Below are positions 1 to 64,000 of a stretch of 64,000 nt of DNA, in pieces. The position numbers were made by a program, and so were the translations under genes. The notes under the pieces are model-generated. The model was given only the letters and a program-made list of their open reading frames with translations. It ran no database searches and was not told the DNA's origin. Positions within the stretch are counted from its first letter, which is position 1, and the number at the start of each line of letters is the position of its first letter. The DNA is from Bacillota bacterium (GTDB lineage Bacteria; Bacillota; Syntrophomonadia; Syntrophomonadales; Syntrophomonadaceae), in the NCBI GenBank assembly GCA_029550685.1, contig JAKPGY010000237.1, positions 1 to 64,000 on the forward strand, written 5' to 3'.

Positions 1-140
1 AAGTCTATTAATGGTTAGAAGTTCGAGATTGCCACGCCCCTCCGGGGCTCGCAATGACACATAAGATGGCCTTCTGGTATGTCATCGCGAGGAGCGTAGC
101 GACGTGGCGATCTCTTTTTAGCAACTTTTTTGACACTCTC
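1..140 (+). repeat. Dispersed palindromic repeat, copy 1 (short form)
   Basis: This 140-bp non-coding element matches the minus strand of 36744-36930 almost base for base; the other copy carries 47 extra bases. It contains two arms in inverted orientation, one starting GAGATTGCCACG and one that reads GAGATCGCCACG on the other strand, so the single-stranded form should fold into a long imperfect hairpin. The right end (GCAACTTTTTTGACA) runs directly into a terminator-like hairpin. The window begins at or inside its left end. Class is unknown; it resembles a MITE or REP-type element. Confidence 0.8.
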
Positions 141-172
141 ACCGCACTGCAACAATAGCAGTGCGGTTTTTT
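141..172 (+). terminator. Rho-independent terminator-like hairpin
   Basis: A perfect 10-bp inverted repeat (ACCGCACTGC / GCAGTGCGGT, 7-nt loop) is followed on the plus strand by six T. It abuts the repeat end. It points away from the minus-strand gene at 186-488, so it would stop plus-strand transcripts entering from the left; as a hairpin it could also act on the other strand, but there the T-run is missing. Confidence 0.6.
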
Positions 173-185
173 CTTAGTTGCAATC

Positions 186-488
186 TCATTTTCTGGCAGC
201 CTTTGATAATATCTTTTCTGCAATTTTAATAGGTAATTGGTCGATGGAAACCGGCAAATAATCCACCAGGTTTCCACCGACAATTACCCATTGCTTAGCC
301 TGGTCTTCGATCTGCGACAGATTCGGGCAGCATACTTGACAACCACCGACCAGTAGTCCTACGTCAGCATCTTGGTTCACTATTTCTACTTCAGTTGTTT
401 TCAATAGTTCGTTTTTTACCTCGGTTACTAGTCGAGAACGATTAATGATAGGATTGCATCCGCCGCAATACTTGATACGCAGCTTCAT
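186..488 (-). CDS. Small CGGC-motif protein of unknown function
   Basis: A 100-residue protein with no signal peptide or membrane segment. Near the N terminus it carries KYCGGCNP, and in the middle GGCQVCCPN, so five cysteines lie in two clusters suited to metal or redox chemistry. The start is an ATG preceded by AGGAGAAG at good spacing. It lies 177 bp downstream of the 4-hydroxybutyryl-CoA dehydratase gene on the same strand and could be co-transcribed with it. The overall pattern (alternating beta strands and helices around paired cysteines) suggests a thioredoxin-like fold, but this is inference. I do not recognise a named family with certainty. Confidence 0.75.
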   Translation of the reverse strand: MKLRIKYCGGCNPIINRSRLVTEVKNELLKTTEVEIVNQDADVGLLVGGCQVCCPNLSQIEDQAKQWVIVGGNLVDYLPVSIDQLPIKIAEKILSKAARK

Positions 489-665
489 CTAATCACTTCT
501 CCTAATACTGAAGACCGGCTATATAATACTGGCTTAGGCTTAGAATAATTACTATAATTTTGATTGCAAAAATAAATCAGTCTGTTCCGCTTTTAATTCA
601 CTTTCTCAACTGGATTTTTAGCTACGATGCTGTTAATAATCTTACCGAATAACTGCCAGTAATTC

Positions 666-2135
666 TTATTTCCAATCAACATCGGGATTTTCTTTTACAC
701 CACAAAGTTTTTCTGCTAGTTCTTTACGGTGTTCCAGATCTACCAGTCTGGCAATCATAATACGCTGAGCCTGAGGTGATCCGGCACCATGCATGGATTC
801 GGTCAAATACCCTACTGCTGCACAGCCCATGGTCAGATTCTCTATCAGACGCAGCATACGCTGGCGGTTTTCTGGGGGAACAACACCGGTGTTAACATAC
901 TTCTTAACCAGTTCGCCAATTTCAGGGTTTTCAAAGTCTTTTTCCGAGGGCATGGTTACTATCATGCCACCAGCCAAATCCTGGGCTAAGCGGGCAATTT
1001 CATAGGGAAATCTGGTAACATTCTGTTTACAAACATTAGCTAAGAGCAAATCGATTAAATAATTGCCGGCAGCGGTCTTGCGTCCTTCTGCTGAGCATGC
1101 GATACCGCAGGAATAAAGGGTCTCATTAAGGTGGCACATTTCAATGATTTTGTCCTTAACGTGAGACGCTTTTCCTACCCCCTGATAGTCAGTGATGGCC
1201 TTGGCCGCACCGATCAAAGTATCACCGACGCCAACCTTGCATCCGCCATAGCTTTGACGATGATAACCGGCAAAACGTTCTACCAGAGTTCCGGCGAATT
1301 CGGTCTCTCCATCCATGAATATCCTCTCATTGGGTACAAATACATCATTAAAGATGGTCATAACTTCCTGGCCGCCGAAGTGCACATTGCCTATATCTAC
1401 GGTTCCGCCTTCTAATTTCCGTGTATCACAGGATTGACGCCCATAGACATAAATCATACCAGGGGTATCCAGCGGAATCGCAAAACAAATGGCCCATTCT
1501 TTCTCGTCTTCTTTCAAGGCATTGTTAGGCATTACCAGTATTTCATGGGAATTTATCATACCGGTCTGGTGGAGTTTGCATCCACGTACTACAACGCCAT
1601 CGGGCCGTCTTTCTACTACATGCAGGTATGCATCCGGGTCAGGCTGCTGTCCGGGACTCTTAGAGCGATCACCGCGAGCATCAGTCATACAGCCGTCTAC
1701 AGCCAGGTCGTTTTCCTGAACATATTTCATAAAATCGATAAAACGTTGATGGTAGTTGGTACCATGTGCTTTATCAATTTCATAAGTGGTACTGAAAACC
1801 GCATTGAAAGCATCCAGTCCCACACATCTCTGGAAGCAAGAGCCAGTTTTTTGTCCTAACAGACGCTGCATCTTTACCTTCTTGATCAGGTCCTCTGTGC
1901 TCTGATGCAAATGGGTAAAACGGTTTATTTTCTGTCCGGTCAGACTTGAAGTTGCAGTCATTAGGTCTTCATATTCAGGATCTAATGCCAGTTTGTAAGT
2001 CATAGCCATAGCATTAATGGAAGGGCGAATAATAGGATGATCAACGTAGTTCTCTACTTTCTCACCAAACATATAAAGATTAATTTTGAGCTGACGAAGC
2101 TCGTCCAGATATTGTTGCGGAGTTTTTAATGCCAC
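666..2135 (-). CDS. abfD: 4-hydroxybutyryl-CoA dehydratase / vinylacetyl-CoA isomerase
   Basis: This 489-residue flavoenzyme dehydrates 4-hydroxybutyryl-CoA to crotonyl-CoA and isomerises vinylacetyl-CoA, using FAD and an oxygen-sensitive [4Fe-4S] cluster. The length is that of the Clostridium aminobutyricum enzyme. The four cluster ligands known there (Cys99, Cys103, His292, Cys299) are all present here as Cys100, Cys104, His292 and Cys299, the last two in GYHRQSYGGC. The fold is that of acyl-CoA dehydrogenases, with 4-hydroxyphenylacetate 3-hydroxylase-like N and C parts. Translation starts at GTG behind TGAGGTGAT. Product crotonyl-CoA would feed butyrate or acetate metabolism. Paralogues of uncertain substrate exist, so the exact substrate is inferred. 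Confidence 0.93.
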   Translation of the reverse strand: MALKTPQQYLDELRQLKINLYMFGEKVENYVDHPIIRPSINAMAMTYKLALDPEYEDLMTATSSLTGQKINRFTHLHQSTEDLIKKVKMQRLLGQKTGSCFQRCVGLDAFNAVFSTTYEIDKAHGTNYHQRFIDFMKYVQENDLAVDGCMTDARGDRSKSPGQQPDPDAYLHVVERRPDGVVVRGCKLHQTGMINSHEILVMPNNALKEDEKEWAICFAIPLDTPGMIYVYGRQSCDTRKLEGGTVDIGNVHFGGQEVMTIFNDVFVPNERIFMDGETEFAGTLVERFAGYHRQSYGGCKVGVGDTLIGAAKAITDYQGVGKASHVKDKIIEMCHLNETLYSCGIACSAEGRKTAAGNYLIDLLLANVCKQNVTRFPYEIARLAQDLAGGMIVTMPSEKDFENPEIGELVKKYVNTGVVPPENRQRMLRLIENLTMGCAAVGYLTESMHGAGSPQAQRIMIARLVDLEHRKELAEKLCGVKENPDVDWK

Positions 2136-2622
2136 AATAAATCACCTCATTTTCATTTTCTTATCCTATTGCGCTTGTTTTGAGGTATGACCATCCCCTG
2201 AGGAAAATCACGCCTCCCCTGCGCCCCTTACGATCCTGACATTAACTGATGCAAATATCATGCCAACTCCACCAATTACAGAACTACCGAATACATTTTA
2301 TTTTGATCGCCCCTATAGATACCCGCAGGACGAATTTTATCATACTTTTAACAAAATTCCGTAAGCCAGATAATGCCAAACTTGAACCTGAACTGTTACA
2401 ATTGCTGATCAAATGATTCATTTCTGCATCATACTGCAACCCAAAGAAAGTGATTATTGATTATGTTTTCAAAGTGGGAGAGATATAAAACTATCAAGTG
2501 GGGTCCCGATTCAGATCTTAACTGCTACGATTATGGAGCATAGTGATCCATTTTTGGTTCACTATGATTACTGGGGGAAATTCATATGAGCTGAAAAGAC
2601 AAGAAAGGACTAGCGAAAGGTT
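2136..2622. other. Non-coding gap between abfD and the rib operon
   Basis: No credible gene lies in these 487 bp on either strand. The first part should hold the abfD promoter. A near-perfect hairpin sits at 2539-2566 (listed separately). A short plus-strand reading ending near 2488 (VIIDYVFKVGEI then stop) faintly recalls serine-recombinase C-termini, but it is too short to call. Confidence 0.6.
2539..2566. repeat. Near-perfect 12-bp hairpin with T4 loop
   Basis: CATAGTGATCCA and TGGTTCACTATG pair over 12 positions with a single mismatch around a TTTT loop. No T-run follows on either strand, so it is not an ordinary terminator. It lies about 100 bp past the ribH stop, beyond the rib operon terminator. 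Function unknown. Confidence 0.6.
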
Positions 2623-2660
2623 AAAAAAAGACCTCTGCCTTGTAGCATAGCAGAGGTCTT
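2623..2660 (-). terminator. Rho-independent terminator of the rib operon
   Basis: An 11-bp perfect stem (AAGACCTCTGC / GCAGAGGTCTT) is followed on the minus strand by seven T. It begins 8 bp after the ribH stop codon. Confidence 0.9.
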
Positions 2661-2667
2661 GGGTTTG

Positions 2668-3129
2668 TTACATGAGCTGTTTCATTAAATTAATCATTTC
2701 GATAGCGCTATTGGCAGCATCCACTCCCTTATTACCTGCTTTGGTCCCAGCACGTTCAATGGCCTGTTCAATGGTATCAGCGGTTATTATCCCGTAGATT
2801 ACCGGTACTCCTGTGCTAAGTGCTACCTGAGCTACTCCTTTGGTAACCTCAGCTGACACATATTCGAAATGGGGGGTGGCACCACGGATAACCGCTCCCA
2901 GACATATTACAGCATCATAGCCACGCTGCACCATTTTTTGGGCTACTAAAGGTATCTCAAATGCCCCTGGTACCCATACCACATCAATATCTTGTTGATT
3001 TACATTATGACGTACCAGAGTATCCAAACAACCCGATAGCAGTTTATTGGTTATGAACTCATTGAACCTAGATACCACTATACCTATTCGCTGCCCATCT
3101 CCTACTAGTTTTCCTTCCAATACCCGCAC
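2668..3129 (-). CDS. ribH: 6,7-dimethyl-8-ribityllumazine synthase
   Basis: RibH condenses 5-amino-6-ribitylaminouracil with 3,4-dihydroxy-2-butanone 4-phosphate to give lumazine, the penultimate step to riboflavin. Family motifs are clear: [19 protein letters not shown] with the catalytic-site histidine, and [10 protein letters not shown] chose the GTG at 3127-3129 (153 residues). It lies 7 nt after AGGAGG and aligns with the Bacillus N terminus ([10 protein letters not shown]). The ATG two codons upstream sits only one base from the ribosome-binding site. It is the last gene of the rib operon, 17 bp after ribBA. Confidence 0.95.
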
Positions 3130-3146
3130 TGCCATTCCTCCTCTGT

Positions 3147-4343
3147 TTATATTCCTGCCAATATATGGCCCATTTTCTCTTTCTTAGTCTGCAGGTAGAA
3201 GCGGTTTTCAGCTTTGCTGGGGATCTCAATGGGAACTCGTTCAACCACTTCCAATCCATATCCTTCCAGGCCTTTAATCTTCTTGGGGTTATTAGTCATA
3301 AGCCGCATTTTACGGACTCCCAGATCAACCAATATCTGTGCACCAATACCATAATCACGCAAATCTTCAGGAAAACCCAATTCCAAGTTGGCTTCCACCG
3401 TATCCCGGCCATGATCTTGTAAATGATAGGCACGTATTTTGTTTACCAGCCCGATTCCGCGGCCCTCCTGGCGCATATAGAGCAGTACTCCTTTACCAGC
3501 TCTTTCAATCATGGTTAGAGCCGTGGCCAGCTGTTCTCCACAGTCACACCGATTGGATGCAAATACATCCCCAGTAAGGCATTCAGAATGTACCCGCACT
3601 AAAACTGGTTCATCCTCATCCCATTCCCCTTTAATCAGAGCCAAATGTCCCTTGTTATCCAACAAGGACTCATAAGCTACTGCCATAAACTCTCCATATT
3701 GAGTAGGCAGCTTGGTATCGGCTACTCTGGTGATCAGTTTTTCCGTCCGGCGCCGGTATTCTATCAGGTCGGCTATGGTAACAATTTTAAGGTTATGCTC
3801 TTTGGCAAACTCCATCAACTCTGGAACTCGCGCCATACTTCCATCACTGCTCATGATTTCGCAGATAACTGCTGCAGGGTACAACCCCGCCAATCGAGCT
3901 AAGTCTATGGAACCCTCAGTATGGCCGGCTCTCCGCAGGACCCCTCCTTCTTTATACCGCAGGGGGAAAATATGTCCTGGTTTACGAAAATCAGCCGGTT
4001 TTGATTCAGGAGACAGTAAAGCAGCTACCGTTGCAGCTCTTTCATGAGCAGAAATACCGGTAGTAGTTGTTTTATAGTCTACCGAAACCGTAAAGGCCGT
4101 TTCGTGATTATCTGTGTTGTCCATGACCATGGGCTGTATTTCCAATTCATCCAGCCGCTCACCAGTCATCGGCACGCAGATAAGACCCTTGGCATAGGAG
4201 GCCATAAAATTTATTATTTCTGGGGTAGCCTTTTCCGCAGCTACAATAATATCGCCCTCATTTTCCCGGTCCTCGTCATCCACCAGAATTACCATTTTGC
4301 CTTCCCGAATGTCGTTTATCGCTTCTTCAATGGTGTTAAACAT
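3147..4343 (-). CDS. ribBA: Bifunctional DHBP synthase / GTP cyclohydrolase II
   Basis: A 398-residue fusion supplying both precursors of riboflavin: the N-terminal half makes 3,4-dihydroxy-2-butanone 4-phosphate from ribulose 5-phosphate, the C-terminal half opens [13 protein letters not shown] (residues 22-31) is the acidic active-site loop of the first domain. The zinc cysteines of the second are Cys255, Cys266 and Cys268 ([16 protein letters not shown]), followed by RQEGRGIGL. The ATG start follows TAAGGAGGAACG. Only 14 bp separate it from ribE. Usual fusion length for Firmicutes. Confidence 0.96.
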
Positions 4344-4357
4344 TATTTCGTTCCTCC

Positions 4358-5005
4358 TTACATAAAACCGTGCTCGGCCAAGAATGATACATCCAATTCC
4401 TGTTTAACTTTGGAACCATTATGTTTCATTAAAAAATGCACATACCTGCCAATGATATCGCTTTCCAGGTTAACTCTGTCCCCTGTTTTTTTGCTGCCCA
4501 GAATCGTGGCATGGGCAGAATGGGGAATTAAAGAAACAGTAAAACTGTCAGTAAATACATCCACTACGGTAAGACTAATCCCATCTATAGCAACTGATCC
4601 TTTAGGGATCACATATTGTAACAACTCACCAGGGGCCTGGATCCTGTAAATGATCGCTATCTCCAAAACCTGTTTTTGGACAATAATACCTACTGCGTCA
4701 ACATGTCCGAGGACTATATGGCCTCCCAGCCTCCCACCAAGTTTTAAGGCTCGCTCCAAGTTGACCGGGCTGCCTGGTTTTAATTCCTTTAAATTGGTTT
4801 TACTTATAGTTTCCGGCATAACATCAGCCGTAAAATGCTGGGAATCAAAGGAAACTACGGTCAGACAAACCCCATTAACCGCAATACTGTCCCCCACCGC
4901 AACATCTTCCAATACTTTGCTGGCCTTGATCTGAATTTGGGCTGAGTTAGATTGTTGATTTATACGCTGTACATAACCTATTTCTTCGATGATTCCGGTG
5001 AACAC
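4358..5005 (-). CDS. ribE: Riboflavin synthase, alpha subunit
   Basis: This 215-residue enzyme dismutates two lumazines to riboflavin. It has the typical two lumazine-binding repeats: the first starts [10 protein letters not shown] and holds GVCLTVV, the second holds GHIVLGHVD and GISLTVVD. The start is GTG; its AAGGTGG ribosome-binding site lies in the last codons of ribD, only 4 bp upstream, so the two are probably translationally coupled. The C-terminal tail (residues after about 195) is slightly longer than usual. Called ribE here as in Bacillus; some schemes use ribC. Confidence 0.95.
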
Positions 5006-5009
5006 TACC

Positions 5010-6113
5010 TCACCACCTTGTGTATGCTTCTATTAGCAAGTCATCTCCAATTTGCTGCTGCTGTATATCATGCAATAGTATTGCTTCATCCATGGAAGCT
5101 GCTCCTGACCCTCCAACTGGCCCTGGAGCCTGACTGCCCCCAATTATTTTGGGTGCAATAAACCAGTATAGTTTGTCGACCAACTTTTGCTCCAATAAGG
5201 AAGCGTTTAATCCAGCTCCTCCTTCCACCAGTACACTAATCATACCTCGTTTGCCCAGGTCATCCATAACCTGGCTCAGATCAAGATTATTTTGAGTTCC
5301 ATCGATACGGATTACTTCCAACCCTTTTTGTTTTAATGCCTTTTCACGCCCACGATCAGCATTGCGGGATGTATATACCAGGGTAGTCTGCTTTCTACTA
5401 GTATTTGCAATTTGGCTATCCAAGGGCAGATCCAGCTGCCCGTCAACAATTATGCGCACCGGATCCCGGGCGGTGGGATCATCTAAGCGGGTATTCAGCA
5501 TGGGATCGTCCGCCAGCACGGTCCCGATACCTGCCATTATGGCATCATAGCGGTTGCGAAGCTGATGCACATATCGCCTGGCTTCCGGAGAGGTAATCCA
5601 TCGGGAATTTCCCTTCCGGGTTGCAATTTTACCATCCAAAGTTATGGCAGTTTTCAAGGCCACAAAAGGCCGATTGGTGGTTATAAACTTAAAAAAAGCT
5701 TCATTAAGCCGGCGAGCTGGTTCTTCTAATACTCCAACCTTGGTTTCAATGCCGGCATTATTTAGTATTTCAATACCTTGCCCCGCTACCAGCGGATTGG
5801 GATCAAGTACTGCAGCTACTACTCTCTTAATGCCTGCTTCTATTAATGCGTTAACGCAGGGTGGAGTTCTCCCATAATGACTGCATGGTTCCAAGGTGAC
5901 GTAAATATCTGCTCCCCGAGCTTGTTCCCCTGCCTGGCGAAGAGCATGGATTTCTGCATGAGGTGTACCGGCCTTTTGATGATAACCTTCGCCGACTATA
6001 ATACCATTCTTTACTATTACTGCTCCCACCACCGGGTTAGGACTGGTACGTCCCAGACCTAGTGCAGCCAGTTGTAAAGCTCTTTGCATGTAATGATGGT
6101 CATCATTACTCAT
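5010..6113 (-). CDS. ribD: Bifunctional pyrimidine deaminase / reductase RibD
   Basis: A 367-residue enzyme with an N-terminal cytidine-deaminase-like domain and a C-terminal DHFR-like reductase, catalysing the second and third steps of riboflavin synthesis with NADPH. Zinc ligands are His52 with catalytic Glu54 (HAEIHAL), Cys77 and Cys86 (LEPCSHYGRTPPC). The reductase half starts around residue 150 (VALKTAITLDGKIA) and includes RDPVRIIVDG. It is the first gene of the operon and sits just behind the riboswitch-controlled terminator. Confidence 0.96.
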   Translation of the reverse strand: MSNDDHHYMQRALQLAALGLGRTSPNPVVGAVIVKNGIIVGEGYHQKAGTPHAEIHALRQAGEQARGADIYVTLEPCSHYGRTPPCVNALIEAGIKRVVAAVLDPNPLVAGQGIEILNNAGIETKVGVLEEPARRLNEAFFKFITTNRPFVALKTAITLDGKIATRKGNSRWITSPEARRYVHQLRNRYDAIMAGIGTVLADDPMLNTRLDDPTARDPVRIIVDGQLDLPLDSQIANTSRKQTTLVYTSRNADRGREKALKQKGLEVIRIDGTQNNLDLSQVMDDLGKRGMISVLVEGGAGLNASLLEQKLVDKLYWFIAPKIIGGSQAPGPVGGSGAASMDEAILLHDIQQQQIGDDLLIEAYTRW

Positions 6114-6144
6114 TTGAATTCCACCCTATATCGAAAATGGGGAA

Positions 6145-6176
6145 TAAAAAAACTCCGCAATGTTCTTCGGAGTTTA
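6145..6176 (-). terminator. Riboswitch-controlled terminator before ribD
   Basis: On the minus strand AAACTCCG and CGGAGTTT pair around a 10-nt loop and run into a T-tract. It lies between the FMN aptamer and ribD, about 32 bp upstream of the start codon. This is the expected position for FMN-dependent premature termination. Confidence 0.88.
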
Positions 6177-6187
6177 AATGCACAAGT

Positions 6188-6220
6188 AATATGGCATCAC
6201 AAAGCGCGCCACGCCATATT
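6188..6220 (-). promoter_or_regulatory. Extra hairpin between FMN aptamer and terminator
   Basis: AATATGGC and GCCATATT pair perfectly (8 bp) around a 17-nt loop in the linker of the expression platform. It could be part of the antiterminator exchange or an independent spacer stem. Its role cannot be decided without folding. Confidence 0.5.
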
Positions 6221-6226
6221 ATTTTT

Positions 6227-6333
6227 CTTCTCCCATCCAGACTGTCACTGTCGGCCCCGGAATTTCACCGGATCCTGCCTTACGGCTCGCGGGCTATACC
6301 GCCGATAGGGAATTTCACCCATCCCCGAAGAAA
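6227..6333 (-). ncRNA. FMN riboswitch (RFN element)
   Basis: Read on the minus strand, the leader holds the conserved RFN blocks in order: CTTCGGGGATGGGTGAAATT, a GGCGGTA block, CCGCGAGCC, GGATCCGGTGAAATTCCGG and GACAGT followed by GGATGGGAGAAG. These build the six-helix FMN aptamer. Its position ahead of ribD-ribE-ribBA-ribH and the downstream terminator imply that bound FMN lowers transcription of the operon. Confidence 0.96.
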
Positions 6334-6356
6334 AATTATCCTATTCAATTGCCTTA

Positions 6357-6386
6357 ATATTAGCACTTACCTGAGCCGGCGGTCAA
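6357..6386 (-). promoter_or_regulatory. Probable sigma-A promoter of the rib operon
   Basis: TTGACC (6381-6386) and TAATAT (6357-6362) are spaced by 18 bp on the minus strand, placing the start just upstream of the riboswitch. The -35 hexamer overlaps the rpe stop codon. The match is moderate. Confidence 0.45.
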
Positions 6387-7039
6387 TAGGCCACTGCTTT
6401 CTTAAGGTCAACTATGGCCTGATTGGGGTTAGGAGAGTGAAATATAAAAGACCCCGCCACTAAAACATTAGCCCCGGCCTGAACTACCTTGCGTCCGGTT
6501 TCGAGATTAATTCCTCCATCCACCTGAATCAATAAATCTTTGTTCATTTCTGCAGATATCTTCTTTACCTGTTCGATCTTGCTGATAACACCCGGTATAA
6601 AATCTTGTCCTCCAAAACCTGGATTAACGCTCATAACCAAAATTAAATCAATATCTGCCAGGCTGGGTTCCACTAAGCAGACTGGTGTGGCCGGATTTAA
6701 AGCTACTCCCGGACGGCACCCGCATTCCCTGATTAAATTAATGGTACGGTTAAGATGTCGGCAGGTTTCCACATGAACCGTAATAAAATCTGCTCCTGCT
6801 TTAGCAAAAGCCGGGATATGCATATCCGGGTTTTCGATCATAAGATGAACGTCAAAAACCAGTTTACTAACTGCTCTTAGGTCTGTTACTACCTGCGGGC
6901 CAATGGTAATATTGGGCACAAAATGTCCATCCATTACATCTATATGCAGCCAATCGGCTCCTGCCTGCTCCACCTGAAAAATTTCCTCTCCCAACCGGGC
7001 AAAATTAGCGGACAATATAGAGGGGGCTAGCAATATCAT
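6383..7039 (-). CDS. rpe: Ribulose-phosphate 3-epimerase
   Basis: A 218-residue TIM-barrel enzyme interconverting ribulose 5-phosphate and xylulose 5-phosphate. Family landmarks are APSILSANFARLG at the N terminus, HIDVMDGHFVPNI (metal-binding His and Asp), VMSVNPGFGGQ and QVDGGI. Its start codon overlaps the rsgA stop codon (ATGA), so it is coupled to rsgA, the order seen in Bacillus. It is the last gene of the long priA-to-rpe transcription unit; no terminator is evident before the rib leader. Confidence 0.96.
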   Translation of the reverse strand: MILLAPSILSANFARLGEEIFQVEQAGADWLHIDVMDGHFVPNITIGPQVVTDLRAVSKLVFDVHLMIENPDMHIPAFAKAGADFITVHVETCRHLNRTINLIRECGCRPGVALNPATPVCLVEPSLADIDLILVMSVNPGFGGQDFIPGVISKIEQVKKISAEMNKDLLIQVDGGINLETGRKVVQAGANVLVAGSFIFHSPNPNQAIVDLKKAVAY

Positions 7040-7920
7040 CGATAATTTTTCTCCTTTTCCATTACTTCTTCCAAAAGTTGAATATAATTATTATAACGGA
7101 AGTCAGGTATCTTCCCGTCGGTCAGGGCGTTTTTCACTCCACACTGTTTTTCCCGGAAATGCAAACAGTCTGCAAACCTGCATTCCTTTTTGAGTTCCCC
7201 AAAATCAGGATAATAATCAGCTAATTCGGTGCTTTTTAATGCGGGCAGGTCTAAAACACTAAATCCCGGCGTATCAGCAATCCATCCATTGTTTTGAATC
7301 GGGAAAAGTTCTACATGGCGAGTGGTATGCCTACCTCGTCCAATTTTTCTGCTTACCTCCTGGGTTTTTAAGCTTGGACCATCAACCAGAGCGTTTATAA
7401 GACTGGTCTTACCCACTCCACTGGGACCAGCCAAAACCGCAATCTGACCTTGGAGCAAGTCGCGAACCTCTTCCAGGTTGTATTGCTGCTTAGCAGAGAT
7501 GGATAATACCTTAAATCCTGCTTGGGGATAATAATCCTTGATCAAAACCGCTTTGGGATCTGGATTTAAATCACATTTGTTCAATATTATACATGGTACC
7601 ACGTTCTGCAGGCCTGCCAACAACAGCAGCCGGTCCAGCAGAGTAAGACTAGGAGACGGTCTGTCATATGCCATAACGATGAGTACCATAGTTACATTAG
7701 CTATTTTGGGCCGGTACAACAGGTTTTTTCTCTCCTGTATATTTTCAAGGATACCCCGTCCGGAATCCAAGGGGGTAAAAGTTACCCAGTCACCGCTTAC
7801 TACAGTACTTTTCAGCTTGCCACGGATTTTACATTCGTAAACCTGTCCATCCAGAGTTTGCACATAGTAAAAACCACTGTAGTTTTTAAATACCAGTCCG
7901 ACGGATTCCTGGCCGGTCAT
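7036..7920 (-). CDS. rsgA: Ribosome small-subunit-dependent GTPase A
   Basis: RsgA (YloQ/CpgA) is a circularly permuted GTPase acting in 30S maturation. In 294 residues it has an N-terminal OB-fold, then the G4 motif ILNKCD ahead of G1 GPSGVGKTSLIN, which shows the permutation, then DTPGFS (G3). A C-terminal zinc finger follows (ECRFADC, H, C in CLHFREKQC). The ATG follows AGGAGGTTTTT. In Bacillus this protein is a substrate of the PrkC kinase, whose gene lies 16 bp upstream here. Confidence 0.95.
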   Translation of the reverse strand: MTGQESVGLVFKNYSGFYYVQTLDGQVYECKIRGKLKSTVVSGDWVTFTPLDSGRGILENIQERKNLLYRPKIANVTMVLIVMAYDRPSPSLTLLDRLLLLAGLQNVVPCIILNKCDLNPDPKAVLIKDYYPQAGFKVLSISAKQQYNLEEVRDLLQGQIAVLAGPSGVGKTSLINALVDGPSLKTQEVSRKIGRGRHTTRHVELFPIQNNGWIADTPGFSVLDLPALKSTELADYYPDFGELKKECRFADCLHFREKQCGVKNALTDGKIPDFRYNNYIQLLEEVMEKEKNYR

Positions 7921-7936
7921 AAAAACCTCCTTATGT

Positions 7937-9772
7937 TTATAGATTGATGGTACGATACGGCATACCGTTCAATTGAATCTCTGCCTGGCCGGTGCCAAAA
8001 TGGCTGATGCCAACTACGACCTGGTCACCGCCCTCATGCATCTGGTCGTAGACTTTTCTCTCACCACGGGCATCGTTAACTTTGATTACTACTTTGTAAA
8101 AATCCTGTTCCTGGGGCAATTGAAACACCAAGCTACGTGCCTGAGCTGCTGGTCCTGGCCCTAAGCTGACAGTAAGATTAACGATGGAGTTTTCATCGAT
8201 TAACACCCCTGCCTCGGTATCCTGGTCCATAACCTGATCAGTATAGTAAGCATCACTTTCCTGTTTGGTTATCTCCCCCAATTGCAAATTATGTTTTCGC
8301 AAGATTTCACGGGCCTTTTCCAGTTTTAAGCCGATGAGGTCGGGCATAGTTATACGCTCAGGTGTTGGCCCCTCACTAATCATGAGATCAACGTATTCTC
8401 CCGGTTCAGCCTCTGTACCTCCTCGAGGCTCCTGGGATATAACTTGGTTTTCTTTGTATTTTTCATCATAAGTTTTATCGATTTTACCAACGCGGAATCC
8501 ATAGTTTCTCAACTCTATCTCGGCCGCAGATCTGTCCATACCGGTTACATCCGGCACTTTCTGCAGCTGTGTGCCCTTGCTAACTACTACTTCGATTTCC
8601 CGTCCTTTTTTTACTGAAAAGCCCTCCACATATTGCTGGCTGATAATATGGTCCTTTTCTACTTCATTATCATACTGCCAGGACAATATTTTGAGTTTCA
8701 GTCCCAACTTGGATAGCTCTTGATCAGCTTCCTTTATACTCTTCCCCACTAAGTGAGGAACCTCCACTTCTTCACCAAAGAAACTTCCACTGAGACCATT
8801 TATAACGCCCAGAAACAGCCCTAAAATAGCTAGCAGGGCAATGGCTGCAGCAGGGCGCAGTTTTTTCTTAGCCATTTCTTGACCTCTCCCTTTTGACAAC
8901 GGAGCCATTATCAAGGTTTTGCCATTTTTATGCTGATTGGTATAGTTGGAAAAATACTGATTATGAATGTTTAACAGTGCGTTACGAAGTTCTTCGGCAG
9001 TGGAAAAGCGATGCTGGGGTAATTTCTGCATGGCTTTGGTAATAATACCTTCCAAGCCTACGGGAACTTCAGGATTAAGGGCCCGAACCGAGGGAATATC
9101 ATCGTGAATGTGTTTCAAAGCTATGGTAATAGGGCTATCAGCATCGTAGGGAATTTGTCCGGTCAGCATTTCAAACATGACACACCCTACCGAGTAGATA
9201 TCAGTAGCCCGGGTCAAAGGTTCACCTTTTGCCTGTTCAGGGGATATATACTGTACCGACCCTACCACATTTCCACCAAAAGTAATGGTCTGCTTAGTGA
9301 TAGCTTGGGCAATGCCAAAATCAGCTACCTTGACGATTCCAAAATCAGTTATTAATACGTTATGAGGTTTAATATCGCGATGAATTATGCCCTTTTCATG
9401 GGCATGATGCAAACCATCACAAATCATGATGGCTATATCCACTGCTCTATCGATGGGTAAAGGGGCTTGTTGCTCAATTAACTCTTTAAGAGTCTGGCCC
9501 TGCACATACTCCATGACTATGTAATAACAGTCATCCTGTTGTCCAACATCATAAATATTCACCAGATTGGGATGGGATAAACTGGCGGCTGCCAAAGCTT
9601 CCGTTTTAAACCGGTGTACAAAGTTTTCATCCCGGGCAAATTCCTCTTTTAATACTTTCACGGCTACAATGCGGTCCAGTATTCTGCAACGAGCTTTATA
9701 GACTATGGACATTCCACCCTCGCCGATTTTTTCCAGTAATTCATATCTATCGTGTAAAATAGTCCCTGCCAA
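7937..9772 (-). CDS. prkC: PASTA-domain Ser/Thr protein kinase (PrkC type)
   Basis: A 611-residue membrane kinase. The cytoplasmic kinase domain (about 8-265) has GEGGMSIVYKA, VAVKVLK, HRDIKPHN and DFGIA. A basic linker and one membrane segment (about 303-323) lead to three extracellular PASTA repeats, starting near EVPHLVGKS, KVPDVTGM and TMPDLIGL, which in this family bind muropeptides. A further about 80-residue C-terminal domain follows. TTG start behind AGGAGGTAAAC. With prpC upstream it forms the standard kinase/phosphatase pair that controls germination, cell-wall and translation functions. Confidence 0.95.
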   Translation of the reverse strand: MAGTILHDRYELLEKIGEGGMSIVYKARCRILDRIVAVKVLKEEFARDENFVHRFKTEALAAASLSHPNLVNIYDVGQQDDCYYIVMEYVQGQTLKELIEQQAPLPIDRAVDIAIMICDGLHHAHEKGIIHRDIKPHNVLITDFGIVKVADFGIAQAITKQTITFGGNVVGSVQYISPEQAKGEPLTRATDIYSVGCVMFEMLTGQIPYDADSPITIALKHIHDDIPSVRALNPEVPVGLEGIITKAMQKLPQHRFSTAEELRNALLNIHNQYFSNYTNQHKNGKTLIMAPLSKGRGQEMAKKKLRPAAAIALLAILGLFLGVINGLSGSFFGEEVEVPHLVGKSIKEADQELSKLGLKLKILSWQYDNEVEKDHIISQQYVEGFSVKKGREIEVVVSKGTQLQKVPDVTGMDRSAAEIELRNYGFRVGKIDKTYDEKYKENQVISQEPRGGTEAEPGEYVDLMISEGPTPERITMPDLIGLKLEKAREILRKHNLQLGEITKQESDAYYTDQVMDQDTEAGVLIDENSIVNLTVSLGPGPAAQARSLVFQLPQEQDFYKVVIKVNDARGERKVYDQMHEGGDQVVVGISHFGTGQAEIQLNGMPYRTINL

Positions 9773-9785
9773 CTGTGTTTACCTC

Positions 9786-10499
9786 CTAATTGAAGCATAA
9801 GAGCACTATAGTAACATTATCAAAGCCGCCTTTTTGGAGAGCTTTTCTGACTAAACGGTCGGCAGCAATTTCCAGATCGCTGCTGTTAGCTTGAATAATT
9901 TCCAGTATTTCGTCTGGGATCAGCATATCAGTTAAACCATCACTGTATATAAGTAGAATGTCACCTGGTAAAAGCTCCTCATTAAATATGTCTATTTCTA
10001 CCTGGTCATCTACCCCTAAAGCCCGAGTTAATATATGATTATAGGCATTTCCCCTCATTTCTTCGGGCTTCAGTATGCCGTGGGACAGCATTTCTTCGGC
10101 CAGGGTGTGATCACGGGTAATTTTGCGGATAGTGTTGCTGCGGATAAGAAAGACACCACTGTCACCTACATTGGCTACCAATAACCGGGAGCCATCCACT
10201 AAAACAGCTGTTACGGTGGTACCCATCTCAAAAAGGTGTTCGTTTTCCAAGCCGGCTTTTAAGATAGCTTGATTGGCAGTTTCAATAGCCTGTACCAACC
10301 TTTGCTGTGCTTCGGAAGATGAATTGTCCTTCATGGACTGGATTATAGTCTGTACGGCCATGTGCGAAGCTACTTCACCGCCGCGATGGCCTCCCATACC
10401 ATCACATACCAGAAACAAGCCCTGATTTTCGTCAATCCAAAACGCATCTTCATTTTTTTGGCGTACTAAGCCAACGTCTGAAATCCCCACAACTTTCAT
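9786..10499 (-). CDS. prpC: PP2C-family protein phosphatase
   Basis: A metal-dependent Ser/Thr phosphatase (237 residues) that opposes PrkC. Metal-site motifs are QKNEDAF, VCDGMGGHRGGEVAS, VGDSGVFLI, RDHTLAEE, YSDGLTDM and GGFDNVT, all in standard order. I take the internal ATG at 10497-10499 as start, preceded by GAGGTG; the ATG six codons upstream has no good ribosome-binding site, and MKVVGISDVG matches the family N terminus. It lies 13 bp ahead of prkC. Confidence 0.95.
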   Translation of the reverse strand: MKVVGISDVGLVRQKNEDAFWIDENQGLFLVCDGMGGHRGGEVASHMAVQTIIQSMKDNSSSEAQQRLVQAIETANQAILKAGLENEHLFEMGTTVTAVLVDGSRLLVANVGDSGVFLIRSNTIRKITRDHTLAEEMLSHGILKPEEMRGNAYNHILTRALGVDDQVEIDIFNEELLPGDILLIYSDGLTDMLIPDEILEIIQANSSDLEIAADRLVRKALQKGGFDNVTIVLLCFN

Positions 10500-10540
10500 A
10501 ACGCACCTCAAATGCAAAAACCTGCAGCAATTAAAAAAAA

Positions 10541-11611
10541 CTATCTTTCTTTAACATATAACTGTCCGCAGGCTGCTTCAATATCCCCGCCCCGTTCCTC
10601 ACGGATAGTAACGTTTAACCCTCCTTCAACCAGCCAGTGGTAAAATTGCCATACTTTTGTACTGGATGGTTTCTTAAAGGGTAATATCTCAACTTCATTA
10701 TAGGGAATAAGATTTATATTTGCTAGCAATGGTTTTACCATCTTAATCAGTTGATCAGCATGTACCCGACTTATGTTCACATCGTCCAACATGACATATT
10801 CAAAGGTAACCCGTCGATTGGTTTTTTTGATGTAATAATCTACAGCTTCTATCAACTGGTCCAAGGAATATTTTCGGTTAAGGGGCACCAACTGATCCCG
10901 CAGGTGATCATTGGTAGCATGCAGAGATATCGCCAAAGTCACCTGGAGATTTTCTTCCGCCAGCCTTTTTATACCTTTTACTTCTCCGGAGGTAGAAATA
11001 GTAATATGTCTCTGTCCAATGTTTATGCCTTGAGGATCTATAAGCAGGTAAACCGATGCTATCACCTGGTCATAATTAAAAAAAGGTTCCCCCATGCCCA
11101 TATAGACTACGTTACTGATTAGACTATCATCATTCTTTTTTAGGCGTCGTTTTAGTTCTCGGCGTGAACTTAAGAACTGACCCACCATTTCATAGGACTG
11201 TAAACTGCGCTGATATCCCGAGGTCCCCGTGGCACAAAATGCGCAACCTACCGGACATCCAACCTGAGTAGAAATGCACAAAGAATAGCGAGCCTCTCGT
11301 TCCTCTCCTTGTGGAATTACCACAGTTTCAATACGTTTGCGATCATCTAACTCCATTAAGAATTTTCGGGTTCCATCCTTTGATACCCGCTGTTTTAGAA
11401 CCCGGGGTATGGATACTACTGATATTTCGTCTAATTGCTGGCGCAGTTCCTTGGGTATATCACTCATTTCATAAAAAGAATTGACGTCTTTTTGATAAAT
11501 CCACTTGTATATCTGCCTGCCCCGATATCTGTGCTGTCCCACTTGTAACAAATATTCTTCTAATTGATGACAATTCATGCCCAGCAGTTGGGTGCGACTT
11601 ATGGTATTCAA
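10541..11611 (-). CDS. rlmN: 23S rRNA (A2503-C2)/tRNA (A37-C2) methyltransferase
   Basis: A 356-residue radical SAM enzyme methylating A2503 of 23S rRNA and A37 of some tRNAs. The cluster motif is CPVGCAFCATG (CxxxCxxC). The family's GMGEPFFN, the second cysteine near the C terminus (EAACGQL) and an N-terminal helical domain are present. TTG start behind AAGGAGGATAT. Only 4 bp separate it from rsmB, so the two rRNA methyltransferases are co-expressed. Confidence 0.96.
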   Translation of the reverse strand: MNTISRTQLLGMNCHQLEEYLLQVGQHRYRGRQIYKWIYQKDVNSFYEMSDIPKELRQQLDEISVVSIPRVLKQRVSKDGTRKFLMELDDRKRIETVVIPQGEEREARYSLCISTQVGCPVGCAFCATGTSGYQRSLQSYEMVGQFLSSRRELKRRLKKNDDSLISNVVYMGMGEPFFNYDQVIASVYLLIDPQGINIGQRHITISTSGEVKGIKRLAEENLQVTLAISLHATNDHLRDQLVPLNRKYSLDQLIEAVDYYIKKTNRRVTFEYVMLDDVNISRVHADQLIKMVKPLLANINLIPYNEVEILPFKKPSSTKVWQFYHWLVEGGLNVTIREERGGDIEAACGQLYVKER

Positions 11612-11615
11612 TTAA

Positions 11616-13007
11616 TTATATCCTCCTTAATAAAGCATAGAACATACCGTCCGTTCCATAACGGCCTGGTGTTAGAAATAGCATACCTTGTTGGGCTTGG
11701 CAGCGGTCTTCTGAATTAAGAGGGATAAAATCTAACCGGTTGTGAAATGGTTCCAAGCGAAAATCCTGGTGGCTTTCTAAAAATTTTGCTACCTGCAGCT
11801 GATTTTCCTGATTTAAAGTGGAACAGGTAGAGTACAGAATATATCCCCCTTTTTTTACCAGCTGGGCAGCTTTTTGGAGCAAGGCTTGCTGAACATTCAA
11901 TAAAGCGGGAAGATCTTCTGGATGCCTATGCCACCGGGCATCGGCACGCCGGTTTAAGACACCCAGGCCGGTACAGGGAACATCCAGCATGATACGGTCA
12001 GGGTTACTACCCTCATAGGACAGCTGGGTAGCATCAACGGCTTCAGTACGAATAATAGATATTCCCATACGAGAAGCATTCTGGACCAACAACTCTAGTT
12101 TTTGGGGGTATAGATCAAAGGCCAGAACTATTCCCTGGTTGTCCATTAATTCAGCAATATGGGTAGTTTTTCCACCCACTCCGGCGCACAGATCAACAAC
12201 GATCTCCCCAGGCTGCGGATTTAACAGCCATGCGGCCAGCATGGAAGCCTGGTTCTGAATGTAGAACAGCCCTTCTTGATAGGCCTGCAGATCAGAAATA
12301 GACTTGGAAAGTGATTGTATACTCAAGGCCCAGGGAATCAAAGGTGAAATATGGCAGCTTACTCCTTCACTGTTCAGACCCTGTACCAATTCCTGGGGAC
12401 TGGTTTTTAACTGGTTACAGCGAAAATCCAATCCCGGTCTGCGGTTATAATATTCCAGAATTGATACAGTAGTATCCCAGCCAAACTCATCAAGATAATA
12501 TTTTACTATCCAGTCGGGATGAGAATAATATACTGCCAGGTATTCAGGTTCATGGTCAGGTGGATAGGATAAGCTATCTTTTTGCCTCAAAATATTGCGT
12601 AATACAGCGTTAACCACCTGGGCCATTGAGTTGTTTACCCTCTGGCGAGTCAAATTAACTGCTTCATTTATACAGGCATAAGGGGGTATATTATCCATGA
12701 ACAGCAGCTGATATAGGCTTAATCGCAAGATGTTCAAGAACCAGTGATTCTGCTTTTGCAAGTTACCTCTTAAAAAAAAGGCAAGCACCCAATCCAGGTG
12801 CTTTTGCATGCGAACAGTTCCATTAACCATTTCTGTGAGCAAGTTCCGTTCACCTACTGACAAGCTGCTGTTCTGCAATCCTTTATCCAGTGCCAGGTTG
12901 GCAAAAGCCCCCTGCTGATTGATCTGGTATAGAATCTGCAAGGCTTGCTCACGAACTGAACCGGCAAGTGATGCAGCTTTACGAAATTTGCGCTGGTCTG
13001 ATTTCAA
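11616..13007 (-). CDS. rsmB: 16S rRNA (cytosine967-C5) methyltransferase
   Basis: RsmB (Sun) is 463 residues: an N-terminal NusB-like RNA-binding domain (to about 150) and a C-terminal Rossmann methyltransferase. SAM site: VDLCAGVGGKTTH. The two catalytic cysteines sit in LDVPCTGLGVLNRR and YSTCSTLNQEN. The TTG start directly abuts the TAA of the upstream metallopeptidase gene, with GGAGG 12 nt upstream. Confidence 0.95.
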   Translation of the reverse strand: MKSDQRKFRKAASLAGSVREQALQILYQINQQGAFANLALDKGLQNSSLSVGERNLLTEMVNGTVRMQKHLDWVLAFFLRGNLQKQNHWFLNILRLSLYQLLFMDNIPPYACINEAVNLTRQRVNNSMAQVVNAVLRNILRQKDSLSYPPDHEPEYLAVYYSHPDWIVKYYLDEFGWDTTVSILEYYNRRPGLDFRCNQLKTSPQELVQGLNSEGVSCHISPLIPWALSIQSLSKSISDLQAYQEGLFYIQNQASMLAAWLLNPQPGEIVVDLCAGVGGKTTHIAELMDNQGIVLAFDLYPQKLELLVQNASRMGISIIRTEAVDATQLSYEGSNPDRIMLDVPCTGLGVLNRRADARWHRHPEDLPALLNVQQALLQKAAQLVKKGGYILYSTCSTLNQENQLQVAKFLESHQDFRLEPFHNRLDFIPLNSEDRCQAQQGMLFLTPGRYGTDGMFYALLRRI

Positions 13008-13682
13008 TTATTCATCACTGCCTCCGAATATGGTTAGGTAGTATAGCAAATTGGCTATAGCTGACAGGGTAGCTGCTAAATAGGTAAGGGCCGCCGCTCC
13101 CAGAACTTTTTTAACCATAGGTACTTCACTAGCAGATATTATCCCCGCCTCTGACAATTGCAGCACTGCCCGGTTGGAAGCATTCAGCTCTACTGGAAGG
13201 GTAACCACATGGAATAATACTACTGCGGAAAACAGGATAATACCAACCATAATCAGGTCCGCGCTGTTGATAACGAATCCCAGCAACAGAATAGGAAAGG
13301 ATGCTGATGAAGCAAAATTGGTAACTGGCACCAACCTATGACGCAAAGTTAAGGGCCCATACTCCTGCTGGTGCTGAATAGCGTGACCAACTTCGTGAGC
13401 TGCCACTCCAATAGCGGAAATAGAGTTGCTGCCGTATACCGTTTCAGATAGACGCACTACCTTGGCCATGGGGTCATAATGATCGGTAAGGCTGCCCTGT
13501 ATTGGTTGAATACCTACAGTTGATGACATACCATTACGTCTTAATAAAGTATTGGCAACTTCGGCACCGCTCATTCCCCGGGAAGAACGCACCTGAGAGT
13601 AACGGTTGAAGGTAGATTTAACTTTGAACTGAGCATATATAGACAATATTAAAGCCGGAATTATAAAGATGAAATAGGTCAT
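13008..13682 (-). CDS. Zinc metallopeptidase, YugP family
   Basis: A 224-residue membrane metallopeptidase. It has an N-terminal membrane segment (1-16), then the HExxH zinc motif in AAHEVGHAIQHQ, and three further hydrophobic segments between about 120 and 218. Substrate unknown. It lies in the same tight operon as DUF116 and rsmB (4 bp and 0 bp away), an arrangement seen in Clostridia. ATG follows GGAGGATG. Confidence 0.9.
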   Translation of the reverse strand: MTYFIFIIPALILSIYAQFKVKSTFNRYSQVRSSRGMSGAEVANTLLRRNGMSSTVGIQPIQGSLTDHYDPMAKVVRLSETVYGSNSISAIGVAAHEVGHAIQHQQEYGPLTLRHRLVPVTNFASSASFPILLLGFVINSADLIMVGIILFSAVVLFHVVTLPVELNASNRAVLQLSEAGIISASEVPMVKKVLGAAALTYLAATLSAIANLLYYLTIFGGSDE

Positions 13683-13686
13683 TTAA

Positions 13687-14439
13687 TCATCCTCCTTGAC
13701 TAAAAAATTCCATGGCATTATTAACGCGTATCATATCTACATCGGTATTTAAACATGGCCCATGGGGCCGGTAATTTAATATTCCCAGAACCGGGATAAT
13801 TGAAATATCTTGTATTCCCAAAGAAAGATCCCTTTCACAAGCAATGGCTATAACCGCCCCCGGGCGCTGTTCCTTAATCGCCTGGCGAGCCAAGGTGCCG
13901 CCGGTCACTACTCTTAGCTTACAATCATACTGGTCAGCCAGTTTTTTCAATTCTCCAATTTTACACTTGCCGCATTGTTTGCAGTTTGCCACATCGATGG
14001 TAATTTTATGGGGACATTCTGCATGCTGCAAGCAATGGGGGGCTAAAATCATCACTTTTTGCCCAGGTAAGTTTACTTGTTTAGAACGAACCAAATAATT
14101 ATTAACCGCGATAAATGATCGTAAAATCGAGTCACGGTCCACCCGAAGCAACTTACCTACCAACAATGCTACTGGAAACAGCCATTCATTAACAACTCGG
14201 GCTACATTCTCTTGCCACGGTGTGGTGTGGGAACGAATTATCATGATCACCATCGCTATTATACCTAGGGCAAAGATTATTAAGAAAAGTACTGCCACTG
14301 ATACCAGTAATACCAGTAATACCTGATTTAGCATCATGGTCCGGTTGAAAATTAAAAACCATACCAGCCATATAACTGCGGCTATTAGAAAGAGACTAAA
14401 GGTTAGCAGCCCCAAGTATAAACGTTTCTTAGCTTCCAT
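13687..14439 (-). CDS. DUF116 family membrane protein
   Basis: A 250-residue protein of the DUF116 family. Two N-terminal membrane segments (about 9-30 and 38-68) precede a cytoplasmic domain with PHCLQHAECPHK and NCKQCGKC, cysteine clusters that could hold an Fe-S centre or zinc, and IAIACERDLSLGI. It sits between fmt and the metallopeptidase gene, a common clostridial location next to translation genes. Function is not established. Confidence 0.88.
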   Translation of the reverse strand: MEAKKRLYLGLLTFSLFLIAAVIWLVWFLIFNRTMMLNQVLLVLLVSVAVLFLIIFALGIIAMVIMIIRSHTTPWQENVARVVNEWLFPVALLVGKLLRVDRDSILRSFIAVNNYLVRSKQVNLPGQKVMILAPHCLQHAECPHKITIDVANCKQCGKCKIGELKKLADQYDCKLRVVTGGTLARQAIKEQRPGAVIAIACERDLSLGIQDISIIPVLGILNYRPHGPCLNTDVDMIRVNNAMEFFSQGG

Positions 14440-14451
14440 AATAACCGCTCC

Positions 14452-15381
14452 CTAATTGCCCAGCTGTTCCCCCGCATCAAGTCGGATTCCTTTGAGAAAT
14501 TCCTTAGCCAACATACGTTTTTTCCCCGCTTTTTGTACTTCCAGAATTTCCAGATATCCTTGTCCAGTTTGGACTAGAAATCCTTCCTGGGTCTTGGTAA
14601 TAATTTCACCTGGCCTGGCCGTATTTTCGTGTTCATGAACTCTACTGGTAAATATTTTAAGTTTATTACCATTATATGTAGTGTATGCACCTGGCTTGGG
14701 GTCAAGAGCGCGTATCTTATTATGAATATCCCAAGCGGAATCGGACCAGTTAATAATTTCATCCTCGGGCTGAATCATGGTTGCGTAAGTAGCTTGGGAA
14801 TTATCCTGAACTATTGGACGAACCGTCCCCGCTTGAACCTGCTGAATTGTTTGCAATAACAGCTCAGCTCCAGCCTGGGCTAAAACCTTTTCCAGGGCGC
14901 CAGCATTCATATTCAGGGGAATTTCTACCGCTGTTTGCAATATTATATCACCAGTGTCAAGCCCTTCATTCATAAACATCGTTGTCACTCCGGTAGTAGC
15001 TTCCCCGGCCATTATGGCTCTTTGGATTGGAGCAGCTCCCCGGTAGCGGGGCAGCAAAGAAGCATGGACATTAATACACCCATGAACAGGGATGTTCAGT
15101 ATGTCTGTGGGTATCAGCTGTCCATAGGACACTACTACAATTAGATCCGGATGCAAGGAAGATATAAGCTGAACAGCCTCCCCATCCTTTATGCGCGTAT
15201 ACTGATATACTGGCAAACTCCTTTGCATGGCCGCCAGTTTTACCGGAGGTGATTCAATTTTGTGCCCCCGGCCTTTAGGGCGGTCAGGCTGGGTGATAAC
15301 TGCAGCAACCTCGAAGTTATCAGCAATGATCTGCAAGGAAGGTACTGCAAACTCCGAAGTACCCATAAAAACTATCTTCAT
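14452..15381 (-). CDS. fmt: Methionyl-tRNA formyltransferase
   Basis: A 309-residue enzyme that formylates initiator Met-tRNA with 10-formyl-THF. Motifs include VFMGTSEFAVPSL, RPKGRG, the SLLPRYRGAAPIQ formyl-folate site with upstream NVHAS, and GDTGDIILQ-type sequence (LDTGDIIL). The C-terminal OB-like tRNA-binding domain starts around 205. ATG behind GAGGTGAAAAC. It lies 15 bp after def, the gene whose product removes the formyl group. Confidence 0.96.
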   Translation of the reverse strand: MKIVFMGTSEFAVPSLQIIADNFEVAAVITQPDRPKGRGHKIESPPVKLAAMQRSLPVYQYTRIKDGEAVQLISSLHPDLIVVVSYGQLIPTDILNIPVHGCINVHASLLPRYRGAAPIQRAIMAGEATTGVTTMFMNEGLDTGDIILQTAVEIPLNMNAGALEKVLAQAGAELLLQTIQQVQAGTVRPIVQDNSQATYATMIQPEDEIINWSDSAWDIHNKIRALDPKPGAYTTYNGNKLKIFTSRVHEHENTARPGEIITKTQEGFLVQTGQGYLEILEVQKAGKKRMLAKEFLKGIRLDAGEQLGN

Positions 15382-15396
15382 GTTTTCACCTCGGAA

Positions 15397-15855
15397 CTAA
15401 GACTTGACCCGGCGTATATCGGTGGCTTTGTCAATGAAAAGTATGCCATTCAAATGATCAATTTCATGTTGAAAAGCCCGGGCCAGGAGATCGGTAGCTT
15501 CATATTCCACCTGTTGCCCCTCCCGGTTCAAGCCCCGGACCATTACCCGGTTAGCTCGTTTGACCGTACCAACCACATTGGGAATACTCAAACATCCTTC
15601 CCGGCCGACTTGCTCACCTTCAGCTGAAACTATCTCGGGATTGATTAGTTCGATCAGTTGGTCTCCTGGATCAATTACAATTATCCTTTTGGAAACGCCT
15701 ATCTGCGGTGCCGCCAATCCAACACCGTCAAACGCATACAGGGTATCACGCATATTATCTAGAAGCCGTAATACGCCGGCATTAATATTCTTTACCGGCA
15801 GAGCTGGCGTACGCAAGATATCAGCGGGTTCTTCTACAATCTGGTATACACCCAA
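15397..15855 (-). CDS. def: Peptide deformylase
   Basis: A 152-residue metalloenzyme removing the formyl group from nascent proteins. All three signature motifs are visible: GVGLAAPQIG, EGCLSIP (metal Cys) and QHEIDHLNG (two metal His and the catalytic Glu). The start is TTG behind AAGGAGGT. Overlap-free, 15 bp from both neighbours. Confidence 0.96.
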   Translation of the reverse strand: MGVYQIVEEPADILRTPALPVKNINAGVLRLLDNMRDTLYAFDGVGLAAPQIGVSKRIIVIDPGDQLIELINPEIVSAEGEQVGREGCLSIPNVVGTVKRANRVMVRGLNREGQQVEYEATDLLARAFQHEIDHLNGILFIDKATDIRRVKS

Positions 15856-15870
15856 GTAAAATATACCTCC

Positions 15871-18252
15871 TTACATCATTATCCCAGGATCCATATCGAA
15901 AACTACTCTGACATCTGGGTCCCACCTGTACTGTAATAAATAACTGCCCAGGCTCTGCAGCAATCCCCGGCTATCGGCTTTTAATACCATCTGTAGCCGG
16001 AAGCGATTTCTCAGCTTCCAAATAGGGCAGGGTGCCGGGCCCAGTATTTGCATGTCGTCCTCAATAGAATCCATGCGTTCATCGATCAATTGTTTGAGAA
16101 TATCAGCTGTTTTCTGAGCTTTGTTCTGAATCTTGGAGCTTATTTCAATTCTTAATATACTGGAAAAAGGCGGATAACCCAGGTATTTCCTAAGCTTAAT
16201 CTCCTCAGTAAAAAAGCCATGATAATCCTGGCGTATAGCCATACGGATGATTGGATGATCAGGTTGAAAGGTCTGGATTATTACCTGACCCGGTATGGAA
16301 CTTCTTCCCGATCTTCCCGCCGCCTGTACCAGCAATTGAAAAGCTCGTTCCCCCGCCCGGTAATCAGGTATTCCTAACATACCATCAGCACTAATTATAC
16401 CTACTAAAGATACCCGGGGAAAATCCAGGCCTTTGGCTACCATCTGGGTTCCAATCAGTATATCAGTATCGCCATGCTGCATGGATGCCAGTACTTTTTG
16501 TAAATATCCCCTGCGCCTGGCGTTGTCGATATCCAGTCTATCAATACGGGCATTTGGGAATAGCTGGCGTACATCTTGCTCAACTTTTTGGGTACCCCAG
16601 CCAACTCTGGCCAGATGGTGACTGGAACAATGGGAACAAACAGTTATTTCCTCGACCTGATAATTACAGTAGTGACATATATATTGCTTTACATCCTGAT
16701 GATAATTAAGGCTTACAGCACATCTAGGGCACGTGGCTATCATACCACATTGTTGGCAAATAGTCATGGGGGAGTATCCCCGGCGGTTCAGGAAGAGAAT
16801 ACATTGTTGACCATTTTCCAATGCTTCTTGTATACACTCTGCTAAACGGGGAGATATAGACAGCATATGGCCTTGCCTCCAATTAACCCTCATATCCTCT
16901 GCTATTACCTCAGGCAAAGGTATCCCCTCCACCCTTTCTGGTAAGCGAAGTATCTGAGAGGAACCGGTTATAGTGCGATGATAGCTTTCTACCGAAGGAG
17001 TAGCACTGCCCAATAGTAATACTGCTGATTCAAGCTGACAACGGAATCTGGCTACTTCCCTGGCATTATAACGAGGAGTTTCTTCCTGTTTATAGGTTGA
17101 TTCCTGCTCTTCGTCAATAATAATCAGGCCTAAATTATTAAAGGGCGCAAACACTGCCAAACGGGTTCCCAGCACTAAATTTGCTTCTCCGTTAGAAATC
17201 CTCTTCCATTCCTCATAACGTTCCAGGGCAGGAAGACCGCTATGCAGTATAGCTGTACCAGGAATTCGGGCGGCAAATTGACTAATCAGGTGTTCTGTCA
17301 AAGCAATCTCCGGTACCAGTACTATAGTCTGCAATCCTTTTTCCATAGCTGACAGCGCACAATTAATGTATACTTCGGTCTTACCGCTTCCAGTTACACC
17401 ATGCAGCAGAAACTCCTGGTATTTATTGCCATCAAGGGCTTGCTGAACTGCACTGACCACTAGGCTCTGTTCCGGAGACAAGTTAAATAACGCCGGCTTA
17501 ATTTCTGGTTGCAGTTTGTGCCGTTCAATAAGTCCTTGTCCTATCAGGGACCTGATACTGCTCATAGTATATTCTTCTTCCAATTTACGGCAGTCCATTG
17601 GGCCAACCATTTTTAATAATTCTAGTATCTCAGCCTGCCGCGGAGCTCGTCTGCGGATTTTATCTATATCAAATTGAGCAGAATCAACAAGCTTATAAAC
17701 CCATCCCTCCTTGCGATGCCGCTTTGTCCCATATCTTTTTACCGGAATGAGAATATTCTCTGTACACAATTGATTTAAAACGTCCTCTCCTAACAACTGC
17801 ATCGCTTTATCCCTGGCTATGCCGCCGCTATGCGCAATGCTGTTTAAGAAAGACGCCGTATCTTTATCTAGGTTTTTCCAATATTCATGACTCAGATGGG
17901 GATTTAGTATGATCCTATCAGAATGGGCTTTGGCTTGGGCTCGCGGAACCATGAGGGCTAATACCGAACTCAGTGGTGATAAGTAATATTGGGCCATCCA
18001 GTCAGCCAATTTGAAAAGATTGGCGTTAATTACTGGTTCCCGGTCCAAAATATCGATAATCATTTTTAGGCTGCCCTGATCTTCTATGGGACGCAAGTTG
18101 CGGACATATCCTTCTACCCTGCGGTTTCCTAAAGGTACCAGAACCCTCATACCACATGCTATTTGTGAAGCTAATGCGTCAGAAACTAGATAAGTAAAAG
18201 ACTCATCGAAAGCTTTAGCCTTTTGATTTATGACTACTTCAGCACTAAGCAT
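15871..18252 (-). CDS. priA: Primosomal replication restart helicase PriA
   Basis: PriA (793 residues) reloads the replisome at stalled forks. Order: N-terminal fork-binding domain, Walker A GVTGSGKTEVY, DEEQESTYKQ (a DEEH-box variant with Gln), then an eight-cysteine zinc module (CQQCG, CPRC, CHYC, CSHC) inside the helicase core and a C-terminal domain. I prefer the ATG at 18250-18252, preceded by AGGGGGGAAG and matching the family N terminus MLSAEVV; a TTG nine codons upstream is the alternative. Upstream lies the repeat-rich gap that separates it from metK-coaBC. Confidence 0.95.
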   Translation of the reverse strand: MLSAEVVINQKAKAFDESFTYLVSDALASQIACGMRVLVPLGNRRVEGYVRNLRPIEDQGSLKMIIDILDREPVINANLFKLADWMAQYYLSPLSSVLALMVPRAQAKAHSDRIILNPHLSHEYWKNLDKDTASFLNSIAHSGGIARDKAMQLLGEDVLNQLCTENILIPVKRYGTKRHRKEGWVYKLVDSAQFDIDKIRRRAPRQAEILELLKMVGPMDCRKLEEEYTMSSIRSLIGQGLIERHKLQPEIKPALFNLSPEQSLVVSAVQQALDGNKYQEFLLHGVTGSGKTEVYINCALSAMEKGLQTIVLVPEIALTEHLISQFAARIPGTAILHSGLPALERYEEWKRISNGEANLVLGTRLAVFAPFNNLGLIIIDEEQESTYKQEETPRYNAREVARFRCQLESAVLLLGSATPSVESYHRTITGSSQILRLPERVEGIPLPEVIAEDMRVNWRQGHMLSISPRLAECIQEALENGQQCILFLNRRGYSPMTICQQCGMIATCPRCAVSLNYHQDVKQYICHYCNYQVEEITVCSHCSSHHLARVGWGTQKVEQDVRQLFPNARIDRLDIDNARRRGYLQKVLASMQHGDTDILIGTQMVAKGLDFPRVSLVGIISADGMLGIPDYRAGERAFQLLVQAAGRSGRSSIPGQVIIQTFQPDHPIIRMAIRQDYHGFFTEEIKLRKYLGYPPFSSILRIEISSKIQNKAQKTADILKQLIDERMDSIEDDMQILGPAPCPIWKLRNRFRLQMVLKADSRGLLQSLGSYLLQYRWDPDVRVVFDMDPGIMM

Positions 18253-18296
18253 AGCTTCCCCCCCTATTGTCACCTGCAAAACATACCGTGATGTAA

Positions 18297-18560
18297 TGAA
18301 AGCCTCGCTGCACGGCCTAAGCTGGAGTATTAGCCGGGCGAGTGACGTATGAATAGCCGTTGAACAAACGGCAAAACTGAGGGCTGCGAAGTGGAGCTAG
18401 AAACAGGATGTTTCGAGCAGCGAGGACTAAGTGCATGGATCCAAATTCCGAGCAGTCCGCTTCGTACCGGAGTAAGCCAGTGTGCTGCAGGCCAGGGTTT
18501 CCGGAGAGAGCCGGCTAATAGTCCTGCCTCCAGGTTAACACTCCTGCCAGGCCTTGTTTA
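18297..18560 (+). other. GC-rich structured segment, possible group II intron remnant or unknown RNA
   Basis: These 264 bp hold no ORF but many nested inverted repeats: GCCGTT/AACGGC, GAAAC/GTTTC inside GCTGC/GCAGC, and GGATCC-AAATTCC. The run of short helices joined by A-rich loops looks like folded RNA. Phrases such as ATGAATAGCCGTTGAAC and GGCTGCGAAGTGGAGCTA recall domain I of bacterial group II introns, from memory only. No domain V and no intron-encoded protein were seen, so it would be a fragment. Strand is uncertain. Confidence 0.35.
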
Positions 18561-18570
18561 GCGTAGATCA

Positions 18571-18720
18571 GCATAGAGATTGCCATGCCCCTGACGGGGC
18601 TCCCAACCTTATTCGCGACCGATGGGAGCATCAGCAACCTTAATTGTGTTCATAACCCGTAGGATTTGAACACTTCAGGAGTACCTGAAGGGTGTGATAC
18701 CTGCAGGGTGCCTGACACAT
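18571..18720 (+). repeat. Mosaic repeat, locus 2
   Basis: Starts with the shared module (GAGATTGCCATGCCCC...GGGGCTC at about 18576-18602) that is also at 24-51, 36884-36908 and 48198-48235. The next 45 bp (CAACCTTA..GCGACCGA...GGAGCA...CAACCTTA) match the minus strand of 48170-48200. It continues with short palindromes such as CTTCAGG/CCTGAAG. Confidence 0.65.
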
Positions 18721-18750
18721 CAGGAAGACATTTCCGCAGCAAAACTATTC

Positions 18751-18780
18751 TAAAAACAAAGAGGCGGGTAACCCGCCTCC
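18751..18780 (-). terminator. Terminator of the yicC-metK unit
   Basis: GAGGCGGG / CCCGCCTC forms a perfect 8-bp stem with a 3-nt loop, followed on the minus strand by TTTGTTTTT. It starts 13 bp after the metK stop. Confidence 0.9.
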
Positions 18781-18792
18781 TCCCGTTGGACA

Positions 18793-19989
18793 TTAGAGTC
18801 CCGCTTGTTGCCTAAGTATTTCGGCTTTATCAGTTCGCTCCCATGTAAAGTCAGGATCATTACGGCCAAAATGACCATAGGCAGCGGTCTTTTTGTAGAT
18901 AGGACGCCTCAGGTCCAGGTCACGAATTATAGCTGCAGGTCTTAAATCAAAATTATTTCTAATCAGTTCCACAATTCTTTCCTCTGGAATATGGTTGGTT
19001 CCAAAGGTATCCACCCTAATTGACACGGGATGAGCTACCCCAATGGCATAAGCCAACTGGATTTCTATACGATCAGCTAGTCCGGCAGCCACACAATTCT
19101 TGGCCACGTAACGGGCTGCATAAGCAGCGGACCGATCCACCTTGGTAGGATCTTTACCTGAAAAGGCTCCACCTCCGTGGCGTGCCATGCCTCCGTATGT
19201 ATCAACAATAATCTTTCTTCCTGTCAAACCGCAATCACCCTGAGGTCCGCCAATGACAAACCGCCCAGTGGGATTAATAAAAAACCTGGTCTTGTCATCC
19301 AGCATACCGGCAGGAATAACCGCCTTTATTACATGCTCAATAATATCCCGGGACAATGTATCGGCATCGATTTCCGGATGATGTTGAGCGGAAACCACAA
19401 CGGTATCAATCCGTACCGGTTTATTATCATGATATTCTACGGTTACTTGTGTCTTTCCATCTGGACGTAAGTACGGTATAATTCCTTCTTTTCGAACCTG
19501 AGTTAATCTTTGCGCCATACGGTTGGCTAATAATGCAGGCAGAGGCATGTATTCATCGGTTTCATTGCTGGCATATCCGAACATCATTCCCTGGTCACCA
19601 GCACCAATTGACTCAATCTCATCATCCATATCACCTTGTTTGGCCTCAAATGCTTTATTGACACCCATGGCAATGTCGGGGGACTGTTCATCCAATGAAG
19701 TAATTACCGCACAGGTTTCACAGTCAAATCCATATTTTGCCCTTGTATAGCCAATCTCCTCTATAGTACTGCGGACCAACCTCGGTATGTCGACATAGCA
19801 GTCAGTGGTTATTTCTCCGGCTACCAGTACTAAACCAGTGGTAACCAAGGTCTCAGCTGCTACTCGAGCATTAGGGTCCTTGCTCAAAATGGCATCCAAT
19901 ATAGCATCCGAGATCTGATCAGCAATTTTGTCGGGATGGCCTTCTGTCACTGCTTCAGAAGTAAATAAAGTTTTATTCAATTCCTTCAC
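18793..19989 (-). CDS. metK: S-adenosylmethionine synthetase
   Basis: A 398-residue enzyme making SAM from methionine and ATP. Motifs: [31 protein letters not shown] and [19 protein letters not shown]. The GTG start overlaps the coaBC stop codon (GTGA), so translation is coupled to coaBC. In Bacillus coaBC is followed by priA instead, so metK appears to sit at a break in that conserved order. No SAM riboswitch precedes it. Confidence 0.97.
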
Positions 19990-21206
19990 TCCTCACACTT
20001 AGAGTTGTCCAACAAGTTAGCGACTTGATCAAGGATGACTGCCGCCACTTCTTGTTTGGGCATTTTGGGAAAGGATTTGACTTCCCCATTGCGGTGAATA
20101 ATGGTCACAATATTCGTATCGGTGGCAAAACCTGCACCTTCAACGGTTACATCATTAGCAACAATCATATCCAAATTTTTGCTTTTAATCTTCTTGCGGG
20201 CATTTTCCAGGACATTTTCAGTTTCAGCTGCAAACCCAACTAAAATTTGATGATCCTGCTTGAGCTTGCCCAATTCTTTCAAAATATCAGGAGTACCTAC
20301 CAGTTCCAGTATCCATTTCTCAGATCTATCCTCAGCTTTCTTACGCTTTTGGTCAGCAATCTGAGCACTCTTGAAATCACCAACGGCAGCAGAGCCAATT
20401 ATTATATCACAAGAAGAATAATACTGTAACATTTGCTGGTACATTTCCTCTGCACTCCATACGGAGATAAAATGAACTCCAGTCGGCGGGTTCAAATGAG
20501 TGGGCCCGCTAACCAGAATAACCTCGGCTCCCCGTTTGCGTGCTTCGTCTGCCAGGCAATAGCCCATCTTGCCGGTTCCCCTATTGGTAATAAATCTAAC
20601 CGGGTCGATATCTTCACAGGTGGAACCTGCATTTATCAGAACTTTTTTCCCGGCAAAATCCTGGCATGGATTAAGCAAATCTATAATCCTTTGGTATATA
20701 TCTTCTATATCTGGAAGTCTTCCGGGGCCAGTCACTCCGCAGGCTAAAACTCCCTGGTCCGGATCCATAACATGGTAGCCCAGGGATTTAAGCTTATTGA
20801 TATTACTCTGGACGATGGGATTCATATACATATTCGAATTCATAGCGGGAACAACTAAAATAGGGGCAGTCACAGCCAGAGCTACTGTCGATAGTAAATC
20901 ATCGGCAATTCCATGAGCCATCTTGGCAATAAAGTTGGCGGTAGCTGGGGCAATCACCAGCAGGTCTGCTTCCTCAGCAACCCCAATATGCTGAACTTTG
21001 TAGCGCTCCGTTTCCTGCCATAGGTCAATTAAAACTTCCCGTCCACTCATGGTTCGGAAAGTCAAAGGAGTTACAAATTTAGTAGCTCCTTCAGTCATCA
21101 AAACCACAACTTCAAAATCGTCTTTATTGAGGCGGCTAACTAAATCTACAATTTTATAGGCTGCAATGCCTCCGGTTACACCTATTGCGATTGTTTTTTT
21201 ACTCAT
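19986..21206 (-). CDS. coaBC: Phosphopantothenoylcysteine decarboxylase / phosphopantothenate-cysteine ligase
   Basis: A 406-residue bifunctional coenzyme A biosynthesis enzyme. The N-terminal flavoprotein decarboxylase (to about 180) has [10 protein letters not shown], the substrate PAMNSNMY and the cysteine loop [13 protein letters not shown]. The C-terminal CTP-dependent ligase begins near [18 protein letters not shown] and holds [18 protein letters not shown] behind AAGGAGACAG. Follows rpoZ by 17 bp. Confidence 0.96.
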
Positions 21207-21223
21207 GGCTGTCTCCTTGCCGG

Positions 21224-21412
21224 TTATAAATCAATTTTAATACGACCGGTAACTACCTCATTTAATGCCTCGGTGACCATAGAGGAAAGTCGATAATCCT
21301 CATCGTTCTTTTTATTTTCAGAAAGTACTCTCGCCCGGCGTGCTACAGCAACAACCACAGCATACTTACTATCTCCTATATCCATAATCTCTTTAGTAGA
21401 TGGAGGAATCAT
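21224..21412 (-). CDS. rpoZ: RNA polymerase omega subunit
   Basis: A 62-residue omega subunit that supports RNA polymerase assembly. The family core DSKYAVVVAVARRARVL is present, with a shorter C terminus than in proteobacteria, as is usual in Firmicutes. The ribosome-binding site GGGGTGAT overlaps the gmk stop codon 4 bp upstream; the gmk-rpoZ-coaBC order is conserved. Confidence 0.93.
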   Translation of the reverse strand: MIPPSTKEIMDIGDSKYAVVVAVARRARVLSENKKNDEDYRLSSMVTEALNEVVTGRIKIDL

Positions 21413-21416
21413 TATA

Positions 21417-22004
21417 TCACCCCAATTCCAGGTTTTGTATTCGACAGCGCTCCGCTGTGATTATGGCATTAATTTGATTAACTGCGTTTTCAACCTGGTC
21501 ATTTACAACTAAATAATCATAGTAAACCATCTGCTCCATCTCTTGGGTGCAAGCGGCCAATCTTTCTTCAATGCTCTCCTGACTATCTTGGCCCCGCTGA
21601 CATAGTCTCTTGGCTAAATCCTCAATTGATGGAGGAGACAAGAATATAAAAACCCCTTCGGGCATTTTTTGCTTAACCTGCAAAGCTCCTTGAATATCTA
21701 TTTCTAATAAAACATCGCGTCCATTTTTCAGGTGATTCAGAACAAACTCCCGCGGCGTACCATAGTAGTTGGAATACACGGTAGCCCACTCAAGAAACTG
21801 GTCATCTTCTACTCGTTTTAAGAAAGTATCCCGATCGATAAAAAAATAGTGTACGCCGTCTATTTCACCCGGTCGGGGAGGACGAGTGGTAGCTGATACT
21901 GATACCTCAATATCATCCCTACCCTCTAACAAGGATTCACGAACCGTACCCTTACCAACTCCTGAGGGACCAGAAATAACAAATAATATGCCCTTCCTGG
22001 TCAT
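21417..22004 (-). CDS. gmk: Guanylate kinase
   Basis: A 195-residue nucleoside monophosphate kinase converting GMP to GDP. P-loop: SGPSGVGKGTV. GMP-binding region: SVSATTRPPRPGEIDGVHYFF. LLEIDIQGA follows. It starts at ATG behind AGGAAGTG and lies 19 bp after remA, as in Bacillus. Confidence 0.96.
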   Translation of the reverse strand: MTRKGILFVISGPSGVGKGTVRESLLEGRDDIEVSVSATTRPPRPGEIDGVHYFFIDRDTFLKRVEDDQFLEWATVYSNYYGTPREFVLNHLKNGRDVLLEIDIQGALQVKQKMPEGVFIFLSPPSIEDLAKRLCQRGQDSQESIEERLAACTQEMEQMVYYDYLVVNDQVENAVNQINAIITAERCRIQNLELG

Positions 22005-22023
22005 ATGAAAACACTTCCTGTGA

Positions 22024-22281
22024 TTAAACTTCTTCGCTGTCTTTGGAGGTTAGCCGATTTGCAACTGTCTCAGGCTGAACAGCCGATAAAATTACATGGG
22101 CACTATCAGCAATAATCACTGCCCGGGTTCTGCGGCCATATGTGGCATCAATCAGCATTCCTTTTTCCCGTGCCTCCTGAATAATCCTTTTAATGGGCGC
22201 AGACTCTGGGCTGACAATGGCAACAATCCGGTTAGCGGCAACGATGTTGCCGAACCCAATATTAACTAGTTTAATATCCAT
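22024..22281 (-). CDS. remA: RemA/DUF370 regulatory protein
   Basis: An 85-residue DUF370 protein. In Bacillus subtilis RemA is a DNA-binding activator of biofilm-matrix and osmoprotection genes. Typical sequence: [20 protein letters not shown], then [19 protein letters not shown] behind AGGAGG. It sits between yicC and gmk, the conserved order. Targets in this organism are unknown. Confidence 0.93.
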
Positions 22282-22298
22282 GTGGACCGGTCCTCCTA

Positions 22299-23177
22299 TT
22301 ATTCTATATTTTGAAGCTGTTCTCGAATTTTCTCCAGTTCTGCTTTGGCTTCCACCACAATGTGAGCCATCTCATAATCATTGGCTTTGGATGCTATGGT
22401 GTTAATCTCTCTGAACATTTCCTGTACTAGAAAGTCACACTTGCGTCCTATGGCATCCTTTTCCTGTAATAGCTGCCGGAAATGCTGAATATGGCTTTGC
22501 AAGCGAACAATCTCTTCGGTTATGTTTATCCGATCGGCATATAGGGCTGCTTCCTGGTAGATACGATTTTCATCAGGAAGTTCGTGTCCAAGTAAATCAA
22601 TGATACGCTGGCGCAGTTTATCGGTATGTTCTTTTAGTACTTGAGGTGATCGCTTTTCTAAAGCATCAACCATATTCTCAAGTAGACTGGTACGCTGCAG
22701 CATATCTTGGACCAAATACTCACCTTCACGTATGCGCATGGTAACCAAGGATTCCATGGCTTGATTCAATGCAATACTTAAGATCGGCCAAACTTCCTCA
22801 AGATCTTCTACATCTTCTTCCAGGGTAAAAACCTCAGGTAATCTAAACAGGTCAATTACCTTGATTTGCGGTGAAATATTTACTTCATCTGCTATTTCTT
22901 TCAAATACCTATAATACGTGATGGCCAAATCTTTGTCAACCTTGAGATTTCTAGCTTTAGCTTCTGTTTTCTCGATGTTGATAGTGAATTCCAAGCGCCC
23001 TCTGCTGACGTATTTTTTCACCTCATCCTTTATATTGTCTTCCAGGAGGGCATATCTTCTGGCGATACGAATATTAGTATCCAGATAGCGATGGTTAACA
23101 CTGCGAACCTCACAGGAGATCTGATAACCTGATCTGTTAATTTGGGCTTGTCCATAACCTGTCATGCTGTTAGCCAC
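22299..23177 (-). CDS. yicC: YicC/YloC family endoribonuclease
   Basis: A 292-residue member of the YicC/YloC family (YicC_N then DUF1732), recently characterised as endoribonucleases. N terminus [20 protein letters not shown] and the C-terminal [22 protein letters not shown] are diagnostic. The GTG start gives the usual N terminus with SMTGYG at positions 4-9. First gene of the yicC-remA-gmk-rpoZ-coaBC-metK unit. Confidence 0.94.
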
Positions 23178-23233
23178 AAAAATCCGACCTTTCCAACAGC
23201 CTTTTTGCGTAAAATGTAATTACCTGGTTCAAT

Positions 23234-25942
23234 CTATGGTTTGCTATGACCCATTTTAACATACAAATTTCTCGAAACCAAAAGATTACCAATATAAAGT
23301 AGGTACTTCCATATAAATCTCACCCCAGCCATTCCTACGATAATTAACCACTGCCACCAGCTTAGAGCTACAGTTTGAAATATATGCTGGAAGAAAGGTA
23401 TATACAAGACAGCTAAATGCATGGTCAGAGAACAAACGACGGCGCCAATCAGGAATTTATTTTTGAAGAAACCCAATTCAAAGGGAGAAAAAGTTTCTGA
23501 CCTGCATTCGAATACGTAAAAGAGCTGGGCAATCACCAAAGTAGTTAGAGCCATACTGCGCGCCAAACTTAACTCATCCATCCCTTGAACTTTAAAATAT
23601 ACTAAGCCCACACTGAAACTTATTAAGGTAATTACACTGATAAATATTCCTCGGCTAAGAATTATCCAGCCTAACCCTCTGGAGAATACCCCTTCATCCA
23701 CCGGTCTCGGTTTGCGTTGCATTATGCCAGGTTCAGGAGGCTCCAACCCCAAGGCCATAGCCGGCAGACCATCGGTAACCAAATTCACCCATAATATTTG
23801 TATGGGCAGCAATGGCAAAGGCATAGCCAACAGGGAAGCCATAAACATAACCAGCACTTCGCCAATATTGCAGCCTAGCAAGTAGCGGATAAACTTGCGT
23901 ATATTGTCGTAAATGGCCCTGCCCTGGTAGACCGCTTTCACAATGGTAGAAAAGTCATCATCAGCTAATATCATGGCCGAAGCTTCCTTGGTTACCTCAG
24001 TTCCGGTTATTCCCATAGAAATACCAATATCGGCAGCTTTAACAGCTGGAGCATCATTTACTCCATCACCAGTCATAGCAACAACATGCCCATATTTTTG
24101 CAGTACCTTGACAATACGATTCTTGTGTTGGGGAGTAACCCGAGCAAATACCCGGCTCTGCATAGTTTTCTGAAATAACTGGCGGTCATCCAGGGCATCT
24201 ATTTGTGAACCAATCAAGGCTTGGTTATGATCACTCAGTCCTATCTGCTGTCCAATAGCCAGGGCAGTAGCAGGATGATCTCCAGTAATCATAATCGGTG
24301 TTATTCCAGCCTGGCGGCACAAGCGTACTGACTCAGTTACTCCTACTCTCGGAGGGTCAATCATTCCACATACACCCAGAAGGGTTAGGTTTTTTTCTAA
24401 TTGATGTTCCGGCAAATTATGGGCCTCCGCCCAATTAATTTCACGATAAGCGAATGCCAATACTCGCAAGGCTTGTTCCGCCCATTTATCCTGTAAGGCC
24501 AGTAAAGCGCTTTTATCCTGAGTAAAACTTCTCCCCCCTTCCACCTTCTGGCAGAGGGGTAAAATTTGCTCCAGGGCGCCTTTAGTGAAAACGAAGTATT
24601 TATTGCCCTGTTGAACAACAACGCTCATTCTCTTTTTTTCTGAATCAAAGGGGATTTCACGGATACGCTTTAATGAGTTTCGCAGACCTGCTTTGTAAGC
24701 CATAGCCCGCAGGGCTATTTCCGTGGGATCTCCTTCGCTTTCTATCTCACCTTTCTCTTGGGTTAACTGGGAATTGTTACAATTCCAAGCAACTTCCAGT
24801 ATGCGTTTTAGAGTGGAATCCTGGAGTGGATTCACCTCTTGTTGGTTGTTCCCTATAAAGGTTCCTTTCACCTGGTGACCATCTTCGCTGCTGATCATCA
24901 GATGGTGTTTTAAAGTAGCCAGTCTTACTACCGTCATCTTATTTTGAGTAAGAGTACCTGTTTTATCTGAACAAATTGCCGTTGTGCAACCCAAGGTTTC
25001 TACCGCTGGTAATTTGCGCACTATAGCGTTATGAGCCGCCATACGCTGTACACCTATAGCAAGCACTACGGTTACAATAGCAGGCAGACCTTCAGGGATT
25101 GCAGCCACCGCCAAACTGATGCCCGCCATAAACATAGTCATAACCGGTTCTCCGCGCAAAATACCCATAACTGTTACTAAAGCACATACCCCTAAGCAGA
25201 TAACGATTAGCGTTTTACCCAACTGATCCAATTTACGCTGTAAAGGGGTCATAACCTGTTCCGTATTCTTAATAAGGGCCGCGATTCTTCCCATTTCAGT
25301 ATGCATACCTGTTTCCACTACCACTGCCAAACCGCGTCCTCTGGTAACGGATGTTCCCATGAATCCTAAATTAAAGCGCTCTGCCAAAGGAGTCTCCCCG
25401 ACTATAGGTTGGCTGTTTTTTTCTACCGGAACTGATTCGCCGGTAAGAGCAGCTTCTTCTACCTCCAGGCTATGAGTTTCCAAAAAACGAACATCTGCAG
25501 GAATTTTGTCCCCGGCCTCAACCCAAACAATGTCACCAGGTACTAATTCAGAAGCAGCTACAGATTGTTTTCGTCCCGCCCTTATTACTACAGCATGGGG
25601 AGACGCCATCTTTTTTATGGCTTCCAAGCTTTTCTCAGCCCGGTATTCCTGAATAAACCCCAATACGGCATTTATTATTACAATTGCCAATATGGTTATA
25701 GCATCAGCCATAGCGCCAATAGCTCCGGATATAACCGTAGCTGCCAGTAGTACCAGCACCATAGTTTCAGTAAATTGACGCAGAAACATTAACCAGGGTT
25801 TACTATTTTCCTCTGTATCAAGGACATTTGGATACTCTTTTTGTCTTTCTGCTACTTCTGTTAAATTTAACCCTGATATACGGGTTCCCAGTGACTGAAG
25901 TATCTCTGCCTGCTCCTGTTGATACCACGGCTTTGCCTTCAT
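23234..25942 (-). CDS. Calcium-transporting P-type ATPase
   Basis: A P2A-type cation pump of 902 residues with ten expected membrane segments. Motifs: TGESVPVEK (actuator domain), PEGLPAIVTVVLA (ion site on M4), the phosphorylation loop CSDKTGTLTQNKM, MITGDHPATA and MTGDGVNDAPAVKAADIGISMG. It lacks the long regulatory C terminus of plasma-membrane pumps and resembles Bacillus YloB. I prefer the ATG at 25940-25942, 9 nt after GGAGG, over the TTG at 25975, which has no ribosome-binding site. Monocistronic, 56 bp after its neighbour yicC. Confidence 0.93.
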   Translation of the reverse strand: MKAKPWYQQEQAEILQSLGTRISGLNLTEVAERQKEYPNVLDTEENSKPWLMFLRQFTETMVLVLLAATVISGAIGAMADAITILAIVIINAVLGFIQEYRAEKSLEAIKKMASPHAVVIRAGRKQSVAASELVPGDIVWVEAGDKIPADVRFLETHSLEVEEAALTGESVPVEKNSQPIVGETPLAERFNLGFMGTSVTRGRGLAVVVETGMHTEMGRIAALIKNTEQVMTPLQRKLDQLGKTLIVICLGVCALVTVMGILRGEPVMTMFMAGISLAVAAIPEGLPAIVTVVLAIGVQRMAAHNAIVRKLPAVETLGCTTAICSDKTGTLTQNKMTVVRLATLKHHLMISSEDGHQVKGTFIGNNQQEVNPLQDSTLKRILEVAWNCNNSQLTQEKGEIESEGDPTEIALRAMAYKAGLRNSLKRIREIPFDSEKKRMSVVVQQGNKYFVFTKGALEQILPLCQKVEGGRSFTQDKSALLALQDKWAEQALRVLAFAYREINWAEAHNLPEHQLEKNLTLLGVCGMIDPPRVGVTESVRLCRQAGITPIMITGDHPATALAIGQQIGLSDHNQALIGSQIDALDDRQLFQKTMQSRVFARVTPQHKNRIVKVLQKYGHVVAMTGDGVNDAPAVKAADIGISMGITGTEVTKEASAMILADDDFSTIVKAVYQGRAIYDNIRKFIRYLLGCNIGEVLVMFMASLLAMPLPLLPIQILWVNLVTDGLPAMALGLEPPEPGIMQRKPRPVDEGVFSRGLGWIILSRGIFISVITLISFSVGLVYFKVQGMDELSLARSMALTTLVIAQLFYVFECRSETFSPFELGFFKNKFLIGAVVCSLTMHLAVLYIPFFQHIFQTVALSWWQWLIIVGMAGVRFIWKYLLYIGNLLVSRNLYVKMGHSKP

Positions 25943-26050
25943 GCCTTTTGCCTCCGCTGTTGTCTTTTTGACCAATCATATTCAAGGTAAATGCCGAAAA
26001 GAACTGAACTGCGGCAGGCAGAGTTGTTAACTATTTCCTACCCGTATAAT

Positions 26051-26080
26051 AAAAAGAAAAACCTCCCTATGAAGGGAGGC
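26051..26080 (-). terminator. Terminator after the UDG-like gene
   Basis: CCTCCCT / AGGGAGG with a 4-nt loop is followed on the minus strand by TTTTTCTTTTT. It lies 16 bp after the stop codon of the gene at 26096. Confidence 0.88.
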
Positions 26081-26095
26081 TGGCTTTAGTGAAGC

Positions 26096-26719
26096 TTACA
26101 AGTGCATTTTTATCTGCTGGCAATCCAGCAAGGAAAACTGCGATTCATCCACCGAAGGAATAAACATGTGTCCTTGATATGGGTAACATTTGTTAATCTC
26201 CGATGTATCGAAAAAGCCACAGGCTTTTAGTACATATTCTGCAACCCGTTGTCCAAAGAGAATAATATAGGTTGGATTTAATATCGAAATCTCTTCCATA
26301 AGGAACGGCAAGCAGGCAATGATACTGTCACTGTCCGGGTGAATAGGAATCCCCTCACATACCTTTTCATTTAACAGGCACCGGTATTCTTTGTCTAATA
26401 GTTTCCTGTTGCTGTAACAAATTATATTGCTTTGCAGTGTACATGCTTTGGGTTGACAACGAACCAGATAAGTATGGTATAGCCTTTCAAACCCTAAACC
26501 ATTTTTTATCAGATTACGCAATTCGATCATGCGATTCATATCCCGGGAATAATAGTTGTCAGATTCTAATACCATTAATATGTCAGGTTCCAGATCCCCT
26601 TTGCCCAAAGAAGGTTTGCGAATACAACGAGTTATAGCACCGCAACGTTGGCAGTTGGAAATACGATCTTCCATATTAATTATCCGTCGAATAACTAATT
26701 CTCTGTTTCTATTTGACAT
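26096..26719 (-). CDS. Divergent uracil-DNA-glycosylase-like protein, catalytic motifs not seen
   Basis: About 207 residues with the outline of family 4/5 uracil-DNA glycosylases: an N-terminal cysteine pair (NCQRCG), then PSLGKGDLEPDILMVLE where the family has its GEAPG motif, RCQPKAC, and ACLPFLMEEISILNPTYIILFGQ like the conserved block with the last Fe-S cysteine. The catalytic GEAPGxxED is replaced by LESDNYYSRD, and no HPS/HPA motif is found near the C terminus. It may keep the fold and Fe-S cluster without glycosylase activity. Start chosen at ATG 26717-26719 with GGGGG upstream; ATG at 26749 has none. Confidence 0.6.
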   Translation of the reverse strand: MSNRNRELVIRRIINMEDRISNCQRCGAITRCIRKPSLGKGDLEPDILMVLESDNYYSRDMNRMIELRNLIKNGLGFERLYHTYLVRCQPKACTLQSNIICYSNRKLLDKEYRCLLNEKVCEGIPIHPDSDSIIACLPFLMEEISILNPTYIILFGQRVAEYVLKACGFFDTSEINKCYPYQGHMFIPSVDESQFSLLDCQQIKMHL

Positions 26720-26811
26720 AATAATCCCCCGCCCCACACCATGAAACATAATTTACTGTTATTGCCATATCTTCGACATATGATAGGGATTCCCTGCCTT
26801 GCTATAATTAT

Positions 26812-26837
26812 AAACAACCGTCTTACGACGGTTGTTT
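26812..26837 (-). terminator. Terminator overlapping the stop codon of the gene at 26823
   Basis: AAACAACCGTC / GACGGTTGTTT pair perfectly over 11 bp around a TTAC loop; the minus-strand reading continues TTTATAATTATA. The stop codon of the upstream gene lies in the loop, so the terminator begins inside the coding sequence. Confidence 0.75.
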
Positions 26838-27242
26838 ACTTTTCATCTTATACAAATACTCACGGGTACGACTGTTGACTCCCCAGGTAGCATCTCCCAG
26901 CTTGCTACAGATGTAGGTCCTCATATTATCGTCTATGTCAGGATCATGTTGATCAAACAACAAAAAGAAAGCTCGTAAAATATCCACCATATTAGCAAAT
27001 ATCCGTTCTACGGGAGCTTCTTTTAATAGAGCATCCTTCTTGCCATAATAGTAAATCAATCTGCGCAATACCCAAGCAATCTCTGCATTGGTCCAAAGAC
27101 GCTTATCAATAATCTGATCTAATAATGCCTCAGGACCAATTTCGTTTTCAGTCTTCTGAAGTTCTTCCCAAGCCTTGCTGGTAAATATTGTATGATCCAG
27201 ACCAAAATATTCGCTAATTTTATTCAGATCCCGTTCTTCCAT
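26823..27242 (-). CDS. Hypothetical protein, helical
   Basis: A 139-residue protein that I do not recognise. It is charged and appears almost wholly alpha-helical, with no signal peptide, no membrane segment and one cysteine near residue 111. Sequence such as WTNAEIAWVLRRLIYYYGKKDALL suggests a helical bundle. ATG behind AGGAGG. It lies 9 bp after the LysM/NlpC hydrolase gene and is probably translated from the same mRNA; the hairpin around its stop codon ends the unit. Confidence 0.75.
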   Translation of the reverse strand: MEERDLNKISEYFGLDHTIFTSKAWEELQKTENEIGPEALLDQIIDKRLWTNAEIAWVLRRLIYYYGKKDALLKEAPVERIFANMVDILRAFFLLFDQHDPDIDDNMRTYICSKLGDATWGVNSRTREYLYKMKSKQPS

Positions 27243-27251
27243 TCCATCCTC

Positions 27252-28076
27252 CTAGCGTAATATCCTCCGTGCCCCTGCATAGTAACGGGCATAATATCCT
27301 TCCGATAAGGAGGAATATATCACGCCCCCGTTCCGTGGAGAACTGGAATGAATAAACGTGTTATTGCCTGCATAAATGCCGACATGATCGATTTGTCCGC
27401 CTCCGCAACGAAAATAAACTAAATCACCAAGCAATAGTTGATCCTTGGATACCTCAACTCCAACTGTAGCCTGCTCCGCTGCGGTACGCGGCAGTTTTAT
27501 TCCCACCTGACCGAATATGTATTTGGCAAATCCTGAGCAATCAAAGCCACCGGGATTTTGTCCACCATAACGATAAGGAGTTCCCAGGTGTTTAGCGGCC
27601 AATTCCAGTAATCTTACGGCTTCTGCAGAAGCGCCCGAGCGAGAGGGAGATATTTGATTAGGGACCACCAATATGGTACCAGGATTCAGAATATCGCTAT
27701 CAAGCTGGTTCATTTCCATTATTTCTTCTAATGTGATTCCATGTCGAACGGCAATACTCCACAGACTATCCCCAGCCTGTACTATGTATATGGTTTCCGT
27801 TTGGGTAGCGGTGGTGTCACTGCTGTTGGCAGTATTTTGGTCAGATATGGTTTCCTGTTCTTCTCCCAATAAAATCTCCTGTCCTATGTACAACTTATCA
27901 TCGCTTAGTTTATTAATAGTCATCAAATATTCTACACTGACACCATTATGGTGAGCTATCTGCCACAGAGTATCTCCTTCCTGCACTGTGTAGACTTCTG
28001 GATTAGCAGCAGCTGTACCCACAATAACTAGCACGAATAAGCAACTTATTATTAGACATCTGGTAATGATCTTCAT
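27252..28076 (-). CDS. Secreted LysM-NlpC/P60 cell-wall hydrolase
   Basis: A 274-residue exported peptidoglycan endopeptidase. A signal peptide (about 1-24, ending GTAAA) is followed by two LysM domains (about 27-71 and 95-139, each with YTVQEGDTLW- or YIVQAGDSLW-type starts) and a C-terminal NlpC/P60 domain. Catalytic residues are the Cys in FDCSGF, the His in IDHVGIY and a third polar residue in FIHSS. Such enzymes cut between D-Glu and diamino acid in stem peptides during growth, division or germination. Which of these applies cannot be told. Confidence 0.93.
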   Translation of the reverse strand: MKIITRCLIISCLFVLVIVGTAAANPEVYTVQEGDTLWQIAHHNGVSVEYLMTINKLSDDKLYIGQEILLGEEQETISDQNTANSSDTTATQTETIYIVQAGDSLWSIAVRHGITLEEIMEMNQLDSDILNPGTILVVPNQISPSRSGASAEAVRLLELAAKHLGTPYRYGGQNPGGFDCSGFAKYIFGQVGIKLPRTAAEQATVGVEVSKDQLLLGDLVYFRCGGGQIDHVGIYAGNNTFIHSSSPRNGGVIYSSLSEGYYARYYAGARRILR

Positions 28077-28162
28077 AGGCTACCTACCTTTCGTCTATCT
28101 ACACTCCAGGTAACATTCTACAAAGGTAGTATAAAGTCCTGCCTGAGTAAGGAAAGTTTCTA

Positions 28163-29002
28163 CTATGACGGTATATTTTTCTTATGATGGTAGGAGTACA
28201 ACTGTCTGTATCTCTCCAAGTCTATTCCTGTGCACCCAAGACGGCAACGACTTTCATCACTATCAGTACCATGAAAATCTGATCCTCCCGTTACCAGAAG
28301 GTGGTAATGTTGACAAAGATGCAAATATTCTGCTACCTGTTCCAGAGTATGGTCTGGATAGTATACTTCCAGACCGGCAACCCCAAGATTAATTGCCTCC
28401 TGAATCAGCTCACGGTTACGCAGTAATCCTGGATGAGCTAAAACGGGAACGCCACCAGCATTTTTTATAAGCTGGATAGCCTCCTGGGGAAGAAACTTGT
28501 AGCGCGGCACATAAGCAGGCTTTCCTTTGCCAATATATTTTTCAAAAGCTTCCTTAATCGAAAATACGTAACCTTTTTCTGTTAGAGCTTGCGCCACATG
28601 AGGACGGCCAATCAGATCACCTCTGGCTAATTTTTCGACATGATCAAAGGAAATGGCTAAGCCCATACTTTTTAAGCGATATACCATTTTCCTGGCTCGT
28701 TCCAATCGTGCTTCTCTTATCTCTTCTAGCTTATTCAATAACCGGTTATCATGGTGATCAATGTAGTATCCAAGAATATGAACCTCGGTTTCATCAACCT
28801 CTGTATTCATTTCAATTCCAGGAATGAATTCCAAGGTCAACCCATGATCAACCCGGTATTTTTGTGCTGCTTCAATTCCACTTATAGTATCATGGTCAGT
28901 TAAAGCAATGCCGGCAAGACCAATTTCCTGCGCTCTTAATAACACTTCTTCCGGAGTTAACAAACCATCGGAAGCGGTTGAATGAACATGCAAGTCATAC
29001 AT
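28163..29002 (-). CDS. PHP-domain metallophosphoesterase
   Basis: A 279-residue PHP protein. Metal-binding motifs: DLHVHSTASDG at the N terminus, LTDHDTISG, GIEMN, then GRPHVA, LAHPG and GGSDFHG. This is the YciV/RNase AM-like subgroup, whose members cleave 3',5'-nucleoside bisphosphates or trim RNA 5' ends; the substrate here is inferred. I prefer the ATG at 29000-29002, 5 nt after GGTGA, over the ATG four codons upstream that directly abuts the stop codon of the preceding gene. Confidence 0.88.
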   Translation of the reverse strand: MYDLHVHSTASDGLLTPEEVLLRAQEIGLAGIALTDHDTISGIEAAQKYRVDHGLTLEFIPGIEMNTEVDETEVHILGYYIDHHDNRLLNKLEEIREARLERARKMVYRLKSMGLAISFDHVEKLARGDLIGRPHVAQALTEKGYVFSIKEAFEKYIGKGKPAYVPRYKFLPQEAIQLIKNAGGVPVLAHPGLLRNRELIQEAINLGVAGLEVYYPDHTLEQVAEYLHLCQHYHLLVTGGSDFHGTDSDESRCRLGCTGIDLERYRQLYSYHHKKNIPS

Positions 29003-29014
29003 ATAATTCACCAT

Positions 29015-29938
29015 TTACTTCAATATTTGCTTAATAACTCTTTCAACGTTCTTACTGAAAATCATTTCTATTTCCTGACGGGTAAATCCCCTTTGCTCAA
29101 GAAATAACTCCAACTGAATATAACCGTCTACCCCGGGGAGAATCACTTGGTCAGCCCCGTCAAAATCTGAACCCAAAGCCACATTTTTAACCCCGATCAA
29201 TTCGCTGATATATACGATATGATCGATAAAATCGTCCAAATTAGGTTTGGGCGAGGCTTTTACAAAATCACTGACCTGATTCAAGCCGATTACCCCTCCA
29301 TTTTTTGCCAAAGTTTTTAGCTGGTTATCATCCAGATTGCGAGGATGGTCACACAAGTTACGAACATTGGCATGGGTTACCAATACCGGTCCCTGGTATT
29401 CGTCGATAGCCTGGTAAAAACCCATTGGAGCTATATGGGAAAGATCCAGTAACATGCCTAGTCTTCTCATTTCACGTACCATTTTTCTGCCTGCCCGGCT
29501 TAAGCCACCAGCATTTTCTCCTTCTTTGACCCCATCGGCAAGGAGATTGCGATCATTCCATGTTAATCCCACACTGCGCAAACCTAAACGGTACAGTATT
29601 CTTAAGAATTCCAGATCCGTACCGAGGCATTCCCCTCCTTCCAAATGCAGCAGAGCTGCTAGCCGGTTATTATCTGGCTTATAGTCTTCCATATATAAAA
29701 GAGGGTACACTAATTGGGAATACTGCTCAATTTCTTGATAAAATTTATCGATCTGTTGGAATACTCCTTTTAAAGCAGCACTTTGTTCAGCTGGATATAC
29801 AAACAAAGAAAATACTTGCAGTGCCAAGCCTGCTTCTTGGGCTCTGGCCAGATCAAAATGCCCCTGGTTCTGATACAGGCTTTCTCCAGTCTCGGTCAAC
29901 CTGGCTATCGTGTCACAGTGTAAATCGATAATTTTCAT
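29015..29938 (-). CDS. Membrane dipeptidase family (M19) protein
   Basis: A 307-residue zinc dipeptidase of the renal-dipeptidase family. DLHCDT (first metal His and Asp), the bridging Glu in HLEGGE, LDLSHI and THAN with the further metal His residues, and LGSDFDG near the C terminus are in order. No signal peptide, so cytoplasmic; such enzymes cleave dipeptides including those with D residues. ATG behind CAGGAGGTAAAT. It abuts the PHP gene. Confidence 0.92.
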   Translation of the reverse strand: MKIIDLHCDTIARLTETGESLYQNQGHFDLARAQEAGLALQVFSLFVYPAEQSAALKGVFQQIDKFYQEIEQYSQLVYPLLYMEDYKPDNNRLAALLHLEGGECLGTDLEFLRILYRLGLRSVGLTWNDRNLLADGVKEGENAGGLSRAGRKMVREMRRLGMLLDLSHIAPMGFYQAIDEYQGPVLVTHANVRNLCDHPRNLDDNQLKTLAKNGGVIGLNQVSDFVKASPKPNLDDFIDHIVYISELIGVKNVALGSDFDGADQVILPGVDGYIQLELFLEQRGFTRQEIEMIFSKNVERVIKQILK

Positions 29939-29956
29939 ATTTACCTCCTGGAAAAT

Positions 29957-29990
29957 TAAAAAAACCTGCTTTTCAGCTCAGCAGGTTTTT
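29957..29990 (-). terminator. Terminator after spoVS
   Basis: AAAACCTGCT / AGCAGGTTTT forms a 10-bp stem with a 9-nt loop and T-run on the minus strand. It separates spoVS from the dipeptidase gene. Confidence 0.88.
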
Positions 29991-30023
29991 CATCTATTTT
30001 AATAATAATTCGTAATATACTCA

Positions 30024-30284
30024 TTACCTAGGTTCAATAATGAGTTTGATGGCAGTGCGTTCTTCACCATCAATCATAATATCAGTAAATGCCGGTATAC
30101 ATATCAGGTCCATACCGCTAGGAGCCACAAAACCCCGGGCGATAGCAATCGCTTTAATTGCCTGGTTAATGGCACCTGCTCCGATTGCTTGAATCTCTGC
30201 TGCACCTTTTTCCCGTAATACCCCAGCCAATGCGCCTGCAACTGAATTTGGACTGGATTTGGCTGAAACCTTTAATACCTCCAT
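30024..30284 (-). CDS. spoVS: Stage V sporulation protein S
   Basis: An 86-residue SpoVS protein, very strongly conserved in the family: LKVSAKSSPNSVAGALAG, EIQAIGAGAINQAIKAIAIAR and CIPAFTDIMIDGEERTAIKL. In Bacillus it is needed for coat assembly and septum completion during sporulation; it is a small nucleic-acid-binding-type protein. ATG behind GAGGGAGG. The order rny-ymdB-spoVS matches Bacillus. 115 bp separate it from ymdB, so it may have its own promoter. Confidence 0.96.
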   Translation of the reverse strand: MEVLKVSAKSSPNSVAGALAGVLREKGAAEIQAIGAGAINQAIKAIAIARGFVAPSGMDLICIPAFTDIMIDGEERTAIKLIIEPR

Positions 30285-30399
30285 CAGTTTAACCCTCCCT
30301 CAATTGTGTTCAAAAGATAGGTGCTCTCTTAAAAATGTATATTCGCATTAGATGGACTAATTCCTTCTTTTTCTAACCATGATATGGAAATTTTTCTGT

Positions 30400-31188
30400 C
30401 TACCCTGTATTCTTGCACGAGATTCTCCTTATTTGGGTTACTTTATGGGTTTTTTCATCCAGTTCCAGTACTACACCTTGTAGCTGAGACGGTCCCTTGG
30501 CTACTTCAAAACGAACTGGTCTTTGGGTTAAAAATTTCTGAATCACTATTTGCCGTTCCATGCCCAGTACCGATTCTATGGGACCGGTCATTCCCAAATC
30601 AGTAATATATGCGGTACCTTCCGGTAGGATTCGCTCGTCAGCAGTCTGTATATGAGTGTGGGTTCCTAATACTGCTGTTGCCCTACCGTCAAAATAATAA
30701 GCAAAGGCCTGCTTTTCAGAAGTTGCTTCTGCATGAATATCAATAATTATGCAATCCACATCGGGAAGATTGGATAGTATTTGATCCACAGTACGAAAAG
30801 GACAGTCCAAAGCCGGCATATATACACGTCCGGAAACATTAATAACAGCAATCTTCAGATTAAATCCAGCTTGATAAACATGATACCCTTGCCCTGGACA
30901 GGGTTGGGGATAATTAGCAGGTCTGATTATCCGGGGCTGATCATCTATAAAATTGAATATCTCTTTATTGTCCCAGACATGATTGCCCATAGTTAGCACA
31001 TCAATACCAGCACCCAGCAATTCCTGCATTACTTCCCGGGTCAACCCCCGGCCCCCGGAAGCATTCTCGGCATTAGCTATGATGAATTCTATATTATACT
31101 GGCGCACCAGATCGGGAAGTAAATCACGAACGGCTTGTCGCCCAGGGCGGCCTACTATATCCCCAATTACCAGTAAATTCAAATTCAT
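30400..31188 (-). CDS. ymdB: YmdB-type metallophosphodiesterase
   Basis: A 262-residue calcineurin-like phosphodiesterase; in Bacillus YmdB hydrolyses cAMP or cyclic dinucleotides and affects biofilm and nanotube formation. Metal motifs: VIGDIVGRPGRQA, NAENASGGRG, MGNHVWDN, DIHAEATSEK and GTHTHIQTAD. Two adjacent ATG codons follow GGAGGT; the second (31186-31188) has the better spacing. Confidence 0.94.
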   Translation of the reverse strand: MNLNLLVIGDIVGRPGRQAVRDLLPDLVRQYNIEFIIANAENASGGRGLTREVMQELLGAGIDVLTMGNHVWDNKEIFNFIDDQPRIIRPANYPQPCPGQGYHVYQAGFNLKIAVINVSGRVYMPALDCPFRTVDQILSNLPDVDCIIIDIHAEATSEKQAFAYYFDGRATAVLGTHTHIQTADERILPEGTAYITDLGMTGPIESVLGMERQIVIQKFLTQRPVRFEVAKGPSQLQGVVLELDEKTHKVTQIRRISCKNTG

Positions 31189-31203
31189 CATACCTCCAGG
31201 AAA

Positions 31204-31692
31204 TTATTTCTGAAAAACCAACACCCTCCCTTGTTTACGGAAAGCAAGAAATTGGTGCTTATCTTCATCTTTACTTATACGCCTCAGCAGGTTTTGTTTT
31301 ACCTTATTCTTAAACGGCTCCTCGGTTATGCTGTCGCCGGTATCATATAATATTCTGTTGGAAATGATATCGCGGGTTAGGTTAAGCAATAAACCTATTT
31401 CCCCTTCTGACATGGTGTTCATATCACGTTCATAGTGAAGCAAAGTAACCTCACTGAGTCTCTGTACATATACCCTCATTATTGACGCCTTATCTCCAGT
31501 CATCGTATGATATAAATCCAAACATTGTTTAAATCGAGTCAATAAATGCTTCTCTTGATCAGTTGCAATATCTCCCTGTACAGCTATCTGACAGCTTATA
31601 ATGTCATGATCTGAATCATAACGAATTGAATGGAGTTCTGGGTAAGTCAAAGAAATAGAAATAAATAAATCAAGACCGTTTCCTGAATTCAT
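31204..31692 (-). CDS. Hypothetical protein between ymdB and rny
   Basis: A protein of about 162 residues that I do not recognise. Mixed alpha/beta, no signal or membrane segment; the N-terminal half reads like a small ACT- or UspA-sized sandwich (LDLFISISLTYPELHSIRY, IISCQIAV), the C-terminal half is helical and basic. The ATG at 31690-31692 follows AGGGGAAG at 6 nt; the TTG upstream has no ribosome-binding site. It is tucked 15 bp upstream of ymdB and probably co-transcribed, so it may serve RNA turnover or signalling, but that is only context. Confidence 0.75.
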   Translation of the reverse strand: MNSGNGLDLFISISLTYPELHSIRYDSDHDIISCQIAVQGDIATDQEKHLLTRFKQCLDLYHTMTGDKASIMRVYVQRLSEVTLLHYERDMNTMSEGEIGLLLNLTRDIISNRILYDTGDSITEEPFKNKVKQNLLRRISKDEDKHQFLAFRKQGRVLVFQK

Positions 31693-31788
31693 TGAAAATC
31701 TTCCCCTATTAAACAATAATATAAACCTTTCGATAAGGGCAGATAAACTCCTTCCCAGCGGTCCCTTGTAATATAATACATAAATACC

Positions 31789-31820
31789 AAAACAGGGCTA
31801 TTACAGCCCTGTTTTCTTTT
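31789..31820 (-). terminator. Terminator after rny
   Basis: AAAACAGGGCT / AGCCCTGTTTT forms a perfect 11-bp stem with a 5-nt loop 19 bp past the rny stop. The T-tract on the minus strand is short (TTTTGG), so it may work weakly. Confidence 0.75.
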
Positions 31821-31833
31821 TATACCTTAATAT

Positions 31834-33375
31834 TTATTTAGCATATTCTACGGAACGTGTCTCACGAATGACCACTACCTTGATCTGGCCTGGATAATCA
31901 AGATCATTCTCGACCTTACGTGCAATATCCCGGGATAGTGCGATCGCAGCTAGATCATCTATATCCTCAGGCTTTACAATGATACGGACTTCACGGCCTG
32001 CTTGTATCGCAAAGGATCGTTCAACTCCGGAAAAAGAATCGGCTAAAGCTTCTAATTTCTCCAGGCGTTTGATATATGCTTCTAAAGTTTCCCGCCGTGC
32101 TCCCGGACGAGATGCAGAAATGGCATCTGCCGCCTGTACCAGTACGGCTTCAATGGATTCAGGCTCCACATCACCATGATGGGCAGCAATAGCATGAATA
32201 ACCTCTCTACTTTCCCGGTATTTTTTGGCCAGATCTACACCTATTTCTATGTGAGGTCCACTTATCTCGTGGTCAACGGATTTGCCGATATCGTGGAGCA
32301 GCCCAGCCCGTTTGGCTATAGCCATATCAACATCCAATTCGGCAGCCATTATTCCTGCAAGGTGGGCTACCTCAATGGAGTGTTTTAATACATTTTGTCC
32401 ATAACTGGTACGGTACTTAAGTCTACCTAATAATTTGATTAATTCCGGATGTAGATTATGAACTCCTACCTCGAAGGCAGCTTGTTCGCCTACTTCGCGA
32501 ATTTCCTGGTCGATTTCTTTCTGAGCTTTTTCTACCATTTCTTCAATGCGAGCGGGGTGAATACGTCCATCGGCAATCAGGTTTTCCAATGCCACCCGAG
32601 CTACCTCTCGACGGATAGGATCGAATGATGATAGAATAACCGCTTCCGGTGTATCATCAATTATTAAATCTACTCCGGTAAGAGTCTCAAATGTCCTTAT
32701 GTTTCTACCTTCACGGCCAATAATGCGTCCTTTCATTTCATCGTTAGGTAGTGCTACCACAGAAACAGTGGCTTCGGACACAACATCAGCAGCACATTTC
32801 TGAATCGCCAGTGTTATGATGTTTTTAGCTCGCTTGTCAGCTTCCTCCCGTGCTTCTGCTTCTAGATTTTTGATCATTATTGCGGTTTCTTGGCGAATTT
32901 GCTGCTCTACATTGGCCAGCAATAGTTCTTTTGCTTCCTCAGAAGTAAGTCCAGAAAGTCTTTCCAATTCTTTTAATTGTTGAGTAAGTATCAGCTGCAG
33001 ATCCTGCTGTGTCTTTTCGATCTCCTTCTCCTTTTCCCGCAAGGACTGATCTTTTTTCTCAATGCTCTCAGTCTTTCTATCAAGCATTTCCTCTTTCTGT
33101 AATATTCTTCTTTCCATGCGGTCTAATTCCCGGCGTCGATCGCGTATATCCTTTTCCGCTTCCTGACGATTACGATGAATTTCCTCTTTGGCCTCCAATA
33201 AGACTTCCTTTTTTTTGGCTTCCGCTTCTTTGTTAGCTTCTTCTATAATCCTGCTGGCTTCTTCTTCTGCTCCACGAATACGGCTTTCTGCTATGAGCCG
33301 TCTGCCATAGTAACCTGCAGCAGCTCCCACCGCTAGAGATAAAAGGATTACGATAAAGGTTCCCAGCGTATTCAT
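31834..33375 (-). CDS. rny: Ribonuclease Y
   Basis: RNase Y (513 residues) is the membrane-bound endoribonuclease initiating mRNA decay in Firmicutes. One N-terminal membrane anchor (to about 22), a long charged coiled coil (about 30-190), a KH domain ([15 protein letters not shown]), and an HD domain ([12 protein letters not shown]). The start is ATG at 33373-33375 behind AAGGAGGTGA; the longer frame upstream is not needed. A candidate small RNA with a terminator lies just upstream. Confidence 0.97.
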
Positions 33376-33432
33376 CTGGCTCACCTCCTTATTAATGTAA
33401 TAATGATAAAATTCAATCAATACATTTAATCA

Positions 33433-33458
33433 CAAAAAAACCGAGCTGACCGCTCGGT
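33433..33458 (-). terminator. Terminator upstream of rny
   Basis: ACCGAGC / GCTCGGT with a 5-nt loop is followed by seven T on the minus strand. It ends the interval between recA and rny and lies about 60 bp before the rny start. Confidence 0.92.
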
Positions 33459-33695
33459 CTTGATCAGAAGACTCTTTCTCGTAAGGTCCAAATAAATCTC
33501 CTGTTTGTAAGAACGCTTTTTTATGCTATGTGATTATGCGTCCAATTACTTATTCAGGTAGATAAACTGCCTTACACAACCTGAACTATGAATCTATGTG
33601 ACCTCGATATTTTAGTTATCGAGGTAGAATTTTTTAACAATCAACACCATCGATTCTATATGTTCAAGTCTTTTAGAGACTTCATAACTGAGCTT
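33434..33695 (-). ncRNA. Candidate small RNA between recA and rny
   Basis: A promoter at 33702-33731 and a strong terminator at 33433-33458 bound about 260 nt with no ORF. The predicted transcript has three clear hairpins: AAGTC/GACTT, a 9-bp stem ACCTCGATA/TATCGAGGT, and TTCAGGT/ACCTGAA. It could be a free regulatory RNA or an attenuating leader of rny. I could not match it to T-box, 6S, SAM or other families by eye. Confidence 0.5.
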
Positions 33696-33701
33696 ATATA
33701 G

Positions 33702-33731
33702 ATTTTATTAATAACCTATGATAATTGTCAA
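33702..33731 (-). promoter_or_regulatory. Promoter downstream of recA
   Basis: TTGACA (33726-33731) and TAAAAT (33702-33707) are spaced 18 bp on the minus strand. The -35 overlaps the recA stop codon. It would start transcription near 33695. Confidence 0.6.
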
Positions 33732-34756
33732 GTTAAGTCATTACTGGGTTGGGCATTCTTCTGTATAACTGCCTCCCGAACCTGTTTCTCAATCTGGTTA
33801 AATATTTCTGGATTATTCTTAAAATACTCTTTTACATTCTCTCTGCCCTGTCCTAGCCTTTCACCCTGATAAGCAAACCAGGAACCACTCTTCTGGATTA
33901 TATCCATATCGGCAGCTATATCTAATAGATCGCCCTCACGGGAAATGCCAGTTCCAAACATAATATCAAATTCAGCTGTCTTAAAAGGCGGGGCCACTTT
34001 GTTTTTAACTATCTTGACTTTAGTACGGTTTCCTATTGTTTCTGTCCCCTGCTTGATAGCATCTCCTTTGCGAACCTCAATGCGGATAGAAGAATAGAAT
34101 TTAAGTGCTCTTCCACCGGTGGTAACTTCATTATTGCCATATACCACTCCGACCTTTTCCCGTATCTGATTGATAAAAATTGCACATGCTCTGGATTTAC
34201 TGATATGAGCAGTCAATTTTCGCAAAGCTTGGGACATCAAACGGGCCTGCAGTCCTACATGAATATCTCCCATCTCTCCGTCAAGTTCTGCCTTAGGCAC
34301 CAATGCAGCTACAGAATCTATAACCACTACATCAATAGCACCACTTCGCACTAAAGCCTCAGCAATTTCCAAGGCTTGCTCCCCGGAATCAGGCTGAGAA
34401 ACCAATAAATTATTAATATCTACGCCCAACCGTTTGGCATAAAGTGGATCCAGGGCATGTTCGGCATCAATAAAAGCTGCCATGCCTCCTTCCTTCTGAG
34501 CTTGGGCAATGCAACTCAAAGCCACTGTAGTTTTACCGGAGGATTCGGGTCCGAATATCTCGATTACTCTTCCTCTGGGAATGCCTCCTACTCCTAAAGC
34601 TAAATCCAACGACAGGCAGCCGGTAGAGATGACTTCTACGTTCATGGCTGCTGCCTCACCTAATCGCATTATTGAACCTTTGCCAAACTGTTTTTCAATA
34701 TTCCTAATAGCATTATTAACTGCTTCTTGTTTACCCTGATTATCTACAACTTCCAC
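33728..34756 (-). CDS. recA: Recombinase A
   Basis: RecA (342 residues) performs strand exchange and triggers LexA self-cleavage. Walker [15 protein letters not shown]-type [21 protein letters not shown] (Walker B region) and the L2 region [11 protein letters not shown]. Start is GTG behind GAGGAGGGGAG. It has a consensus promoter and an SOS box. The order cinA-recA-rny is as in Bacillus, with thpR added between cinA and recA. Confidence 0.98.
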
Positions 34757-34769
34757 GAGCTCCCCTCCT

Positions 34770-34783
34770 CAAACATATGTTCG
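34770..34783 (-). promoter_or_regulatory. LexA (SOS) box of recA
   Basis: On the minus strand CGAACATATGTTTG matches the Firmicute SOS consensus CGAACRNRYGTTYG at every position. It lies just downstream of the predicted transcription start and 13 bp before the GTG start codon. Confidence 0.92.
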
Positions 34784-34792
34784 CTTTCGTAA

Positions 34793-34821
34793 ATTATAAG
34801 AGTATTGGTATATTGTGTCAA
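34793..34821 (-). promoter_or_regulatory. Consensus sigma-A promoter of recA
   Basis: TTGACA (34816-34821), 17-bp spacer, TATAAT (34793-34798), both hexamers perfect. The SOS box lies over or just after the start site. Confidence 0.9.
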
Positions 34822-34829
34822 CTCCCCTG

Positions 34830-35387
34830 CTAATCCAGAGTAAATTTTCTTTTAACGGTATAAACCGAACCTTTGGAGGTAAGTTGGCTTTCCATCAAGT
34901 AAAATTCTGTTACAGTGAAAAATTCAGTTTGAATAGTTGTTCCCAGGTAAGAAATTTTATTAACCAATTCATTAAGATTGCGTTCAGAGCGGATTCTTCC
35001 CAGGGTAAGATGATAGTCACGCCTTGCTTCAGCCTCAAAACCCAGAGTTGATAAATAGGCGTCAACCCTGTCGCCCAGAAACAGCGCTTTTTCCATTTCA
35101 CCTGAGATTCCTATCCATATTACCCGGGGGCGTCGACGATTAGGGTAAAACCCCATACCTTGCAGTCTCAGCTTAAACGACGGACTGGAAACAGCAGCCC
35201 GCTCTAAAAAATCGCAAAGCGGTTCCAGCATATCTACCGGCACATCCCCCAGAAACTTGAGGGTTAAATGATAGTTTTCTTTTTCCACCCACTTTACGTC
35301 AGGATTTATTACTTCCAATTCCTTGCGGATCATACTAGTATAATCCTTTATTTCATCCGGAACCGGAATAGCTGTGAAAAGACGCAT
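34830..35387 (-). CDS. thpR: RNA 2',3'-cyclic phosphodiesterase (2H family)
   Basis: A 185-residue LigT-type 2H phosphoesterase opening 2',3'-cyclic phosphates in RNA. The two HxTx motifs are NYHLTLKFLGD and DYHLTLGRIRS. N terminus MRLFTAIPVPDEI is typical. ATG behind AAGGAG. It lies 12 bp after cinA and ahead of recA, whose promoter sits beyond its stop codon. Confidence 0.94.
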   Translation of the reverse strand: MRLFTAIPVPDEIKDYTSMIRKELEVINPDVKWVEKENYHLTLKFLGDVPVDMLEPLCDFLERAAVSSPSFKLRLQGMGFYPNRRRPRVIWIGISGEMEKALFLGDRVDAYLSTLGFEAEARRDYHLTLGRIRSERNLNELVNKISYLGTTIQTEFFTVTEFYLMESQLTSKGSVYTVKRKFTLD

Positions 35388-35399
35388 ATTCTATACTCC

Positions 35400-36644
35400 T
35401 TACAAAAGTTGTAACCGCAGTAAATCAAGGGCCGATTTGGCTGATAAAGTTCGAATTCCATTGCGGTTGCCTACAAAATGCATTTCCCGTACTTGCTCCA
35501 GGTTATCACCAACCAGAGCTATATATACCAGACCAACTGGTTTTTCTTCACTGCCCCCTTCAGGCCCTGCTATGCCAGTAATAGAAATCCCTATATCGGT
35601 CCCCGCTAATCGCTTAACTCCCCAAGCCATTTCCAAAGCAGTCTCCCGGCTAACTGCTCCATACTCTTGCAGAGTTGCTGACCTCACTCCCAGCAGATTC
35701 TCTTTGGCTTGATTGGAATAGGTAATGACTCCGCCCCAAAAATACTTGGAACTGCCGGGGATATCAGTAATCATCTTACCTAAAAATCCTCCTGTGCAAG
35801 ACTCAGCTACTGCTAAACTCCGGTTGCGGTTGTCTAATAATTTGCCCACGACGGCACTTAATGTATCGTCATCGTAGCCGAAAACACTTTTTCCCATGAT
35901 CTGGCTAATTTGCTCGGTCACTTTAGTTAGTATAACCACACTTTCGTTATAGTCTTTACCTTCTGCGGTTACGCGTACATTAATTTCACCCTCGCTAGCC
36001 AGTAGAGCTAGATTATAATTATGGGCCTGATCCATAACTTCCTGCAACATTTCTTCTACCTGGGACTCACCAGGGCCAAAAATCCGGATTATCCGGCTGG
36101 CTGAGCGACGGTCTGTGAGGTTATAAGTTTTTATAAGCAGGTCTTTAACATAATTCTCATACATCGGTTCTGCTTCCCGGGGAGGACCGGGCAGGCAGAT
36201 AATAACCTGGTTATTTTTAAGAGGTAAATACATTCCCGGTGCAGTTCCAAAGTGGTTGGTGATAATCGTAGCCTGTTCAGGAAACATAGCCTGTTTTAGG
36301 TTTATTTCCGGCATGGCCCGATGCCGGCGCTGGAAGTAATCTCTCAGTCTCTCCTCTTCAGCTTCTATTAATTTCATGTCTACACCAGCTACTTCACAGG
36401 CAATCTCCTTGGTAAGATCATCACGGGTGGGACCTAATCCCCCTGTAGTTATAACCATATCAGCGGCAGCAAGCCCCATTCGTAGAGCCATTGCAATGGA
36501 ATCGGGATTGTCACCAACTACACTCTTGCCAATTACTTTAACACCAATTTCAGCCAGTTTTCTAGATAGAAAAATCGAATTGGTATCCAGGGTTGACCCC
36601 AATAACAGTTCTGTACCAGTGGATATTAGATATGCTTTAACCAT
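35400..36644 (-). CDS. cinA: CinA: nicotinamide-nucleotide amidohydrolase / pyrophosphatase-like
   Basis: A 414-residue two-domain protein. The N-terminal MoaB-like domain (about 1-170) has STGTELLLGSTLDTN and TTGGLGPTRDDLT; the C-terminal PncC domain (about 255-410) has AVAESCTGGFLGKMIT and SITGIAGPEGGS. It recycles pyridine nucleotides and is often linked to competence. ATG at 36642-36644 gives the family N terminus; the GTG seven codons upstream overlaps the ribosome-binding region. Confidence 0.94.
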   Translation of the reverse strand: MVKAYLISTGTELLLGSTLDTNSIFLSRKLAEIGVKVIGKSVVGDNPDSIAMALRMGLAAADMVITTGGLGPTRDDLTKEIACEVAGVDMKLIEAEEERLRDYFQRRHRAMPEINLKQAMFPEQATIITNHFGTAPGMYLPLKNNQVIICLPGPPREAEPMYENYVKDLLIKTYNLTDRRSASRIIRIFGPGESQVEEMLQEVMDQAHNYNLALLASEGEINVRVTAEGKDYNESVVILTKVTEQISQIMGKSVFGYDDDTLSAVVGKLLDNRNRSLAVAESCTGGFLGKMITDIPGSSKYFWGGVITYSNQAKENLLGVRSATLQEYGAVSRETALEMAWGVKRLAGTDIGISITGIAGPEGGSEEKPVGLVYIALVGDNLEQVREMHFVGNRNGIRTLSAKSALDLLRLQLL

Positions 36645-36714
36645 TACCTCGGCCCCTCCTACCACTAATCTATTTTATTATAAACATTTTAGGATTCTCT
36701 CATATCCTACCCAT

Positions 36715-36743
36715 AAAAAAACACCGGACCAAGCCGGTGTTTT
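36715..36743 (-). terminator. Terminator copy A flanking the repeat
   Basis: AAACACCGG / CCGGTGTTT (6-nt loop) is followed by seven T on the minus strand. Its hairpin is nearly identical to that at 36944-36969 on the other side of the repeat. It would stop read-through into cinA. Confidence 0.85.
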
Positions 36744-36930
36744 GAGAATGTCAAAAAAGTTGCTAAAAAGAGATCGCCACGTCACTACGCTCCTCGCAAC
36801 ATTAGCCGTGAACGATAGTGAACATCGGTAGTGCCGGAACGGCCGATGACATACCAGAAGGCAATCTTATGTGTCATTGCGAGCCCCGGAGGGGCGTGGC
36901 AATCTCGAACTTCTAACCATTAATAGACTT
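36744..36930 (-). repeat. Dispersed palindromic repeat, copy 3 (long form)
   Basis: The minus strand of this 187-bp element matches 1-140, with an extra 47 bp at 36798-36844. The extra piece carries GTTCCGGCACT and ACCGATGT, also found in the cluster at 48061-48157. No ORF. Hairpin arms as in copy 1. Confidence 0.85.
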
Positions 36931-36943
36931 CTTTGACAGTCTG

Positions 36944-36969
36944 AAAACACCGTACCAAGCCGGTGTTTT
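36944..36969 (-). terminator. Terminator copy B after the FtsH-like gene
   Basis: AAAACACCG / CGGTGTTTT pair around an 8-nt loop, 11 bp past the stop of the FtsH-like gene. Only four T follow on the minus strand. Near-duplicate of copy A. Confidence 0.75.
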
Positions 36970-36979
36970 GTTGATAATA

Positions 36980-38443
36980 TTAATTCAGCAATGCCTGAAA
37001 ACGAGTTTGATCCATAGACTCTTCATCCAATAATACAACAGCTATTTTCCTAAGCTGAGGCAAACGTTCTGACAAAAGCTGTCGGGTTTTGCATTCCATT
37101 TCATTAATAACCTTCCAGCACTCTTCATAAAGCATATGGTCAGGTAGATCATCAATACTTACCACTCCCAGGCTGGACAACCCTGATTGCACAATTTCAC
37201 GAGCGGTCTGCCAGGCTTGACTGAAATCATTGCGCGCCCCAGTACTTCTGTCTCCATATATTAACTCCTCAGACACTGCTCCAGCCAAGGTAACCATGAT
37301 CTGCTTTTCCAACTCCATCCGGGTGTACAAATACTGGTCATCGTGCGAAGACTTCCGCATAAAACCTAATGCTCCCCCACGGGGAATAATAGTAAGATAT
37401 GCCACCGAACCAGGACTAACCATTTCACTGACCAGAGCATGTCCCGCTTCATGGTAGCTGACTCTTTCAATTTCCTGGCGGTTAGGCTTGCGGCTGTCTT
37501 TTTCCCCCAAAAGTACTTTATCAATAGCCTCTGTAAAATGAACTGACTCCACAGTGGGAGAGTTTTCCCGCATTGCCAGAATGGCAGCTTCATTGGCTAG
37601 GCTTTCCAGATGAGCACCTGAAAATCCAAAGGTAGCCGCGGCAATTTCATCCAGGACCTCTGGGGAACGCAGCGGTTTATTACGGGTATGAATGGATAAA
37701 ATGCGCCGCCGGCCTTCCTTGTCGGGTAATCCCACCTGAACCTGACGATCAAAACGTCCTGGTCGTAATAAAGCAGGATCAAGCAGGTCGACACGGTTGG
37801 TTGCCCCCACCAGTAATATGCGCGGATCTTCATCCGGCGTAATGCCATCCATTTCTACCAGCAATTGATTCAAGGTTTGGTCGTATTCCATATGTCCGCT
37901 GTGCTTGCCGCGTTTGGCTCCCAATACATCTAATTCATCAATAAAAATAATAGCACTGCGACTGTTTTCCCGAGCAGCCTTTTTGCGGGCATCGAGAAAC
38001 AGCTGTCTGACCCGCTTGGCACCTACCCCGGCATACATTTCTATAAATTCAGAACCGCTGGTAGCTATAAAAACCGAACTGGTATAAGCCGCCGCCGCTC
38101 TGGCCAGCAAAGTTTTGCCGGTTCCCGGAGGGCCAACCAATAAAATACCTTTCAAGGGTCTGATACCCATACGTTGTATAACATCAGGTTTAACCAGGAA
38201 TTCCAGAGCTTCCTTAAGTTCATTTATAGCTGAGTCCTGGCCCCCGATATCATCAAAGCTTATTATTTGCCCGCTTTTTACACCGCGGCTTACATCATTA
38301 AACTTTATTTGTCCCTGTGTCTGTATAAAATAGATAAATCCGCCCATTACCAGTATAAATAGAGCCAAAGGGACAACATTGAAACCGACTGCTGCCAGGA
38401 AAATAAAGACTCCGACCCCGGCACCAATATATATCTCTTTCAC
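36980..38443 (-). CDS. Short FtsH-like AAA+ zinc metalloprotease
   Basis: A 487-residue FtsH relative. Two hydrophobic segments (about 4-20 and 24-42) follow one another with almost no loop, so the usual extracytoplasmic domain of 60-80 residues is missing. AAA domain: GPPGTGKT (104-111), IIFIDELDVLGAKRG (Walker B), SRH with RPGRFDRQV. Protease: HEAGH (331-335) and the third ligand Asp in ARNDFSQA. FtsH is normally 600 residues or more. GTG start behind GGAGGGG. The gene upstream (12 bp) encodes a membrane-anchored protein and may be a partner. Confidence 0.88.
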   Translation of the reverse strand: MKEIYIGAGVGVFIFLAAVGFNVVPLALFILVMGGFIYFIQTQGQIKFNDVSRGVKSGQIISFDDIGGQDSAINELKEALEFLVKPDVIQRMGIRPLKGILLVGPPGTGKTLLARAAAAYTSSVFIATSGSEFIEMYAGVGAKRVRQLFLDARKKAARENSRSAIIFIDELDVLGAKRGKHSGHMEYDQTLNQLLVEMDGITPDEDPRILLVGATNRVDLLDPALLRPGRFDRQVQVGLPDKEGRRRILSIHTRNKPLRSPEVLDEIAAATFGFSGAHLESLANEAAILAMRENSPTVESVHFTEAIDKVLLGEKDSRKPNRQEIERVSYHEAGHALVSEMVSPGSVAYLTIIPRGGALGFMRKSSHDDQYLYTRMELEKQIMVTLAGAVSEELIYGDRSTGARNDFSQAWQTAREIVQSGLSSLGVVSIDDLPDHMLYEECWKVINEMECKTRQLLSERLPQLRKIAVVLLDEESMDQTRFQALLN

Positions 38444-38455
38444 CTAATCCCCTCC

Positions 38456-38998
38456 CTATGGTTCATCCGGTAATGTGCTACTGACATCTGGTCTGACTAC
38501 AACTTCGTAAAGATAATAGGGACTGTCCATAATTTGGATATAAATATTCTTCTCATCTATCATGAGATTATATGTCAAACCTGTTTGACTGCATTTTTCG
38601 TCTAAGTAGGCATCCAGCCATACAAACTCACTTTTAGCTGCAGTCTGCTGCACAGCAGGCTGTATTTGTAAATAAAATAATTCTAATTTTTCATTACGGT
38701 TATCAATTATTTGCAACTGATAATCATTGACTTTAAAGTACCGGTTCAGGGCATTTTCAATCTCAGTATAAGCTGACTGTAAATTCTCCACTGCTCCCAG
38801 TTGCAGTTTTATTTCATAAACTTTCTTATTTTTATCAATTGAAACGGAAGAAACTGCTGGTAAAGCCGACAATTTGGTTTCTACAGGTTTTTCCACTCCA
38901 TAAACTTTGTAAACAGAATAACCACCAAATAATATTCCTATAGTAAGAATCATGGCCAGCAGAACAACAACTATACGCAATTCACCATTTTTCATCAT
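38456..38998 (-). CDS. Membrane-anchored protein of unknown function
   Basis: About 180 residues with one N-terminal membrane segment (about 10-28) and a large extracytoplasmic part rich in beta strands and short helices. I recognise no family. The ATG pair at 38993-38998 follows GGGGGG; the GTG upstream lies inside the ribosome-binding site. It is co-transcribed with the short FtsH-like gene downstream and could supply a sensor or adaptor domain for it; this is inference from context only. Confidence 0.75.
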   Translation of the reverse strand: MMKNGELRIVVVLLAMILTIGILFGGYSVYKVYGVEKPVETKLSALPAVSSVSIDKNKKVYEIKLQLGAVENLQSAYTEIENALNRYFKVNDYQLQIIDNRNEKLELFYLQIQPAVQQTAAKSEFVWLDAYLDEKCSQTGLTYNLMIDEKNIYIQIMDSPYYLYEVVVRPDVSSTLPDEP

Positions 38999-39138
38999 TT
39001 TCCCCCCTTTGCGCACCAACCATTATAACATGCCAAGTCTCAGACTACCCGCCGTTATATAATGGAAATGCCACAAGGACGGGAATCATCCTTATGGCAT
39101 TGCTAAAATTACTGTATGGTATTTTCAAAAAGGTTACC

Positions 39139-40281
39139 TTATCTTAATATTTGGTTGGAAATAACCACCCGCTGGATTTCATTGGTACCTTCATATATCT
39201 GCGTTATCTTAGCATCTCTCATCATCCGTTCCACCGGATATTCACGGGAATACCCATATCCACCCAGTATCTGGACCGCTTCCGTAGTAACCCACATAGC
39301 TGTATCGCCGGCAAACACCTTAGCCATGGCACTTTCCAAGCCATAAGGTTCATGAACTCCTTCTTTCCAGGCGGCCTGATATGTCAGCAGACGAGCTGCT
39401 TCTATCCTGGTCCTCATATCGGCTAATTTAAATCGAATAGCTTGCAGGCTAGCAATGGGAGCATCAAACTGCACTCTCTCTTTGGCATAGTTAAGAGCAA
39501 ACTCATAAGCTCCCTGAGCAATACCAACTGCCTGTGCAGCTATCCCATTGCGCCCACCATCTAGGATCTGCATAGCAATCTTGAAGCCCTGGCCCTCTTG
39601 TCCCAGCAGGTTCTCTTTGGGAATACGGCAATCCTCGAATACTAACTCATAGGTAGCCGAAGTGCGAATACCCATCTTTTTCTCTTTCTTACCAAACGAA
39701 AACCCAGGAGTTCCCTTTTCAACAATGAAGGCACTGATGCTTTTGTGCTTAAGCTCCTTGGGGCCAGTTCGGGCAATCACTACATAGGTATCAGCATAAT
39801 ACCCGTTGGTTATAAATATCTTGGTACCATTGAGAATATAGTGATTACCATCCAGACGAGCAGTAGTTTTGGTGGCGCCTGAATCACTGCCCGCAGAAGG
39901 TTCAGTTATACCGAAAGCAGCAATTTTAGTACCAGCCGCTAACGGTGGCAGGTATTTCATTTTTTGCTCTTCAGTGCCGAACTTCCAAATCGGCCAGGAC
40001 CCAAGCGAAGTATGAGCAGACAAAGATACTCCTATACCAGCATCTACCCGGGATAATTCTTCCACGGCAATACAATAGCTTAAAAAACCAGCATCGGCTC
40101 CGCCGTACTTTTCTTCCCAAGGTATTCCGCATATACCCAAGTCGGCCATCTTGTTCCATATTTGCAGATCAAAAACCTCTTGTTCATCCCGCTCCGCTAC
40201 GGTAGGTGCTACCTCATTTTCGGCAAAATCTCTGATCATCTTTCTTAACATGATTTCTTCTTCAGTCAGTCGAAAATCCAT
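39139..40281 (-). CDS. Acyl-CoA dehydrogenase (short-chain type)
   Basis: A 380-residue flavoenzyme making enoyl-CoA from saturated acyl-CoA. FAD and substrate signatures [20 protein letters not shown] and a C-terminal [16 protein letters not shown] are present; the catalytic Glu is in [10 protein letters not shown], the position used by short- and medium-chain enzymes such as butyryl-CoA dehydrogenase. ATG behind AGGAGGTTG. It stands alone, with no etfAB in the window, so electron acceptor is not known. It belongs to the accessory block between cinA and pgsA. Confidence 0.94.
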
Positions 40282-40548
40282 TACACCAACCTCCTGTCAA
40301 GTATATTGCTGCAACCCTGATGGGTTAAATACTGTGATGAAATATTAGGATAGCTAATAGAATATGATGAAACCTTATGATAGCTGATATAGCATGAGGT
40401 TAGTTTTCCCTAAATCTCCTTTCTGTATGTTTTTTGTTATTTTGGGGAGAATACCGAGCGGAAATGGGGCAAGGCCCTAGCTAGTGAATGTGTTCTTATT
40501 CACATTATACATAATACCATAGAACATTACTTTTAGCTTAGCTAATTT

Positions 40549-41091
40549 TTACTTACGGGTAGGTTCTTCAACCTTAAACCGGTAAAAATATTCTACGCCT
40601 GATATTACTGTGACAGCCACAGCTAGATACAACATCCATAAACCTAATGGAAAGGGCAACACCTGTTGAAAACTTTTCTCCAAAATAACCAGCAAGATAG
40701 CTGCAATTTGGATTACCGTCTTTAATTTTCCCATCCAGCTGGCTGGTATAACTATACCTGCTTCGGCTTTGACGGCTCTCAAGCCGGTTACGGCAAATTC
40801 ACGTCCCAAAATGACTATAGCTGTCCAGCCTGGAATTCTATTTAATTCCACCAAGCTTATCAATGCTGCTGTTACCAGCAGTTTATCAGCCAGGGGATCC
40901 AGTATAACCCCCAGAGTGGTTACTTCTCGCCTTTTACGAGCTAAATAACCATCTAAACTGTCAGTTAATGCGGCGAGGGAGAAAATTAGTGCGGCAATAT
41001 AATCACCATAGGGTATGTGTACCAGCAGGATTACTACGAATATGGGAATAAGTACTATCCGTGCGATAGTAAGACTATTGGGAAGGTTCAT
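40549..41091 (-). CDS. pgsA: CDP-diacylglycerol-glycerol-3-phosphate 3-phosphatidyltransferase
   Basis: A 180-residue integral membrane enzyme making phosphatidylglycerol phosphate. The CDP-alcohol phosphatidyltransferase signature is DSLDGYLARKRREVTTLG followed by DPLADK (DGxxAR...GxxxDxxxD). Five or six membrane segments. It overlaps the end of rimO by 17 bp, so it is translationally linked to it. The cinA-pgsA neighbourhood is split here by about 3.9 kb. Confidence 0.95.
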   Translation of the reverse strand: MNLPNSLTIARIVLIPIFVVILLVHIPYGDYIAALIFSLAALTDSLDGYLARKRREVTTLGVILDPLADKLLVTAALISLVELNRIPGWTAIVILGREFAVTGLRAVKAEAGIVIPASWMGKLKTVIQIAAILLVILEKSFQQVLPFPLGLWMLYLAVAVTVISGVEYFYRFKVEEPTRK

Positions 41092-42409
41092 GATTGAATT
41101 CTCCGATCATATCATATTTACGCACAGCTACCATGCGGGCTTGCACGAATTCTCCATTACGTATGGGCTTATGGCTTCTTACCATTGTAATACCGTCTAC
41201 TTCAGGTGCTTGGAAATAACCTCTCCCCAGGTACAAGTTGGCGGAGATACGTGAAGAAATTAGTATCTTTTCCTCTCTACCTATGCGAGTTTTGTTCTTT
41301 TTGCGGGTTATCCCCTGTTGAAGGGTGAGAACTCGGTCAAGCCGCGAATCTTTAACCTCGTCGGGCACCTGATCAGACATACGGGCAGCCGGAGTATTAT
41401 CCTGGGGTGAATAAGCAAAAGCTCCCAACCAATCAAATTCATATTCTTGTATAAAATCACACAAACGCTGGAATTGGTCCTCACTTTCCCCAGGAAAACC
41501 TACCATTACAGTAGTACGAAGCACCAGATCAGGAATCGCTTGTCTTAGCTCCCGGAGCAGTTGGCGCAAGTCTTCTTCACTGTGATGACGGTTCATTTTC
41601 TGCAGGATGTTATGATCCACATGCTGTATAGGCAGGTCCAGATAAGGCACAACATGATCACTGTCAGCGATAGCTTTAATCATAGCTGAATTCAAATGAG
41701 CCGGATGAACATACATGAGCCGGATCCAATAATCACCGTTAATACTATTCAAGCTATAGATGAGCTGGGTTAGATCAGCACCATTGCCAAGATCATATCC
41801 ATAAGACGCAGGATCCTGTCCAATAATCACCAGTTCTTTAATACCCTTATGTATAAATTCTTCGGCTTCCTTCTTTATCTCCCCTAAGGAACGGGAGCGA
41901 AGATTACCGCGAATCAATGGTATAGCACAGTAACTGCAGAGATTATTACACCCTTCGGATATCTTTATATAGGCTAACCCAGCGGGAGTAGTCAAAACCC
42001 GGGGACCTTGTTCAATAAAAACATCCGTTGCTGGGCGGACAACATTAACCCTTTGTCCTGAAGTAACTTTCTCAATCAGTTCATTTATTTCTAAAAAAGA
42101 TGATACACCTATTACCCCATCCAATTCGGGAATTTCATCAAGTAACTCTTGGGCATGAAGTTGGGACATGCATCCAGCAGCTATCAGATATTGCAGAATC
42201 CCTTTACTTTTAAGCTGCGCAGTTTCTAAAATCCTGTCAATAGCTTCTTCTTTAGCCGCGGATAAAAATCCACAGGTATTAATAACCACCAAATCAGCAT
42301 ATTCTAACCGGTCAGTTATGGAGTGACCCTGGCTTTTGACCAAGCCCATCATAATTTCGGTATCAACACGATTCTTAGCGCATCCTAGACTAATAAAACC
42401 TATTTTCAC
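41075..42409 (-). CDS. rimO: Ribosomal protein S12 methylthiotransferase
   Basis: RimO (444 residues) adds a methylthio group to an aspartate of S12. UPF0004 domain with SLGCAKNRVDTE and the cysteines in NTCGFL and AAGCMSQ, radical SAM motif GCNNLCSYCAIP, and a C-terminal TRAM domain (about 370-435). I choose GTG at 42407-42409, 9 nt after AGGTGAT, giving MKIGFISLGC as in the family. Confidence 0.95.
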   Translation of the reverse strand: MKIGFISLGCAKNRVDTEIMMGLVKSQGHSITDRLEYADLVVINTCGFLSAAKEEAIDRILETAQLKSKGILQYLIAAGCMSQLHAQELLDEIPELDGVIGVSSFLEINELIEKVTSGQRVNVVRPATDVFIEQGPRVLTTPAGLAYIKISEGCNNLCSYCAIPLIRGNLRSRSLGEIKKEAEEFIHKGIKELVIIGQDPASYGYDLGNGADLTQLIYSLNSINGDYWIRLMYVHPAHLNSAMIKAIADSDHVVPYLDLPIQHVDHNILQKMNRHHSEEDLRQLLRELRQAIPDLVLRTTVMVGFPGESEDQFQRLCDFIQEYEFDWLGAFAYSPQDNTPAARMSDQVPDEVKDSRLDRVLTLQQGITRKKNKTRIGREEKILISSRISANLYLGRGYFQAPEVDGITMVRSHKPIRNGEFVQARMVAVRKYDMIGEFNHEPSQ

Positions 42410-42432
42410 CTGCGGTATCACCTATTCTATTG

Positions 42433-43161
42433 TTATTCAGCAGTAAATTCCCGCTCCTTCACTTCTCCCGTTGCACCGAGAGGTTCCTGCTTTTCCCCAT
42501 TAAATGTTATATCAAGTCCTCCCGCATTGCCAGCTTTTATATATATTGATTCCTTACCTTCAAATACTCTTTCTTCACCAGCCGGCAAGGTCCCGGTAAA
42601 TTGAGTTTCTCCATCAACCATTACCAAAAGCCAACAGGGTTGAGTGGTTTTCAGTTCCAATAGTGCTACCGGTGTGGCACTGGGTGGTGGTGCTTCCTTT
42701 TGTTCTTCATTAGGAGCAGGGGTTTGTTCCACCGGTTGTTGTATTCCCGGGAGCTGGGGCTGATCTTCTTGTGCACCCCGATCCGCTAGATACCCCACTA
42801 TATAGTTTCCAATCCAAATAGCTATAACTAAAAAGATGATTCCGGCTATAATGTTACCCCAGGGAAGAACTACTTTATTTATCGGTTCCAATGGTTCAGT
42901 CACCTGGGTTATTTGTTCCTCTTCCTGCTCGGAATAAGCTTCTAGTTTAAATCGATAAGCAAACTCGGCTTCGTCTAAGCCAAGAAATTTTGAATATCGT
43001 TTTACGAATCCCGTGGCATAAACCTGAGGAGGCAAAACATGATACTTCTCTTCTTCCAAAGCCTGTAGGTAATACTTGCGAATTTTGGTTTCCTCTTCAA
43101 TTTCGTCCAAGGAGAAGCCCTGTCGTAATCTTTCTTCCTGAAGTCGCTGGCCTACTCCCAC
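42433..43161 (-). CDS. rodZ: RodZ-like cell-shape protein
   Basis: About 242 residues: an N-terminal cytoplasmic helix-turn-helix domain (GQRLQEERLRQGFSLDEIEE), one membrane segment (about 99-125), a Pro/Glu-rich linker and a C-terminal DUF4115 beta domain. RodZ binds MreB and couples it to wall synthesis. The second GTG (43159-43161) follows AAGGGGTG at proper spacing; the first GTG lies in that site. Position between spoIIIE and pgsA is as in Bacillus (ymfM). Confidence 0.9.
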   Translation of the reverse strand: MGVGQRLQEERLRQGFSLDEIEEETKIRKYYLQALEEEKYHVLPPQVYATGFVKRYSKFLGLDEAEFAYRFKLEAYSEQEEEQITQVTEPLEPINKVVLPWGNIIAGIIFLVIAIWIGNYIVGYLADRGAQEDQPQLPGIQQPVEQTPAPNEEQKEAPPPSATPVALLELKTTQPCWLLVMVDGETQFTGTLPAGEERVFEGKESIYIKAGNAGGLDITFNGEKQEPLGATGEVKEREFTAE

Positions 43162-43206
43162 CAAAATCACCCCTTACTTATTTCCGGTATTTTATTTAAT
43201 AACGTT

Positions 43207-44169
43207 TCACTCATTGGAGGAAGAAGCTGCCCCTACACCTATACGCACAGCTTGTCGCACTGGATAATGGTTGGATAAACCATAAACCAGGCCAGCCAGA
43301 AGCCGGGGTATTCCAGGTTTGCATGCAAAGGCTTGTCCTGGTAACAGGGGGAAATCATGTATTTCCCCGTTATTAATATAGATCAGGCGATTAAGGCCGT
43401 CAGTCACAACCAACAACTGCTGATCGTTTTTCATAAAATTCAATCCTCCGGTGATGCACTGGTCCAACAGTATTGAATCACTGATACCCAAAGCTATTAC
43501 CGAACAATGTCCGGTAAGATCAAAAATATCTTGCTCTTTCTCTGGATGTCCGTAAGTGCACAGCCTAGGTACCTGATCCTCATCCTTTTGATTGATAAAC
43601 TGGTAAATCATTGATTGGTAGCAGGGATCCACCACCAGATATTCGCAATTAAAAACAGCCCAAGCCTGTGATGCAAAGGCTTTTTGAACTTCTTCAGACG
43701 ACAAACCTTCCTCATATCTTAAGTGCTTATCAGCATAGATCCGCCTGCAGGTACGCCTATTGGACAGCCGGATAATATTACTGGTATCAACATCCATCTG
43801 CTGCATCCGCATTAATATTTGGCTTCCCAAATCATCATTTCCTAGAACCGTCATCACCTTAGGTTCTATCCCCAGTTCCACGAATATTTGGGCTAATTCG
43901 ATAGCCGTACCGTTCTGGTAAATATCGATTCTATGCTGGGATGTATCAACTTCAATACTCAAATAAGTACTACCCATAATTACTACATTGGCTTGTTCAC
44001 TAAAAACATATCCCTTGCCCAGAATAGCGCCCTTTTTCATAAGATTGGAAATATGTACGGCAGCAGATGATCGGGATATCCCTAATCGATGAGCAAGATC
44101 CTCCTGGCTGATTAAAGGTTCTTTTCTCAGCAACTCGAAAATCTCTCGCTCTCTGGAGGTTAAGCGCAA
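43207..44169 (-). CDS. HTH regulator with degenerate PfkB-like kinase domain
   Basis: A 320-residue fusion. The N-terminal winged helix (about 4-55; SQEDLAHRLGISRSSAAVHI) is that of HTH-PfkB carbohydrate kinases. The PfkB-like part (about 61-315) keeps the fold (VMTVLGNDDLGSQIL, LLVVTDGLNRLIYI). The catalytic DTxGAGD loop is replaced by PLLPGQAFACKPG (275-287): the GAGD glycines and the base Asp are gone. It probably works as a ligand sensor rather than a kinase. TTG start behind GGAGGAG. Between spoIIIE and rodZ. Confidence 0.82.
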   Translation of the reverse strand: MRLTSREREIFELLRKEPLISQEDLAHRLGISRSSAAVHISNLMKKGAILGKGYVFSEQANVVIMGSTYLSIEVDTSQHRIDIYQNGTAIELAQIFVELGIEPKVMTVLGNDDLGSQILMRMQQMDVDTSNIIRLSNRRTCRRIYADKHLRYEEGLSSEEVQKAFASQAWAVFNCEYLVVDPCYQSMIYQFINQKDEDQVPRLCTYGHPEKEQDIFDLTGHCSVIALGISDSILLDQCITGGLNFMKNDQQLLVVTDGLNRLIYINNGEIHDFPLLPGQAFACKPGIPRLLAGLVYGLSNHYPVRQAVRIGVGAASSSNE

Positions 44170-44196
44170 GGTTTTACTCCTCCCCCATACAAATTC

Positions 44197-46434
44197 CTAA
44201 ATTGATTTACGGTTCGCATATAGTTTTTCCAGTTGCTCACTGTCTATAAGAATTTCTCGCTTTTTGTTGGCGTCCAGGGAGGATACTATCCCCCGATCTT
44301 CCATTAAGTCCACCAAGCGGGCGGCACGGGCATATCCAATACGTAGTCTGCGCTGCAACAACGACACGGAAGCCTTTTGGCTATCCACAAACACCGCAAC
44401 TGCGTCCCAAAATAAGTCATCATCGTACTCTAAATCAGCTTGCTCCAGCGAGAATTCCAGTTCGTTGATTTGATTTTCATCCTCAGCTTCATAGGCCTGC
44501 TGCTTGATAAACTCCACCGTCTTTTCTATATCCTGATCGGATACGTAAGCACCTTGTACTCTATAAGGTTTTACTGCACCAACCGGGAAAAAGAGCATAT
44601 CTCCTTTTCCCAGCAGTTTTTCTGCCCCGCCCATGTCCAGTATGGTACGAGAGTCAGCCTGTGAGGAAACAGCAAAAGCAATCCGGGACGGTATATTAGC
44701 TTTGATTACTCCGGTAACTACATCAACCGAAGGTCGTTGGGTAGCAACAATTAAATGCATCCCAGCAGCTCTTGCCATTTGGGCCAGGCGACAAATTGAA
44801 TCCTCAACTTCCACAGGAGCTACCATCATTAAATCGGCTAGTTCATCTATGATGATTACAATAAACGGGATTTTCTCGTCGGCTACTTGGTTATAGCGGC
44901 TGATATCCCGTACTCCCTTTTCAGCAAACATACGATAGCGTTTCTCCATCTCAGTAACCATCCATCGTAAAACCACAGCGGCCTTTTTCGGATCAGTTAC
45001 CACCGGACACATTAAATGAGGAATACCATTATAAACGGTTAGCTCTACCATTTTGGGGTCAATGAAAACCAATTTAAGTTCGTCGGGCATAGCGTTGTAT
45101 AACAGACTCATGATAATACAGTTGAGGCACACACTTTTGCCAGAACCGGTGGAACCAGCAATCAATAAATGGGGCATATCCGTTAATTTAGCCACTACTG
45201 CCGATCCGGAAATATCTTCTCCCAAGGCAAAAGCCAACGGAGTATTCAAACGGCGAAACGCCGGTGAAGACAGCAAGCTGCGCAATCCTACACTGAGAAT
45301 TTTGCTGTTGGGAACTTCTATGCCCACCGCTGATTTCCCGGGAATAGGTGCTTCTATGCGAATCCCTGGAGCAGCCAGGTTTAACTGTAAATCATCGGTA
45401 AGACTGATTATTCTGCTGACCTTTACTCCCGGAGCAGGTGTTAATTCGTATCTAGTTACCGCTGGCCCACAGCTTACCTGATTAACCTTGACTCCGATGC
45501 CGAAATTGGCAAAAGTCTCTTCTAAAATGGATATACTTTCTTTTATATTCTTTTTATCAATGCTGCGCTCTGAACTATCCTCACTGAGCAGCTCCAGAGA
45601 CGGTTTTTGATAATGATGGTTGTCACCCTTTTTCAACGAGGCTGCTGGTGTGAATTTGGGAGAAACAGCTGGAAACTCGGGCTCCACTTCAGGAGTTGGG
45701 TTAACCTCCATCTCTATATAATTAAGATCAGCTTTTTCAGTTACAGTAGCTTCCATACCGTGATCAATGATTATAGGCTCTGTTTTTCTTGAAACAGGGG
45801 CTGGCCTACTGTCCTCTTCGACTTCATAAAAAAGGACGTGGTTTAGCCATTTCCCAACTTTACCTAACCATTTAATCAATAATGCACTTATTTCTGCCCA
45901 GGGCCGATTAATAATCAAAAGCAGAGAGATGCACAAACCTAGAGTTAAAAAAACCACCGCCCCGACTTGTCCCACTAATTGGAGAAACAAGTAGGCTATT
46001 CCTCCGCCCAGCACTCCCCCTCCTAAACCTTTTTGTCCTGCTGTCCAAGGAGTGAGACCTATAGGTATGTCGTATAACCCATAGTAAATCAGCACGCAGA
46101 TAAACAGAAGAGAAAATCCCCACATCCTTATGGACCAAGTCTGTTTATAGACCCCTAGATGGATGGACCAGGCCAGCAGAAGAAATGAGAATATTATAGC
46201 TCCTTCCCCAAAAGCAAGTTCCAATCCGTAAGCCACTCGTGAGCCTATCCAGCCAACTACCTTGATGTCTTCGGGAATGCCCTGGGCACGGCTAATACAT
46301 ATATAAATAAACAGTGCCATTACAAAAGCCACTAATGATAGAATTTCATTGCGTATTGGATTTGGCTGGGGTACCTCTTTCTTACGTATACGCGCTGATT
46401 TTGATTTTACTGTCTTTTTCTTTATGGTTGGCAT
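44197..46434 (-). CDS. spoIIIE: DNA translocase FtsK/SpoIIIE
   Basis: A 745-residue hexameric DNA pump moving chromosome through the division or sporulation septum. Four N-terminal membrane segments (about 29-175), a variable linker (200-290), alpha domain, RecA-like motor with Walker A GSTGSGKS (427-434) and IVIIIDELADLMM (Walker B), and a C-terminal winged-helix gamma domain (RRLRIGYARAARLVDLMEDRG) that reads KOPS/SRS sites. ATG behind AGGAGAAAT. Only one such gene in the window, so assignment to FtsK or SpoIIIE is by synteny with tepA-ylzJ. Confidence 0.95.
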   Translation of the reverse strand: MPTIKKKTVKSKSARIRKKEVPQPNPIRNEILSLVAFVMALFIYICISRAQGIPEDIKVVGWIGSRVAYGLELAFGEGAIIFSFLLLAWSIHLGVYKQTWSIRMWGFSLLFICVLIYYGLYDIPIGLTPWTAGQKGLGGGVLGGGIAYLFLQLVGQVGAVVFLTLGLCISLLLIINRPWAEISALLIKWLGKVGKWLNHVLFYEVEEDSRPAPVSRKTEPIIIDHGMEATVTEKADLNYIEMEVNPTPEVEPEFPAVSPKFTPAASLKKGDNHHYQKPSLELLSEDSSERSIDKKNIKESISILEETFANFGIGVKVNQVSCGPAVTRYELTPAPGVKVSRIISLTDDLQLNLAAPGIRIEAPIPGKSAVGIEVPNSKILSVGLRSLLSSPAFRRLNTPLAFALGEDISGSAVVAKLTDMPHLLIAGSTGSGKSVCLNCIIMSLLYNAMPDELKLVFIDPKMVELTVYNGIPHLMCPVVTDPKKAAVVLRWMVTEMEKRYRMFAEKGVRDISRYNQVADEKIPFIVIIIDELADLMMVAPVEVEDSICRLAQMARAAGMHLIVATQRPSVDVVTGVIKANIPSRIAFAVSSQADSRTILDMGGAEKLLGKGDMLFFPVGAVKPYRVQGAYVSDQDIEKTVEFIKQQAYEAEDENQINELEFSLEQADLEYDDDLFWDAVAVFVDSQKASVSLLQRRLRIGYARAARLVDLMEDRGIVSSLDANKKREILIDSEQLEKLYANRKSI

Positions 46435-47016
46435 ATATTTCTCCTGAGTGCTACTTCACATAATTCCTATCGAAATGACAGCAAAATGGTTGGGCAATTT
46501 TCAATGATATTGTAGGTAAATTTCTCCAGGTGCAAAGGAATTCCTTCTGGTTCCAAAAAATACTACCAAAGCGTTAAAACTCAAAGCAAAAGGCCATATC
46601 GCAGCGAAAGCAGCCAGAGCCAAATATTAATTATATGAATACAGAAAGGTTCTCTTTTTCTTACCACCTTGTAAATCATTCGAACAGATAAGTAAGCAAC
46701 CGCGGTTGCTGCTAAATGTCCTCCTGCTTAAGGTATGACATTGATATTGCTCAGGTTAGTATTTAAGTCCTATATTCCAAACACTGATTAGCCTGCAATG
46801 ACAATTAAAAGAATAGTGCGCCGCAAATAAGTCGCTTACTGGAAAGACCGGCGCAGAATAGAAAAATGCCTTCCTGAACGCAATAAAAACCGCCACCATT
46901 GTCCCCTACTAGAATCTCCAAGATAAGCAGGGGCTTATTGATGGCGAACAGGTGCTGGAATTAGAGCTTGTTAAATTATAGCACAGCACCAGGACAACAT
47001 ACCAGAAAGGTAAATA
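46435..47016. other. Non-coding gap with possible gene remnants
   Basis: No intact gene in 582 bp. A plus-strand stretch at about 46917-46980 reads as about 20 codons with a protein-like composition ending at a stop (GLIDGEQVLELELVKL), flanked by frame breaks; it may be the decayed end of a lost gene. The right part should hold no promoter for the genes on either side, both of which end or start on the minus strand; the spoIIIE promoter may lie near 46440-46600. Confidence 0.45.
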
Positions 47017-47238
47017 TTATTCGAAATCAGCTACCAGATCTATTATATTGCCGGGCTGGAATTTGCTGTTGATGTAGTCCATGGGATCAGTGCTTCTTAC
47101 CTGTATTACCCGCACCTGATTCTGCCCGCAGTTTTCTACAACCAGTTCACCTCCGGAACGCAGCTTCAGGGAAAAAGACTCTGTAGGCTTTTTATCCTCC
47201 AAAGGAAACTCAAAGGGTTCGGGAATATATAATATCAC
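47017..47238 (-). CDS. ylzJ: YlzJ-like protein
   Basis: A 73-residue YlzJ family protein of unknown function ([11 protein letters not shown] near the start, then [21 protein letters not shown]). Its GTG start overlaps the tepA stop (GTGA). The tepA-ylzJ-spoIIIE order is conserved in spore formers. Confidence 0.9.
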
Positions 47239-47927
47239 TGTATCATCCCCTCGTTTTTTTTCAACTCCTCCAGTTTTCTAAGGGCTTCAGTGACTCCCCC
47301 CACCTGATCTATTATTCCGTAATCCACCGCATCTTTCCCTACTAATACAGTTCCGATATCCCGGGCCAAATCCCCGGTTCTGAACATAAGTTCCCGGAAC
47401 TTCTCTTCGCTGATTCTGGAATGTTCCACGACAAACCGCACCACCCGGTCCTGCATTTTATCAAGGTATTCATAGGTTTGGGGAACACCGATTACTAGGC
47501 CAGTTAACCGTATTGGGTGTATCGTCATAGTAGCAGATGGGGCAATCAGCGAGTAGTCTGCCGCTACGGCAATAGATACCCCAATGGAGTGACCTCCACC
47601 TAGTACAATAGATACGGTAGGCTTGGTCATGCTGGCAATCGCTTCCGCCATGGCCAATCCCGCTTCCACATCACCGCCTACGGTATTTAACAGGATCAGC
47701 AGTCCTTTAATATTAGGGTTTTCTTCCACGGCAATTAACTGGGGAATAACATGTTCATATTTGGTGGTTTTATTCTGGGGAGGAAGAACCATATGTCCCT
47801 CTACCTGTCCGGTAATAGTTAAACAGTGAATATCACTTTTATAAGCAGGGATTTCTAATTGGCCCAGTTCCTTAATGTTGTCTAGCTTTTGTTCCTGGTT
47901 GGCTTCCGGTTGATGATTTTCTGTCAA
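47235..47927 (-). CDS. tepA: ClpP-like serine protease TepA
   Basis: A 230-residue member of the ClpP/crotonase superfamily; Bacillus TepA aids protein translocation and degrades small spore proteins. [16 protein letters not shown] forms the oxyanion region and [10 protein letters not shown] carries the nucleophile Ser, followed by SATMTIHP with the catalytic His. TTG start behind GGGAGAAG. Confidence 0.9.
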
Positions 47928-48654
47928 AGTTACTTCTCCCTTCCTCTTTATTCATTATTAAAATTAGGTTAACCTCAGGAATGATAATTAATACAGAATA
48001 AAAAGGTCGGCTGTCACTGTCTATCTCTGTGAAAATGTATTCTGCTCATATCTCACACATCCTTCGGACACTCCCAATGTACCTTTACGGGTACAATTTA
48101 TGTTGGTCGTTCCGGCACTCCCCCCTTCGGGGACTCCCGATGTACCCTAACGGGTACTATAAGGTTGCCGGTGCTCCTTTCGGTCGCTGTTAAGGTTGAG
48201 AGTCCTGTCAGGGGCGTGGCAATCTGGCAATCTCTATGCCGTTTGCCCAATCGTATTAAGCAGTGTATAAAACTTTAATACAATCATAGAACACGGGTAA
48301 TTAACAAAACCGTTAACAAAAATACAATTTTTGTTTTTTTGATCACTCCACAGACTTTAAGAACAGATCCACCACTATTACATCTATACACTAAGATAGT
48401 ATAAAACCGGGCTATCAGCAGGGTTGATAAATAATACAGAATAATAGGGCTGGCTTATATGAGAAAGCCACCTTAGTCAAATATTTGTCAACCTTCTAAT
48501 TTTACGCTTTCACAACTTATACTAGCGGAGCCAGATAGCCTTGTGGGTCTAGGCTTCATATCTGCCCACATCTATTTCAAAATCATCAAATAATGTTTAC
48601 TATTAATGTTTACTATAGGTTATTGCTACTTCTTGCCTCATGTTTTGAATAACC
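47928..48654. other. Non-coding gap with repeats at the edge of an accessory block
   Basis: No ORF in 727 bp. It contains the repeat cluster at 48061-48236, a 13-bp direct repeat (TAATACAGAATAA) at 47989-48001 and 48432-48444 flanking that cluster, an AT-rich hairpin AACAAAAAT/ATTTTTGTT near 48313-48333, a tandem TAATGTTTACTAT around 48591-48616, and GGTTATT/AATAACC (48618-48654) next to the histidine kinase stop. Confidence 0.7.
48061..48236 (-). repeat. Mosaic palindromic repeat cluster, locus 4
   Basis: On the plus strand the 34-bp unit CCTTCGGACACTCCCAATGT... occurs twice, at 48061-48094 and 48124-48157 (period 63), each ending in a GTACC/GGTAC hairpin. GTTCCGGCACT between them is shared with the 47-bp extra piece at 36798-36844. 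The right end on the minus strand carries GATTGCCACGCCCC shared with the loci at 24, 18576 and 36890. Confidence 0.75.
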
Positions 48655-50316
48655 CTACTGAAACTTAAACCAGAATACTACCCCGTCTTCACAGTTTTGG
48701 GCACCATAGGAAAAGCCGTGCAATTCTAAAATGGTGCGGGCAATGGCCAAGCCCAGGCCGGTACCTTTGGAGTGACCACGGGACAGGTCAGATTTCTTAA
48801 AAGGAAGCCATATTTCCTTTATGCGCTCTTCTGGTATGTGGCTGCCGCTATTATAGATTTCATACCGATCGCCAGAGATTCTAATGCTAATTGAGCCGCC
48901 CTCCGGGGTATGTCCCAGGGCATTGACAAAAAAGTTGTCAATCACTCGTTCTATCATGGCATGATCTGCCTTTATCACGGCCTCCCCATCGATGTCAACC
49001 GTGAGGGATTTTTCCTGGGAAATTGGGCGGTAACGACCAATCACCTCATTACTGGCTTCCGCCAGGGACAGTTCCTCCCGTTTTATTTGCAGGAAATCCG
49101 ACTCTAATCTGGTCATCTCCAGCATGCTGCGGATGATCTTATCCATCCTTTCTACATTAGACAGGATATGGGCGGCATAATGCTCCCGCTTCTCGGTGTG
49201 GATGTTTTCCTGTAAGTTCTGGGCGTAGCCAGAAATAATGCTCAAAGGGGTTTTCAAGTCATGAGCCAGGGCATCGGTCATTTCCTGACGCTGTTTTTCC
49301 AGTTCCTCTCTCTCCCGATAAGTTTTATAAGTCTGCCGGGAAAGTATGAAAGCCACCCCCAGGAATATGACCAGACAGGAAATCCAGACAAACACCAATG
49401 TAGTGGAGCATCGCTCCCACATATTGATATCACGAGCTATCACCGTCCAAAAGTCACTATAATATTTTTGGTCTATGCCGTGAATCGTGTTCTGATAAGG
49501 CATGGGCAAGTAATAGCGATAGGTGGTCAACGCGATTCTTTGACTGGGATGCTCCAAATGTTGCATGATTTCTGTTTCTTTCAACTGCTCTGCATCGGTT
49601 ACTAATTGCCGGAGTTCAGCATGTTTTTTACTGTTGGTTGCCGGGCTAATGTTTCCATGCTCAAAATAAGGTAAGTCTCGAGTATTTTGATAGCGAGAAG
49701 TATAGATAATTTCATCAGTGACGGTCCCACCGCCTGAAGTTACATGGCCCTGTTCATCGAAGGTGTCAGCATACATGGGATTAACCGTTATTTTACCGGG
49801 GATAACCATTTCCTGATCCAGCCAAAAGCCCCTTAAATCTACAGTATAATGCCAGAGATCACCTGCCTTTTTCGGCTGGAAATCAGCAGTCAGATAATAT
49901 TCCAATTCGGATATCTCTTCATCACTAAACCATTCCCGGGGATTTAAATATCCATATTGTTTGCCGCCATCATACTGGACTATCCAGTAGTTATTAGTAT
50001 GAAAAAGCAGTTGGTAATCACCGGTGAAAACAGCTATTTCAGTTCCAGCCACAGTAAAGAAACTTGTGCTTCTAACCAATTCCTTTCTTAGGGAGACCAG
50101 ATCCGTAACCTGGTTGTTACTGTCAAGGTAATTCTGAAGAATTTCGGCCACTCGGTTGTTGACACCGTTAGCATAGGTTCTGAATTCCATTCCCGCCACC
50201 TTCTGCTCTTCTGATATAACGAAAATGCTGAAGCCCGTCATCAGCAACAGGTAGATAGCCAGAAATGCACTGAAGACACGCGTATAAATGAGGCGTTTGG
50301 TGATGTTTTTCTGCAT
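48655..50316 (-). CDS. Membrane sensor histidine kinase
   Basis: A 553-residue kinase. First membrane segment about 12-34, a large extracytoplasmic sensor domain (about 35-303) of unknown type, second membrane segment about 304-326, then directly the dimerisation domain with His352 (ALAHDLKTPLSIISGYA) and the ATPase domain (NFFVNALGHTPEGG as N box, SKGTGLGLAIARTI as G2 box). No HAMP domain is visible between the second segment and the His box. It starts where the response regulator gene ends, so both are made together. Signal unknown. Confidence 0.93.
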   Translation of the reverse strand: MQKNITKRLIYTRVFSAFLAIYLLLMTGFSIFVISEEQKVAGMEFRTYANGVNNRVAEILQNYLDSNNQVTDLVSLRKELVRSTSFFTVAGTEIAVFTGDYQLLFHTNNYWIVQYDGGKQYGYLNPREWFSDEEISELEYYLTADFQPKKAGDLWHYTVDLRGFWLDQEMVIPGKITVNPMYADTFDEQGHVTSGGGTVTDEIIYTSRYQNTRDLPYFEHGNISPATNSKKHAELRQLVTDAEQLKETEIMQHLEHPSQRIALTTYRYYLPMPYQNTIHGIDQKYYSDFWTVIARDINMWERCSTTLVFVWISCLVIFLGVAFILSRQTYKTYREREELEKQRQEMTDALAHDLKTPLSIISGYAQNLQENIHTEKREHYAAHILSNVERMDKIIRSMLEMTRLESDFLQIKREELSLAEASNEVIGRYRPISQEKSLTVDIDGEAVIKADHAMIERVIDNFFVNALGHTPEGGSISIRISGDRYEIYNSGSHIPEERIKEIWLPFKKSDLSRGHSKGTGLGLAIARTILELHGFSYGAQNCEDGVVFWFKFQ

Positions 50317-50997
50317 TTATCTCTCCTCCAGTTTATAACCGATTTTAAACACAGTCTTAATTTGGGCGGCGCTATCGCCTAAAGCCTTACGCAGCTTTTT
50401 TATATGGTTATCCACCACCCGGTCATTACCATCGAAATCATATCCCCATAACCGGATGAGCAAACTCTCCCGGCTGACGGCTTTTCCCTGATTTTCCATT
50501 AGTATTTTTAGTAATCCAAATTCCAGGGGAGCCAGGATCACCTCAGCTTCATGCACATAGACGGTACAGCGATAGGGATCTAATTTTATATGACCGGCAG
50601 TCATCACTTCATCTCTTACCATGCCTTTGGCGCGTTTTAACAAAGCCATTACTTTGGCATAAAGCTCGGCCAGGGAGAAAGGCTTGACGATATAGTCGTC
50701 ACAACCCAGATGATACCCGTATAAACGGTCATTTTCCTGATGACGGGCAGTAATGAACATAATCGGAACATCACTGGTCTTGCGCAGTTCCCGGCAGATT
50801 GCAAACCCGTCAACTTCCGGCAGCATGACATCCAGAAGCACCAGATCATATTCCTGGTCCAGATATTTTTCCATTCCCTCATGCCCGGTCTCCGCGGATT
50901 CTATATCGATGATCCCATTACTTTTATCCAAAAAGTAATCGGTAATGATCTCTCTTATTTCCGGATCATCTTCCACCAAAAGCAACCTGAAAACCAT
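50317..50997 (-). CDS. OmpR/PhoB-family response regulator
   Basis: A 226-residue regulator: receiver domain with acidic pocket Asp10/Asp11, phospho-acceptor Asp56 (LVLLDVMLPEVDG) and Lys in YIVKPFS, then a C-terminal winged helix (about 130-225; VDNHIKKLRKALGD). ATG behind GGAGGTGAAG. Partner of the kinase gene directly downstream. Target genes are unknown; the divergent acyl-CoA synthetase gene lies 320 bp upstream and is a candidate. Confidence 0.94.
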   Translation of the reverse strand: MVFRLLLVEDDPEIREIITDYFLDKSNGIIDIESAETGHEGMEKYLDQEYDLVLLDVMLPEVDGFAICRELRKTSDVPIMFITARHQENDRLYGYHLGCDDYIVKPFSLAELYAKVMALLKRAKGMVRDEVMTAGHIKLDPYRCTVYVHEAEVILAPLEFGLLKILMENQGKAVSRESLLIRLWGYDFDGNDRVVDNHIKKLRKALGDSAAQIKTVFKIGYKLEER

Positions 50998-51317
50998 CTC
51001 TTCACCTCCAGGTATAGATTACCAATTAAATATATCTTTTTTGTGTCCTTCTAGGTTCAAAGGCAATTTATTAAGGCAAGGAAAACAATGCCCGAATAAG
51101 GCAGAAAAAATAAGTCCGCAGTTATTGGCGAGGCAATTCCACTTTAGTCAATATTTTTACAAATTTCTTTTATTTGGTACAAAATAAGGCAAGTCTGAAA
51201 AGTAGCGTCTTTTTTCAGTATATTACGCTTCAATATTAAATTTTGATTTATCATAATTTTCAATCATAATGAATTACAAACAAATATTAACATTTTTCTT
51301 CAAGGAGGATCGGATTA
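50998..51317. other. Divergent intergenic region between response regulator and acyl-CoA synthetase
   Basis: 320 bp without a gene. TTGATT (51243-51248) and CATAAT (51265-51270) with a 16-bp spacer could be the promoter of the plus-strand acyl-CoA synthetase. AAGGAGGATC lies just before its start. An imperfect inverted repeat, TAGCGT/TTACGC, lies around 51205-51230. No clear binding site for the response regulator could be defined. Confidence 0.45.
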
Positions 51318-53183
51318 ATGCACAAAGCGACTCAAAACTTACCGGTTTGGCGTGATTCTGACAGAGACTGGGAAACGGAATTCGAGAAATATGTATCTGA
51401 AAACAGAACACTCGCCTATATGATGCTAAAAAACGCCAGGATTTATAAGGATGAAATTATTTTGTCTCAAAAGAATTACAAAGGTGAGTGGGAATCTCTT
51501 ACCTGGGCCGAATATGCCGACAGATTCACAGCCCTGGCCAAGGCTCTGATCGACATAGGAATTGACGTTGGTGATAAGTGCTCCATATTCTCCAGAAACT
51601 GCTCAGAGTGGGCGATTTCAGACATGGGCATTTTGGCAGCACGTGCGGTTTCTGTCCCTATTTATGCCACCAACTCTAAAGAAGAGGCTGAATACATAGT
51701 CAATGATGCCGAAGTAAAAGTAGTCTTTGTTGGAGATCAAGAACAATATGACCGGATTGCCCAGATAATACCTGATAATCAATACCTAAAACTGATAGTT
51801 GCTATGAAAGATAATATAAACATTGCTGGTGACAAAAGTGTTTACCTGACCCAGCTCATCGAAAAAGGCCGCCAATTGGCTAATGACAAAGATTTTGAAA
51901 ACCGTATCAATAATGCTAACCCCGGTGATATAGTAACCATTATATATACATCGGGAACCACCGGAAATCCCAAGGGAGCCGTTCATACCCATCGATCATT
52001 CTTGTGCGGAATATTTCCAGCCTGGCGTTTTCCGGAAGCCGGGCCTCATTACACTTCTCTTTCCATCCTGCCCTTGTCACACATATTTGAAAGATTATGG
52101 TCCTACGGTTGTATGTGCAACGGAGTTAAAATCGGCTACTGTCCTGACCCAGCCAATTTTCTTGAATATATGAATCACTTCAGACCACATTTTATGACCA
52201 GTGTACCAAGGATGTGGGATAAAGTTTACGGTACCATCCATGCCAACATGAAAAATGCCGGTGGGATGAAGTATAAGATGTTTGAATGGGCTAAAAAAGT
52301 TGGGATCCAAGCCTATAGAAACAACAAATACGGCTTAAAATACAGGATTGCTGACAAGCTGGTTTTCAGCAAAATACGAGCCTTACTGGGCGCTGAGAAC
52401 TGTAATATTTATCATGTGGGTGGATCTCCCTTTGCACCGGAAGTAAATGAATTCTTCCAAGCTGCAGGTATTAATATTTTCATGGGCTATGGATTAACTG
52501 AACTCTTTCCAGTTTGTGTAGGTTTTAGAGATAATGCTATCCCCGGGTATTGCGGAGTACTGCTTTCCCTTTGCGATGCTCGGATTTCCGATGAAGGTGA
52601 AGTGCAGCTAAAAGGTGGCATGTGCATGACCGAATACTATAAGAATCCTGAAGCCACTAAAGAAATATTTACTGAAGACGGCTGGTTAAAAACGGGGGAT
52701 GTGGGCGAACTACATTATGTGGAAAAGAATGGTGAAAAACTTGGATATATTAAAATAACTGATCGTATCAAAGAAATCATAATCACCTCCGGAGGCAAAA
52801 ATATCTCCCCGCAGCAGATCGAGTCCCTTCTGGGCAATGAAATATTTATCTCCCAGTTCGTGTGTATAGGTGAAGGAAGAAAATTCTTATCTGCCTTAGT
52901 GGTGCCGAATTTCCCGATTCTGGAAGACTACTGTAAAAAGAATAATATTGAGTATACTTCTCCCGAACAAATCATTCAAAATCCCGAGATCTACAAGTTA
53001 TATGAAAATATAATTGATGCCAATACTAAAAGCCTGGGCCAAGTCGAAAAAATAAAGAAATTTATTTTGTTGCCCGAGGAGTTGACTCAGGAAAAGGGTG
53101 AATTGACTCCTACCCTGAAACTGAAGCGTAAATTTATTGATCAAAAATACAAACACCTGATTGATAAGTTGTATGAAGAATAA
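51318..53183 (+). CDS. Long-chain acyl-CoA synthetase (AMP-forming)
   Basis: A 621-residue adenylate-forming ligase activating long-chain fatty acids to acyl-CoA. P-loop-like IIYTSGTTGNPKGAVHTH, LPLSHIFERLW, YGLTELFPV, GWLKTGDVGEL and DRIKEIIITSGGKNISPQQIE are all present, so it should be active. The type is the long FadD15/FAA1-like form. Clear AAGGAGGATCGG site before the ATG. It is one of three plus-strand genes and ends at a bidirectional terminator shared with rnj. Fits a fatty-acid-using or membrane-recycling role. Confidence 0.93.
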   Translation: MHKATQNLPVWRDSDRDWETEFEKYVSENRTLAYMMLKNARIYKDEIILSQKNYKGEWESLTWAEYADRFTALAKALIDIGIDVGDKCSIFSRNCSEWAISDMGILAARAVSVPIYATNSKEEAEYIVNDAEVKVVFVGDQEQYDRIAQIIPDNQYLKLIVAMKDNINIAGDKSVYLTQLIEKGRQLANDKDFENRINNANPGDIVTIIYTSGTTGNPKGAVHTHRSFLCGIFPAWRFPEAGPHYTSLSILPLSHIFERLWSYGCMCNGVKIGYCPDPANFLEYMNHFRPHFMTSVPRMWDKVYGTIHANMKNAGGMKYKMFEWAKKVGIQAYRNNKYGLKYRIADKLVFSKIRALLGAENCNIYHVGGSPFAPEVNEFFQAAGINIFMGYGLTELFPVCVGFRDNAIPGYCGVLLSLCDARISDEGEVQLKGGMCMTEYYKNPEATKEIFTEDGWLKTGDVGELHYVEKNGEKLGYIKITDRIKEIIITSGGKNISPQQIESLLGNEIFISQFVCIGEGRKFLSALVVPNFPILEDYCKKNNIEYTSPEQIIQNPEIYKLYENIIDANTKSLGQVEKIKKFILLPEELTQEKGELTPTLKLKRKFIDQKYKHLIDKLYEE

Positions 53184-53230
53184 TCACGGTGTTGTTGTAA
53201 AAAACGCATGATAACCGGATTTTATTTAAT

Positions 53231-53265
53231 AAGGCCGATTTCTCTTCAGAACATCGGCCTTTATT
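53231..53265. terminator. Bidirectional terminator between acyl-CoA synthetase and rnj
   Basis: AAGGCCGAT / ATCGGCCTT forms a 9-bp stem, with T-rich sequence on the plus side (TTTATTTA) and on the minus side (TTATTAAAT). It serves both convergent genes. Confidence 0.85.
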
Positions 53266-53267
53266 TA

Positions 53268-54929
53268 TCATACTTCCATTATTATGGGCAGTATCATGGG
53301 TCTTCGTCCCGTTTTCTCATAGAGATGCTTACCTAGACGGTCGCGCACCTGGGCTTTTATAACCGCCCATTCGGTTATCCTACGCTGACCACAGCTATCC
53401 AAAGCTTCTTTTACCCGTTCTTTAGCATCATCTATCAGTTGCTCAGATTCGCGAACATATACGAACCCTCGGGTAACTATATCTGGACCAGCCAATACTT
53501 CACCGGTATCCTTTTGAATAGTTACCACTACTATCATAATCCCATCCTGGGACAACTGCTTCCGGTCTCGCAAAACAATATTGCCAACATCTCCGACACC
53601 CAGCCCATCGACCAAAATTTTGCCGGCGGTAACTTTGCCAACAATGCTGGCCTTCTTCCGGCTCACCTCTATTATCTGACCATTTTCAGCTACAAATATG
53701 CGCGAACGGGGAATACCCAGACTTTCGGCTAACCGGGCGTGTTTCATTAAATGCCGGTACTCACCGTGAACGGGTACAAAAAACCGGGGACGAATCAAAT
53801 TCAGTAATATTTTCAATTCTTCTTGGGCCGCATGTCCGGAAACATGCACTCCCATACCTTTTTCATATATTACTTCTGCTCCCTGCCGGAACAGCAAGTC
53901 AACTGTTCTGGCTACCAGTTTCTCATTGCCTGGTATCGGTGTAGCCGAAATGATGACTGTATCATCAGGTTCAATACCAACCCAACGGTGATCAGCAGTT
54001 GCCATACGCGTCAAAGCTGACATAGGTTCACCCTGAGAGCCGGTTGTAACTATTACGATCTGATTGGGAGGATATTTACTTATATCTTCTTGCTCTATAA
54101 AAATACCTTCAGGTATTTTCATATAACCTAATTCGCAAGCTATCTTAACATTATTGATCATGCTGCGGCCAATAACACATACTTTACGGCCATAGTTATG
54201 AGCTGTACTTATAACTTGTTGAATGCGGTGTACATTGGAAGCAAAGGTGGTTACGATGATGCGTCCCTGACACTTGCCGAACAACTCGTCAAAAGTATTG
54301 CCCACCACTTTTTCCGACATTGTAAAGCCTGGTTTATCAGCGTTGCTGCTATCACCAAGGAACACCAGAACTCCTTTCTCACCCAGTTCGGCCAGTTTAC
54401 GAAAATCTACCACCTCTCCATCAACCGGAGTCTGATCCAGTTTAATATCTCCGGTATGCAAAATGATGCCTACGGGGGTGTGTATGGCAATCCCCATGGC
54501 ATCTGGAATACTATGACTTACCCGGATAAACTCTACTTCCAGATCATCAATCTTGATAACATCCCGGGGTTTAACTACCTGCAAACAACCGCAATCCAGA
54601 TTATGCTCATGTAATTTCTCTTCCACTATCCCCAGAGTAAGTCTGCTGCCATAGACGGGAACCTGAAGCTCTTTTAAAACATAGGGGAGGGCTCCAACAT
54701 GATCCTCATGGCCATGAGTCAACAAAATGGCTTTAACTTTATCCCGATTCTCTATCAGATAAGTGATGTCAGGAATAACCACATCTATTCCCAGCAGTTC
54801 CTCTTCGGGAAACATCAGACCAGTGTCGATGACCACAATAGTGTCCCCATAACGGACTGCAAGCATATTTTTGCCGATTTCCCCCATACCGCCCAGGGGA
54901 ATAATCTGAATACGCTCATTATCAGACAC
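53268..54929 (-). CDS. rnj: Ribonuclease J
   Basis: RNase J (553 residues) is a 5'-3' exonuclease and endonuclease of the beta-CASP metallo-lactamase family. Metal motif LLTHGHEDHVGALPY (HxHxDH), then SHSIPDAMG, LHTGDIKLD, beta-CASP region with FVPVHGEYRHL, and a C-terminal domain. GTG start behind AAGGAGGTGA. Next to dapA as in Bacillus (rnjB). Only the family, not J1 versus J2, can be decided. Confidence 0.95.
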   Translation of the reverse strand: MSDNERIQIIPLGGMGEIGKNMLAVRYGDTIVVIDTGLMFPEEELLGIDVVIPDITYLIENRDKVKAILLTHGHEDHVGALPYVLKELQVPVYGSRLTLGIVEEKLHEHNLDCGCLQVVKPRDVIKIDDLEVEFIRVSHSIPDAMGIAIHTPVGIILHTGDIKLDQTPVDGEVVDFRKLAELGEKGVLVFLGDSSNADKPGFTMSEKVVGNTFDELFGKCQGRIIVTTFASNVHRIQQVISTAHNYGRKVCVIGRSMINNVKIACELGYMKIPEGIFIEQEDISKYPPNQIVIVTTGSQGEPMSALTRMATADHRWVGIEPDDTVIISATPIPGNEKLVARTVDLLFRQGAEVIYEKGMGVHVSGHAAQEELKILLNLIRPRFFVPVHGEYRHLMKHARLAESLGIPRSRIFVAENGQIIEVSRKKASIVGKVTAGKILVDGLGVGDVGNIVLRDRKQLSQDGIMIVVVTIQKDTGEVLAGPDIVTRGFVYVRESEQLIDDAKERVKEALDSCGQRRITEWAVIKAQVRDRLGKHLYEKTGRRPMILPIIMEV

Positions 54930-55015
54930 GGTTTCACCTCCTTGCTATTCAGTTTTAATTCCGCCCGAACCAATCGCTTTGATTATTATAGCCGATACAA
55001 AAAGGCCTTACAACT

Positions 55016-55042
55016 AACAACCTTCCTAACTTGAAGGTTGTT
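55016..55042. repeat. Hairpin upstream of rnj
   Basis: AACAACCTT / AAGGTTGTT pair perfectly over 9 bp with a 9-nt loop, between the dapA terminator and the rnj start. It lies in the probable rnj leader and could regulate or insulate it; T-runs are absent. Confidence 0.5.
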
Positions 55043-55046
55043 ATCC

Positions 55047-55110
55047 ATAAAAAAAGACGGATCCTGCCCGCCAATCACATTGGTCATTATCAGTACAGGA
55101 TCCGCCTTTT
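55047..55110 (-). terminator. Terminator of the dapB-dapA lysine/dipicolinate block
   Basis: A long stem (CGGATCCTG / CAGGATCCG, extended by further pairs to AAAGG) with a 29-nt loop that may fold further is followed on the minus strand by seven T. It lies 14 bp past the dapA stop. Confidence 0.85.
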
Positions 55111-55123
55111 GGCTAAGCAATTC

Positions 55124-56002
55124 TTAGATCAGTCCATTGGTCACCAACATCTCTCTGATTGCTGCGCGTTCCGCATCACTGGTACCGGTCAAAGGCAGCC
55201 TTAAACCTCCTACCTGGATATTCATCATGTTTAGGGCTTCTTTAAGAGGGATAGGATTGGTCGTGATAAACAGCCCCTTGAAAATGGGGAATAATTTTAA
55301 GTGTATGCGAGTTGCTTCTGAGGCATCGCCCTTTACAAAAGCATCTATCATGCGGGCAATATCTTGGCCTACCAGGTGGGATGCCACACTTACCACTCCG
55401 TATGCTCCCACAGACATCATGGGGAGAGTAAGGGAGTCATCCCCTGAATAGATTTTTACTGTGTCCGGCAACAACCGGGCCAGCTGGGAAGCCTGATTCA
55501 TATCTCCGGTCGATTCTTTGAGAGCTACTATGTTTTCAATGGCTGCCAAGCGGGCCATGGTTTCAGGTAATATGTTGCAGCCGGTCCGGCTGGGAATATT
55601 ATAGACCATAACTGGTAAACTTACTGCCTCAGCTATAGCTCGGAAATGCTGGTAAAGTCCTTCCTGGCTGGGTTTATTATAATAGGGGGCTACCAGCAGT
55701 AGACCGTCTACACCGGTTTTTTCTGCTTTGCGACTAAGCTCTATGTCATGCCGGGTATTATAGCTGCCGGTACCTGCCCATACCATAATCTTGTCACCCA
55801 CCTGTTCTTTTACCACTGAGAACAGGCGAAGTTTCTCTTCCTCAGACAATACTGGCGATTCTCCCGTTGTTCCCGCTACCACAATTCCCTGAGTGCCGTT
55901 TTTCACCAGGTAATCGGCTAGCTGAGCAGCCCTGCCATAGTCCACCTTTAAGTCATCATCAAAAGGCGTTACCATAGCTGTTACCAACCGGGGCATTTCC
56001 AT
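55124..56002 (-). CDS. dapA: 4-hydroxy-tetrahydrodipicolinate synthase
   Basis: A 292-residue TIM-barrel Schiff-base enzyme condensing pyruvate and aspartate semialdehyde. GTTGESPVLSEEE, YNIPSRTGCNI (catalytic Tyr) and VALKESTGD (Schiff-base Lys) are present. ATG behind AAGGTGATC. It follows lysC by 24 bp; the product feeds both lysine/diaminopimelate and, via dpaAB, dipicolinate. Confidence 0.96.
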   Translation of the reverse strand: MEMPRLVTAMVTPFDDDLKVDYGRAAQLADYLVKNGTQGIVVAGTTGESPVLSEEEKLRLFSVVKEQVGDKIMVWAGTGSYNTRHDIELSRKAEKTGVDGLLLVAPYYNKPSQEGLYQHFRAIAEAVSLPVMVYNIPSRTGCNILPETMARLAAIENIVALKESTGDMNQASQLARLLPDTVKIYSGDDSLTLPMMSVGAYGVVSVASHLVGQDIARMIDAFVKGDASEATRIHLKLFPIFKGLFITTNPIPLKEALNMMNIQVGGLRLPLTGTSDAERAAIREMLVTNGLI

Positions 56003-56026
56003 CTAGATCACCTTCTATTAAATATA

Positions 56027-57256
56027 TTAAATATTTCCTAATTCAAATTTATCATGGAGTGCTTTAACAGCTTTCTCCATATGCTCACGCTTTACCAGGC
56101 ACCAGATATTGGTATATGAATCTCCCGACTGGAGAATGGGAATGTTGTGGTCAGTCAGAGCTTCCACCACTCGGGCCATAACTCCCGGAATACCGGTCAT
56201 ACCCGCTCCAACAACGGCTACTTTGGCACAGTTCATTTCCACATCGGGGTTAAGGCCAAGGTTGTGCAATATATCAATGGTACGAGCAGAGTCGTCAGTT
56301 GGCACTGTAAACATGATTAATTCAGGCTGAACACTGATAAAATCTATGCTGATTCCGTTCTCTGCCAGGGTTTTGAATATCTTTAATTCTACGCTCTTCT
56401 TGTCATCCAGACTACTAATGTTTACTTTAATCTGAGCGATACTGGAAGTATAGGTAATTCCGGTTATTAACCGATCACGTATTATACTGACTGCATCCTG
56501 GCGTCCAAAGTTTTGATGGGTTATCAACGTCCCAGGAGAATCAGAAAACGTAGACCGTACCCGCAGTGGTATACCGCTTTGCATGGCAATCTCTACCGCC
56601 CGGGGATGAATTACTTTAGCACCGTCCCTGGCCAGTTGGCATATCTCGTTGTAGGTAATATCATCCAACAACCTGGCATTTTCTACTATACGCGGATCGG
56701 CTGTCATTACTCCTTCTACGTCAGTAAAAATTTCCACCACTTCGGCATGAAGGGCAACCCCCAAAGCACTAGCGGTAGTATCACTGCCTCCCCGACCCAG
56801 AGTAGTAAGTTCCCCATTTTCCGCTCTGCCTTGAAAGCCAGCCACTACCGGCACCAGGCCTTCTTTTAAGCAGGCTAGAATATTCTTGGGATTGATATAT
56901 TTAATATGAGCATTGTTATATTGGTCATCGGTAACGATTCCGGCCTGCTCCCCGGTTAAAAAATGGGCCGGAATACCACGGGAATTTAGCTGCGCCGTTA
57001 AAACCACTCCGGATATTATCTCCCCACAGGCCATGATGAGATCCATTTCCCGCGCAGCAGGCTGGGGATTGACATCACGTACCAGTTGGATCAAGGTGTC
57101 GGTAGCATAGGGATCTTGCTTTCTTCCCATAGCAGACACAACCACAACCGATTGGTTTCCGGATTCAAGGGTTTTTTTTATAATATCACATACTCTATCC
57201 CGCTGCTCATAATTAGCCAGCGAGGTGCCGCCGAATTTTTGAACGGTAATTCTCAC
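56027..57256 (-). CDS. lysC: Aspartokinase (DapG type)
   Basis: A 409-residue aspartate kinase: kinase domain with VQKFGGTSLAN and TLGRGGSDTTA, and two C-terminal ACT domains (from about 265) for feedback control. By synteny with dpaAB-asd it matches Bacillus dapG, the diaminopimelate-inhibited isozyme; the effector here is not known. GTG start behind GGTGG. 14 bp after asd. Confidence 0.95.
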   Translation of the reverse strand: MRITVQKFGGTSLANYEQRDRVCDIIKKTLESGNQSVVVVSAMGRKQDPYATDTLIQLVRDVNPQPAAREMDLIMACGEIISGVVLTAQLNSRGIPAHFLTGEQAGIVTDDQYNNAHIKYINPKNILACLKEGLVPVVAGFQGRAENGELTTLGRGGSDTTASALGVALHAEVVEIFTDVEGVMTADPRIVENARLLDDITYNEICQLARDGAKVIHPRAVEIAMQSGIPLRVRSTFSDSPGTLITHQNFGRQDAVSIIRDRLITGITYTSSIAQIKVNISSLDDKKSVELKIFKTLAENGISIDFISVQPELIMFTVPTDDSARTIDILHNLGLNPDVEMNCAKVAVVGAGMTGIPGVMARVVEALTDHNIPILQSGDSYTNIWCLVKREHMEKAVKALHDKFELGNI

Positions 57257-57270
57257 TATATTCCACCGTC

Positions 57271-58287
57271 CTAATAATAATTGCGTTCAACTACAATCTC
57301 CGCTATTTGCACCGCATTGGTGGCTGCTCCCTTACGGATCTGGTCAGCTGCCACCCACATAGCAATCCCGTTATCACTGGAAAGATCTCGGCGAATTCTT
57401 CCTACAAAAACTTCATCTTTATTGGAAGTGTACAATGGCATAGGATAGACATTATTAGCGGGATCATCCTCGACTATAACACCAGGTGATTGACTGAGAA
57501 TTTCTCTGACTTGCTCGGGAGTTAAAGGAGTCTTGGTTTCCAGGTTGATTGATTCGGAATGACTGCGAAAGACCGGTACCCTAACTGCGGTAGCGGCAAC
57601 TTTCAACTCGGGATGATGCATTATTTTCCTGGTTTCCCAGACCATTTTCATTTCTTCCCGGGTATATCCATCTTCTACAAAACTGTCTATATGCGGGATG
57701 ACATTAAAAGCAATGGGATGTTGGAAAGTATGCGGTACAACAGACTCTCCGGCAAAATAGGCCCGGGTATGAGCGTCCAGTTCCTCCAAACCAGCTTTTC
57801 CAGCACCCGATACGGCTTGATAAGTAGATACCACTACTCTGTTTATATGAGCGGCTTTATGAATCGGATTTATAGCCACTACCATTATGATAGTTGAACA
57901 ATTCGGATTAGCTATAATTCCCTTATGCCAGGCAACGTCTTCCGGGTTTACTTCCGGAACTACCAGAGGGACTTCATCTGTCAAGCGAAAGGCATAACTG
58001 TTGTCAATTACTGTGCAGTTGCATTCTACCGCCTGAGGTGCCAACTCCCTGCTGACATCAGTTCCGACTGCAAACAGAGCAATATCTGCCTCTTTGAAGT
58101 GTTCCCGGCTGGCTGCCTGAACCTTTATAGTTTCACCCTTAAAATCTATTAATATCCCTTCCTCCCTGGGATCAGCCAAGCAAATAAGTTTGCTGATGGG
58201 GAAATCCCGTTCCTGGAGAACTTTCAACATTTCCTGTCCTACAGCTCCTGTTGCTCCAACGATAGCCAAACGTATGCCCCTTGACAC
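57271..58287 (-). CDS. asd: Aspartate-semialdehyde dehydrogenase
   Basis: A 338-residue NADPH enzyme reducing aspartyl phosphate. AIVGATGAVGQEML (nucleotide loop), IANPNCSTI (catalytic Cys), STYQAVSGAGKAG and the His region IPHIDSFVEDGYTREEMKM. I set the start at GTG 58285-58287, 9 nt after GGGAGG; the open frame extends 39 codons further upstream into dpaB, but that part has no homology-like character and would overlap dpaB. Confidence 0.95.
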   Translation of the reverse strand: MSRGIRLAIVGATGAVGQEMLKVLQERDFPISKLICLADPREEGILIDFKGETIKVQAASREHFKEADIALFAVGTDVSRELAPQAVECNCTVIDNSYAFRLTDEVPLVVPEVNPEDVAWHKGIIANPNCSTIIMVVAINPIHKAAHINRVVVSTYQAVSGAGKAGLEELDAHTRAYFAGESVVPHTFQHPIAFNVIPHIDSFVEDGYTREEMKMVWETRKIMHHPELKVAATAVRVPVFRSHSESINLETKTPLTPEQVREILSQSPGVIVEDDPANNVYPMPLYTSNKDEVFVGRIRRDLSSDNGIAMWVAADQIRKGAATNAVQIAEIVVERNYY

Positions 58288-58348
58288 GTCAATAAACCTC
58301 CCTGCAAAAACATCTGCATTCCATTTTATCACAGCAGGATTATCTTGC

Positions 58349-58957
58349 TCAAGAAATCGCAGGCCCCAGGAGCAGGGGCTGAATTTGCCGACCCTGAAGA
58401 GCATGAATAACTGTGTCGGTAATGAGACTCATGCATGCCACCACTGAGTTGGCCTTTTCAACGGGGTTATCCTGACGGAAAGGAACAAAATAAATATTTT
58501 TCATATTCAATAGCATGCCGATATTGCGTGCATTTACTCCTAAAGCATCATTAGTGGAGATAGCAATAACTACCGGTCTTTGGTTGCGCAGCTGAGCCTT
58601 GATGGCCATAAGAGCCGGAGTGTCCGCTATGCCATTAGCCATTTTAGCTATGGTATTCCCGGTAGCTGGTGCAACAACGACTATATCCAGTAATTTCTGA
58701 GGGCCAATTGGTTCGGCTCCCACAATACTGTTAATAATCTCGTGTCCAGTTATTTCAGTAATTATTTTTTTCAAATCTTTTACTTTATAAAAACGGTTAT
58801 CCTGATGATCAGCTGTATAGGAAAAAATAGGTATAATTTCGGCTCCTTCATCTACAAGGTGTTGTATTTCGGGAATGACCTCACCGACGGTACAGTGTGA
58901 TCCGGTTAAAACTAATCCTATTTTTACACCCCTTAACCGCATCAACGGTAACTCCAT
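58349..58957 (-). CDS. dpaB: Dipicolinate synthase subunit B
   Basis: A 202-residue flavoprotein of the HFCD/SpoVFB family: GLVLTGSHCTVGEVIPEIQ and VVAPATGNTIAKMANGIAD are typical. With DpaA it oxidises the DapA product to dipicolinic acid in the mother cell. ATG behind GGAGGTG, 3 bp after dpaA. Many Clostridium species lack dpaAB; its presence here is a useful lineage marker. Confidence 0.95.
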   Translation of the reverse strand: MELPLMRLRGVKIGLVLTGSHCTVGEVIPEIQHLVDEGAEIIPIFSYTADHQDNRFYKVKDLKKIITEITGHEIINSIVGAEPIGPQKLLDIVVVAPATGNTIAKMANGIADTPALMAIKAQLRNQRPVVIAISTNDALGVNARNIGMLLNMKNIYFVPFRQDNPVEKANSVVACMSLITDTVIHALQGRQIQPLLLGPAIS

Positions 58958-58960
58958 TTA

Positions 58961-59887
58961 TCACACCTCCCTGGGAACCAGTAACAGATTTTTCTCCATC
59001 TTGGCTAATTCTGCAATTATCAGCCGTGGTATTACATCCGCTAAAATTCGGCCAGCAAAAACTGGCGCCACTTTGCCCGGGAGTCCAGGAGCCAATATAG
59101 CTTTTATGCCCAGAGCATTAGCCGCTTCGAAATCAGTACCACCGGGTTGAGTGGCTAGATCTATGATGAGTAATTCCGGATTAGCATATTTCAATATAGA
59201 ACGATCCAAAACTAACTGGGGTACAGTATTGAAGATTATATCCATGCTGTTGACAATATCACGCAGTTGGCTGAAATCGGCCCGCTCACAACCCATTTCA
59301 TAGGCACGGGCTAGTTGTGCCGGATTACGAGCTACTACGGTAACTTCAGCACCCATAGCTTTTAGAATACGAGCCAGGGTCATGCCTACCCTTCCAAATC
59401 CAATAATGCAGCTCCGGCTGCCGTGAATAGCGATACGGGTTTCCTCCATGGCTATCTGAATAGCACCTTCTGCTGTTGGTATGGAGTTTAGAATAGCCAG
59501 TTCATCCATATCATTTACTTCCAAAAGTGTAAAACCATATTTTTCACTCCAAGTTTTAAGAAAAGGTCTGGCAGTTCCAATAATAACCAGGGCATTGGGG
59601 GCAATACTGCGAATGGCTTTTTCGCTTAAAATCAGGTTTTCCTCGGCATAGACAGCACGAATGACACCTTCCGCATTGGTTCCCGGCAGCGGGAGTATCA
59701 CTACTTCCGCATCCTTGCAAGCTTCTTCAACAGAACTGACACTGAATGCCCCGTGGGCAACCTTTTCTTTGGGGAAACCTGCTACTGCTACCGTAGCCCC
59801 CATCTTAACCAGTTCACAGATGAGAATTAATTCCCGATCATCTCCCCCTAATACCGCAACTTTTAGTCCGGATAATACGGAACTCAA
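58961..59887 (-). CDS. dpaA: Dipicolinate synthase subunit A
   Basis: A 308-residue Rossmann dehydrogenase (SpoVFA). VAVLGGDDRELILICELVKMG at the N terminus (shown in part), IIGFGRVGMTLARILKAMGA (nucleotide-binding loop) and DLATQPGGTDFEAA match the family. TTG start behind GGGAGGGG. First gene of dpaA-dpaB-asd-lysC-dapA; a possible sporulation promoter lies upstream. Confidence 0.95.
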   Translation of the reverse strand: MSSVLSGLKVAVLGGDDRELILICELVKMGATVAVAGFPKEKVAHGAFSVSSVEEACKDAEVVILPLPGTNAEGVIRAVYAEENLILSEKAIRSIAPNALVIIGTARPFLKTWSEKYGFTLLEVNDMDELAILNSIPTAEGAIQIAMEETRIAIHGSRSCIIGFGRVGMTLARILKAMGAEVTVVARNPAQLARAYEMGCERADFSQLRDIVNSMDIIFNTVPQLVLDRSILKYANPELLIIDLATQPGGTDFEAANALGIKAILAPGLPGKVAPVFAGRILADVIPRLIIAELAKMEKNLLLVPREV

Positions 59888-59936
59888 CCTGTGCCCCTCC
59901 CTTTAATAGGTTACAATCCCTTCATACAATTAATAG

Positions 59937-59964
59937 CATTATATGTATCCACTTTAGGGTTGGT
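59937..59964 (-). promoter_or_regulatory. Possible sigma-K promoter of dpaA
   Basis: On the minus strand AC, a 17-bp spacer and CATATAATG approximate the mother-cell sigma-K pattern (AC-N17-CATANNNTA) with one mismatch. The same -10 also contains TATAAT, so sigma-A use cannot be excluded. Confidence 0.35.
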
Positions 59965-60002
59965 GCTTGACCTTATTACTCCTCCTATATCAAGAAAGGC
60001 AT

Positions 60003-60026
60003 AAAAAAAGACGGGAAACCCGTCTT
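60003..60026 (-). terminator. Terminator after dapB
   Basis: AAGACGGG / CCCGTCTT with a 3-nt loop and seven T on the minus strand. It isolates dapB from the dpaA unit, which must then have its own promoter. Confidence 0.92.
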
Positions 60027-60057
60027 ATTAAGCAGTTAATCTTTACAATATTTAGTT

Positions 60058-60858
60058 TTATAATAAGTTTTCCATGCCATATACCAATCCTTTCCGGTTG
60101 AGCATACGTTTAATCACCATTAATACTCCGGGCATAAAGCCCACCCGATCATAGGAATCATGCCTTATGGTCAGGCTCTGTCCTATACCGCCGAAGATAA
60201 CTTCCTGATGAGCTACAAAACCTGGCAGCCTCACACTATGTATACGAATCTGATCCCAATCGCCTCCACGGCATCCCGTAATTTTCTCCATCTCCCTGAC
60301 ATTACGCGGAGGACGATGGGGGCGATTTTGACTGATAAGTTCAGCGGTTTTAATAGCCGTTCCCGAAGGTGCATCCATTTTCTTATCGTGGTGGAGTTCG
60401 ATAATTTCTACATCTGGAAAATACTTGGCAGCTTCCTGAGCAAACTTCATCATTAAAACTGCCCCAATAGCAAAGTTGGGAATGACTGCTACTCCTACAT
60501 CGTTCTCAAGAGCTAATTTTTCCAATTGGTTTAGTTCCACTTGATTCAAGCCGGTAGTTCCCACTACACTGGTTACTCCCTTAAGCAAAGCACTGCGTAC
60601 ATTATTGAATACGGCCTGGGGATTAGTGAAATCCACTAACACCTGGGGTTTAGTCCGCTCCAATGCTGCTTCCAGATCATTGTCTATGGTCAGGGAGATC
60701 CCTTTCAAACCAGTGATATCACTGACTGATTCACCCCGGGCTTTTATATCTACGGCGGCTACTAATGCCAATTCTTCATCTTGTTCTATAGCTTTAACTG
60801 TTTCTATGCCCATACGTCCTAAGGCGCCGGCAACTATAACTCTGGTTTTATCAGCCAT
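60058..60858 (-). CDS. dapB: 4-hydroxy-tetrahydrodipicolinate reductase
   Basis: A 266-residue NAD(P)H reductase of the lysine pathway. VIVAGALGRMGIETVKAI, VVGTTGL, ELHHDKKMDAPSGTA (catalytic His-His-x-x-Lys and substrate loop) are present. The ATG at 60856-60858 lies 7 nt after GAGGAGG. Own terminator and a divergent usp gene upstream make it monocistronic. It competes with DpaAB for the same intermediate. Confidence 0.96.
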   Translation of the reverse strand: MADKTRVIVAGALGRMGIETVKAIEQDEELALVAAVDIKARGESVSDITGLKGISLTIDNDLEAALERTKPQVLVDFTNPQAVFNNVRSALLKGVTSVVGTTGLNQVELNQLEKLALENDVGVAVIPNFAIGAVLMMKFAQEAAKYFPDVEIIELHHDKKMDAPSGTAIKTAELISQNRPHRPPRNVREMEKITGCRGGDWDQIRIHSVRLPGFVAHQEVIFGGIGQSLTIRHDSYDRVGFMPGVLMVIKRMLNRKGLVYGMENLL

Positions 60859-60900
60859 TTTCAAACCTCCTCGTTTGCTTCGCCTTTAGTTTTAACTATT

Positions 60901-60929
60901 TTGTTAATGCAGTCAAGATTTGATATAAT
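60901..60929 (+). promoter_or_regulatory. Promoter of the universal stress protein gene
   Basis: TTGTTA (60901-60906), 17-bp spacer, TATAAT (60924-60929). Start expected near 60936, about 54 nt before the ATG. Confidence 0.65.
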
Positions 60930-60942
60930 CTGAACATCAGAT
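60928..60942. promoter_or_regulatory. Palindrome over the usp start site, possible operator
   Basis: ATCTGA-ACA-TCAGAT is a perfect 6-bp inverted repeat with a 3-nt centre, overlapping the end of the -10 and the start site, and it is embedded in a wider TTGAT...ATCAA symmetry. A repressor bound here would block usp. Confidence 0.5.
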
Positions 60943-60989
60943 CAAATTTTTCTGCATTGAAGCGGTATTATTATTTAAGGAGGGCTACC

Positions 60990-61421
60990 ATGACAGTATT
61001 TACAAAAGTACTAATCGCCGTTGACGATTCCGAACAATCTCGTCGAGCTGTGGAAAAAGCAGCCGAAATGGCCCTAAATGGTTTCATAGGAAGTATCGAC
61101 CTATTAAATGTCTATAATACCGGTGATGTGGATATAACTAAGCTCCACAATCAGGAACGCCTAGATGAATTAAGATCTGAATCCTTAAGGATACTCAAAA
61201 TGTACGAAGGACTGCTTAAGGAAAAAGGAGTTGACTGCACTCTCAAAAGAGCTGGCGGTGATCCAGCCTCTCTGGTTCTCGATGTGGTTGATAATAATAA
61301 AGAATATGACCTTATCATTATGGGAAGCCGGCGCATTAATAAGTTTCAGGAACTGGTATTCGGCAGCGTATCTGACAAGGTTTCCCGCCTGGCACCAATA
61401 CCAGTATTGATCGTTAAATAG
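60990..61421 (+). CDS. Universal stress protein (UspA family)
   Basis: A 143-residue UspA domain protein. KVLIAVDDSEQSRRAVEKA at the N terminus and the ATP-binding signature GSRRINKFQELVFGSVSDKV near the end (GxxGxxxxxxxGS-like) suggest the ATP-binding class. ATG at 60990 follows AAGGAGGG; the upstream in-frame ATG lacks a site. Its own promoter, a palindromic operator candidate and a terminator make it an independently regulated gene. Confidence 0.92.
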   Translation: MTVFTKVLIAVDDSEQSRRAVEKAAEMALNGFIGSIDLLNVYNTGDVDITKLHNQERLDELRSESLRILKMYEGLLKEKGVDCTLKRAGGDPASLVLDVVDNNKEYDLIIMGSRRINKFQELVFGSVSDKVSRLAPIPVLIVK

Positions 61422-61440
61422 TTATTCTGCACATGGCATC

Positions 61441-61470
61441 AAAACAGCCGGGTTAACCGGCTATTTTCTT
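61441..61470 (+). terminator. Terminator after usp
   Basis: AGCCGG / CCGGCT stem with a short GTTAA loop, followed by TATTTTCTTTT on the plus strand. It lies between the converging usp gene and the gene at 61471. Confidence 0.8.
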
Positions 61471-61890
61471 TTACTGCTGCTGAGCTCTGACTATAATATA
61501 TTTTTCAATTTCCTGGGCTAGTCTTTTTTCGGCAAAACTCATCTCCGCCCAGCCGTGTAGTGACCTTTGTATCACATGGATAAATTTACGGGTTTTATTT
61601 ATTTCGTCCTGTATAATCATAACGATGTTATCGAACTCAGCATTATGCCGGTAGAAATTATGCAGACGGCGGATAACGGTTTCGTCACCGTCCTGTACAG
61701 CAACCTGAGCAGCACTGGCAAATAATTGGTGTTTCTCAATGTCCAGGCATAAAAACGACAGCATCAACTGCCTCTTCTGGGCACGGTTCTTGCTGCTTAA
61801 AAGCCTTTTATTCAAGTCATGGCGGCATCTTTCCACCAGTATAACCTGCTGGATTATTTCTGTATAAAAATTGCGCGTGGTACAATTCAA
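61471..61890 (-). CDS. Hypothetical helical protein
   Basis: A 139-residue, mainly alpha-helical protein that I do not recognise. Several basic and glutamine-rich helices, a central pair of histidines (RRLHNFYRHNAEFDNIVMII), no signal or membrane segment. The TTG start lies 8 nt after AAGGAGG, which is a strong reason to accept it as real. The size and helix pattern would fit a small ferritin-like or four-helix bundle protein, but no metal motif is visible. Confidence 0.7.
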   Translation of the reverse strand: MNCTTRNFYTEIIQQVILVERCRHDLNKRLLSSKNRAQKRQLMLSFLCLDIEKHQLFASAAQVAVQDGDETVIRRLHNFYRHNAEFDNIVMIIQDEINKTRKFIHVIQRSLHGWAEMSFAEKRLAQEIEKYIIVRAQQQ

Positions 61891-61967
61891 GTCGCATCCT
61901 CCTTATGTCATAGTCTGCGACTGATACTGCCGGAACATTCTTATCTTATTAAAAAGGGGTAAATACC

Positions 61968-63770
61968 ATGCCTTTTGATGGTTTCTCTATCCATGCCATA
62001 TGTCATGAGCTAAACCGGGATTTAGCCGGTGCGCGCATTGATAAGATCTATCAGCCTGAGAAGGATGAAATTGTTATATCCATCCGCACTATATCATCTG
62101 GTTCGGTTAGATTGCTGTTGTCAGCTAATGCCCGATGGGCACGGCTGCATTTGTCCCCTGAAAAACAGCCCAACCCCACTTCCCCGCCTCCTTTTTGTAT
62201 GCTGCTGCGCAAATACCTGGAAGGAGGTAAGATACTGGAGGTTCGTCAGGTAGGCTTCGAACGTATAGTTCACATTACCATTGAAGCTTTGGATGAATTC
62301 CGCGATTGGAAACCACGTCTTTTAGTACTTGAAATCATGGGAAAACACTCTAATATAATCTTGGTTAATCCGGACAATAACCTCATCATAGATGCTATTA
62401 AACGCTATGGCAGTGAGGTCAGCAGTCATCGTGAGGTTTTTCCCGGTAGGGAATACATAACTCCTCCTGATCAAGGCAAAGTTAATCCTCTTACCCTGAC
62501 CTTTAATGAGTTTGCTACCCGCATGTGGGCCTTTGGTTCCCAATCACTGTCTCAGGCGCTCTTTCAGCTGTGCTCGGGAGTAAGCCCTTACTCTGCTCAG
62601 GAATTATGTCGTCTGGCTCGGCTCGATCCCCATATGCCGGTGGAAGAATGTGGCGAATACGAGTTTACGACTTTACTGGAAATCCTGTTAACCCAGATAG
62701 AAATTTGCAGCAGCCCACCCTGCCCATCCTATGTAATCAATAAAGGTACTAATGCCATAGATTTTACGCCCCTGATGCCAGCCTCTAAACAACCAGGTTA
62801 TTCTTTCCATACCTTTGCCTCGGCTAATCAGGCAGCGGCTCACTTTTACCAGGTGAAAATGAATCAGCTCCGCCTGGAGTCAATGCAAACCAACCTGAGC
62901 AGAACTGTTAAAGGATGGATGGATAAAGCTCAGAAAAAGCGTTTTTTGCAGGAAAGTGACCTGAACAAAGCCCGGGAAAAAGAACAGTTGAAAATTTGGG
63001 GAGAACTGCTTACTGCCTATGCGCACCAGCTTAAAAAGGGCGACACCAAAGCCCATTTGGTGGATTTTAATACCGGGCAGGAGGTTACTATTGAGCTCGA
63101 CCCCCGCTTAACCCCCATTGGCAATGCACAGAAATACTATAAGGCTTACAATAAAAGCCGCATTACTATCAAACATTTGGAAAACTACCTGCAGCAAACT
63201 AATCAAGAAATTGAATATCTGGATTCAGTCCTATTAGCTATTAATCAAGTTGAAAACCTAAATCAGCTGGATGAGATAGTGGAGGAACTCGAAAAAGGCG
63301 GATATCTGCGAGAGCGTAAGGTGAAAGGAAAGGGAAAAGTACACCGACCCGTAAGCACCCCACGCCATTATGTATCCTCAGAAGGACTGGACATATGGGT
63401 AGGCAGGAATAACCGGCAGAACGATTATTTAACCTTTAAATTATCTGACCGTCATGATCTATGGCTACATACCCGTCAGATACCAGGAGCCCATGTAATT
63501 GTTCGCCTGCCCAAATCCGTTACCTCCATTGATGAGGTACCTCAGGCCACTCTGGAAGAAGCAGCCCTCTTAGCTGCCTATTACAGCAAAGCCAGACACG
63601 ACCAAAAGGTGCCCGTGGATTATACCTTCCGCAGCAATGTTCGTAAACCGGCGGGAGCTAAACCAGGCATGGTGATTTACGATAATTACTGGACATTATA
63701 CACCACCTCCGGCACTGATCGCCTGGAAGCCATTTTACAGTCAGCTATGCAAGAGGAGGACACTATGTAA
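61968..63770 (+). CDS. rqcH: Rqc2 homologue RqcH (NFACT family)
   Basis: A 600-residue NFACT protein that binds stalled 50S subunits and, with tRNA-Ala, adds alanine tails to incomplete peptides. NFACT-N domain with FDGFSIHAICHELNRDL and RLHLSPEKQPNP, a central coiled coil (about 290-440), and the NFACT-R domain with DIWVGRNNRQNDYLTFKL and DLWLHTRQIPGAHVI containing the DR/DxR-type tRNA contacts. Also described as a fibronectin-binding protein. ATG behind AAGGGGTAAA. Plus strand, alone. Confidence 0.95.
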   Translation: MPFDGFSIHAICHELNRDLAGARIDKIYQPEKDEIVISIRTISSGSVRLLLSANARWARLHLSPEKQPNPTSPPPFCMLLRKYLEGGKILEVRQVGFERIVHITIEALDEFRDWKPRLLVLEIMGKHSNIILVNPDNNLIIDAIKRYGSEVSSHREVFPGREYITPPDQGKVNPLTLTFNEFATRMWAFGSQSLSQALFQLCSGVSPYSAQELCRLARLDPHMPVEECGEYEFTTLLEILLTQIEICSSPPCPSYVINKGTNAIDFTPLMPASKQPGYSFHTFASANQAAAHFYQVKMNQLRLESMQTNLSRTVKGWMDKAQKKRFLQESDLNKAREKEQLKIWGELLTAYAHQLKKGDTKAHLVDFNTGQEVTIELDPRLTPIGNAQKYYKAYNKSRITIKHLENYLQQTNQEIEYLDSVLLAINQVENLNQLDEIVEELEKGGYLRERKVKGKGKVHRPVSTPRHYVSSEGLDIWVGRNNRQNDYLTFKLSDRHDLWLHTRQIPGAHVIVRLPKSVTSIDEVPQATLEEAALLAAYYSKARHDQKVPVDYTFRSNVRKPAGAKPGMVIYDNYWTLYTTSGTDRLEAILQSAMQEEDTM

Positions 63771-63779
63771 CCGGATTGG

Positions 63780-64000
63780 TTACTCAATTATTCGTACTGA
63801 TCCATCTTCTTCGCGTACATACTGAGTATCGGGCTCCAGGATATAAATTTTACGGTTAACTTCGTCGACTGCTACATTTCTGTTGATGATAGTGTTCACT
63901 TCTTTAGCAGTAACGAGAGTGCGTATCTGCACTCCGTTATCATACATCTGCAGGATCATTTTCCCCTGGGGCCGGTCCACTTTATCCTCTATGTACTTTT
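63780..64000 (-). CDS. Hypothetical protein, possibly running off the window
   Basis: The frame is open from the stop at 63780 to the window edge. A GTG at 63978-63980 with AGAGGA 4 nt upstream would give a complete 66-residue protein; otherwise the gene continues beyond 64000. The visible part is beta-rich (MILQMYDNGVQIRTLVTAKE). I do not recognise it. Confidence 0.6.
   Translation of the reverse strand, partial: KYIEDKVDRPQGKMILQMYDNGVQIRTLVTAKEVNTIINRNVAVDEVNRKIYILEPDTQYVREEDGSVRIIE

Follow-up and report, generated by a model that had tools for sequence, protein, structure and literature searches.

A short repeat with IS1182-type ends lies between duplicated copies of whole terminator hairpins in a Syntrophomonadaceae genome

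The DNA analysed here (the window) is a stretch of 64,000 nucleotides from the start of a contig of a Syntrophomonadaceae draft genome. Positions 36744-36943 are occupied by a non-autonomous MITE of 200 bp, unassigned to either strand, with the ends GAGAATGTCAAAAAAGTT and (as reverse complement) CAGACTGTCAAAGAAGTC. One minus-strand gene lies on each side, and we take these neighbors to be cinA and a gene for an FtsH-like AAA protease; the sole reading frame running into the element is spurious and antisense to the neighboring gene. An earlier note on this sequence described near-identical hairpins on both sides of the repeat, and folding together with sequence comparison bears this out, placing a left copy at 36718-36743 and a right copy at 36944-36969 (both without strand assignment) that form a target-site duplication of 26 nt with one mismatch. 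The left copy has an A-tract on its outer side, which is a U-tract for minus-strand transcripts. Folding energies for these two hairpins and for a third at 141-167 are -14.7, -11.7 and -18.3 kcal/mol, values equalled by 0/200, 3/200 and 0/200 shuffled sequences, respectively. The minus strand of the window also carries an FMN riboswitch at 6221-6336 (Rfam RF00050).

The third hairpin adjoins a second MITE copy of a shorter form at positions 1-140 (no strand assigned); approximately 12 nt are missing from its CAGACTGTCAAAG end, window position 1 being where the contig begins. This copy was said to run straight into a terminator hairpin, which we read on the plus strand at 141-167 as ACCGCACTGC...GCAGTGCGGT followed by a T-tract. 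A twin of this hairpin had been predicted to the left of the element, a place that lies beyond the contig end; a search of the 251 contigs of the window genome with up to 3 mismatches returned the ACCGCACTGC hairpin in its one known occurrence only. The corresponding site in each of the genus-mates G001, G002 and G003 holds a single related hairpin and no element, and in G003 and G001 the hairpin has to its left a gene that we read as coding for a membrane protein.

The inverted ends of the MITE read GAGAR/CAGAC-TGTCAAARAAGT or near variants, the full forms being GAGAG-TGTCAAAAAAGTT and CAGAC-TGTCAAAGAAGTC, with variants of these as well. The outer five bases are constant within a subfamily and were therefore counted as element sequence. 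BLAST identified 63 matching pieces in the window genome (G000, a draft of 251 contigs, many of which terminate within the repeat), and the genus-mate G001 (60 contigs, 99% complete) holds at least 38 two-ended copies, with 27 of the 38 fetched measuring 152-154 bp; few matches to the ends were found in G002 and G003. The set used for counting consists of 63 fetched copies whose two ends lie on a single contig, drawn from five genomes (G000, G001, G002, G003 and G026). It was obtained from 64 called end pairs after a false pair (L111, 4264-4473) was dropped, counts an insertion common to G000 and G001 twice (L020, L087), and stands beside further copies in G001 and G000 and copies with one end only. 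These 63 copies span 102-394 bp, 53 of them 150-254 bp, and have no transposase gene of their own because they are too short for one. The repeat is short, multi-copy and bounded by terminal inverted repeats, and target-site duplications at 49/63 two-ended copies complete its description as a MITE.

These duplications consist of a flanking hairpin present on both sides of the element, as the inspection of further copies proposed in the earlier note revealed for 13/19 copies in G000, 31/38 in G001 and 5/6 in G002, G003 and G026 together. The paired hairpins are letter-for-letter identical in 23/49 cases and differ by one mismatch in another 13/49, and different insertion sites carry different hairpin sequences. 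The duplications measure 17-35 nt (median 25, n=49), and their length follows that of the hairpin (r = 0.976, n=44; 44/44 within 2 nt and 40/44 within 1 nt) in the 44/49 cases where a simple stem finder detected one; the junction end is common to both measures, so that only the agreement at the far end is independent. The stem finder missed the hairpin on both sides in 5/49 cases (L076, L083, L088, L093 and L096; L083 has two copies, just one of which was missed). The center of the dyad lies within 1 bp of the center of the duplication in 49/49 cases and coincides with it exactly in 38/49.

Stems of at least 6 bp starting 0-3 nt from the junction were found at 50/63 left ends and 47/63 right ends, compared with 267 of 20,000 positions drawn at random from these loci, and the presence of a hairpin at element junctions is far beyond chance. 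The base composition around the hairpins identifies them further: at least 4 T occur in the 8 bases after the right copy in 37/49 cases and at least 4 A in the 8 bases before the left copy in 32/49, so that an outer T- or A-tract is present on one side or the other in 46/49 and on the element-facing sides in 0/49. The outermost base of the duplication is A on the left in 31/49 and T on the right in 36/49. The MITE sits at rho-independent-type terminators, with the whole stem-loop of 17-35 nt on both sides. When 16 GAGAG-type ends of the window genome, most of them at contig edges, were compared with 17 CAGAC-type ends, a partner with the same hairpin was found for 8/16 (contig C21 contributes two places to one such pair) and none for the other 8/16.

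The 14/63 two-ended copies without a scored duplication are a mixed group, and nine of them show no duplication at all (L021, L057, L062, L063, L069, L073, L075, L077 and L111). By eye, L044 and L080 have diverged duplicates, one hairpin copy of L008 is degraded and L010 is truncated by the contig end, while L003 joins two hairpins whose partners are each found elsewhere. Two MITE copies seem to have swapped flanks among C21:22829-22981 (L003), C21:1-143 (L040) and the end of C181 (L006) in G000, and this exchange appears to reflect genomic rearrangement or misassembly. The hairpin copies at L044 (1283-1481) differ in both arms (AGAGGC.../AGAGGCC...) with pairing kept, a pattern that resembles compensatory change after duplication.

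Orthologous sites that are free of the element were compared as well. In G001 the site orthologous to 36744, between the same two genes, holds one AACACCGGGCTAAGCCGGTGTT hairpin and no element; its counterpart in G002 was left out as an empty site because it is broken up by a stretch of N and a partial repeat, and that in G003, where the flanks lie on two contigs, was also left out. The comparison of empty sites for which the earlier note had called yields one hairpin each for the 36744 site (G001) and for copy 1 (G001, G002 and G003). The right-hand flank of the G001 copy L093 is likewise present in G000 and G002 with one hairpin, a comparison confined to the right-hand side as the left flank in G000 and G002 is non-orthologous, and the G001 copy L086, for which just a downstream stretch outside the element matched in G000, gave no usable empty site. 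The proposed insertion of the element at terminators, with duplication of the latter, is supported by the 49/63 flanked copies, the 8/16 partnered ends and the empty sites with one hairpin.

Full-length elements with the same properties were found in the IS1182 family. Three IS1182 elements of other Clostridia (L154, L156 and L158) have the same end motif as the MITE and lie between two copies of one hairpin. Their left ends are CAGCCTGTCAAA, CAGACTGTCAAA and CAGAGTGTCAAA, their right ends are CAGCCTGTCAAAGAAGG, CAGACTGTCAAAGAACC and CAGCCTGTCAAAGAACC, and the hairpin duplications measure about 20, 24 and 32 nt, respectively. A fourth (L160), with the ends CAGACTGTCGACAAA and CAGACTGAAGACAAA, has a motif related to that of the MITE and a duplicated hairpin of 24 nt. 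The end motifs are CAGCCTGTCAAAAAAGG (L154), CAGACTGTCAAAAAAGG (L156), CAGAGTGTCAAAAAAGG (L158) and CAGACTGTCGACAAAG (L160), and all four elements are about 1.5-1.6 kb in size. Against NF033551 (cut-off 270 bits), the L156, L158 and L160 transposases reach 411.8-424.2 bits and the decayed L126 reaches 355.4 bits, and the Pfam domains DUF772 and DDE_Tnp_1_6 are present in all four of these proteins. A family-mate of the window genome (G019) has a decayed IS1182 transposase gene whose right end, CAGAGTGTCAAAGAACCC, lies beside a perfect hairpin; no left end was recognisable for this copy. The relatives of the G019 transposase in named genomes comprise 13 loci, of which four have a duplicated hairpin (L154, L156, L158, L160), one has two different hairpins (L162), four have a hairpin next to the single end that could be read (L153, L155, L161, L163) and the remaining four fall in none of these classes.

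Plasmids provided a further sample, with 10 elements fetched of 30 among the matches listed and 1,779 records containing a match. The hairpin is duplicated, at 19-30 nt, in 5/10 of these elements (L173, L174, L177, L180 and L181). Three of them (L174, L177 and L180) have CAGACTGTAGACAAA-type ends related to the MITE end motif, the ends of L173 were identified in part, and those of L181 are not among the ends identified. A different hairpin is seen by eye on each side of L175, L176 and L182, and L178 and L179 fall in neither class. Different hairpins at the two ends would be expected if two targets were used or if copies recombined; the unlike hairpins of L162, L175, L176 and L182 perhaps reflect recombination or intramolecular transposition. 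Seven elements from the two samples (L154, L156, L158, L160, L174, L177 and L180) are full-length with a transposase gene, whereas the MITE is without one. Some IS1182 members target palindromes, the transposase encoded by autonomous elements with these ends is of the IS1182 type, and the link of the MITE to the IS1182 family is well supported.

A matching-end transposase was not found alongside the MITE copies in G000 and G001: G000 has one IS1182 gene with other ends, and G001, which is 99% complete with at least 38 two-ended copies, gave no IS1182 transposase match. G000 and G003 have one IS1182 transposase each with the other ends GAGACCACTGAAAAAGT and CAGACTGTGTGAAAA, the first 8 bases of the CAGACTGTGTGAAAA end being those of the MITE, and the IS1182 matches in G002 are all below the cut-off, with other ends in the one examined. 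Since the search of the window's genus found no IS1182 transposase with matching ends, mobilization of the MITE is deduced from its relatives, and this comparison makes a transposase of the IS1182 family the most likely mobilizing enzyme. A tree built from 21 transposases places the 13 rows whose ends are of the CAGACTGTCAAA or TAGACAAA type in one part together with L123, with support of 93/99, which is under the mark of the tree tool, and the two other Syntrophomonadaceae end types form separate branches. L123 was assigned to the CAGACTGTGTGAAAA group with its ends not read, L163 (240 aa) was excluded for being too short, L180 and further loci are omitted, and duplication is proven for some but not all rows of the first group. 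The Syntrophomonadaceae subgroups with CAGACTGTGTGAAAA or GAGACCACTGAAAAAGT ends resemble the MITE system in their IS1182 transposase and in the palindromic surroundings of several copies, but they lie between or within palindrome arms, whereas the MITE lies beside a duplicated hairpin. The IS1182 family is not uniform in this respect because other end types sit inside palindromes. Elements of this kind (L124, L128, L132 and L135) are placed between or within the arms of palindromes of the GGGGACG type or similar and show a different use of the hairpin.

The repeat is a MITE whose ends are of the IS1182 type and whose flanks are duplicated whole terminators, a pattern that is real, general and mostly explained. 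We consider it probable that this MITE inserts at terminators and duplicates the whole stem-loop because an IS1182-type enzyme attacks an extruded stem-loop at its feet. An IS1182-type DDE transposase would recognize the extruded structure, either a cruciform or a hairpin on single-stranded DNA, the 3' ends of the element would be joined to it at both of its 5' feet, and repair of the gaps would then copy the entire stem-loop to each side. Under such a scheme the length of the duplication would be set by the hairpin and not by a fixed stagger. We infer that the transposase reads an extruded stem-loop; the footprint expected of a cruciform does not differ from that of a linear dyad or of a hairpin on single-stranded DNA. 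Since the T-tract stays with the right copy and the A-tract with the left one, an intact terminator would be retained for each direction of transcription, and judging from the sequence each direction could meet one complete terminator after insertion, which would thus be nearly harmless. It is reasonably likely that these elements represent an IS1182 subgroup with structure-set duplication, in which joining at the 5' feet yields exactly one hairpin of any length and terminators serve as safe havens because a functioning terminator would remain for either direction after insertion.

The nearest competing account is that a transposase dimer reads linear double-stranded DNA with dyad symmetry and cuts at its edges, so that no cruciform is necessary. 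The duplications are indeed centered on the dyad and the outer A (31/49) and T (36/49) could represent an edge motif, but variation from 17 to 35 nt in step with the stem-loop is hard to reconcile with a dimer of fixed geometry on linear DNA and no common arm sequence was seen beyond the outer A and T, and we regard this account as unlikely. The long duplications and the TGT ends had first directed attention to an IS1202-type transposase (TGT...ACA ends): a TGTCAA core lies within the MITE ends, PMC10132070 gives target duplications of 16-28 bp for the IS1202 group, and one NF033594 element above cut-off is present in G001. TGT...ACA is not outermost in the MITE, however, as the ends reach 5 nt past TGT and are conserved there within subfamilies. 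In G001 the IS1202-like element, whose left end is lost at the contig edge, differs at its right end and has no clear hairpin next to it, and it is IS1182 elements that match both ends and the hairpin duplication; an IS1202 origin was consequently dropped as very improbable. The IS1202 search gave at least 40 matches in plasmids, and its other G001 match (L099) was checked for similar ends and also dropped. L099, at the start of G001 contig C14, may be a three-gene transposon encoding a zinc-ribbon-like protein, a DDE transposase and an AAA ATPase, names given by reading.

Two further accounts would remove the duplication itself, and we give each of them an even smaller chance than IS1202. The hairpins could be part of the element itself, or a tandem pair of terminators could have been present before insertion, and hairpins do occur near lone end-like sequences without an element (L114, L115); this is hardly conceivable as the hairpin sequence differs from site to site, and it is refuted at the sites whose element-free orthologues hold one hairpin. 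The lone end-like sequences (CAGACTGTC...) at L114:700-800 and L115:980-1070 lie near terminator-like hairpins with no recognisable element. False joins at contig-breaking repeats, in assembly or binning, could bring like hairpins together, and the window assembly is fragmented (251 contigs) with many contigs ending in the repeat and one internal copy on C21 joining two different hairpins. The same pattern in G001 (60 contigs), G002, G026, IS copies of other Clostridia and complete plasmids makes such an artefact scarcely credible.

Most DDE elements generate a short target duplication of nearly fixed length, and ISfinder records long direct repeats for some IS1182 members. REP/REPIN elements and their RAYT partners are short, multi-copy and intergenic with internal palindromes, and they resemble the MITE in these respects, whereas true terminal inverted repeats and long duplications are features of the MITE. 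Closer parallels are provided by IS1272 and TnSha1, IS1182-family elements of Staphylococcus which, according to PMC4923244 and PMC5678879, target hairpins by structure and not by sequence. The hairpins targeted by IS1272, several of which are confirmed terminators, are reported to be partly deleted with no duplication (PMC4923244) or to be replaced as a stem-loop (PMC5678879); for the hairpin-deleting reaction, attack at the 3' feet is proposed. The MITE shares the family and the hairpin targets, including terminators, but differs from these elements in duplicating the whole stem-loop where they are reported to delete or replace it. PMC5678879 contains a hypothetical pathway (b, Fig. 13) in which joining at the 5' feet would leave a complete stem-loop on each side, and the MITE and its IS1182 relatives fit this proposed outcome. 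Siguier 2015 is cited in PMC4923244 for IS1182 members that target palindromes, so that this preference is itself already known. The IS1202 group shares long duplications with the MITE and differs in transposase and ends, and no target rule was found in the available part of PMC10132070. Among the titles and abstracts listed from the open literature we recognized no report of whole-hairpin duplication by IS1182 elements, and an earlier description in ISfinder or subscription papers is possible; for the core sequence of the repeat, no relevant paper was found among the 20 listed of 905 matching ones.

Here the length of the duplication follows DNA secondary structure, and the copies amount to dozens of naturally occurring footprints left by a transposase that would read structure. 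This also bears on the mechanism of IS1272, since one family may delete or duplicate a hairpin according to the foot attacked, and structure-set duplication, if true, would be the counterpart of hairpin deletion by IS1272. The pattern points to a way in which an element could increase in number while leaving gene ends intact, and it provides a simple rule for genomic searches (hairpin-CAGAC...GTCTG-hairpin). Within the MITE, 3' parts of group II introns (Rfam RF00029) were detected in 4/8 loci scanned (L047:51-134, L051:1231-1314, L052:1109-1192 and L055:1638-1721), near the foot of the internal hairpin of the element, and a sequence common to L005, L006, L009 and L023 may be the other end of the intron.
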